Shown piece by piece: positions 1 through 26,854 of a DNA stretch of 26,854 nucleotides. The notes beneath the pieces are model-generated. The model saw only the letters and a program-made list of their open reading frames with translations, was not told the origin of the DNA and made no database searches. The stretch spans positions 1-26,854 of IMG/VR virus record IMGVR_UViG_3300042691_018638, one strand, 5' to 3'. The translations under genes were made by a program, and so were the position numbers. This stretch comes from a virus. Each line of letters starts with the position of its first letter. Position 1 is the first letter of the stretch.

Positions 1-46
1 CCTAAAAGGCTACGCCTTTGTGTATTTTATCACAAAGGCGTAAGGT
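1..46 (-). terminator. Terminator-like hairpin downstream of the tRNA
   Basis: A perfect 12-bp inverted repeat (bases 11-22 pair with 31-42) encloses an 8-base AT-rich loop. Read on the minus strand, the stem follows the tRNA 3' end by about 12 bases and is itself followed by GCC then TTTT. That is the layout of a weak intrinsic terminator. The U-run is short and not immediately at the stem base, so the hairpin may instead mark the 3' end for RNase processing of the tRNA precursor. The plus-strand side has no T-run. Confidence 0.65.
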
Positions 47-54
47 GTGCAATA

Positions 55-130
55 TGGTACCAGCAACGGGACTCGAACCCATGGCCAACTGCTTAGAAGG
101 CAGTTGCTCTATCCACTGAGCTATGCTGGC
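55..130 (-). tRNA. tRNA-Arg (anticodon UCU)
   Basis: The reverse complement folds into a full cloverleaf of 76 bases. It has a 7-bp acceptor stem closed by a G-U pair, a D arm with GCTC/GAGC, an anticodon arm ACTGC/GCAGT around the loop CTTCTAA, and a T arm ATGGG/CCCGT with loop TTCGAGT. The anticodon TCT reads AGA (and AGG by wobble) arginine codons. The discriminator base is A, and the 3' CCA is encoded in the DNA (bases 55-57). It is the last gene of the leftward transcription unit, behind the glycosyltransferase genes, with hairpins on both sides. Phage tRNAs of this kind usually supplement codons that are rare in the host. That role is inferred here. Confidence 0.95.
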
Positions 131-134
131 GCGT

Positions 135-165
135 GTGGTGACAAGTACAGGGTACTGGCCACCAC
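135..165 (-). other. Two-part hairpin between glycosyltransferase stop and tRNA
   Basis: Bases 135-140 (GTGGTG) pair with 160-165 (CACCAC), and inside them 144-148 (AGTAC) pair with 152-156 (GTACT) around a 3-base loop. The two helices are separated by a symmetrical 3x3 internal loop. The structure fills the 40-base gap between the last protein gene and the tRNA 5' end. There is no T-run, so it is a better candidate for a processing site that frees the tRNA than for a terminator. The structure is seen in the sequence; the role is inferred. Confidence 0.4.
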
Positions 166-170
166 GAAGG

Positions 171-734
171 CTAAAGTTTTTGATCGTCGGGAGTACGGAG
201 GTAGTTGTAGTAACCTAGGTTCTCATACAAACAAAGGTGGCCACCTTGCTGTGCGACACGCTCTGCAAGAATGCCATCAGCTACGTACTCTAATTCGTAT
301 CGAAGCTTCTGCATGATCCGACCACGAACCATGTAGCATGAGGTATCGGTGTTGCCGACTTTAGGATTTGGTGCGGGCTGCAATCGTACGTTGTTGTTTT
401 GCCACACTTGCCCCCAGCTTACCATGTTTAATTCCCCATCGTTCAACGTACTGACTCGTGCATACCAATCGGGATGAATAATGTTATCATCGTCGAGGAT
501 GTAAATCCAATCGAGATCGTCGAAGTACATGTGGTCGAGTGCAAAGTTGCGATTAGAATTACCAAAATGACCGGTACTTGGTGAGCGATAGATTGTTGCT
601 TTTAACCCACCCCCCTCTGGCATCTCGGTAACGGATGCGTCAAGCACGATAGTCCATGTACACTCGGGCGGAATTGATTGCTGCATTCTCGGAAGATTTT
701 CGGGTCGTGTGCATGGCGTGATGATGTGAATCAT
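171..734 (-). CDS. GT-A fold (family 2-like) glycosyltransferase
   Basis: 187-aa protein with features of a small inverting GT-A glycosyltransferase, which moves a sugar from a nucleotide-sugar donor to an acceptor in the cytoplasm. The N-terminus is a beta strand followed by TPCTRPENL (residues 6-14), typical of the family. GNSNRNFALD (59-68) resembles the conserved region before the metal site. The DDD triad at 81-83 in YILDDDNIIHPDW fits the metal/nucleotide-sugar motif. NTDTSCYMVRG (128-138) resembles the segment before the acceptor site. At under 200 residues it is a minimal catalytic domain with no membrane anchor. ATG at 734 was chosen because AGGGAGG lies 5-6 bases upstream; a longer version from TTG at 755 would run into the preceding gene. 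It lies 10 bases after a second glycosyltransferase gene. The acceptor is unknown. Confidence 0.8.
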   Translation of the reverse strand: MIHIITPCTRPENLPRMQQSIPPECTWTIVLDASVTEMPEGGGLKATIYRSPSTGHFGNSNRNFALDHMYFDDLDWIYILDDDNIIHPDWYARVSTLNDGELNMVSWGQVWQNNNVRLQPAPNPKVGNTDTSCYMVRGRIMQKLRYELEYVADGILAERVAQQGGHLCLYENLGYYNYLRTPDDQKL

Positions 735-744
735 TAATCCCTCC

Positions 745-1551
745 CTATCCATCAACTAAATTTTTCATAAATTCTGGGTTGCATCGATTGATTTGGTGTA
801 AGATAACGTATACCTCGCCCTCCTCGTTCAATACCTTATTGTCCTGTACGTTTAAGTCCTCGAAAGCAACACTGTCGAGTGTCAATATGCGCGAACTCTT
901 GTGCGGTAGAATCTTTCTAAAGTCTGCGTCGGTGTGATTGTAAATGTAAATATTGTACAGTGCTTGGTCGTAGACGTTGTTAGAACCCGGCCGTCTATCT
1001 TGTACATTAACATAGAACTTTAAACAATCTAGGATCCCCGCATACTTACCTAAGATTGTACCCGCACACACGACCGGCTGACCCTCAAAGTTATTGTTAT
1101 TGTAGCTGGCAACAACAGATGACTGCTCAATCCAGTACCTGTTTAAGCCGGAGCTACCGTTGCCTCTGTCCGAAAGTATGTTCTGCTCTGCCGCACAGTA
1201 CAGCTGCTCGTCAAATTCTACAGAAAAGGGATCGCTCTGAAAAATGACATCGTCTAGATCACAGAGCATTATTTTATTAATATCCCCATCGGGCCATTTT
1301 GATAGTATATCGTAGTAGATTGCATAACGATGCAGCATCAGGTCATAGTTAAAAACAAAATCACTGTAAATTTGAAGGTTGTGCTCAGCGCACAAGTCCT
1401 CTAATTCCTTAAACACTTTGCCTTTCTCGCACAGTACGATTACCTTACAGTCTTGGTTATACTTTCTTAAGCTTTTTGCAAAGTAGTGTATTCCACCCTT
1501 GTCAGTTTTTAAGCTACCGTACCCACTGTAAACGCCAAAAATAACATTCAT
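745..1551 (-). CDS. GT-A fold glycosyltransferase (GT8/GT34-like)
   Basis: 268-aa soluble protein. The segment INKIMLCDLDDVIFQSDPF (residues 91-109) is the DxD-type signature of retaining GT-A glycosyltransferases: two hydrophobic residues, then D-x-D-D, then a QSDPF turn as in GT8 and GT34-type enzymes. The N-terminal strand VIFGVYSGYG, the strand VIVLCEK (37-43) and the region QPVVCAGTILGKY around residue 158 fit a nucleotide-sugar-binding domain. ATG at 1551 follows AAGGAGA at good spacing. It lies between the methyltransferase gene and the smaller glycosyltransferase, on one transcript with 10-18 base gaps. The exact CAZy family, donor and acceptor cannot be assigned by eye. Other options are a capsule- or glycoprotein-modifying enzyme, or one acting on modified DNA bases. 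Confidence 0.72.
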   Translation of the reverse strand: MNVIFGVYSGYGSLKTDKGGIHYFAKSLRKYNQDCKVIVLCEKGKVFKELEDLCAEHNLQIYSDFVFNYDLMLHRYAIYYDILSKWPDGDINKIMLCDLDDVIFQSDPFSVEFDEQLYCAAEQNILSDRGNGSSGLNRYWIEQSSVVASYNNNNFEGQPVVCAGTILGKYAGILDCLKFYVNVQDRRPGSNNVYDQALYNIYIYNHTDADFRKILPHKSSRILTLDSVAFEDLNVQDNKVLNEEGEVYVILHQINRCNPEFMKNLVDG

Positions 1552-1568
1552 ATAGTTCTCCTTTTAAA

Positions 1569-2228
1569 CTAGCTGCCACACGGAGTAGCGTTTCGGACAA
1601 GCACAAGCATTTTATCGTCCAATTCGCTGCCGGAGGGTCTGAGGCTGTGCTCCGCGTCGATAAACGTTGCTGAGATGTAGTACTTCATGTACGGGGCCAA
1701 TGCTGATTCGTAGTCAGACTCTGACCGAGATCTAAAGATGTCTTCAATGATAAAGTAACCGCCGGGCTTTAGATACTCGTGCACAAACTTAAGCACGCGC
1801 ATTTGATCGTTAAAATCGTGAGTTGCGTCGTCGATAATAATGTCAAACTCGCTGACCGCGCGACGAAAACCATCGGCAATAGAAGCTTCTGATGTTACAT
1901 CCATATGAATGTACCGTGTGTTGTTGAGTGCATCTCCGACAGCCTTAGTTATCTTTTCAGGATAATACTCCCAGCCGGTAAGTTGCGCTGCGGGGAAGTA
2001 TTCTCGCCAGCACATCATGGAGTGGTTACTTTCAATGCCAATTTCTCCCACGATCAGTGGTTTGTGGCGAATAGATGAGAACAGGAAGTCGTAGATAGCC
2101 GTGTACGGATGTCGACGGTTACTCCACGTGTCAATAATGTACGGAGACTTATCCGTAGGATATTTTACTCCAAGATCACAAAGCGGTGTGCGGCTGTTCG
2201 ACGAATCAATAGTAAGTTTGTTAATCAC
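1569..2228 (-). CDS. Class I SAM-dependent methyltransferase
   Basis: 219-aa protein with a Rossmann-type methyltransferase core. Motif I is LIVGEIGIESNHSM (residues 58-71), the acidic end of strand 2 is GWEYYPE (85-91), motif IV is FDIIIDDATHDFNDQ (128-142), and the post-motif strand is LKPGGYFIIEDIF (153-165). The segment TDKSPY followed by HPYTAIYDFLF (residues 25-50) is typical of small-molecule or sugar O-methyltransferases found near glycan genes (CmcI/macrocin-O-methyltransferase-like). It is not typical of DNA methyltransferases, and no DPPY- or PCQ-type motif is present. The start is GTG at 2228 with AAAGGAAA about 8 bases upstream. It is the first gene after the hairpin at 2268-2300 and precedes two glycosyltransferases, so methylation of a sugar or sugar acceptor is the likeliest job. 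Substrate unknown. Confidence 0.8.
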   Translation of the reverse strand: MINKLTIDSSNSRTPLCDLGVKYPTDKSPYIIDTWSNRRHPYTAIYDFLFSSIRHKPLIVGEIGIESNHSMMCWREYFPAAQLTGWEYYPEKITKAVGDALNNTRYIHMDVTSEASIADGFRRAVSEFDIIIDDATHDFNDQMRVLKFVHEYLKPGGYFIIEDIFRSRSESDYESALAPYMKYYISATFIDAEHSLRPSGSELDDKMLVLVRNATPCGS

Positions 2229-2267
2229 GTAGTTTTCCTTTAGTTTTATTTTGTACCGACATGCAAG

Positions 2268-2300
2268 AACGAACTGACAAGTAATCCTTGTCAGTTCGTT
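2268..2300 (-). terminator. Strong hairpin, likely intrinsic terminator
   Basis: A perfect 14-bp inverted repeat (2268-2281 with 2287-2300) with a 5-base loop starts 8 bases beyond the stop of the small zinc-ribbon gene. On the minus strand the stem ends in GTT and is followed by CTTGC, so the U-tract is poor. It may terminate weakly or act as a 3'-end stabiliser. A weak sigma70-like site (TTGTCA in the stem, TACAAA at about 19 bases) could restart transcription for the methyltransferase gene. I hold that only as a possibility. Confidence 0.6.
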
Positions 2301-2307
2301 TGGTCAA

Positions 2308-2595
2308 CTACTCAGGCAGTTGTTGTATGACTGGACCATCCTCGGTCTTACTGGCCAACAGTTCTTTGAGGGTGTCCTCATCGGTCAGGGTGTAGACCAT
2401 ATCAAAGATGCCAGCGTTGCAGGTAGCGCAGAGTGAGAGTGGGAGGATGCCAACCCAACCAATCGTTCCCCATTCTTCGTCATCAAACGGACTGTCACAA
2501 ATACTGCAGGGATTACCTGCGGGATGAAGTGGATCCTTATATGGATCGTACTCCGGCATTTTTATTACTTCTGGTGCTGTTGGTTCTAGCGTCAT
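2308..2595 (-). CDS. Small zinc-ribbon-like hypothetical protein
   Basis: 95-aa acidic protein of unknown function. Two CxxC pairs (CSIC near residue 31 and CATC near residue 56), about 25 residues apart, suggest a treble-clef or ribbon zinc site. The C-terminus is acidic and helical (LTDEDTLKELLASKTEDG). The chosen ATG at 2595 overlaps the stop of the upstream Nmad1-like gene in an ATGA arrangement, a common sign of translational coupling. An ATG at 2604 (three residues longer, GGGGG close upstream) is also possible. It is the last gene before the hairpin at 2268-2300. A protein- or nucleic-acid-binding accessory role is plausible but unproven. Confidence 0.75.
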   Translation of the reverse strand: MTLEPTAPEVIKMPEYDPYKDPLHPAGNPCSICDSPFDDEEWGTIGWVGILPLSLCATCNAGIFDMVYTLTDEDTLKELLASKTEDGPVIQQLPE

Positions 2596-3002
2596 TTTCC
2601 CCATTTCCCCCTTCGATAAATTATCATTATGATACAGTAGCTGGCTAAATCCATAAGCGTGTCATCCAAAGATTCATTGCGGGGAGTTTTTGGTGCGGTA
2701 AAGTTACCCGTGGACAAATCCCAACCCAGTAAGTTCATCAAGCGCGCAACCTTATCCCAGATACGCACGGCCACACCGGTCTCACCAACCGCGTTTACAT
2801 TCCACGGCCCGTAGTCGGCGCTCTTTTGCTGATGCATGTCCCACAGTGCCTCTAAGACATCGCGGAATTCTGCCTTCTGCTCTGCATACGTAGGAAGCTC
2901 GGCCATGTAAGCGGTCTTTTTAAGGTTAGGCTTGACCACCTGTTCTACAGTCAGCCCCAATCGATCGGTCATTTCCTTTACCAAGTCCGACTTGTTAATC
3001 AT
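2592..3002 (-). CDS. Nmad1 / DUF1599-like nucleotide modification associated protein
   Basis: 136-aa all-helical protein. The pattern SADYGPWNVNAVGETGVAVRIWDK (about residues 60-83) followed by ARLMNL and then ESLDDTLMDLASYCIIMII is the signature I recall for nucleotide-modification-associated domain 1 (DUF1599). This family is common in phages and often sits near thymidylate synthase, deaminase or base-modifying genes. Its biochemical activity is not established. ATG at 3002 is supported by GAGGAG 7 bases upstream and an 8-base overlap with the end of thyX. Upstream in-frame starts would extend about 45 bases into thyX and lack an SD. The direct overlap with thyX suggests that the two products act on the same nucleotide pool or modified-base pathway. 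Confidence 0.75.
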   Translation of the reverse strand: MINKSDLVKEMTDRLGLTVEQVVKPNLKKTAYMAELPTYAEQKAEFRDVLEALWDMHQQKSADYGPWNVNAVGETGVAVRIWDKVARLMNLLGWDLSTGNFTAPKTPRNESLDDTLMDLASYCIIMIIYRRGKWGK

Positions 3003-3708
3003 TCCAGTACTCCTCTTCAAACGCTTTTTCTTTTGCAAAACGCACATTACACGCAGGGATAATTACCGGGAACTTCGTCTCTAGTAAGGCCCACGCTGCT
3101 ACGGCGATCTCGCGGTGCTCTTTCTGTGTCGATGGGTGCATGCGTACCTGACAGTAGTGCATCCATGATCGAAGACTGCCCTTGAAGTACAGGCGGGAGA
3201 GTGTTAACCCCTCGGGCAGCACCGCACGCAGCTGTTCCTTGGCAATGCCCCGTTGTAAGCCCCAGTCGTAAGTAAATCGTGCGTAGTTAATCACTGCCTG
3301 TAACCGTGCATACCATTGCTCACGCAGCTCTCGCGTGGCCTCGGTCTTTTCTAGCTCAATACTGTTCTGCCGATTCTTAGTATCTTGCAACCGTGGCTCA
3401 CGAGTAGAGAACCCCAGCGCAGTTGTCGGGTCAGCATATCGCTGACTAAATTCCTGCACTGCAAAGCTGCGATGTCGAATCATCTGCCGGGATATATCTC
3501 GCGTAGTAGTAACCTCCATAGTTACATCAACCATGTCAAACGGACTCCAATGTTTCTCGCGAATCAAGTGATAAATCAACTTGGGTGCTGACCAGTGGTT
3601 GTGTTGGCCAGCAGGATTAGACACGCGAGCGTTATAAATTACCAGCTCCTCCGCGGTCATGTTCAACTCTGGCTCGGGCTGCGTAACGGACACAATACTA
3701 ATTGTCAT
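2995..3708 (-). CDS. thyX: Flavin-dependent thymidylate synthase ThyX
   Basis: 237-aa enzyme that methylates dUMP to dTMP using FAD, NADPH and methylene-tetrahydrofolate. The ThyX motif RHR-x7-S-x-RY is complete (R78 H79 R80, S88, R90 Y91 in RHRSFAVQEFSQRY). A second conserved block, RAVLPEG (161-167), leads to the substrate-binding helix SLRSWMHYCQVR (178-189). Length is normal for the family. ATG at 3708 was chosen because GGAAGG lies just upstream; an in-frame TTG at 3720 adds four residues. It overlaps the XRE-type gene by 11 bases and the Nmad1 gene by 8, so it sits in the middle of a coupled operon. Phages carry thyX to secure dTTP or make a precursor for modified thymines. The catalytic motif gives no sign of altered chemistry. 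Confidence 0.95.
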   Translation of the reverse strand: MTISIVSVTQPEPELNMTAEELVIYNARVSNPAGQHNHWSAPKLIYHLIREKHWSPFDMVDVTMEVTTTRDISRQMIRHRSFAVQEFSQRYADPTTALGFSTREPRLQDTKNRQNSIELEKTEATRELREQWYARLQAVINYARFTYDWGLQRGIAKEQLRAVLPEGLTLSRLYFKGSLRSWMHYCQVRMHPSTQKEHREIAVAAWALLETKFPVIIPACNVRFAKEKAFEEEYWND

Positions 3709-3907
3709 AGTGCCTTCCAATAATTAATAGCGGATCAAACTCAAAGAACTTAGCGATTGCGATGCCTTCAGAGATGCTAGGTTTTTTAGTACCCTCTAGT
3801 ATATCCTCAAGGCGTTTAGCTGAGATGCCTGCATACTCGGCCAACTCTTCAACAGTTGTACGGGCAGCACGCATCTCAGCCTTAATGATCTCAGTGGTTT
3901 TGGTCAT
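3698..3907 (-). CDS. XRE/Cro-type helix-turn-helix protein
   Basis: 69-aa protein made almost entirely of one HTH_3 (lambda Cro/CI-like) domain. The helix-turn-helix spans about residues 17-40 (TVEELAEYAGISAKRLEDILEGTKKPS), with the usual ISxxxLxxILxGxxxPS pattern, and a final helix EGIAIAKFFEFDP follows. There is no dimerisation or cleavage domain, so it is closer to a Cro-like regulator than to a full CI repressor. It overlaps the upstream zinc-ribbon gene by 17 bases and thyX by 11. The SD is weak, so translation is probably coupled. It may autoregulate this cluster, for example at the predicted promoter inside the phosphoesterase gene, but no operator repeat was identified. Confidence 0.85.
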   Translation of the reverse strand: MTKTTEIIKAEMRAARTTVEELAEYAGISAKRLEDILEGTKKPSISEGIAIAKFFEFDPLLIIGRHYDN

Positions 3908-4076
3908 TCTGATGTTGCGTCTGTGCGTAGTGATAGCGCATCAGCCATTCCTCCTGTCGGTAGTCATGCCGGGTTGCATTGCTGCCCTCTGGGAGGTGTA
4001 GGGTGGTGTCTTCCGCGGTCTCTCCGCACGTGCAATCGTCCAGCTCCAAGCCACAGTTCTCGCATTCGTCTACCAT
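3891..4076 (-). CDS. Small zinc-ribbon hypothetical protein
   Basis: 61-aa protein. The N-terminus holds a compact cysteine cluster, CENCGLELDDCTCG (residues 5-18), with two closely spaced Cys pairs that probably bind one zinc ion. The rest is polar and rich in His, Gln and Asn, with RHDYRQEEWLMRYHY as a possible helix. ATG at 4076 is preceded by ACGGAGG at 5-6 bases, which supports it as a real gene despite its size. It overlaps the phosphoesterase stop by 7 bases. Function unknown. A predicted extended -10 promoter at 4127-4135 would make it the first gene of a thyX-containing transcript. Confidence 0.7.
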   Translation of the reverse strand: MVDECENCGLELDDCTCGETAEDTTLHLPEGSNATRHDYRQEEWLMRYHYAQTQHQNDQNH

Positions 4077-5089
4077 TGCTGCCTCCGTAAGTAGGTGAGG
4101 TAACTAGCTGCTACCTCTAAGTCAGAATTATACCACACTTTTCCGTCTGGGAAAAGGATTAGTGCACCACATCCGTTGGTCATGGTGTCAGCAAAACCGA
4201 TCTCTTTCGAAAAACTATCCACACGCTTGTAAGCACCAGTCAGGATTGCCAACCGTTCCTTGTTGTGACGATAGAACGGACGCACAAGCGTACCGATGTG
4301 TGTGTGACCGCCTACACCAATATCAAAGGGCAGGGTCATGCGATCGTACCCTACCTCAATACCATGCGTGGGGTTAAAGATACTGGATGACTTCCATTGA
4401 TGACGGATCAGCATATCCCAGCTACCAGTACCGCAAGACACCTGCACCCGCACCTCGAATGGATCGTACAGTACACACGTATTGGTCAGGTAGTTCGGGA
4501 TGATGTCGATGCCAGACAACTTCTTGGTCCAGTTGTCGTGGTTACCGCTGACAACGATCAACAATTTCTCAGAGATTAGCTCAAGCCAACGGCGGAACAT
4601 CAAGATTTCGTTCTTAAAAGACACCGCTTGGTTGCGCTGCAACGCTTGGAGCTTGCCGATAATCCAGTTGTCGATACCGTCCCCGTGAAACACTGCGTAC
4701 ATGCCGTCAGTCTTGGAGATCAGGTCGGTGTCTCTCTTTATCGCATCGTAATCAGTGCCCTCACTGCCAATATGCAGATCAGAAAGAAACGCAAGAGCCA
4801 CTGGTTGATCACCCAGATGAATTGCAGTGTGCCGACGTTCTTCAGCTGCTTTACGCACAACCTTGTGCACGCTACCAGCCGCTTTCCATAATGAATCCGC
4901 GTAGTCTGCATCATACTGCACCATGTCTACGCCGCGGATGGTGGGCGTTGGCTGATTACCCATGCGGCGAGTTAATTCAATTTCAGCTTCTTCACGAGTA
5001 GCGAATCGCCCGCCGTGGATGTATTTCTTTTGTTCTTTATCCCACCAGCGAATACCGTATGAATTATTTGAAAAATAAATACCCTTCAT
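4070..5089 (-). CDS. Calcineurin-like metallophosphoesterase with N-terminal Arm/AP2-like domain
   Basis: 339 aa. The metal-binding motifs of the calcineurin-like phosphoesterase fold are all present: DLH (D103, H105), GDGIDN (135-140), GNHD (181-184), a lone H229, and GGHTH (259-263). Such enzymes hydrolyse phosphodiester or phosphomonoester bonds with two metal ions. The first 40 or so residues (KGIYFSNNSYGIRWWD, then GGRFATREEAEIEL) resemble the small DNA-binding Arm/AP2-type beta-sheet domain at the N-termini of integrases and homing endonucleases. That suggests a DNA or DNA-end substrate. No SbcC-like ATPase partner is nearby. ATG at 5089 overlaps the previous stop as ATGA with GAGG upstream. 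Nuclease, nucleotidase and protein phosphatase activities all remain possible. Confidence 0.85.
   Translation of the reverse strand: MKGIYFSNNSYGIRWWDKEQKKYIHGGRFATREEAEIELTRRMGNQPTPTIRGVDMVQYDADYADSLWKAAGSVHKVVRKAAEERRHTAIHLGDQPVALAFLSDLHIGSEGTDYDAIKRDTDLISKTDGMYAVFHGDGIDNWIIGKLQALQRNQAVSFKNEILMFRRWLELISEKLLIVVSGNHDNWTKKLSGIDIIPNYLTNTCVLYDPFEVRVQVSCGTGSWDMLIRHQWKSSSIFNPTHGIEVGYDRMTLPFDIGVGGHTHIGTLVRPFYRHNKERLAILTGAYKRVDSFSKEIGFADTMTNGCGALILFPDGKVWYNSDLEVAASYLTYLRRQQW
4127..4135 (-). promoter_or_regulatory. Predicted extended -10 promoter inside the phosphoesterase gene
   Basis: Read on the minus strand this is TGGTATAAT, an exact TGn extended -10 joined to a consensus TATAAT. No good -35 hexamer lies at 17 bases (TTTTCC), which is tolerated by extended -10 promoters. 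It would start transcripts about 45 bases before the small zinc-ribbon gene and so drive the XRE, thyX and Nmad1 genes. The same 9-mer occurs twice more in the window. Here it encodes Trp-Tyr-Asn, so chance is possible. Confidence 0.35.
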
Positions 5090-5331
5090 TTAGTCCTCAC
5101 CGGTTTGTCTGGGCCGATGTGCGAAACAATCATCCCCAGAATTACCATCTGTGAACCTAGTTCAGCGATCGATGCTTTGAGCGACTCGCGCTCTTCTACA
5201 AACAACGTCACTGGTTCTTGTTCACCCCACCTCCGCGTCACGGTTATCGCCGCAATGTTTCCGTTACACTCTAAGCGTATAGTACGTAATATATCCGCCG
5301 ACAACTCGACCGACCATTCATTTTCTTTCAT
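5086..5331 (-). CDS. Hypothetical protein (81 aa)
   Basis: 81-aa soluble protein I do not recognise. The N-terminal half alternates hydrophobic and charged residues, suggesting beta strands (WSVELSADILRTIRLEC, then AITVTRRWG). The second half is helical (ERESLKASIAELGSQMVILGMIVSHI) and ends in a basic tail. It is linked to both neighbours: its ATG overlaps the upstream stop by one base (TAATG) with a GAAGTGAG-like SD, and its TGA overlaps the phosphoesterase ATG. This coupling and its density with real genes make it a credible gene, but no function can be inferred. Confidence 0.65.
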   Translation of the reverse strand: MKENEWSVELSADILRTIRLECNGNIAAITVTRRWGEQEPVTLFVEERESLKASIAELGSQMVILGMIVSHIGPDKPVRTK

Positions 5332-5717
5332 TAACTCACTTCCATATCCCTTTCAGGTAATTCAGTAAACGTATCATAGTAAGCGTTGAATACACTGCGG
5401 GCTACATTTGTCAGCTGTGGTGGTACCTGTGAGAGTACATTACCGTCTTCAATGTGTAGCTTTCTTCCAAGTAGTTCAAAACAAAACCGAAGAATGTCTT
5501 TGACTACTCCGTTGTGCATCTTGTGCATCGACGCAATCTCCATTGGTGAGTATCCCTCGCTCCATTGCTGGAGGATAACGATAGAGTTCGGGTGATTGTC
5601 TAACATGAAGTGTGCATTTGCTTGCACAGTCATCTCGATTGCTACCCGATCCTCTATCGGTAGTTTGTTTGCTAGGAGATCCCTAAGAGTCTCCCGCAAA
5701 AGTAAGCGACTCTTCAT
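5331..5717 (-). CDS. Helix-turn-helix protein, possibly sigma-like/LuxR-like
   Basis: 128-aa, mostly helical protein. Residues 51-80 (QWSEGYSPMEIASMHKMHNGVVKDILRFCF) look like a helix-turn-helix of the sigma-70 region 4 / LuxR type: W, GYSxxEIA, then a second helix with VVKDIL. The flanks are helical (RLLLRETLRDLLANK; QLTNVARSVFNAYYD). It could bind DNA as a phage regulator of gene expression. ATG at 5717 is preceded by AAGG about 7 bases upstream and lies 35 bases inside the Cas4-like gene; longer starts would overlap it further. No region 2 is present, so it is not a complete sigma factor. Function inferred only from the motif. Confidence 0.6.
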   Translation of the reverse strand: MKSRLLLRETLRDLLANKLPIEDRVAIEMTVQANAHFMLDNHPNSIVILQQWSEGYSPMEIASMHKMHNGVVKDILRFCFELLGRKLHIEDGNVLSQVPPQLTNVARSVFNAYYDTFTELPERDMEVS

Positions 5718-6447
5718 CCGTTTGCCTTGGCCAACACAGGTGATTGTGGGCGCACACTTGTTTGCAAAAGTAACCTTCCGGTATCTTCTCAAACGTTGTA
5801 TCCGTAAGGATGCTCACCAGTGTCTTCGTTAATTTTTCCAGCTTGGCGTCGTAATCGTCCATCACTTTAGCTTCACACAACTCTAGTGTGCGGAGATGAT
5901 GCCAGATCACACGCTTCGGCTTGTGGCCATACAACTGCTCGTATGCCCACACGTAGATCAACAGCTGTGGGTTGTTGGCCAGCTCTACTGAGCTTGGTTT
6001 CTTACCACCACTCTTGTGGTCTACGATCCATTCATCCTCCGTAATCATGTCGATAAACCCACGCATAATTACTAAGGGATTTTCCGCGGGGAAGGGTAAC
6101 CGAAACCCGAACTCAATTTCCTTTGGCTCGAGTGTACCCCAGTCCATGCCCCGTAGGATAGACTGGCCAAGGGTTACTGCTTTCGCAAGTAGGTTACCCG
6201 CGACCACCCCGTTCTCGGAGGCGCTAGCCGCAGCCATTAACTCGTGGAAGTTATTGGTAAAGAGCGGTAACGGGTTCTCCTTCGTCTTGTAGTAGTGTTC
6301 GATTGCCAAGTGCAAAGCACTGCCCATAAGCGTATATACATGACGATTGCCCTCCAAGTGATCGATATACTGGTAGCGGTACAGCCGGGGGCATGTTTTG
6401 TACAAGTTAAACCGGCTGGCACTGAACTCAGGTAGTGTGTCGGTCAC
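5683..6447 (-). CDS. Cas4/RecB-type PD-(D/E)XK exonuclease with Fe-S cluster
   Basis: 254 aa. The sequence fits the Cas4/AddB-like nuclease family: SRFNLYKTCPRLYRY (11-25) with Cys19, GSALHLAIEHYY (42-53) with the family His46, IMRGFIDMI (127-135) with Asp133, IVDHKSG (141-147) with the D-x-K catalytic pair Asp143/Lys145, and NNPQLLIYVWAY (158-169) with the QhxxY motif. Cys228, Cys232 and Cys238 near the C-terminus plus Cys19 are the four ligands expected for a 4Fe-4S cluster. Such phage enzymes process DNA ends during recombination. The start is GTG at 6447 in a GTGA overlap with the coiled-coil gene, with GGGGGA upstream. It is grouped with a RecA-like gene and not with Cas1/Cas2 or repeats, so recombination is the likely role. 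Confidence 0.87.
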   Translation of the reverse strand: MTDTLPEFSASRFNLYKTCPRLYRYQYIDHLEGNRHVYTLMGSALHLAIEHYYKTKENPLPLFTNNFHELMAAASASENGVVAGNLLAKAVTLGQSILRGMDWGTLEPKEIEFGFRLPFPAENPLVIMRGFIDMITEDEWIVDHKSGGKKPSSVELANNPQLLIYVWAYEQLYGHKPKRVIWHHLRTLELCEAKVMDDYDAKLEKLTKTLVSILTDTTFEKIPEGYFCKQVCAHNHLCWPRQTDEESLTFAGDS

Positions 6448-6794
6448 TCTACTTCCCCCATCGGAGCTTCGTAGCGCATTTTGATAGTGTACGCAGCACT
6501 CGCAAACATTGATTTGCGGTACTCCAACGCTTTCACGTACGACTCCTGCATCACCAGCTCCGCTTGGATCTCGGCCCGCTCATCAAGCAGTGCGCTTGTG
6601 CGTGAAAGCTTCAGTGCACGTGCCTCGTTACTGCGGGGCTTTACCTCCTCCATTGCAATCTGCTGCTCGATGCGCTCAATCTCCCGCTCTTTGAGTACCA
6701 GACGTTGCTTCAGACGACCGTATGCGTTGTACGCAGTAGTCATGTCGTAGTAGTCCGGCACGTTATCAATCCATGTCTCAAGATTGGGGTTCAT
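6444..6794 (-). CDS. Coiled-coil hypothetical protein between RecA-like and Cas4-like genes
   Basis: 116 aa, strongly charged and helical. From about residue 25 to 95 it shows heptad-like spacing of Leu/Ile/Ala with many Glu, Lys and Arg (LKQRLVLKEREIERIEQQI, then ALLDERAEIQAELVMQESYVKAL), consistent with an antiparallel or dimeric coiled coil. There are no catalytic motifs. ATG at 6794 follows AGGAG with 6-base spacing, 9 bases beyond the RecA-like stop. The 3' end overlaps the nuclease start by 4 bases. Position suggests an accessory factor for the recombinase or nuclease, for example a mediator or structural adaptor. That is inference. Confidence 0.7.
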   Translation of the reverse strand: MNPNLETWIDNVPDYYDMTTAYNAYGRLKQRLVLKEREIERIEQQIAMEEVKPRSNEARALKLSRTSALLDERAEIQAELVMQESYVKALEYRKSMFASAAYTIKMRYEAPMGEVE

Positions 6795-6803
6795 CTCATT
6801 CTC

Positions 6804-7736
6804 CTACGCTTGTACTTGCTTGCGAATTTCATCCATGTCAAACTGCTGAATGCAATTGTCGAGCCCTTGGGCTTTCTTTCCCGCATACTCGTACCATGCT
6901 CCTGCTTTGGTGATTATACCATACTCCAAGGCCAATGCCAATAGGTCGTATTCCGGAGCAAGACCACGGCCCTTGAGCATCACATACTCACAGCGATTCC
7001 CTTCGCCGGATTGTTTGTTCTTTGTCACTGTGGCCTGAATGATTGTCTTCTCGTCCTCGTTGCGTATCCGCACCAGCTCCAAGATAACGTTGCAGTAGTA
7101 CCGCAACGACCGTGCACCAAAGGGTTTCTTCTCTGTGCGTGCCATGGGCGAGAGGTTAGCACGGTACTGATTGATGAAGATAAACATTGCATCAGCGTTG
7201 TGTACCATACCAACAAGGCGGATAACCCAGCGCGATAACAATCCTGAGGCACCAGCCATGCGTGCTGGGTCGTCCATCTCTTTCTCGAACTCGTCCTTGG
7301 TTACCATCGCCGGGACACTATCGAACACAATCAGCTGTAGCCCATTAGTCAGGAACCATTCAACCTGTGCCAGACACTGCTCAGCATACGAGGGCCGCAG
7401 TACGAGCAGCTTTGACAGGTCTACGCCGATCTTCTCCGCGTACACAGGGTCAAACGAGCGCTCTAAATCGACAAACAATGCGTTTATCTTTCGAGTAGTT
7501 TTACCCTGTGTTACCTCGACCTCTTTGACTGAGGACTTCTGCCCTTGAGCAAGGAAGTCCAAGGCCAACGTTGTCTTACCGTGTCCCGGTTCAGCCAGCA
7601 GTTGCGTGATTGTCCCACCACGCAAGCCATGACCCCCCATGATTTGGTTCAACGAAATGATGCTCGAAGGATAGTAGCGGTACTCAATCGGTGTATCTCC
7701 AAAGGCAATGTTCGAGAAGTCTAGTTTCTTAGCCAC
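6804..7736 (-). CDS. recA-like: RecA-like recombinase (UvsX/RecA family ATPase)
   Basis: About 310 aa. The RecA core is clear (numbering from the GTG at 7739): Walker A AEPGHGKTT (49-57), a catalytic Glu in DLERSFDP (91-98), Walker B LIVFDSVPAM (136-145), the FINQ motif (188-191), and GARSLRYYCNVILEL (208-222), matching RecA's GGxALKFYxSVRL segment. The C-terminal LEYGIITKAGAWYEYAG resembles the RecA motif before its C-terminal domain, which is short here. It would form filaments on ssDNA and promote strand exchange for repair and recombination-dependent replication. The start is one of two consecutive GTG codons (7739 or 7736); 7736 has better spacing from GGGGG. It overlaps the small membrane-protein gene. 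There is no LexA-type regulator nearby. Confidence 0.92.
   Translation of the reverse strand: MAKKLDFSNIAFGDTPIEYRYYPSSIISLNQIMGGHGLRGGTITQLLAEPGHGKTTLALDFLAQGQKSSVKEVEVTQGKTTRKINALFVDLERSFDPVYAEKIGVDLSKLLVLRPSYAEQCLAQVEWFLTNGLQLIVFDSVPAMVTKDEFEKEMDDPARMAGASGLLSRWVIRLVGMVHNADAMFIFINQYRANLSPMARTEKKPFGARSLRYYCNVILELVRIRNEDEKTIIQATVTKNKQSGEGNRCEYVMLKGRGLAPEYDLLALALEYGIITKAGAWYEYAGKKAQGLDNCIQQFDMDEIRKQVQA
6913..6941 (-). promoter_or_regulatory. Predicted strong sigma70 promoter inside the RecA-like gene
   Basis: On the minus strand TTGGCA (6936-6941, 5 of 6 to consensus) is followed after 17 bases by TATAAT (6913-6918, perfect), and the -10 carries the TGn extension. Transcription would start near 6906, about 110 bases before the coiled-coil gene, raising expression of it, the Cas4-like nuclease and the genes after them. 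The site lies in codons for LALALEYGI, so it may be coincidental. All three elements together make it better than most chance matches. Confidence 0.5.
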
Positions 7737-7903
7737 CACTCACCCCCTGTTACTGCTGCAAGAAAAATTAAAAGTATCGCACCCATCTGCAACGCGGTAA
7801 CCCAACTGTTAACCCACTGCGGGTCAGTCGGATTAATGCGTGCTTGCCGCACACACATCTGACACCAGATAAAACAAACGACCACTAGTAGCATACTCAA
7901 CAT
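7721..7903 (-). CDS. Small two-helix membrane protein
   Basis: About 60 aa. Two hydrophobic stretches are seen, MLSMLLVVVCFIWCQMCV near the N-terminus and TALQMGAILLIFLAAVTG near the C-terminus. They are joined by a polar loop with RQARINPTDPQWVNSW, so both ends are probably on the same side of the membrane. GTG 7912, ATG 7909 and ATG 7903 are all possible starts; ATG 7903 has AGGTGA about 5 bases upstream. The gene fits between polA and the RecA-like gene, overlapping the latter. Two helices in 60 residues resemble small holin- or pinholin-like proteins, but there is no endolysin beside it, so the function is left open. Confidence 0.65.
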   Translation of the reverse strand: MLSMLLVVVCFIWCQMCVRQARINPTDPQWVNSWVTALQMGAILLIFLAAVTGGEWWLRN

Positions 7904-7912
7904 ATTCATCAC

Positions 7913-9826
7913 CTACTTATCATACTTAGTAGAAATTGCGGGGTCTACCTTCACCGTGTGGCCAAGATTCGGTAGCACTTCCTGTGCTGCTTCTTCCATG
8001 GCACCCTTCAAGATTGTGCTGGCTGTCTCCGCGTACCCAACCGTGCTCTCAAGAATGATTTCATCGTGCACGGTGGACACAATCACCGCCTGTCGCAGGT
8101 CCAAGCGATCAAACGCTTTGATCAGCGCAAGCTTAACCATGGTGGCACTGAGCCCTTGGATCGGGAAGTTCATTGCCTCACGCTCAGCCGCCTCTTTCTT
8201 CCACCGTTGGTGAAACTCTGCCCGATTCCACCATCGCTTACGTCCGTAACTGTCAGCAACCCAGCCAAACAATACTGCACTGCGGGCACTCTTCTTTAGC
8301 CACGCCGTAGCCTCGGGAAACATCTGCTTCCACTGCTCAATAATCTCATCACCCTGCTTCGGTGTATACTTCACACCAAGCGGACCCAACTGAATGGTCA
8401 TCTGCTTGGCCAAAGAATCACCGCCAACAGAATAAGCAATAGAATAGTTGACCATTTTAGCGACGTCTCGCCATATTTTGTACGGGTGTTCTTTCTTATT
8501 CTTATCATTGATCTCCGTCACCCCCAGTACGTGCTTCGCAACGTATGTGTGTAGGTCTCCAAGGTTGGCCACAAGTGCAGCATCGTTGCTAGCGTCTGCA
8601 ATGATAACCAACTCAATCGTAGAGTAGTCCGCAATAATCAGCCGGCGATTATCATTGACGGCAAACGCGTGGCGAATACTCTCGTTCACCCCAAGGTTCC
8701 GCATCTTCTGGTCCGACGGCAAGTTCTGCAGGTTAGGGCGTGAACTGCTAAAGCGACCAGTCGCTGCACCGATCTGATTAAAGGTACAGTGGATGCGCTT
8801 GGTCACTGGGTTCTCCATCTCCTGTAGCCCCTTGACATAGGTTGACTGTAGCTTACGAGCACCCACTAAGTATGCGTACATACGAAGTTGAAAGTTCTCG
8901 TAGCGACCGAAGGCATCAATCGACTCCAGCAAGTCGTCATCGAACAACGCTGAGTCCATCTCGTACCGCTCGGCAGACTTACGGTGTTTGAAGTCCCACT
9001 CAGTAATAGTACGTGCGTTAAGATCGGTGACGTTGATGCCGACATCGTTGAAGTACTTTAGCATCTGCTGGTTCGAGGAACTGTTAAGCGCCTTGTACCC
9101 ATCACGACTAAAGACCACCTGATCGGCAGCACCATTCTCAATAACCATACGCTGTACTGCTTTCTCAGCGTTGTTAATCAGTAGCTGCAGCACAGGCTCC
9201 AGCCCACTGAGGTGCTCCTTCTTGAACGGCATGCCGTAGTACTCCATCATGGCTACTACCGGAATTAGGTCAGACTCCAGCTTGTACACCTTCTCGATCT
9301 CCGCGTCTGCAATCAGAATCTGATGGACGGGGTACAACTGCTGTAGCACAGTGACATCCTTAGCTGCATACTCAAGTTGCTCGGCGGTAATTTCGGTGAA
9401 GCCATTCGTGAACTGGTCACGCACGGTCTTGTCTAGGGTCAACCCAAGCCGACGATCAGCAATAGCAGCTAAGTTGTTCTGCACACCCAGTTGACCAGCA
9501 GTGAGCATGGCTTCTACAATACGGGTGTCGTGAATGTTCCGCATGACGAACCGACCGAACTTGTAGAACACCTTGATGTCAAAGCTTGCGTTCTGCAATA
9601 CCTTGAGTTGCTCACCACCAAGCATAGGTGCAAACAAACGCACCAGTTCCAAGGGAAGCCGTGTAAAGTCGTACACGTACACATCGGTATCGGTAGCAAT
9701 CTGCACCAACAAGAGTGTGTACGTGTGTGGGTCAAGGCCAGTCGTCTCAGTGTCCACATACAGCGTGCCCGTCAATTTTGGTAGCGACGCGTGGAACTCT
9801 TGCTCATTGATGATTAGTTGGTACAT
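7913..9826 (-). CDS. polA: Family A DNA polymerase with 3'-5' exonuclease
   Basis: 637-aa replicative polymerase. The DEDDy proofreading domain is complete: VDTETTG (Asp25, Glu27), NASFDIKV (Asn79, Asp83) and YAAKD (Tyr153, Asp157). The polymerase domain has TGRFSSSRPNLQNLP (356-370), motif A IADYSTIEL (398-406, Asp400), motif B R453-x3-K457-x3-Y461-x3-Y465, FPIQG (554-558) and motif C VHDE (586-589). There is no 5'-3' nuclease domain, so it is T7-like in build and slightly shorter (T7 pol is 704 aa). The residue equivalent to E. coli Phe762 is Tyr461, as in T7, which is linked to weak discrimination against dideoxynucleotides. ATG at 9826 has GAGG at 5 bases and overlaps the previous gene by 13 bases. 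No intein or intron interrupts it. Confidence 0.97.
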   Translation of the reverse strand: MYQLIINEQEFHASLPKLTGTLYVDTETTGLDPHTYTLLLVQIATDTDVYVYDFTRLPLELVRLFAPMLGGEQLKVLQNASFDIKVFYKFGRFVMRNIHDTRIVEAMLTAGQLGVQNNLAAIADRRLGLTLDKTVRDQFTNGFTEITAEQLEYAAKDVTVLQQLYPVHQILIADAEIEKVYKLESDLIPVVAMMEYYGMPFKKEHLSGLEPVLQLLINNAEKAVQRMVIENGAADQVVFSRDGYKALNSSSNQQMLKYFNDVGINVTDLNARTITEWDFKHRKSAERYEMDSALFDDDLLESIDAFGRYENFQLRMYAYLVGARKLQSTYVKGLQEMENPVTKRIHCTFNQIGAATGRFSSSRPNLQNLPSDQKMRNLGVNESIRHAFAVNDNRRLIIADYSTIELVIIADASNDAALVANLGDLHTYVAKHVLGVTEINDKNKKEHPYKIWRDVAKMVNYSIAYSVGGDSLAKQMTIQLGPLGVKYTPKQGDEIIEQWKQMFPEATAWLKKSARSAVLFGWVADSYGRKRWWNRAEFHQRWKKEAAEREAMNFPIQGLSATMVKLALIKAFDRLDLRQAVIVSTVHDEIILESTVGYAETASTILKGAMEEAAQEVLPNLGHTVKVDPAISTKYDK

Positions 9827-10125
9827 CGGATCCTCACTGCATAATCAGAAAACATAAACGCGATACCATTTGCGATTGCCACAATCTGGCAATCCTCTTG
9901 CACAAATACCATTGATCCTACATCACACACCACCTTTATGCAGGGCGGTGTGTAGTACTTCCCTTCCTCTCGCACACGCTTCTCTGGTGCATTCGTCATG
10001 CCCGTAAGCTTCTGCATTTCGACAGCCTGAAGCACCGCGTTCAGTACGATGCCATCAAACTCGATGGTTATCTGCTTACCGATGAGCGGTGCGAAAGGGC
10101 TATTGTCTACGGTTGCTTTGGCCAT
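9814..10125 (-). CDS. Hypothetical protein (103 aa) before polA
   Basis: 103-aa protein I do not recognise. It has alternating hydrophobic strands (LIGKQITIEFDGIVLNAVLQAVEM; PPCIKVVCDVGSMVFVQ; QIVAIANGIAFMF), suggesting a small beta-rich fold with a charged loop EKRVREEGKYYTPP in the middle. ATG at 10125 was chosen because TAGGAGA lies 4-5 bases upstream and the preceding nuclease gene stops 8 bases away. An open frame continues upstream to 10233 but has no SD and would overlap the nuclease. Its 3' end overlaps polA by 13 bases, so the two are probably co-translated. A replication-associated role is inferred from position only. Confidence 0.68.
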   Translation of the reverse strand: MAKATVDNSPFAPLIGKQITIEFDGIVLNAVLQAVEMQKLTGMTNAPEKRVREEGKYYTPPCIKVVCDVGSMVFVQEDCQIVAIANGIAFMFSDYAVRIRCTN

Positions 10126-10133
10126 TGTCTCTC

Positions 10134-10736
10134 CTACGACTCGTCCAGCAGTTGTTTGTACATGCTTAATGTCATGAGGTAGTATATCACATAGTTTATG
10201 GATACGCTGACAAACCCCGGGGACTGTTTGCATAATTGTGCACGCTCGAACGTCATGTGAATGGTCTTTGCGCTGGTCTCAAACGCCAAGCTGAGCGGGG
10301 TATCTCCCATCTTAACCAGCTTGGCCATGTCCGACGCACGCACCAACACGTAATCATCCTGCCGTTGATGAAATCGAAACACCAAGATACCAAACAATGC
10401 GTTCATCTGCTTTGCTTCCTCTTGGATCTTAAGCAGCCATGTTTTACTTAGCGACATGGCCGGGTGGCCGTTGAACCACTGATCAGTGAGCTTACACTCA
10501 ACAAGGTATCGACCGGGGCGGTTTGTAAAGAGGACTGCGACATCCCCTTTACTGCTACCTGCGCCTGACTGTGGTGTGCGATCTCCGCCAAGGTACCGTG
10601 CCACCCGACGCTCCATGTTCTTTGCACGCTGTCGGTTCAGCCGGTTCCGTTGCTTGCGTTCTTCTTTCAAACGCTCACTCTCTTCAGGAGACGTGATGGG
10701 GTTAGACACCCCCGCTAAATTTTTGGTACGCACCAT
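10134..10736 (-). CDS. PD-(D/E)XK endonuclease, Holliday-junction-resolvase-like
   Basis: 200 aa. A basic N-terminal helix (ERKQRNRLNRQRAKN) leads into a nuclease core: Glu42 in NMERRVARYLGG, the SGAGSSKGDV loop with Asp65, and YLVECK with Glu80 and Lys82, an E...D...ExK arrangement seen in archaeal Hjc-type and phage resolvases and VRR-Nuc enzymes. The role would be to cut branched DNA during recombination or before packaging. The C-terminal third is less characteristic. ATG at 10736 has GGTGGTG upstream and overlaps the helicase gene by 35 bases. Among nearby genes only this one and the Cas4-like protein are nucleases, so both may serve the RecA-like recombinase. A replication-associated DNA-degrading enzyme is the main alternative. 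Confidence 0.75.
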   Translation of the reverse strand: MVRTKNLAGVSNPITSPEESERLKEERKQRNRLNRQRAKNMERRVARYLGGDRTPQSGAGSSKGDVAVLFTNRPGRYLVECKLTDQWFNGHPAMSLSKTWLLKIQEEAKQMNALFGILVFRFHQRQDDYVLVRASDMAKLVKMGDTPLSLAFETSAKTIHMTFERAQLCKQSPGFVSVSINYVIYYLMTLSMYKQLLDES

Positions 10737-11898
10737 TAAACACCACCGTTGAAGTACCCAACTTACCGTTGCGGTTCTTATGAAATTTTAAACTGATTGC
10801 GCGATTGCCTTGGTCATCCGGATAGTCATCGATAGGAGCCAGCTCGAGCACGGTGTCGGCAACCTGAGCCACCTCACCTGAGTCACGTACCGCGTCCAAC
10901 CCCTCGGAGGACTTGTTCATCTGAGATAGAATTGTAATCGCAATGTTGTGTTCCTTGGCTGCTTCCTTCAGTAGTACTGCAACCTCACCAAGGTCCTGAT
11001 TACGATTGCCGTGGACATGATGCCGGGTGATCTGCAGGTAGTCTAGGAATACCACACGACAGCCCTGACGAGCAGCGTCTCGGATTTCTTTACGCATGGC
11101 ATCCAAACTAACCGTGGGATCATCTACTACAAACAGCGGTAACGACTGCAGGTACATCACAGCCTGCTCCACCTGCTCCGACTGTGGTTTTGTAAGACGG
11201 CCAAACTGAAGCATTGACGCATCAATCTTGAGTAGGTATGCTACCCAGCGACTAATCAATTGCTCCTTGCTCATCTCCAATGAAAAGAACAGACTGCGTG
11301 TGTTGTACTGCCGTGCCATTTCAAGCATCGACTGGCCAACTAAGGCAGTCTTACCTGTACCCGGCTTGGCCATGATGATGTTGAGTGTCTTTGGTAACCA
11401 CTCACCGCCCAGCATCTGGTCTAAAAAACTAATGCCGGTGCGAGTGAATGCGTAGGTACCATCTACCTTGCGAATGAGATCACCAAGCATACGCTGTGCT
11501 CCACCGAGCAGAGCACTGTCGTGCTGTGGTATCACCGCGTCAAATTCGAGTGCAGCGTCCACTGACTTCTCATTCGGGTGGTATTGCTGTGACTCATACT
11601 CCAGTACCTTGCTGGCCTCGTACAGTTGACGACGGCGAGCCACTAGGGCCAAGTCATCAATCAGTGCGTTCTGGTTGACCGCAGACTGCACAAGTAACTC
11701 CCCGGGGATCTCTCCATCGAAAGCCATACGAAGCACTTCGTACGAGCACTCACCGTAGCGCATGTGAGCGTCTTTGAGTTTGGTAAGGATTGCCTTGCGC
11801 TCTTCGGTGACAAGGGCCTCAGTTACTTTGTGCAACGCCTCAGCATTACGTGTGAAACTGGCCAGTAAGCGCCACTCAGCCACTGTGTCTTGATACAT
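10702..11898 (-). CDS. dnaB-like: DnaB-like replicative DNA helicase
   Basis: 398-aa hexameric 5'-3' helicase. The N-terminal helical domain (about 1-125) is short for DnaB. The RecA-like motor has Walker A AKPGTGKT (177-184), the DnaB motif SLEMS (206-210), Walker B VVFLDYLQ (282-289), the sensor SQMN (325-328), RDSGEVAQVADTVLEL (338-353) and the KFHKNRNGKLG arginine-finger region (371-381). It unwinds DNA ahead of the polymerase and probably interacts with the primase encoded directly upstream. ATG at 11898 follows the primase stop with no gap, with AGAGG about 7 bases upstream. The acidic catalytic Glu after Walker A could not be pinned down by eye. Length is near that of other phage DnaB proteins (380-460 aa). 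Confidence 0.95.
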   Translation of the reverse strand: MYQDTVAEWRLLASFTRNAEALHKVTEALVTEERKAILTKLKDAHMRYGECSYEVLRMAFDGEIPGELLVQSAVNQNALIDDLALVARRRQLYEASKVLEYESQQYHPNEKSVDAALEFDAVIPQHDSALLGGAQRMLGDLIRKVDGTYAFTRTGISFLDQMLGGEWLPKTLNIIMAKPGTGKTALVGQSMLEMARQYNTRSLFFSLEMSKEQLISRWVAYLLKIDASMLQFGRLTKPQSEQVEQAVMYLQSLPLFVVDDPTVSLDAMRKEIRDAARQGCRVVFLDYLQITRHHVHGNRNQDLGEVAVLLKEAAKEHNIAITILSQMNKSSEGLDAVRDSGEVAQVADTVLELAPIDDYPDDQGNRAISLKFHKNRNGKLGTSTVVFNGAYQKFSGGV

Positions 11899-12816
11899 CT
11901 AATTACCTCTTCGTTGTAGGCTAGCCCATGTAGTGTAGGGTAGCGCGGAATTCACTATCATCTTAAACTCTTGCGCGCCCCGTGTCAAAATGAACTCGTC
12001 TACATCTGTCTTGTTACCCCACAATGGGAGCGTACCGACAAACACATCCGGTATTTTTTGTGCGATGCGATCAATAGCTTGCATCACTGCCTCGTGCACT
12101 GCTGGGTTGCGTTGTGCATCAAAGATCACTACCATCCGTCTCTGTGTGTCCACCGCCGGTTTGATACGCCACCGCCACATACCCATGCCGGGTAGGCCAA
12201 CCGTTGGAACTCCTGCAGCAGTAGCAACAAGTGACTTGATCTCACCCTCTGTGATAACCAGCGGGTCAGTGCTTAAGCACCACGCTGCATCGTAAGGCCA
12301 CTCGTCGGCCCCGCGTGCCGATGCAGTGTTGTATGGACCTTTGTACTTCACGTCGCTGTCGTACGCATCGAACGCACGCCCGCGTAGGTCGCAAACCATG
12401 TTGTTCAAGGGGTTGAAGTACGGAAATATAATCCGCCCTGCAAGTACTGACTTACCGTTAGATGTACTGATCCCTGCAATCTTGCCAATAGCCTCTTCAT
12501 ACATAGTGTTAGTACTTGCAGGGCAGTAGCCAAGACCGTAATGCTGAATGAGCGAGTCGCTAATACCACGAGTGTTGAGGTACGCACGAACCGCTGGTGT
12601 GACGCAAGCGTGATAGTAGGCGCCCAGCTTCGTGTAGTAGTGTCGTATATCCTGTATGTATGGGTTGACTTTAAACGTTGGTATGTGCGGTGCGGCTTGG
12701 TGCTCGGGCGATCGGCGGTAGCCACAGTTAAAGCAGTACTCAACACCGTTGTCCGGAGTAACGTACAAGTTATGACCCCCGCACTCAGGGCAATCTGATT
12801 TGTAACCACGTGACAT
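11899..12816 (-). CDS. DnaG-type primase with zinc ribbon and Toprim domain
   Basis: 305 aa. A zinc ribbon with Cys9, Cys12, Cys28 and Cys31 (CPEC ... CFNC) opens the protein. A linker follows, then the core with RGISDSLIQHYGLGYCP (83-99), LAGRIIFPYFN (125-135), and a Toprim domain: ITEGEIKSLVA (188-198, Glu190), GLPGMG (207-212), IFDAQRNP (231-238) and VDEFI (272-276). Toprim proteins usually have a DxD pair at the second motif, but here the pattern is D-A-Q. It makes RNA primers for lagging-strand synthesis, working with the helicase directly downstream. ATG at 12816 has AGGAG at 6 bases. The T-run of the SSB terminator ends only a few bases before this SD. Confidence 0.88.
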   Translation of the reverse strand: MSRGYKSDCPECGGHNLYVTPDNGVEYCFNCGYRRSPEHQAAPHIPTFKVNPYIQDIRHYYTKLGAYYHACVTPAVRAYLNTRGISDSLIQHYGLGYCPASTNTMYEEAIGKIAGISTSNGKSVLAGRIIFPYFNPLNNMVCDLRGRAFDAYDSDVKYKGPYNTASARGADEWPYDAAWCLSTDPLVITEGEIKSLVATAAGVPTVGLPGMGMWRWRIKPAVDTQRRMVVIFDAQRNPAVHEAVMQAIDRIAQKIPDVFVGTLPLWGNKTDVDEFILTRGAQEFKMIVNSALPYTTWASLQRRGN

Positions 12817-12830
12817 GACAAACTCCTAAT

Positions 12831-12872
12831 AAAAAAGAGGGGGTGGTGCTATTACTAACACCACCCCACCTC
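12831..12872 (-). terminator. Intrinsic terminator after the ssDNA-binding protein gene
   Basis: On the minus strand a GC-rich stem (12840-12848 pairing with 12859-12867, extended by GAGG/CCTC through a small bulge) with a 10-base loop is followed by a run of six Ts (bases 12831-12836). This is a textbook intrinsic terminator. It begins 7 bases after the ssDNA-binding protein stop. The primase SD (AGGAG) lies within 10 bases of the T-run, so reading through it is required for primase expression unless an internal promoter is used. Confidence 0.9.
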
Positions 12873-12878
12873 GGAAAA

Positions 12879-13733
12879 CTAGAACTCTTGGTCAAACAAC
12901 GATTCGATGGGAGCGGTAGGCGCCTTCACTACCCCGACCGCCGTAGCCTCTACGCCAGCTGTGCGTGAGACCAACTGTGGCATGACCGTCACGTTGTACG
13001 CCTTGACCACCTCGCCGTAGTCCTCGCCCTTGATAAGGTCGCGGATCGCTGCAGCTGGGTAAGGTTTGGCAAAGTTGGCCAAATCAAACACGGGGAGATC
13101 GTACACAAACTGAGCCAATGGGTCACGGTTCGTACCGAGGTACACATGGCGCTTGGTCTGAAGCCCTTTGCCACGGGTCGTGATTTGGAAATCAATCTGC
13201 GTGATCGGAATCAAGTTGTTGTCCGCATCCAGTGCCGACATCGCCAATGACTCCATGTCGTTGAGCATACCGCCAGCACCTTGACCACCAGAAACGCTGG
13301 CCTCGAGGATAACAACCGAGTTGTTCGGTGCCGGAGGATCAGTCATCACACGAGCTTCGCCCTTGTTGACCTGAATGAACTGGTTCTGCAAGTTGGCGTA
13401 GACGGTGCTACCGTCCTCCAGCTTAACCACCTTGCTCTTGTCGTACACGTTAATGAAGAACCGACGGCGTACGCTTTCCTGTACCGACTCGGGTAACAAC
13501 CGGCGAGTTTCGTTATCTACGAAAATGCGACGTTGTACTTCCACACCACCGCGCATCACCTTGAGCCACACGTGGAGCACAGTTGGCCCCAACAAAGGTT
13601 CCAGAGGATTCACGGGATCGGGAAGGAACCGAATGATACGGACACCCTCGTGCAAATCGAGGAACATGCTCTTTGCGCTTCCGGCCGACACTGACGCTTG
13701 CTGTGCTTCTTGAATCATCTTACCAAATGCCAT
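12879..13733 (-). CDS. Probable phage ssDNA-binding protein
   Basis: 284 aa. It reads like a phage single-stranded DNA-binding protein: a short N-terminal helix (MAFGKMIQEAQQ), a core segment GVRIIRFLPDP (about 30-40) like the RFLP motif of gp32-type proteins, several beta-rich segments and basic patches (RRRFFINVYDKSKVV). The C-terminus is a flexible Pro/Ala linker ending in ESLFDQEF, the acidic-aromatic tail used by SSBs to contact partner proteins. It would coat ssDNA and recruit polymerase and recombinase. ATG at 13733 has GGTGA 5-6 bases upstream; in-frame GTG codons at 13745 and 13742 are alternatives. It has its own predicted promoter and terminator, as expected for a protein needed in large amounts. 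The identification rests on motifs and context only. Confidence 0.7.
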   Translation of the reverse strand: MAFGKMIQEAQQASVSAGSAKSMFLDLHEGVRIIRFLPDPVNPLEPLLGPTVLHVWLKVMRGGVEVQRRIFVDNETRRLLPESVQESVRRRFFINVYDKSKVVKLEDGSTVYANLQNQFIQVNKGEARVMTDPPAPNNSVVILEASVSGGQGAGGMLNDMESLAMSALDADNNLIPITQIDFQITTRGKGLQTKRHVYLGTNRDPLAQFVYDLPVFDLANFAKPYPAAAIRDLIKGEDYGEVVKAYNVTVMPQLVSRTAGVEATAVGVVKAPTAPIESLFDQEF

Positions 13734-13734
13734 A

Positions 13735-13905
13735 TTATTCACCACTCTCCTGCATTACGGCGATTTCTCTCGCCATCGAATTTAGCTCATCAAGAATATC
13801 TTTCCGAACTACGCTGGTAACTATACCACGAGCTTCCAACCGTGTCAAGAGTCTTTTGATGTACTTCTTGATCACGCCATCAAACTTTTTGTTTAAGTGC
13901 TTCAT
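13735..13905 (-). CDS. Small basic helical hypothetical protein
   Basis: 56-aa protein, basic in its first half (KHLNKKFDGVIKKYIKRLLTRLEARG) and acidic in its second (KDILDELNSMAREIAVMQESGE). Two helices are likely. ATG at 13905 was preferred over the earlier ATG (13920) because GGAGA lies at the right distance; it overlaps the glycosyltransferase gene by 26 bases. The 3' end reaches to two bases before the SSB start, and the SSB's own promoter lies inside this gene. No known family is recognised. The position next to SSB hints at a replication-accessory role. Confidence 0.6.
   Translation of the reverse strand: MKHLNKKFDGVIKKYIKRLLTRLEARGIVTSVVRKDILDELNSMAREIAVMQESGE
13820..13848 (-). promoter_or_regulatory. 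Predicted sigma70 promoter for the ssDNA-binding protein gene
   Basis: On the minus strand TTGACA (13843-13848, perfect) is separated by exactly 17 bases from TATAGT (13820-13825, 5 of 6), which also has the TGn extended -10. It lies inside the small 56-aa gene and would start an mRNA about 80 bases before the ssDNA-binding protein ATG. With the strong terminator after that gene, it defines a short transcript carrying only this gene. Confidence 0.6.
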
Positions 13906-15088
13906 CAATAATCTCCACAAACTGACGCGCGATCACATCCCAGTTAAATTTCTTTTGGGTCATGTGTTCAAAACCGCGCTGACCTAGCTCCAGCCGATAC
14001 TGCTTGTCAGTGTACAGCTTGTGTAATGTGGCGATAGCACTTTCCATTTCAGTGACGTGATGAATTGTGTTCAAGCCACGATCAGTAAGCGCGGGCCATG
14101 GGTAGATCTCCATGTACTCGGCATTACCCTCTGGCCACTCGGCCAACGCTGAGTGACGTGGGATAATCACAGGACAGGCAACTGCCATCGCTTCGGCCAC
14201 TGGCAAACACCAGCCCTCTGCAGCGGTAGTAGTGAAGAACACATCGGCGACGTTATACACCATGTTGAGCTGCTCCACAGGTAGTCCCGCATCAGGACGG
14301 ATGTTTGGGGAGGAAATCGCCAACCGCTCCTCAATCCCGAGGTAGGTGGCCCACTGCAAGACATCGATACCGAAGTCCTGCAACGCACCGTGATAGTAAA
14401 AGCGCACGTTTGGAGGAAGGTCGTACCGCTTCACCCACTCGGCGAAGTAGTACATGGTGAGATCAATACGCTTGCGCGGTTGATTGCGTTGCAAACAAAG
14501 TACAATGTAATCATCCTCACCAAGCATCATGTTCTTCTTCAACGTCTTTTTGTCGGGTAATGGATAAAACGACTGCGTGTTAACTCCGTGAGGAATTACG
14601 GCTACATTTTTAAGCGCAATGTCGGGTGGTCTGTTCTCTAACTCGCGCTTGCCGAAGTTTGTATAGGATACAACACGATCGTATTGTTGAAGACCCTCCA
14701 CAAATTCACTCTTAATGTTCTCCGCATCGATCGGAGTGTAGGCGATAAACTTTGCCTTAAATGCTGGATTGTCCGCTTTGTACTTTGCAAAAACCGTAGC
14801 ATAATCACGGCAAATCCACGGGTCGTTCAACACAAACACAACGTCAGGTTGAATACGCGTCAGCATCTCGGCTAGACGCGTAACACCCCAGACCTCACCG
14901 CCAGACGACGCAGGGTACACCTTTAATCCTTCAATCAATGGGGAATAATCCCCGTAGTAGTTAACCCCAAGCACATGCAAGTCATAAATTTTCTTGAATG
15001 TACGTATAAGGTTAGTACTAACTACCCCAAATCCAGTTTGTACTGGAAAGTCTCCGATGTATAACATCTTTTGTACTGGTCGTGACAT
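13880..15088 (-). CDS. GT4-type (GT-B fold) glycosyltransferase
   Basis: 402 aa. It has two Rossmann-type halves as in GT-B enzymes. The N-terminal half has LYIGDFPVQTGFGVVS (9-24), a Gly-rich loop near the acceptor site. IPHGVNTQSFYPL (165-177) marks the domain junction seen in GT4 enzymes, QRNQPRKRIDL (200-210) is the nucleotide-binding loop, and AAEGWCLPVAEAMA (289-302) holds the E-x7-E motif (Glu291, Glu299) that binds the donor sugar. Retaining transfer from UDP-, GDP- or ADP-sugar is expected. There is no signal peptide, so it acts in the cytoplasm. ATG at 15088 has AAGGAG at good spacing. It is far from the other glycosyltransferases (171-1551) and lies in a replication/regulatory block. 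The acceptor is unknown. Confidence 0.88.
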   Translation of the reverse strand: MSRPVQKMLYIGDFPVQTGFGVVSTNLIRTFKKIYDLHVLGVNYYGDYSPLIEGLKVYPASSGGEVWGVTRLAEMLTRIQPDVVFVLNDPWICRDYATVFAKYKADNPAFKAKFIAYTPIDAENIKSEFVEGLQQYDRVVSYTNFGKRELENRPPDIALKNVAVIPHGVNTQSFYPLPDKKTLKKNMMLGEDDYIVLCLQRNQPRKRIDLTMYYFAEWVKRYDLPPNVRFYYHGALQDFGIDVLQWATYLGIEERLAISSPNIRPDAGLPVEQLNMVYNVADVFFTTTAAEGWCLPVAEAMAVACPVIIPRHSALAEWPEGNAEYMEIYPWPALTDRGLNTIHHVTEMESAIATLHKLYTDKQYRLELGQRGFEHMTQKKFNWDVIARQFVEIIDEALKQKV

Positions 15089-15100
15089 AACGTCTCCTTT

Positions 15101-15685
15101 TTAATAAACCTTTGGACCGATGATTGTGTTGAGCGGCTGACGGGTGGACTTCGGTTGAGCAATCTTTAGTTTAAACATTGCAGTTAGTTCCTCCTGCAGT
15201 GTGTCTAGCACGTGGTTCATGGATCGGGACGCTTCAGTATTTGTGTACTTTACGTCGGCGGTAGACCACGAGGTAAACGCAGAACTAGACGAGGATAGTT
15301 TGGCCAAATGTACTAGATAGGTCGCGGCTAGTATTATTGCATCTTCGTCGTTCTGCTCAATGATTGGCAACGGTGGTTGCACAAACAATAAAAACGGATT
15401 CCTAAACGTATCGCCTGTGCGTAGACCGCTTGGTAGAAACGCGTATCCATTCACTGTACTGCACCAAATAACACCGGCAGCTGGTGCGCCTGCTGGCTGC
15501 TCCGCAGCAATCAAACCCGAACTGAAGATTTGATACTTCGATCGCCACCGTTTTTGCAGGAACTTCACACCGTTTACCAATGACATGCGAATCAAAGGCT
15601 CCGAGTACTGATCCTCGTTGAAGTCACCTAAGCGAATGCGAACGGACTCAATCAAGTAGTCCAAATTCGTCATAGTTACAATCAT
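15101..15685 (-). CDS. Hypothetical protein, possibly a head-tail adaptor
   Basis: 194 aa. The N-terminus NLDYLIESVRIRLGDFNEDQYSEPLIRMSLVNGVKFLQKRW resembles the opening helices of phage head-tail connector/adaptor proteins, which carry a RLGD motif followed by helices. The middle holds short beta strands (FLPSGL, FVQPPLPI) and the C-terminus is helical (SRSMNHVLDTLQEELTAMFKL) with a basic tail. The assignment is weak. It lies just after the tail-fibre module and is the first gene behind the consensus promoter at 15697-15726. ATG at 15685 has AGGAG at 6 bases; ATG 15691 and ATG 15673 are alternatives that matter for how it is translated (see findings). Confidence 0.6.
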   Translation of the reverse strand: MIVTMTNLDYLIESVRIRLGDFNEDQYSEPLIRMSLVNGVKFLQKRWRSKYQIFSSGLIAAEQPAGAPAAGVIWCSTVNGYAFLPSGLRTGDTFRNPFLLFVQPPLPIIEQNDEDAIILAATYLVHLAKLSSSSSAFTSWSTADVKYTNTEASRSMNHVLDTLQEELTAMFKLKIAQPKSTRQPLNTIIGPKVY

Positions 15686-15696
15686 GCTCATCTCCT

Positions 15697-15726
15697 ATTA
15701 TACTGTTTTTATTTTTAGTTTGTCAA
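15697..15726 (-). promoter_or_regulatory. Consensus sigma70 promoter TTGACA-18-TATAAT
   Basis: Both hexamers are perfect matches on the minus strand: TTGACA at 15721-15726 and TATAAT at 15697-15702, with an 18-base AT-rich spacer. It starts 8 bases after the stop of the tail-fibre chaperone gene and is the clearest promoter in the window. It opens the transcription unit with the 194-aa protein, the GT4 enzyme and the SSB. The SD AGGAG of the first gene lies directly against the -10, so the predicted transcript would start at or after the SD. Confidence 0.8.
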
Positions 15727-15734
15727 CTAGTCCC

Positions 15735-15956
15735 TTACGGTGAGAGTAATTCTAATGGGTTATCCGGAAATATTACATCGTCAGGATTGTTAAAGTCCTT
15801 TGTTAAGTCCCTTAGTTTTTGCCTGTACACCTGCATTGCTTCGATTAGTTCAAAAGTTAAGTCTACATCAGCCAGCTGTGTCCAGTCGGTCTGCGAAAGA
15901 AGTCCGTTCCGGTTGCTTCTTATGTTCTTCCATTTGTCTTGTGTTTGTTTATCCAT
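15735..15956 (-). CDS. Tail-fibre assembly chaperone (phage_TAC_APC-like)
   Basis: 73 aa. The pattern W-x-x-I-R-x-x-R-N-x-L-L (WKNIRSNRNGLL), then TDWTQLADVDLT, YRQKLRDL and finally PDDVIFPDNPL is that of the small chaperone domain encoded next to tail-fibre genes (PF16778 phage tail assembly chaperone). It assists folding or trimerisation of the long fibre encoded immediately upstream; the family is usually located just after the fibre gene. ATG at 15956 overlaps the fibre stop by 8 bases. The SD is weak (AGGTGA 9 bases away), so translation may be coupled to that of the fibre. A 194-aa gene follows after a promoter. Confidence 0.85.
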   Translation of the reverse strand: MDKQTQDKWKNIRSNRNGLLSQTDWTQLADVDLTFELIEAMQVYRQKLRDLTKDFNNPDDVIFPDNPLELLSP

Positions 15957-18900
15957 ATATTCTAATCACCTTTCCAGCCCAACCATCAGAGCCACTAGCT
16001 CCGGCAATCGAGGCCGTAAGTTCTACAGAAAATCCCGCGACTGCCGCTGCGGTTGTGTGAGTTTGTACGTTTGCCTGTTGTGCACTTGATACCTGACTTG
16101 TAATTTGCGGGGCTACTGCTTGATTGTTTAATAATACGTTACCGGCTCCTGCTACAGGGGCAGTCCCGCCACTTCTTGTAAAAACGGAGTACACCATGTT
16201 TCCCGTCGTTGGTGTTGTAACCAGTGTGGTCGTAAGTGTTGTTGCCGAGTTAGTTGCGTTAGTTGCAATATTGCCTGTTATGGCGGTACTAAGCTCTAAA
16301 CCCGAAATTTCGTCCATAATCGCCCTTGCTGCCGTGTTAATGTTGGATAAGTTTATAACAATATCTAGACTATCAACTAAATCAGGCTCGGTTCCGCTGT
16401 AAAATCCGTACCAAGTTTCTTGAGCTCTTGTAGGAGCAGCGATAGTTGAATACTCGACTCTTGAACCACTAAGATTATACCAGTTTATTCCATAGCCCGT
16501 TATGCTATTAACTCCTGAACCACCGAGCCCTGCAGCGACATTTAAGTGTACAGTTATTAGGTAAAGCTTACCTTTAGATAAAGTATGTGTTGGAGTTATA
16601 GTTAATGTTTGTGTAGCGGTCGTATTTGTTCCTGAAGCGTGAGCTACGGGCAGTGTCCCGTTTGTTCCAAAAACTGATGTTCCACCAGTTCCCCCTGTAG
16701 CTGTCGGGGTTATTGCAGAAGTTTTCGCAATTACACACACGACTCCACCACCTCCACCACCTCCACCGCCAAAACTCCCACCTGTTCCTGCAGCATTTCC
16801 ACCGCTACCACCGTTTGCTGAGATAGTTCCGCTACCCGTAATTACGGGCGCGGCAACAAAACATATACCGCCACCACCACCACCCGCGCCTGAGGTAGCA
16901 GCAGTTCCGGTAACTGACTTGGCACCACCACCACCTCCGATTGAGGGGGTCATTTGCCAATTAGTTGCACCAACCACGTACCTTGTTAGATAATTTACAT
17001 AGTTAGAAGTGACTTTAGAACCTCCGTCCGCATTTGCGGGGTTTGTCGCATTAGTAGGAGCAATCTGCCCCCCGTTAAAACCTATGTTATTTAGCCTACC
17101 TTGACCACCCCTACCACCAACACCCCCAACCCAAGTGTTTGCCGTTGGTGTTGCTTGAGCAGTCCCAGCTGCACCCGCTGAAGCAGCGAGTAAGCCCGCA
17201 GCTCCTGCTCCACCTGCTTTAAAGAATCCACCTAGTCCGCCCGCGCCTGCTACTGCGCCCGAACCATTTGAACCGTTGTTGTGAATATTTCCCGCTGCAT
17301 TAATAGAAGTTGTAGCAAAAAGTCTATACCCCGCGGTAATTACTGTATAACCTGAAGAAACACTAATTGTGGTTGCCCAGACATCTCTTGTTAATGTATA
17401 AATTGTGCTTGAGTACGTTGCAAAACTGTAGGCTGAGGAGCCGTCAAAAGTAACTGCCCCGTCTGCACCATCTCCGTAAACAGGTAGGGTCTGGTCACCG
17501 GTGTTAGTTCCCGATAAATTTGAAGCCGATATGGTACCCGAAGTCGTCGTATTTCCTGTAGCTGAGGCAACAGTAAACTTATTTGTGTTTACACCAAAAT
17601 TACTAAGTACGTTTAATGCTCCTGAGATTGTAGTATTCGCATTAATATCGGCAGTAGGCTCTGTATATACGCTGTCGTTTACAGCAAAAAGTGTCTTGGG
17701 CTGCATCTCTCCCGGCGAAGAATTAAGGGTCAAGGAAGTTACGTCATTTTCAGCGTGTATTCTCAAATTAATTGATGAAGTATACTCAAACGCAGCCTCT
17801 GAGTACAAGATTATATCAGAGTTATTTTTCGAAAAAGCAGTAATCCAATTCTGAGCGTTATTCGAGTAGGGAGCAGCATACCCGCTAGTCCACCCTTCAA
17901 CATTACCTCCCGCCTGAGTCACCATGTAAACTTTGTTGGAGGCGGGTTGATAAAAACCCGCTGTATATCCGGCAACACCCTGCCCCTGTGCTGTGCTATT
18001 ATATGCTGTACTTTTCCAACGTGTAATGCTAGAGTTATTAGCTAAAGCTGGCGTATCGAGGTAGTATCTATTTGGGTTCGAATTCGGTGCAGAGGTGTAA
18101 GGTGAGGTAAAATTCAAACCACCTGAGTAAAGTTTTACTGCACTGTTAGCTCCAGCCGTCAACGCACCGTCGCTACCGATGTCTACCTGAGCAATACCCC
18201 CTGAAAATGTAGTTAATCTGCTGATACCGCTGGTGGTGTATATTTTAAGGCCAGTCGTTGGTGCGCTAGCTGAACCAGCACCGGCCCACAAGTATCCCTC
18301 GGTACCTATAGTAATACCGCTGTTAACCGTGAGTGTGCCCATGTTTGCGGCTACTGCGTCTAGTTGATTTACTGATAATTTGTTGGCAGTAATAGTACCC
18401 GCAGCAATCAACTCACCACTGATTGTACCGGCGAGTATCTTGTTACCGGTCACCGTACCATCACGCATCAAGATACCGGAGATCGTACCGTCTACAATTT
18501 TAGAACCATCGATGCTTTTATCACCGATTAGATCGGGCCCAACTACAATGCTGTCACTTACCCGCAATGAGATCGTATCGATAAGCTCTGCAGTTACGTG
18601 ATAAGCTTTGATAGAGTTCACGTCGATGTCATACGCTTGTACAGCGCGACGAGGAATGATCTGACTGACACGGTACGAACCAACACCCGAGTGTGATACT
18701 ACGAACGCCTGCGAGTCCGTGGCGTGCGGAAAAACTACCTTGTATGTACCCGGGCTCGGTACCTCAACGGCCAAGGATTCTGGATCTACCGGAGTAGTCG
18801 GATAGTACGTGCTAAGAATTAATTCCTCTGAACCAGCGTCTCCCGAGGTGGTGTACGGAGCGCCGTAAAAGTTTTGAACAAAACTGAACACGCTGTCGGC

Positions 18901-19185
18901 AGCTTGTATGTACAGCTGAATTGGCCCACCCTCGAGAAGAGTAATAGTGACGCCGTTGTAGCGATCGCGCACCTGCGAAGTGATGGCCGTCTGATGCCAA
19001 CCACCTGAGTACACAAAGTACAAAGACGGATCGTCAGTGTATAAATCATTAGGGTCTGTCGTACCCGAGCCGGTGTACCAAGAAATGCCCAAAGGTAACT
19101 GAACCTGTCTGCGCGGACTGCTATCGAGGTAAGACACAGAACCTTTGCTGCTGCTCAGATCGTCTATGTAATCGGTTATTGCCAT
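15949..19185 (-). CDS. Tail fibre / receptor-binding protein
   Basis: 1078 aa. The N-terminal region (1-200) is likely the attachment domain. Residues 221-270 form five decapeptide repeats of the type x-[DA]-G-[TS]-[IV]-[ST]-G-x-x-[IL], a stalk-like element seen in phage fibres. The mid region (290-600) is Ser/Thr/Asn-rich beta structure. Residues about 600-630 (TLTRDVWATTISVSSGYTVI, then GYRLFATTSI) match a familiar fibre segment that leads into a glycine-rich domain (about 630-842) with several GGGGG runs, as in receptor-recognising polyglycine domains. The C-terminal 235 residues are a further beta-rich domain. It ends in an 8-base overlap with its chaperone. ATG at 19185 has AAGGAG. No peptidase autochaperone motif was found. 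The host receptor is unknown. Confidence 0.85.
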   Translation of the reverse strand: MAITDYIDDLSSSKGSVSYLDSSPRRQVQLPLGISWYTGSGTTDPNDLYTDDPSLYFVYSGGWHQTAITSQVRDRYNGVTITLLEGGPIQLYIQAADSVFSFVQNFYGAPYTTSGDAGSEELILSTYYPTTPVDPESLAVEVPSPGTYKVVFPHATDSQAFVVSHSGVGSYRVSQIIPRRAVQAYDIDVNSIKAYHVTAELIDTISLRVSDSIVVGPDLIGDKSIDGSKIVDGTISGILMRDGTVTGNKILAGTISGELIAAGTITANKLSVNQLDAVAANMGTLTVNSGITIGTEGYLWAGAGSASAPTTGLKIYTTSGISRLTTFSGGIAQVDIGSDGALTAGANSAVKLYSGGLNFTSPYTSAPNSNPNRYYLDTPALANNSSITRWKSTAYNSTAQGQGVAGYTAGFYQPASNKVYMVTQAGGNVEGWTSGYAAPYSNNAQNWITAFSKNNSDIILYSEAAFEYTSSINLRIHAENDVTSLTLNSSPGEMQPKTLFAVNDSVYTEPTADINANTTISGALNVLSNFGVNTNKFTVASATGNTTTSGTISASNLSGTNTGDQTLPVYGDGADGAVTFDGSSAYSFATYSSTIYTLTRDVWATTISVSSGYTVITAGYRLFATTSINAAGNIHNNGSNGSGAVAGAGGLGGFFKAGGAGAAGLLAASAGAAGTAQATPTANTWVGGVGGRGGQGRLNNIGFNGGQIAPTNATNPANADGGSKVTSNYVNYLTRYVVGATNWQMTPSIGGGGGAKSVTGTAATSGAGGGGGGICFVAAPVITGSGTISANGGSGGNAAGTGGSFGGGGGGGGGVVCVIAKTSAITPTATGGTGGTSVFGTNGTLPVAHASGTNTTATQTLTITPTHTLSKGKLYLITVHLNVAAGLGGSGVNSITGYGINWYNLSGSRVEYSTIAAPTRAQETWYGFYSGTEPDLVDSLDIVINLSNINTAARAIMDEISGLELSTAITGNIATNATNSATTLTTTLVTTPTTGNMVYSVFTRSGGTAPVAGAGNVLLNNQAVAPQITSQVSSAQQANVQTHTTAAAVAGFSVELTASIAGASGSDGWAGKVIRIYG
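16660..17293 (-). repeat. Glycine-rich low-complexity region of the tail fibre gene
   Basis: Minus-strand codons GGT, GGC and GGA dominate, appearing on the plus strand as CCA/CCN triplet runs near 16745-16780, 16863-16890 and 16922-16942. It encodes runs of up to about nine glycines separated by short strands. Such triplet runs may be unstable in replication and could change the length of Gly runs. The DNA feature and the encoded glycine runs are seen directly; the instability is inferred. Confidence 0.75.
18376..18525 (-). repeat. Five decapeptide repeats in the tail fibre
   Basis: Residues 221-270 of the tail fibre are five consecutive 10-residue units with the consensus x-[DA]-G-[TS]-[IV]-[ST]-G-x-x-[IL], each 30 bases. 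Units are diverged in DNA but in register. Similar GTI-type repeats occur in the shafts of several phage fibres and tip proteins. They could vary in number by recombination. Confidence 0.75.
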
Positions 19186-19194
19186 AGGTACTCC

Positions 19195-21456
19195 TTAAAT
19201 TTTGTCGTAATAAAAACCGATGTCACACTGAGGTACGTTAGCACCCGTGTACGAGTAAGTGTAGTATGTTGACTTATCGGCAAGCGTAACTAACTTTAAG
19301 TTAGTTAGAAAGTAGGAACGCGGGCTTTTGTTCAACGTACTGTTTAAGTTATTAAGCGTGCTTTTAGTTAGTATTGTTGTAAAGGCGCTGATCAACGCAC
19401 TAGCTAACACCGCCGAACTGCTGTTAGAGGGTAACCTAATGTAAGGTATTCTAAATCCTTTTGCGTCTCTGTTTAAAATCGGTGCTTTACTAAGTAGTAG
19501 CAGTGGATTATCAAAATAACCACGGCAGTAAACGCGCATCACATACGCAATTGAAACCTGCTGATCGACGGTTAGCGCAAGTTTAAAAAAGTTAGCAGTA
19601 GCCGGAACTGATACAGTAGTCGCATCTAGCGCGGTCACACCACCCTTGACAAGCCCCGCTAACGGAGCACCGTTTACGAGTACGGAAGCCATCCGTGGAT
19701 ACCATCGCAGGGTGCGGTTTGTATCTGAGTAGTAATAGAATGGATTAGTTACTCGTGTGTAGTTATCAGCGATGCTCTTAGTAAATGTTGCTTGTGCATA
19801 AAGTTGATACATAAAATCACCGAAATGCAATCGAATTATGGGTAGCTCGGCGGTAAGGAAAAGCGCTTGTGCAACGTTCGGTTCGTCCCACTTAATGGAC
19901 AGCACGTAGGCATCCTCGATCGCAGAAGCGGATTTTACCGGCGTAAGCGTAGCTGTAAATTTGCTTAAATCTATGTGACTGTAGGCTGCCTCGTTGCGCG
20001 CTTCGTTAAATATCTTTTGAACAACACAGTTATAGACTCCACCAGTCTCATCAAAGTAAGCGGATTTGTATATGTACCCTAGAGTACCGCTAGCAGCAGT
20101 GTAGGAACTTTCGTACTGCGCTGTTCTGCTTATGCCAACTGCAGCATTGGGCAAAGAACCGCGGATCATCAGCTTTGTCTTTTGCACTGTTGTGGACACT
20201 TGGCCCACAGCATCATAAGTCTCAGTCTTTGGATTGTCGGGCTGTATAAACTCCAACATAAAAGTTTTCTCTTGAGTAGCATCTATCACGTTCTTAGGTG
20301 TGGTAAAACTTATTTTTACGTGAAAGTTCGAGGAGTCAGCGGGAACGCCGCCGTTAGTAGAAGTAAAGATTGTGGTAGGGTGGCCAATAAAGTAATCAAT
20401 TATCTTAAGTGAGTGCACTAAAGGTAAGAATTTTACCGGTGTAAAGCTGGTTAGCGCTGCTCCCGAGATTGATGCATTTCCCGTAAACGCTTCTGAGTTT
20501 GCCGAGTAAGTAAAGCTGACTGTTGGATAGGACGTTGAGTAACCGCTGTTCACTCCTTTAGCCACAACGTTTCGTAACAAACTCGTGCGAGCGTTAAGCG
20601 CACCTCCAATCACATTTATTTTTTCAGATGCGTTTGTGCCGACACCACTGAGTGTGGCTGTTAGCCAAAGTGCATCCGATGTAATCGGTGCAGCAAACGT
20701 AGCCTTAAGAGTCAAATACTCTTTTGTTGGCCGGTAGGAAACGAAATCTCCCGGACTGTACACGTAAGGGTACGCAGTGGCAGATGTAGCGGTCAGGCTA
20801 GATCTCAGCACTGTAGTCAACGATCCAAACGCTAGCGATGTGCTGTACACTACTGCAGCCTCAGTGGCGTTAAAATAATACATTCTAAAGGTAACCGGTA
20901 CCGCCATCGTGTAAAAATCGCTATCAATAAACTGTTGCAGATTGCGATAGTCACCGGCATAGTATCCCTGCGCTAGCGTTTTTTGTGTGTTAAACACCCA
21001 AGTCAAAATTGACTCAACTGTAGCTACGCTTAACTGAATTTTGTAGTTGTAAAGATTGTCACCGTTGCCCGCAGCTCGTTGACCCGGTAGCGTAACGATG
21101 CGATCATCCCCGTCACCGCGATACAGTAGCTGTGCTTTTCGTGGTACGGTTGCTTCTAAGAACTCAACAGTAAGTTCTGCGCGCTCTACTGATTCCAGAT
21201 CGGGGTTGTACCCGTAAAACTCAATTGGCGTCATGTAGAACAACCGCTTGACACCGTCTACAATAAAGTTTTGCATAAGCACGGGAGGCACACTGTTACT
21301 TGGTTTTGGCTGCAGCACTACGTGTGACTGATTATCCTGCAGCGCCGACGTTACCTCTAAGTAAGAGGTGTCTTTTAAAAAATCGTTTATGTCTGGAAAT
21401 TTAAGATTCTTCTGATAGTCTCTGTCAATTCTTGGTAGCGGTGTTATCTTACTCAT
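19195..21456 (-). CDS. Large virion structural (tail/baseplate) protein
   Basis: 753-aa protein without a family I recognise. It is rich in Ser, Thr, Tyr and Val with long alternating beta-strand patterns, and has no signal peptide or membrane segment, as in phage baseplate or fibre-proximal proteins. Aromatic-rich patches (KLALTVDQQVSIAYVMRVYCRGYFDNPLLLL, around residue 626-656) suggest a beta-sandwich domain. It lies between the 811-aa protein and the tail fibre, so it probably connects baseplate and fibre or forms a side fibre. ATG at 21456 overlaps the preceding stop as ATGA, with GGGAG upstream. The function is inferred from position and composition. Confidence 0.7.
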   Translation of the reverse strand: MSKITPLPRIDRDYQKNLKFPDINDFLKDTSYLEVTSALQDNQSHVVLQPKPSNSVPPVLMQNFIVDGVKRLFYMTPIEFYGYNPDLESVERAELTVEFLEATVPRKAQLLYRGDGDDRIVTLPGQRAAGNGDNLYNYKIQLSVATVESILTWVFNTQKTLAQGYYAGDYRNLQQFIDSDFYTMAVPVTFRMYYFNATEAAVVYSTSLAFGSLTTVLRSSLTATSATAYPYVYSPGDFVSYRPTKEYLTLKATFAAPITSDALWLTATLSGVGTNASEKINVIGGALNARTSLLRNVVAKGVNSGYSTSYPTVSFTYSANSEAFTGNASISGAALTSFTPVKFLPLVHSLKIIDYFIGHPTTIFTSTNGGVPADSSNFHVKISFTTPKNVIDATQEKTFMLEFIQPDNPKTETYDAVGQVSTTVQKTKLMIRGSLPNAAVGISRTAQYESSYTAASGTLGYIYKSAYFDETGGVYNCVVQKIFNEARNEAAYSHIDLSKFTATLTPVKSASAIEDAYVLSIKWDEPNVAQALFLTAELPIIRLHFGDFMYQLYAQATFTKSIADNYTRVTNPFYYYSDTNRTLRWYPRMASVLVNGAPLAGLVKGGVTALDATTVSVPATANFFKLALTVDQQVSIAYVMRVYCRGYFDNPLLLLSKAPILNRDAKGFRIPYIRLPSNSSSAVLASALISAFTTILTKSTLNNLNSTLNKSPRSYFLTNLKLVTLADKSTYYTYSYTGANVPQCDIGFYYDKI

Positions 21457-23888
21457 GGTACTCCCATTGTCTCGGCCGCATAGTATACGTCACCGGTTAA
21501 ATAATAGCGTTCGCCGTATTGAAGTCCGGCCAAAGAGGCAAATCCAATAATGACTGTCTCCAACGTTGCCCCTGTAAGTGACTGCGAGTTAGCGAACTCG
21601 AACTGAAGTGGGGCTGGAAACATTTCTGTAGGATTATCGCGGTACAATTTGTTGAAGCCACCCCAACCAATAGTAATATCTTTGCCGCGCACTACCAAGT
21701 AATCAGTCTGACGCGTTTGACTAAGGTAGACAGTTAACTCTTCAAGCCGTCCGATACGGAGTGCGTCTGGATTTTTACCTCCTACTCTAAGGCGCTCGTA
21801 CTCTTTAAGCATGCTTTGCGGCTTTGCCCAAAATACCGGTACGTAGCGGTAGACGTCGGTTAAGTAGATTGCTTCTTTAATCTGATTAAGCTTCGTGTTC
21901 ATGTCGTTTAGCGTACTGAGCAGTCCTGAATAAGTTGTCTCCTCAAAACTCTCATAACGGGGAAAATTACTTACTACGAAACCAGAAGATTTTTTTGAAA
22001 CTTCTGCAATGCGTATGGTTGATATGTAGCTGCCCTTATTAAACGGCGTGCCTTGTGAGCTTTCTTGTATGTCTATGCTAAAGTCGGTGTAGGCCGTTGG
22101 ATCATCTGTAAGGTAACTAACCGGGTGATTATCTAGTCCACTCAGCACCGTCCCGTAAACACCCGGATAGTAGCGGCCTGAATAACTTGTTTGCGGTACA
22201 AACGTAAAGTTAAACTGATCGAAATACGTACCGGTTGCAATATCAACCTTGCCCGTACGGGGGCCGTAAAAAAATTTAGTACTTGTACCTAATACCAAAC
22301 CCGACTTAGCGCTGTAGTAGGTTACGCCGCCATCTATCGGAGAAGGGCGGATAAAGTAAAATCCACCAAAAAACGGTGTACTAAAAAACGAGGTCTTTTT
22401 TAAAAACATTGTCTCGGAAATAGGCACTGCGTTACCTACAGGCCGTACAGTGACACCGGTAATGTTTAGTACTCCACTATACGTTGCGGTAGTGCCTTTT
22501 TTCGGGTCGGTTACTGTACGGTTACCGACACTGTGAATTGGCCCTTGTCGTGATATTTGTGACGACATGTCAGCCGAGCCGACATAATCAGACGACTGCG
22601 CGGCTAAAGGAGCAATGCCGGGATTTTTAGCATCCCACGTCGCTAACTCAGGTTTAGTAGGCACCAGTGCCCGATACGGAAGTCGATACGACATGGCATT
22701 GGTTACTGTGTCGGAAAGTATGCCTTGTAAAGTAAAAGCTGTTTTTGAGTTAACGTTAACTAAAAACGAAACAGTCACCGTGTCGTGTACTTTAAAGTTT
22801 TTTTGTGTGTAGTAACGCGCCTCTTGTGCGTATAAATTAAAGTAATTAAGCTCAGCAGCGTTATAAACTCCCCAAGAACTAAGGAAGGACACATCGTCTG
22901 CAACATACAAAGGAAAAGCACTGGTACCGTTAAGTACTTGATCCCAAATACTTGCACGTACAGGACTATCGTATTTTTTAAAAAACGTAACTAAGTGTTT
23001 CTGATTGTTTACCATTGTACTAAGTTGATCTAATCCTGTGATTGTAGGTAAGTTAACCCACGGGGTTTCGTAGAGATCGTGATCTATGTTTGCGTAAACC
23101 ATCGAAAAGTAAAATCGCCTACCGTCCAAACCAACAATTTGCGCGCGATCACGTAGTGCAATTTTAAACTTAAGTGTAACAATTTCACCTTGTACAAAAT
23201 TAAATTGAGTCAAGTCAATTTTATACTCAGCATACCCATCGACTTGCTGCGGACTACCCTCAACGTTTGGATTAATTGTGTTCGGTCTCCACTCCGATGT
23301 GGCCGCGTCAGTAAACGAGTATGAGTTTAGCGCGGCATTGTGAGGTTGTTTGTACTTGGACTTAACTGAGCTCCAGTACACCCACGATCTTACGTATTTT
23401 TTGTACGTTGCGTTGCTAATTAACTCGTTTATAGGGACATCCGTGTAACGAAGCACAAGGAACAGGCTGACTGAATCTGCTCCAGTTTGGAGTGCTACTT
23501 TGTTCACTGGCAACGTGCTGGCTTCGATCATAGGAAATGTTTGAAACCCCAAACGAAGCGTGTGCATACCTTCCCTGTAAATAAAGGAGCCACGCCACGT
23601 GTCAATCTCCTCTATCTCTGGTTTACCAGTAAGAGCGATGTACTCACCGGGAGTTACTGACCCATCTGGATTAGTAATCGGTTCACTTACTACTTGTTTG
23701 TCAGCAGCAACAAATCGTGTTAAGTAAAACATAGGCGGCGCTAATTTCCAACTAGACAAAAACAATGGCGTGGACCCATACACAATTTGATCTAAAATTT
23801 CAGTGTTCTGTGCAAAATTATTTAAATCCTGCGCGGAAACTTCTTGACCGTTGTACACAGATGGCACGTCCGCCAACGCAAAAATCAT
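21453..23888 (-). CDS. Large virion structural (tail/baseplate) protein
   Basis: 811 aa. The N-terminus MIFALADVPSVYNGQEVSAQDLNNFAQNTEILDQ resembles the start of several phage structural proteins with a G-x-x-x-x-A-x-D-x-N-x-x-x-x-N-T pattern. The rest is Tyr/Ser/Thr-rich beta structure. Near the C-terminus a region GRLEELTVYLSQTRQTDYLVVRGKDITIGWGG may be a small domain. It is part of the tail module, next to the probable hub protein. No peptidase, lysozyme or depolymerase motif was recognised. ATG at 23888 has AGGAGA upstream. The function as a baseplate or side-fibre component is inferred from neighbours. Confidence 0.7.
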   Translation of the reverse strand: MIFALADVPSVYNGQEVSAQDLNNFAQNTEILDQIVYGSTPLFLSSWKLAPPMFYLTRFVAADKQVVSEPITNPDGSVTPGEYIALTGKPEIEEIDTWRGSFIYREGMHTLRLGFQTFPMIEASTLPVNKVALQTGADSVSLFLVLRYTDVPINELISNATYKKYVRSWVYWSSVKSKYKQPHNAALNSYSFTDAATSEWRPNTINPNVEGSPQQVDGYAEYKIDLTQFNFVQGEIVTLKFKIALRDRAQIVGLDGRRFYFSMVYANIDHDLYETPWVNLPTITGLDQLSTMVNNQKHLVTFFKKYDSPVRASIWDQVLNGTSAFPLYVADDVSFLSSWGVYNAAELNYFNLYAQEARYYTQKNFKVHDTVTVSFLVNVNSKTAFTLQGILSDTVTNAMSYRLPYRALVPTKPELATWDAKNPGIAPLAAQSSDYVGSADMSSQISRQGPIHSVGNRTVTDPKKGTTATYSGVLNITGVTVRPVGNAVPISETMFLKKTSFFSTPFFGGFYFIRPSPIDGGVTYYSAKSGLVLGTSTKFFYGPRTGKVDIATGTYFDQFNFTFVPQTSYSGRYYPGVYGTVLSGLDNHPVSYLTDDPTAYTDFSIDIQESSQGTPFNKGSYISTIRIAEVSKKSSGFVVSNFPRYESFEETTYSGLLSTLNDMNTKLNQIKEAIYLTDVYRYVPVFWAKPQSMLKEYERLRVGGKNPDALRIGRLEELTVYLSQTRQTDYLVVRGKDITIGWGGFNKLYRDNPTEMFPAPLQFEFANSQSLTGATLETVIIGFASLAGLQYGERYYLTGDVYYAAETMGVP

Positions 23889-23897
23889 AAGTTTCTC

Positions 23898-25652
23898 CTA
23901 CCAAGATAAATTTTTTGTATCAGTCGGCGCATAGGCGTTACCCACCACAAAAAACTGATCTCGCTGTTTAATGTCGCTTACATCGACTAAACCAACGTCC
24001 ATGAACGCGCCTGTCTTTTTAATTACAATATCTACAACTTTGTAACTACCTTGCAGATTGTAAGCTAAGCTGTTTAGAGTAATTACATCGTTTAACACTA
24101 AAGATGGATTGTAAACTAAATCCACAATTCGAACTACTGGTCGTGGGCGTTTGTGTAAATACTTTATCACGTTGGCTAATCGCATTGCCTGATCTTTTGA
24201 CTGAATGTATGGGTTTTCATTTACACGCACTTCTCTAAACCCACTGGGTACAACGCCCGCGTTTACTAAGCCTGAAAACTGCAGCGGAATATCTACTTTG
24301 ATCGTTTGCGGTTCTCCAGCGGCTACAGGTATACCGAACAACGTGATGTGTGCTAAGTAAAGTGAACGCACAGGATCGTTGTTCTTAACAACTAAGGTCA
24401 TAAACTGGCCGGGAGTCTTAGTCACGTCCTGCTCGGTTACCCACCCTGATGTGGTTGTGTAACGTTTCTTTGGAAAATACAGTGCAGTAAGTCGCGGAAC
24501 TTTTAATTGAACTGTGGCTGTTTCGCCGGTGTAGTCAACAGCACGCACGAAGTCCCGCGAGTCGATAAACTCATCGATACCGAAGTACCCACCGCTAGCA
24601 CCAAACGAGATGCCTGATCCGTAGTACGTGTTGTTCGTAAGTCGATCAACGGGTTGTGGAAATTCTACGTCGTGAGAGTACTCTTCGTTGTACACAAGGT
24701 ACTTACCCACGGGGTCATCAAGCACCGCTTTGTTGGCCCCGAGATAACGCGCTGAGAACGTAATTACTACCTTACCGTAGGTATTAATTGATTCCTCATC
24801 GACAGACAAAGAGCGAAACATACTGTCGGTGATAGTTATATTCTTAGGTGCACTTGCAAATGAATGCGGATTAATATACTTTACCACGCCTTCGGGTGTC
24901 TGTGTTATTTGACCGCCTGTCGCTGCAGACAACGATACAAGATCGTCAAACACGTTCTCTTGATTGAGCCATGTAAAGTTAGGTACAATCGGAGCATGGT
25001 CGCAATCGTACCAAAATCGTACGTTTTCAGCACTTCGCACTGTTTGTTCTTTGTATTTATACGGGCGTCCGCCCATTAACCAAAAAATACTGTTCATTGT
25101 ACCTGTGTAGGATCCTGACAGAGTCGTTGGATCTTGACTACGGTACAGCTCACCCCATTGACCACTAACCGCGGTAGACCATGGCTGCGGTGGATCGGGC
25201 ACGTACGTAGCTGCAGCTTTGTTTCTCCAAAGAGGCGTGTAGTGCTTGTAGTAATCAAGGTAACGTATAAATCCACAGGCTTTGTAGCTAATACCGTTTA
25301 GTTCCTCTCCGCGTGTTTCGAGGAATCCGTTGAACGCTGAGTAGAAATTTACCGAATCAATAGAGTAGTAAATCTTGACCGTTGCCATACGCCAATTGTA
25401 TGTGCGTGATGTTACTTGCGTTAAATTGTTTTTAATTAGCATTAGCATTGCTGTAGGCGGGGAAGTCACTCCCAGTGTAATACCCGCGCCGTAATCAATG
25501 CTCGTACTGTGTGAAATAGTCACGTCCTGTACTACCTTAGACGGTAGCAAGTACTGTGAAGGCGGGAACGGATACGACGGTGCAGTTGATGCGACGTCCA
25601 AGCTTTCCCCCAAGGGTGCAATGTAGACACGGTACGATAGCAGGTAGTTCAT
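23898..25652 (-). CDS. Probable tail hub / baseplate protein
   Basis: 584 aa. The sequence has features of tail hub proteins: an N-terminal beta domain (YLLSYRVYIAPLGES, then KVVQDVTISHSTSIDYGAG), NVFDDLVSLSAATGGQITQTPEGVVKYINP around residue 235-265 (a module like the receptor-domain helix in gp27/gp44-type hubs), and a C-terminal RPRPVVRIVDLVYNPSLVLNDVITL followed by GSYKVVDIVIKKTGAFMDVGLVDV, a pattern common in phage hub and tip proteins. It would form the ring at the tail tip after the tape-measure gene. ATG at 25652 overlaps the previous stop as ATGA, with AAGGTGA at about 8 bases. The precise family is not certain. Confidence 0.65.
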   Translation of the reverse strand: MNYLLSYRVYIAPLGESLDVASTAPSYPFPPSQYLLPSKVVQDVTISHSTSIDYGAGITLGVTSPPTAMLMLIKNNLTQVTSRTYNWRMATVKIYYSIDSVNFYSAFNGFLETRGEELNGISYKACGFIRYLDYYKHYTPLWRNKAAATYVPDPPQPWSTAVSGQWGELYRSQDPTTLSGSYTGTMNSIFWLMGGRPYKYKEQTVRSAENVRFWYDCDHAPIVPNFTWLNQENVFDDLVSLSAATGGQITQTPEGVVKYINPHSFASAPKNITITDSMFRSLSVDEESINTYGKVVITFSARYLGANKAVLDDPVGKYLVYNEEYSHDVEFPQPVDRLTNNTYYGSGISFGASGGYFGIDEFIDSRDFVRAVDYTGETATVQLKVPRLTALYFPKKRYTTTSGWVTEQDVTKTPGQFMTLVVKNNDPVRSLYLAHITLFGIPVAAGEPQTIKVDIPLQFSGLVNAGVVPSGFREVRVNENPYIQSKDQAMRLANVIKYLHKRPRPVVRIVDLVYNPSLVLNDVITLNSLAYNLQGSYKVVDIVIKKTGAFMDVGLVDVSDIKQRDQFFVVGNAYAPTDTKNLSW

Positions 25653-26065
25653 ATCTCGATCACCTTGAACGACACTGAGTAATACGGAATGCTAGTAAGC
25701 GATACATTGTTTGCCCGTAATTCTGCAGACCACGTGTTCATATCGGGGATTACTTGGTACTCGACTCCGTCCATACCGAACACCATAGCGGTGCCGCTCA
25801 ATGCTAGTGCCGTGTATACACGTTTAAGTCCGAGCACTGTAGCTAACGGGTATGTAACCGAGCCCGAGTAAATTACCAGATCCCACATTATATCCCACTG
25901 CCGCTTATACGCACGGTGCAAGTAGCTCACCGCTCCGTCAACAGCATCAAGTCGCTCTCCAACGTTTGCAATAGCTTCGCGTACCGAAGTTGCTTTTAAA
26001 TCAGTTCTAAACGCAGTAGTTCCTAAGTAGCCGCTTAAATAGATTGGATTAATTGTGTATGTCAT
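25649..26065 (-). CDS. Hypothetical tail-module protein (138 aa)
   Basis: 138-aa protein I do not recognise. It has an N-terminal strand-rich piece (MTYTINPIYLSGYLGTTAFR), a helical middle (KATSVREAIANVGERLDAVDGAVSYLHRAYKRQWDI) and C-terminal beta strands (YQVIPDMNTWSAELRANNVSLTSIPYYSVSFKVIEI). Its size and place between the tape-measure and hub genes fit a distal tail or tail-tip connector, though there is no sequence proof. ATG at 26065 has GGAGG about 4 bases upstream; an upstream in-frame start would fall inside the 5' hairpin. It is the first gene behind the promoter at 26104-26132 and shares ATGA with the hub gene. Confidence 0.65.
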   Translation of the reverse strand: MTYTINPIYLSGYLGTTAFRTDLKATSVREAIANVGERLDAVDGAVSYLHRAYKRQWDIMWDLVIYSGSVTYPLATVLGLKRVYTALALSGTAMVFGMDGVEYQVIPDMNTWSAELRANNVSLTSIPYYSVSFKVIEI

Positions 26066-26075
26066 AAACCTCCAA

Positions 26076-26100
26076 GGGCAGGGGATGTAATCCCCCACCC
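26076..26100 (-). other. 5'-leader hairpin
   Basis: On the minus strand a GC-rich stem-loop with a TAC loop forms just after the predicted -10 (an 11-bp stem with two G-U pairs). The predicted transcript start lies at about 26097, so the core of the stem would be at or very near the 5' end of the mRNA. The SD GGAGG begins a few bases after it. No T-run follows, so it is a poor terminator. A 5'-terminal hairpin like this usually protects mRNA from decay. Confidence 0.55.
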
Positions 26101-26103
26101 TTT

Positions 26104-26132
26104 AGTATACGTTATTTTTAAGTAAAGATCAA
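26104..26132 (-). promoter_or_regulatory. Predicted sigma70 promoter for the tail hub unit
   Basis: On the minus strand TTGATC (26127-26132, 4 of 6) and TATACT (26104-26109, 5 of 6) are 17 bases apart, with an AT-rich spacer. The -35 is 6 bases downstream of the preceding stop. It is the only stretch in the tail module long enough for a promoter and is followed by the 5' hairpin and the 138-aa gene. Confidence 0.6.
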
Positions 26133-26138
26133 CTGTTG

Positions 26139-26854
26139 TTAGCGTGAAAAAATACCTCTTGGACGGCCATCGTCTTCAGGCACAACGAGCGGCTTATCTT
26201 CCTGATCGGTGCTGTTGCCTATAGTTAGCACACGCAGCGCCCACTTGCCATTAACTTTAGCAAGTGCTGCAGCTATACCGTTTGACGGTAATTCCACACC
26301 GGTGGCAGTCACATCCCGTTTAGGGATGTTTGCCTCTAAGCTAGCCATAAAGGCGCGCTTTGCATCCGAGTCAGCCGATCCATATAGCGCATCGCCTAAC
26401 CGATTCATGTTTGCAAATGTCTGTGCTTCGCCTTCACTGTAATTACCACTAAGCATCAATGCTTCTGCTCTTGACTGTTCTGCAAGGTAGGTCATTACCG
26501 CAGTGTAACCCTTAGCCATCTCGCCGGGAATCTGCGTGGCAATTTCTCTAGCCGCGTCGATAAACGCTTGCTTGAGGTCAAAGATCTGACGGCCAAACTG
26601 AAGATCTTGATCCTCTAGCTGCTGCTGCATTTTTCTATTGAAATCGTCTAGACTCTGCACTAATCCCAGTACAGTGGTACTTGCGTTGTTCGTTATGTTT
26701 GCAAAAGCTTCTGTCCACGCGTCTTGAAACATCTCCGCAGTGTTTGATATTGCAGAAAGTTTTTGACTTACCAACGCAATAGCTTCGGCTGTTCGTGCCG
26801 AGCTTAACTCAAAGTCGTCCATTGCTTTTCGCGCAGCGGCAATTTGCAACGGAT
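26139..26854 (-). CDS. Probable tape-measure protein, C-terminal part (cut by window edge)
   Basis: The last 238 or so codons of a longer gene. The frame stays open through the right edge with no credible start (the first in-frame TTG at 26849 has Pro upstream in the same frame), so this is a 3' fragment. The sequence is Ala-, Gln- and Ser-rich and helical (RTAEAIALVSQKLSAISNTAEMF; DDFNRKMQQQLEDQDLQFGRQIFDLKQAFIDAAREIATQI) and ends in a polar tail (PEDDGRPRGIFSR). That composition and its place just before tail-tip genes fit the C-terminal end of a tape-measure protein. The rest of the gene is needed to confirm this. TAA is at 26139-26141. Confidence 0.55.
   Translation of the reverse strand, partial: PLQIAAARKAMDDFELSSARTAEAIALVSQKLSAISNTAEMFQDAWTEAFANITNNASTTVLGLVQSLDDFNRKMQQQLEDQDLQFGRQIFDLKQAFIDAAREIATQIPGEMAKGYTAVMTYLAEQSRAEALMLSGNYSEGEAQTFANMNRLGDALYGSADSDAKRAFMASLEANIPKRDVTATGVELPSNGIAAALAKVNGKWALRVLTIGNSTDQEDKPLVVPEDDGRPRGIFSR

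What the first reader, a model, noticed from the sequence alone, without database searches (positions are those of the whole stretch)
2592..3708. ThyX and Nmad1 genes overlap and may form a nucleotide or base modification pair
thyX and the DUF1599/Nmad1-like gene overlap by 8 bases, with an SD in the thyX 3' end. Nmad1 domains were linked by comparative genomics to modified-nucleotide and modified-base systems, but the activity is unknown. Together with three glycosyltransferases and a methyltransferase in the same window, the set could supply a modified base in the phage DNA.
Basis: partly seen in the sequence, partly recalled or inferred. Interest (0 to 1): 0.6.

Follow-up and report, generated by a model that had tools for sequence, protein, structure and literature searches.

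The report
Phage thymidylate gene with Nmad1 partner
A phage carries a thymine-nucleotide-making gene (thyX) overlapping a small gene of an uncharacterised family (Nmad1/DUF1599); the pair is real and recurs beside other nucleotide-supply genes in unrelated phages, so it most likely helps build ordinary DNA precursors rather than a chemically modified base.

Summary
ThyX (3708-2995, minus strand) overlaps a DUF1599/Nmad1-like gene (3002-2592) by 8 bases, with AGGAG inside the thyX end. Both genes are under strong purifying selection (dN/dS 0.03 and 0.06 against a 45.5-kb sibling contig). The Nmad1 call is below Pfam's cut-off for this protein but secure through relatives and predicted fold.

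The overlap itself is ordinary: 17 of 29 consecutive gene pairs in the window overlap. The pairing is not universal (ThyX in 3 of 44 Nmad1 contigs; Nmad1 in 2 of 50 ThyX contigs). It recurs in at least four lineages: the window clade, L041 (reversed order, again an 8-base overlap), crAss-like phages, and L353. In L041 and the crAss-like phages the company is dUTPase, PolA and thioredoxin, i.e. canonical dTTP supply.

The base-modification reading is not supported. No ThyA-type hydroxymethylase, TET/JBP or other modification enzyme was found. One of the three glycosyltransferases has no recognised family and is missing from the sibling. The methyltransferase resembles sugar O-methyltransferases of the kind that, with glycosyltransferases, decorate phage capsids.

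Nmad1's chemistry remains unknown; a MazG-like nucleotide pyrophosphohydrolase is a weak structural lead.

The parts
2995..3708 (-). thyX, flavin-dependent thymidylate synthase, 237 aa, RHRx7S motif intact
   Evidence: Thy1 2.3e-36 and TIGR02170 1.6e-37; motif; PDB 2cfa/4fzb; dN/dS 0.03 against sibling
2592..3002 (-). Nmad1/DUF1599-like gene, 136 aa, all-helical; invariant K60, Y64-G65, R80, D83-K84, R87, E110, D114, D118, Y122 in the 62-sequence alignment A2
   Evidence: phrog_1485 4.4e-15; A1/A2 alignments; model pLDDT 84.9; viral fold hits labelled Nmad1; dN/dS 0.06
2995..3002 (-). 8-base overlap ATGATTAA: start of Nmad1 and stop of thyX; ATGATTGA in the sibling
3010..3014 (-). AGGAG Shine-Dalgarno-like site of Nmad1, inside the thyX coding end, 7-nt spacer
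   Evidence: read from the sequence
3698..3907 (-). HTH_3 (Cro/CI-type) small protein just upstream of thyX, overlapping it by 11 bases; kept in G001 and L177
   Evidence: HTH_3 6.5e-7; synteny
2308..2604 (-). 98-aa protein with two CxxC pairs downstream of Nmad1 (13-base overlap), kept in G001 and L177
   Evidence: no family match
1569..2228 (-). class I methyltransferase like sugar O-methyltransferases; same operon, probably separate function
   Evidence: Methyltransf_24/31; PDB 3ssm 3e-7 and 8ia9 demethylmacrocin O-MTase 2e-5
171..755 (-). putative GT-A glycosyltransferase, weak family-2 match; kept in G001 and L177
   Evidence: Glycos_transf_2 E 0.005, below cut-off
13880..15088 (-). GT4-type glycosyltransferase, far from the pair
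   Evidence: Glycos_transf_1 1e-6; PDB 3oy2 B736L 3e-18
7913..9826 (-). family A DNA polymerase upstream in the same gene run
   Evidence: DNA_pol_A 4e-64

Best explanation
thyX and the Nmad1 gene are two co-translated genes of a phage replication/nucleotide-supply operon. ThyX methylates dUMP to ordinary dTMP (inferred from a conserved enzyme family with intact motif). Nmad1 is a small all-helical protein that most likely acts on the nucleotides feeding or leaving that step. The specific guess is a nucleotide-binding or nucleotide-hydrolysing helper that shapes the dUTP/dCTP/dTTP pool for the phage polymerase. Shown: the genes, the overlap, purifying selection, and recurrence of Nmad1 next to thyX, dUTPase, polA and thioredoxin in unrelated phages. 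Inferred: co-translation, that Nmad1 acts on nucleotides, and what reaction it does. No modified base is needed to explain the locus, and the sugar-type methyltransferase and glycosyltransferases downstream probably decorate virion proteins.
For: ThyX identity. Selection on both genes. L177, at 54% ThyX and 61% Nmad1 identity, keeps HTH-thyX-Nmad1-CxxC protein-MTase-GT. L041, an independent lineage (29% ThyX, 42% Nmad1), has dUTPase > Nmad1 > ThyX > thioredoxin-like, with an 8-base Nmad1/thyX overlap. Crassvirales cr108_1 has RNR, dUTPase, PolA, Trx, Nmad1, phosphoesterase and thymidylate synthase within 8 kb on one strand; bajarodcaudo virus 1 has dUTPase, polymerase, DUF1599, Trx and ThyX; PhiCrAssBcn18 has DUF1599 a few genes before ThyX. 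Further IMG/VR contigs are similar. Thy1, dUTPase and RNR are described as nucleotide-metabolism genes of crAss-like phages in PMC7886860. Four of 9 lineages with both genes have them within 2 kb, nominal P 0.001. PDB fold hits include DCTPP1 and other MazG-type pyrophosphatases, sub-significant.
Against: Most Nmad1 phages have no ThyX: 41 of 44 contigs and 0 of 7 further records from the streptococcal-type set searched whole. There Nmad1 sits by the primase: one conserved protein (Toprim-primase-like by inspection) lies 1-2 genes upstream in 103 of 125 loci. So its role cannot be tied to dTMP alone. Most ThyX phages lack Nmad1. No Nmad1 activity is known, and sequence profiles do not link it to MazG above shuffled controls. 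The P value assumes uniform gene placement, which phage modules violate, and the nine lineages are only those reached by these searches.
Confidence: 0.6

Rival explanations
1. One reading: ThyX, Nmad1, the glycosyltransferases and the methyltransferase together make and decorate a modified base in phage DNA.
For: Pfam's family name is 'Nucleotide modification associated domain 1'. The block thyX-Nmad1-CxxC-MTase-GT is kept in window, G001 and L177. Glycosyltransferases and a methyltransferase are present.
Against: No ThyA-type hydroxymethylase in 44 Nmad1 contigs including the sibling. No TET/JBP, base kinase or pyrophosphorylase domain in Pfam scans of the window and the sibling's right end. 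The MTase resembles sugar O-MTases. One GT is absent in the sibling. MTase+GT sets are reported to modify capsid and tail tube in mycobacteriophages (PMC11600133). The other Nmad1-thyX lineages sit with dUTPase, Trx and RNR instead.
Confidence: 0.1
2. More specific form of the best explanation: Nmad1 is a diverged all-alpha NTP pyrophosphohydrolase (MazG/DCTPP1-like) that makes dUMP or dCMP from the triphosphates for ThyX, or cleans the pool.
For: PDB fold search lists DCTPP1 (7mu5, 6sqz, 2a3q) and AF1178 (4qgp) at probability 0.44-0.63, TM about 0.46 by target length. No MazG domain was found in the window or sibling and no dUTPase in window, sibling or L177 contigs. Acidic D83, E110, D114, D118 are conserved.
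Against: No fold hit is significant (E above 0.6). Profile comparison is at the level of shuffled controls. The EExxE...ExxD metal site is not preserved (K84 and R87 where acids would stand in the trial alignment). dUTPase is already present in L041 and crAss-like phages.
Confidence: 0.3
3. Nmad1 is a general replication-module or counter-defence factor, and its pairing with thyX is incidental.
For: Most Nmad1 genes lie beside a conserved primase-like gene in contigs without ThyX (PMC10221047). A nucleotide-modification-associated domain is among predicted defence domains in DefensePredictor (PMC13092281).
Against: Independent recurrence next to thyX and dUTPase in several lineages and in both gene orders.
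Confidence: 0.25

Closest known systems
ThyX flavin-dependent thymidylate synthase (PF02511, TIGR02170)
   Same: Full-length match, RHRx7S motif, closest solved structures annotated thymidylate synthase (2cfa, 4fzb)
   Different: Nothing notable
Nmad1 / DUF1599 (PF07659; phrog_1485)
   Same: Same conserved K..DYG..N / R.WDK..R / E...D...D..Y pattern, same predicted fold as Nmad1-labelled viral proteins
   Different: Scores below Pfam's cut-off on its own; family has no known activity
crAss-like phage nucleotide module (Thy1, dUTPase, RNR, PolA)
   Same: Nmad1 near ThyX, with PolA in the same gene run
   Different: No dUTPase found in the window or sibling and no RNR in the Pfam scans; Nmad1 abuts thyX directly
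Mycobacteriophage O-methyltransferase plus glycosyltransferase virion-glycosylation genes
   Same: MTase next to GT; MTase homologues in mycobacterial prophages lie beside GT genes
   Different: Low identity (27%); target not tested here
MazG/DCTPP1 all-alpha NTP pyrophosphatases
   Same: Sub-significant fold resemblance
   Different: No sequence-profile support; metal-binding motif not conserved

Membership tests
ThyX | Thy1/TIGR02170 profile over cut-off | tested here: met
   125.8 bits vs 24.8; 129.1 vs 87.9
ThyX | RHRx7S motif | tested here: met
   RHRSFAVQEFS at residue 78
ThyX | dUMP methylation with CH2-H4folate and FAD | not testable with these tools
   needs an assay
Nmad1/DUF1599 | Pfam PF07659 gathering score by the protein itself | tested here: not met
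   14.6 bits vs 25; the profile is 61 positions and a domain-level cut-off, so homology was tested by other routes below
Nmad1/DUF1599 | Homology to accepted members through intermediates | tested here: met
   phrog_1485 4e-15; aligned relatives match PF07659, best 3.9e-8; L041 member over cut-off
Nmad1/DUF1599 | Same predicted fold | tested here: met
   BFVD Nmad1-labelled hits, probability 1.00, best E 5.4e-5
MazG-type NTP-PPase | MazG profile match | tested here: not met
   no Pfam hit; hhalign score at shuffled-control level
MazG-type NTP-PPase | EExxE...ExxD metal site | tested here: not met
   WDKxxR...E...D...D instead
MazG-type NTP-PPase | All-alpha NTP-PPase fold | tested here: inconclusive
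   several sub-significant PDB hits
Phage DNA base-hypermodification system | ThyA-type (hydroxymethyl)pyrimidine synthase or TET/JBP oxygenase | tested here: not met
   PF00303 0 of 44 contigs including sibling; none in Pfam scans; contigs may be incomplete
Phage DNA base-hypermodification system | Modified nucleosides in virion DNA | not testable with these tools
   needs LC-MS

The most novel reading that the evidence does not exclude
Nmad1 is a new enzyme or partner of the phage dTTP pathway: a nucleotide-processing protein recruited several times next to ThyX and dUTPase, in both gene orders, giving the first assignable function to a widespread uncharacterised phage family.
Probability: 0.35. 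Interest if true: 0.55.

Novelty: new member of a known kind. Interest (0 to 1): 0.3.

Why it matters
Nmad1 is found in over 100 phage contigs here and in crAss-like, streptococcal and lactococcal phages, yet has no known function that I could find. The dUTPase/Nmad1/ThyX/thioredoxin neighbourhoods point to the nucleotide pool and say which substrates to test first. They also caution that the family's name does not imply modified DNA.

Tried and rejected
Single-sequence structure prediction was poor (pLDDT 51) and was replaced by a 62-sequence alignment (84.9).

PDB sequence searches with Nmad1 profiles found nothing meaningful.

Profile-profile comparison with MazG, twice, with reversed, ThyX and column-shuffled controls, gave no signal.

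A survey of cellular PF07659 in one phylum gave 1 of 296 genomes, so there was no cellular context to use.

The paper usually credited for Nmad (Iyer 2013) is not held, so its argument was not read. Text searches for Nmad1/DUF1599 gave nothing functional.

I considered the 8-base overlap as evidence in itself and rejected it: overlaps are routine in this window.

Full report
What is there. The window is one 26,854-base virus record. On the minus strand, thyX (3708-2995) is followed by a 136-aa gene (3002-2592). They share 8 bases (ATGATTAA), and AGGAG sits 7 nt before the second start, inside thyX. ThyX is a clear flavin-dependent thymidylate synthase with an intact RHRx7S motif. The second protein misses the Pfam DUF1599/Nmad1 cut-off on its own (14.6 vs 25 bits). 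It belongs to that family through phrog_1485 (4e-15), through homologues of which all six match PF07659, and through a confident predicted model whose best viral matches carry the Nmad1 name.

Is it real and constrained? A sibling contig of 45.5 kb (G001, IMGVR 3300027973_001824) is colinear with the window. Against it thyX has dN/dS 0.03 and Nmad1 0.06, and the 8-base overlap is kept although the thyX stop codon changed from TAA to TGA. The overlap alone means little, because 17 of 29 neighbouring gene pairs in the window overlap. A more distant relative, L177, keeps the order HTH, thyX, Nmad1, CxxC protein, methyltransferase, glycosyltransferase at 54% (ThyX) and 61% (Nmad1) identity, with thyX and Nmad1 adjacent but not overlapping.

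How general is the pairing? A pattern scan brought in 119 further Nmad1 stretches. Only the sibling and L041 have thyX near Nmad1, and ThyX is present in 3 of 44 whole Nmad1 records. From the ThyX side, 1 of 80 loci has Nmad1 within 5 kb and 2 of 50 whole records have it. So it is not an obligatory pair, and neither family predicts the other. In most of these contigs one conserved protein, which looks like a Toprim primase, lies one or two genes upstream of Nmad1 (103 of 125 loci; the primase reading is by inspection). In a Streptococcus phage Nmad1 lies by VRR-NUC and primase genes (PMC10221047).

Where they do pair. L041, an unrelated phage (29% ThyX, 42% Nmad1 identity), has dUTPase, Nmad1, thyX and a thioredoxin-like gene in a row. 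Nmad1 and thyX again share 8 bases, but in the reverse order. Crassvirales cr108_1 has RNR, dUTPase, PolA, thioredoxin, Nmad1, phosphoesterase and thymidylate synthase within 8 kb on one strand. Bajarodcaudo virus 1 has dUTPase, polymerase, DUF1599, thioredoxin and ThyX. PhiCrAssBcn18 has DUF1599 a few genes before ThyX. Several more gut and rumen-type contigs agree. Thy1, dUTPase and RNR are described as nucleotide-metabolism genes of crAss-like phages in PMC7886860. Taking one representative per lineage with both genes, 4 of 9 have them within 2 kb, against a nominal P of 0.001 for uniform placement. Phage modules are not uniform, so that number is a guide only.

What it probably does. ThyX makes dTMP from dUMP (established for the family). 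The recurrent neighbours put Nmad1 in the supply of dTTP and other precursors to the phage polymerase. Its reaction is not known. A fold search gave several DCTPP1/MazG-type pyrophosphatases at probability 0.44-0.63, but none significant. Sequence profiles do not separate MazG from shuffled controls, and the MazG metal-site acids are not kept. I therefore hold 'nucleotide-pool protein' at about 0.6 and, within it, 'MazG-like pyrophosphohydrolase' at about 0.3.

Why not a modified base. Known hydroxymethylated pyrimidines start from ThyA-superfamily enzymes (PMC7824862; PMC8670742). None was found in 44 Nmad1 records including the sibling, and no other modification domain appeared in Pfam scans. 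The methyltransferase resembles sugar O-methyltransferases (3ssm, 8ia9), and phage homologues lie beside glycosyltransferases. The GT4 resembles glycosyltransferase B736L (3oy2; a chlorovirus protein, from my own knowledge). Such methyltransferase/glycosyltransferase sets modify capsid and tail-tube proteins in mycobacteriophages (PMC11600133; PMC12363180). One of the three glycosyltransferase candidates has no family match and is missing from the sibling. The conserved block in L177 does keep the methyltransferase and one glycosyltransferase near the pair, so the reading is not excluded, only unsupported.

Limits. Contigs are incomplete. A 5155-residue open frame at the left end of the sibling was not scanned. 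The founding paper on Nmad domains could not be read. No experiment on any Nmad1 protein was found.

Noticed in passing
window 55-130 (-): tRNA-Arg gene with anticodon TCT at the end of the gene run; similar tRNA-Arg stretches occur in cyanophages and a Bacteroides phage.
   Followed up: no
window 2308-2604 (-): 98-aa protein with two CxxC pairs, no family match, conserved between Nmad1 and the methyltransferase in G001 and L177.
   Followed up: partly
window 4070-5089 (-): Phosphoesterase-like protein (phrog_7339, DNA repair exonuclease); metallophosphoesterases recur near Nmad1 in other phages (cr108_1; a phosphoesterase-like cluster in 13 loci).
   Followed up: partly
L006-L124, Nmad1 loci: In most contigs from the pattern scan, Nmad1 sits one or two genes after one conserved Toprim-primase-like protein and before PDDEXK-like genes, without any ThyX or ThyA found.
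   Followed up: partly
window 745-1551 (-): Glycosyltransferase-like gene present in the window but missing from the otherwise colinear sibling G001: a recent gain or loss.
   Followed up: partly
L128:2-15469: Open frame of 5155 residues at the left end of the sibling contig, not analysed.
   Followed up: no

Follow-up and report, generated by a model that had tools for sequence, protein, structure and literature searches.

At sigma70-type promoters, RNA begins about 7 nt past the -10 hexamer (range 6-9), and the phage lambda cI gene is, besides its leaderless message, also read from a longer transcript with a Shine-Dalgarno (SD) sequence. The lambda cI mRNA is naturally leaderless (PMC4965119), and the strong promoters of PY54 cro and cI give leaderless mRNAs that have been mapped by RACE (PMC4488713). 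Translation from leaderless or short-leader messages has further phage precedent (PMC9031893), and in E. coli, an mRNA with both a 5′-terminal AUG and an SD can be translated in either mode (PMC4965119). In control of the T4 I-TevI and soc/e type, the choice of promoter decides whether a ribosome-binding site is usable, and the near (late) promoter frees a site that is hidden by a hairpin in the long transcript (PMC2988022).

Here, we analysed a 26,854-base IMG/VR virus record, a tailed-phage fragment (hereafter the window), in which a consensus promoter, P1, overlaps the ribosome-binding site of g196, a putative head-tail adaptor gene. As in lambda cI and in PY54 cro and cI, this promoter lies too near the start codon for an SD leader to be expected in its RNA (PMC4488713, PMC4965119). 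Those are repressor genes with the 5′ end at the AUG, whereas here the gene probably encodes a virion adaptor, the promoter stands between modules, and the predicted leader ranges among relatives from some 8-10 nt to below 0. As in T4 I-TevI and soc/e, the availability of the ribosome-binding site would differ by promoter, an arrangement able to set when a late protein is made from a polycistronic message (PMC2988022). In contrast to T4, the near promoter P1 would remove the ribosome-binding site, while the long transcript would keep it; single-sequence 120-nt folds in 11 relatives gave no shared hairpin over the SD, with a mean unpaired probability of 0.44-0.59 near the start. A literature search found no mapped 5′ ends for such a fusion of promoter and SD.

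The promoter P1 overlaps the ribosome-binding site of g196

On the minus strand of the window, the sequence TTGACA-18-TATAAT (15726-15697) stands directly 5′ of AGGAGATGAGC-ATG 15685. The -35 hexamer TTGACA (15721-15726) is invariant in all 11 aligned relatives, and the spacer to the -10 hexamer TATAAT (15697-15702) is 18 nt, compared with 17 or 18 nt in relatives. The SD AGGAG (15692-15696) begins on the base immediately 3′ of the -10 hexamer and lies 6 nt 5′ of ATG 15685. All the elements of the consensus promoter with a fused SD described in the initial annotation are thus present, on the minus strand. By sigma70 spacing rules, the predicted transcription start zone covers bases 6-10 past the -10 hexamer (15687-15691, minus strand), within which G15689 after T15690 would be the likeliest start base from purine/pyrimidine preference, and the predicted leader before the adaptor start in the window is 3-6 nt. 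The further claim, that RNA with a canonical 5′ end would not include the SD, is supported by this geometry and by its conservation among relatives. The overlap of P1 with the ribosome-binding site is real and conserved as judged from sequence; its effect on translation is a prediction.

P1 is the sole promoter-like site within 9-22 kb that matches at 12 of 12 positions, and TTGACA-N15-20-TATAAT has one occurrence in the whole window, namely P1. A perfect TTGACA/TATAAT pair appeared in none of 100 shuffles of the window, and when the 60 nt upstream of the start were shuffled, a perfect promoter arose in 0-2 of 20,000 cases for each of six family members. Hence, TTGACA and TATAAT occur 16-18 nt apart, as in sigma70-type promoters, above chance. 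On the plus strand, a 9/12 promoter-like match overlaps P1 (15675-15704); chance matches of that grade were frequent in the scan.

The adaptor gene starts at ATG 15685

The codons ATG 15691, ATG 15685 and ATG 15673 share one reading frame. Comparison of homologue starts, which had been suggested as a check, points to ATG 15685, where the homologue protein alignment opens with M-I. In many relatives, an in-frame stop (TAG or TGA) occurs no more than two codons 5′ of the equivalent position, with TAG directly adjacent or, in L007 and L020, in the context TAA TGA ACC. Because of the alignment and the in-frame stops just upstream in relatives, the start of g196 (15101-15685, minus strand, 194 aa) is, on this comparison, ATG 15685. 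The proposed use of ATG 15673 is contradicted by the same stops and by the lack of conservation of this Met (residue 5), which is replaced by I, V or A in more distant relatives, and ATG 15691 is confined to the near-identical clade of the window itself. It is consequently most improbable that P1 is a chance consensus match, or that the pattern has no bearing on a gene that begins at 15691 or 15673. All that speaks for such a reading is the general caution that a consensus match is in itself no evidence of function, while the shuffles, the conservation of the promoter, the absence of a conserved Met at either position and the upstream in-frame stops already contradict it.

An AlphaFold2 model of g196 was of modest confidence (pLDDT 60.5). 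Its 11 best structural matches were all phage portal-tail or tail chains, T7 included (Z 6.3-9.7), while Foldseek E-values were not significant. The fold appears to be shared with podovirus portal adaptors of the T7 gp11 type, with moderate support, and the most suitable reading of g196 is as a head-tail adaptor of this type and the last virion gene.

The overlap is conserved while its spacing varies

Among the viral contigs, cultivated phages, and bacterial and archaeal genomes searched, relatives of g196 were found in viral contigs only; the cultivated phages yielded neither an adaptor relative nor similar DNA, and the bacterial and archaeal genomes no relative of the adaptor. TTGACA-17/18-TATAAT was found directly 5′ of the gene in every upstream region examined, with the variant TAAAAT in L015, and all 12 hexamer bases are kept in 12 of the 13 regions (gene relatives at 54-99% identity). 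The sequence of the promoter spacer differs among relatives. The distance from the -10 hexamer to the start is 11 nt in the window, 13 nt in L015, L017-L019, L021, L023 and L025, 15 nt in L004, 8 nt in L026, 5 nt in L020, and 4 nt in L027, which has a TTG start. The SD lies 6 nt from the start in the window and L017-type relatives, 5 nt in L015 and L004, 4 nt in L026, 10 nt in L027 and 11 nt in L020; relative to the end of the -10 hexamer, it begins at 0 nt in the window and L026, 3 nt in L015 and L017-type relatives, 5 nt in L004, and -11 nt in L020 and L027. Since this spacing is steadier to the start than to the -10 hexamer, the SD tracks the start codon and not the promoter. It stands 3′ of the -10 hexamer in most relatives and directly 5′ of it in L020 and L027, where it could be carried by longer transcripts only.

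RNA begun about 7 nt past the -10 hexamer would start after or within the SD in nearly all family members. The predicted leaders are 0 nt in L020 and 0-2 nt in L026, and in L027 a canonical 5′ end would fall inside or past the start codon, so that P1 could not sensibly serve the adaptor there.

In 6 of the 9 relatives' records having a match, the promoter before this gene is the sole perfect one, and the record G008, which carries L027, has 13. These ordinary sigma70-type promoters of G008 have the same TTGACA-17-TATAAT, but among the rest, those followed by an ORF mostly have the start 24-56 nt past the -10 hexamer, with the SD within the leader; one lies ahead of an apparent tRNA. Given this usual spacing, the overlap at g196 is not the customary promoter design of these phages. 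Behind several perfect promoters of G008 (L032, L034 and L035), a leader motif resembling GAGGTAGT recurs.

P1 may serve the genes behind the adaptor

Upstream of P1 on the minus strand lies a gene for a phage tail assembly chaperone (PF16778; 15735-15956), the stop of which is 8 nt before the -35 hexamer. Past g196, the gene order is a glycosyltransferase (phrog_2170; 13880-15088, minus strand) with its own SD AAGGAG (15099-15094), a small conserved ORF (13735-13905, minus strand), a T4 gp32-like single-stranded DNA-binding protein (SSB; 12879-13733, minus strand), a terminator, primase and helicase. The gp32 core fold was recovered in the predicted SSB model, which matched RB69/T4 gp32 with Z 8.0-10.0, the next row being 4.4. 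The strong intrinsic terminator of 12 pairs (12840-12867, minus strand) ends the unit downstream of P1; a terminator-like hairpin recurs behind the SSB gene in L015, L017 and L027, and the downstream ORF layout is similar in these loci. The stretch from the tail genes to g196 showed no terminator-like site, so read-through from the tail genes is possible. The window also encodes primase, a DnaB-like helicase, DNA polymerase, a UvsX-like recombinase and an exonuclease, and a tRNA-Arg (TCT) gene is located at 55-130 on the minus strand. The small ORF holds a look-alike, TTGACA-17-TATAGT (13848-13820); TTGACA sites within this ORF and within primase were rejected as further promoters, as coding could explain their conservation.

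On balance, we favour a reading in which P1, as a promoter of the sigma70 type, drives the downstream unit, and read-through RNA is the main source of the adaptor. Host RNA polymerase carrying a sigma70-type factor would recognise P1 as a genuine and strong promoter, squeezed into the short gap between the tail and replication modules. Its 5′ end would fall between the SD and the start codon of the adaptor, or at the start codon, and the RNA would lack a usable SD for this gene. It would mainly express the glycosyltransferase, the small ORF and the gp32-like SSB and stop at the terminator, and the adaptor, as a virion protein, would come mainly from the longer tail-gene read-through RNA that includes the SD, because P1 RNA would start past it. 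From what was observed directly, namely sequence geometry, conservation, gene order, the terminator and the folds of predicted models, we infer promoter activity, the 5′ end, timing (of both transcripts, from gene content only) and, for P1 RNA, a loss of adaptor translation.

A role of P1 for the downstream unit is suggested by several features: the promoter has been kept despite a changing interval between the -10 hexamer and the start, the site sits where the tail genes give way to the replication genes, the SD holds a workable spacing to the start (4-6 or 10-11 nt) on either side of the -10 hexamer, and ordinary promoter geometry is available to these phages, as in G008. Of the options initially raised, the one most in line with these features, as a proposal, is an SD used solely by transcripts that begin further upstream. 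Regarding the polymerase involved, a search of eight records yielded no sigma factor above the cut-off, and a search for phage RNA polymerase gave no match, but the control genomes likewise gave none. The DNA polymerase has 29% similarity to Pseudanabaena phages, which is weak and a mere hint at the host.

The following points count against this model. In L004, a 5′ end 6-7 nt past the -10 hexamer would leave the SD wholly or largely intact at the RNA terminus, and a P1 RNA with its first 590 nt untranslated could be subject to polarity, an argument for some synthesis of the adaptor from this RNA. In the main rival reading, P1 RNA would be translated as a leaderless message or one with a very short leader, with 70S initiation at AUG 15691 or 15685, and the read-through RNA would be read via the SD. 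The short predicted leaders in the window, L020 and L026 agree with this, a 5′ end at A15691 would place an in-frame AUG at the RNA terminus, and there are the published phage and E. coli precedents (PMC4488713, PMC4965119, PMC9031893). However, we regard such a dual-mode gene as rather unlikely, given that leader length varies across relatives, ATG 15691 is restricted to the window's own clade, and the TTG start of L027 would be removed or make a poor leaderless start. The leaderless message offered as an option in the initial annotation has likewise become less likely as the mode of a dedicated leaderless gene, since the predicted leader length is not conserved.

Fused promoters recur among viral contigs

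We further scanned viral contigs for TTGACA-17-TATAAT-N0-5-GGAG-N5-8-ATG and found at least 120 stretches, with the 17-nt spacer only and with loci that are not independent. Among 120 fused matches listed, 91 have an ATG that begins an ORF 60 aa or longer, versus 20% of random ATGs, a lenient control in which any ATG was taken and no SD required. The 91 proteins form 50 clusters, another g196 clade among them. When the SD was tightened to AAGGAGG, 33 stretches had the fused spacing, 1 matched the reversed-hexamer control, and at least 120 showed normal spacing (15-20 nt). The fused arrangement is therefore real and recurrent, yet rarer than ordinary spacing. Among the matches listed, there was no significant operon-internal excess of fused over normal promoters (26 of 46 versus 47 of 108 clusters, p = 0.16). 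In the cultivated Pelagibacter phage Mosig, a relative of the genes in one fused-promoter cluster has no TTGACA-TATAAT before it.

The upstream stop lies inside or after the -35 hexamer in 42 of 56 fused matches listed with a long upstream frame, compared with 19 of 62 at normal spacing, counts that include redundant loci. Such crowding would agree with the overlap being genome compaction without regulatory effect, in which case P1 may be weak in vivo or give a minor RNA. We consider this quite unlikely for g196, because all 12 hexamer bases persist across 54-99% protein identity despite a variable spacer and gene distance, a pattern not readily accounted for if the promoter were idle. Among the fused loci L042-L161, the upstream stop is a TGA within TTGACA in 16 of the 56 listed with a long upstream frame.

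Extending our preferred reading of P1, we tentatively suggest that phages may recurrently put a strong internal promoter on the ribosome-binding site of the gene next downstream; the new transcript would then bypass this gene and express those behind it, with the g196 family as a conserved example. If so, a promoter placed on a ribosome-binding site would be a simple way to uncouple the translation of one gene from a shared operon, and a single promoter placement would set which genes are translated per transcript, without RNA structure or protein. For annotation, it would mean that a good SD need not be used by the message of the nearest promoter.

In a few perfect promoters, TATAAT lies between inverted repeats of 8-11 bp (L041 on the minus strand, L182, L240, L340, L142 and L192). 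These repeats mostly differ in sequence, one example being AACCCTTTCTC-TATAAT-GAGAAAGGGTT. Arms of at least 8 around TATAAT were found in 7 of 767 promoters, versus 0 of 767 with shuffled flanks, and perhaps these repeats are repressor operators.
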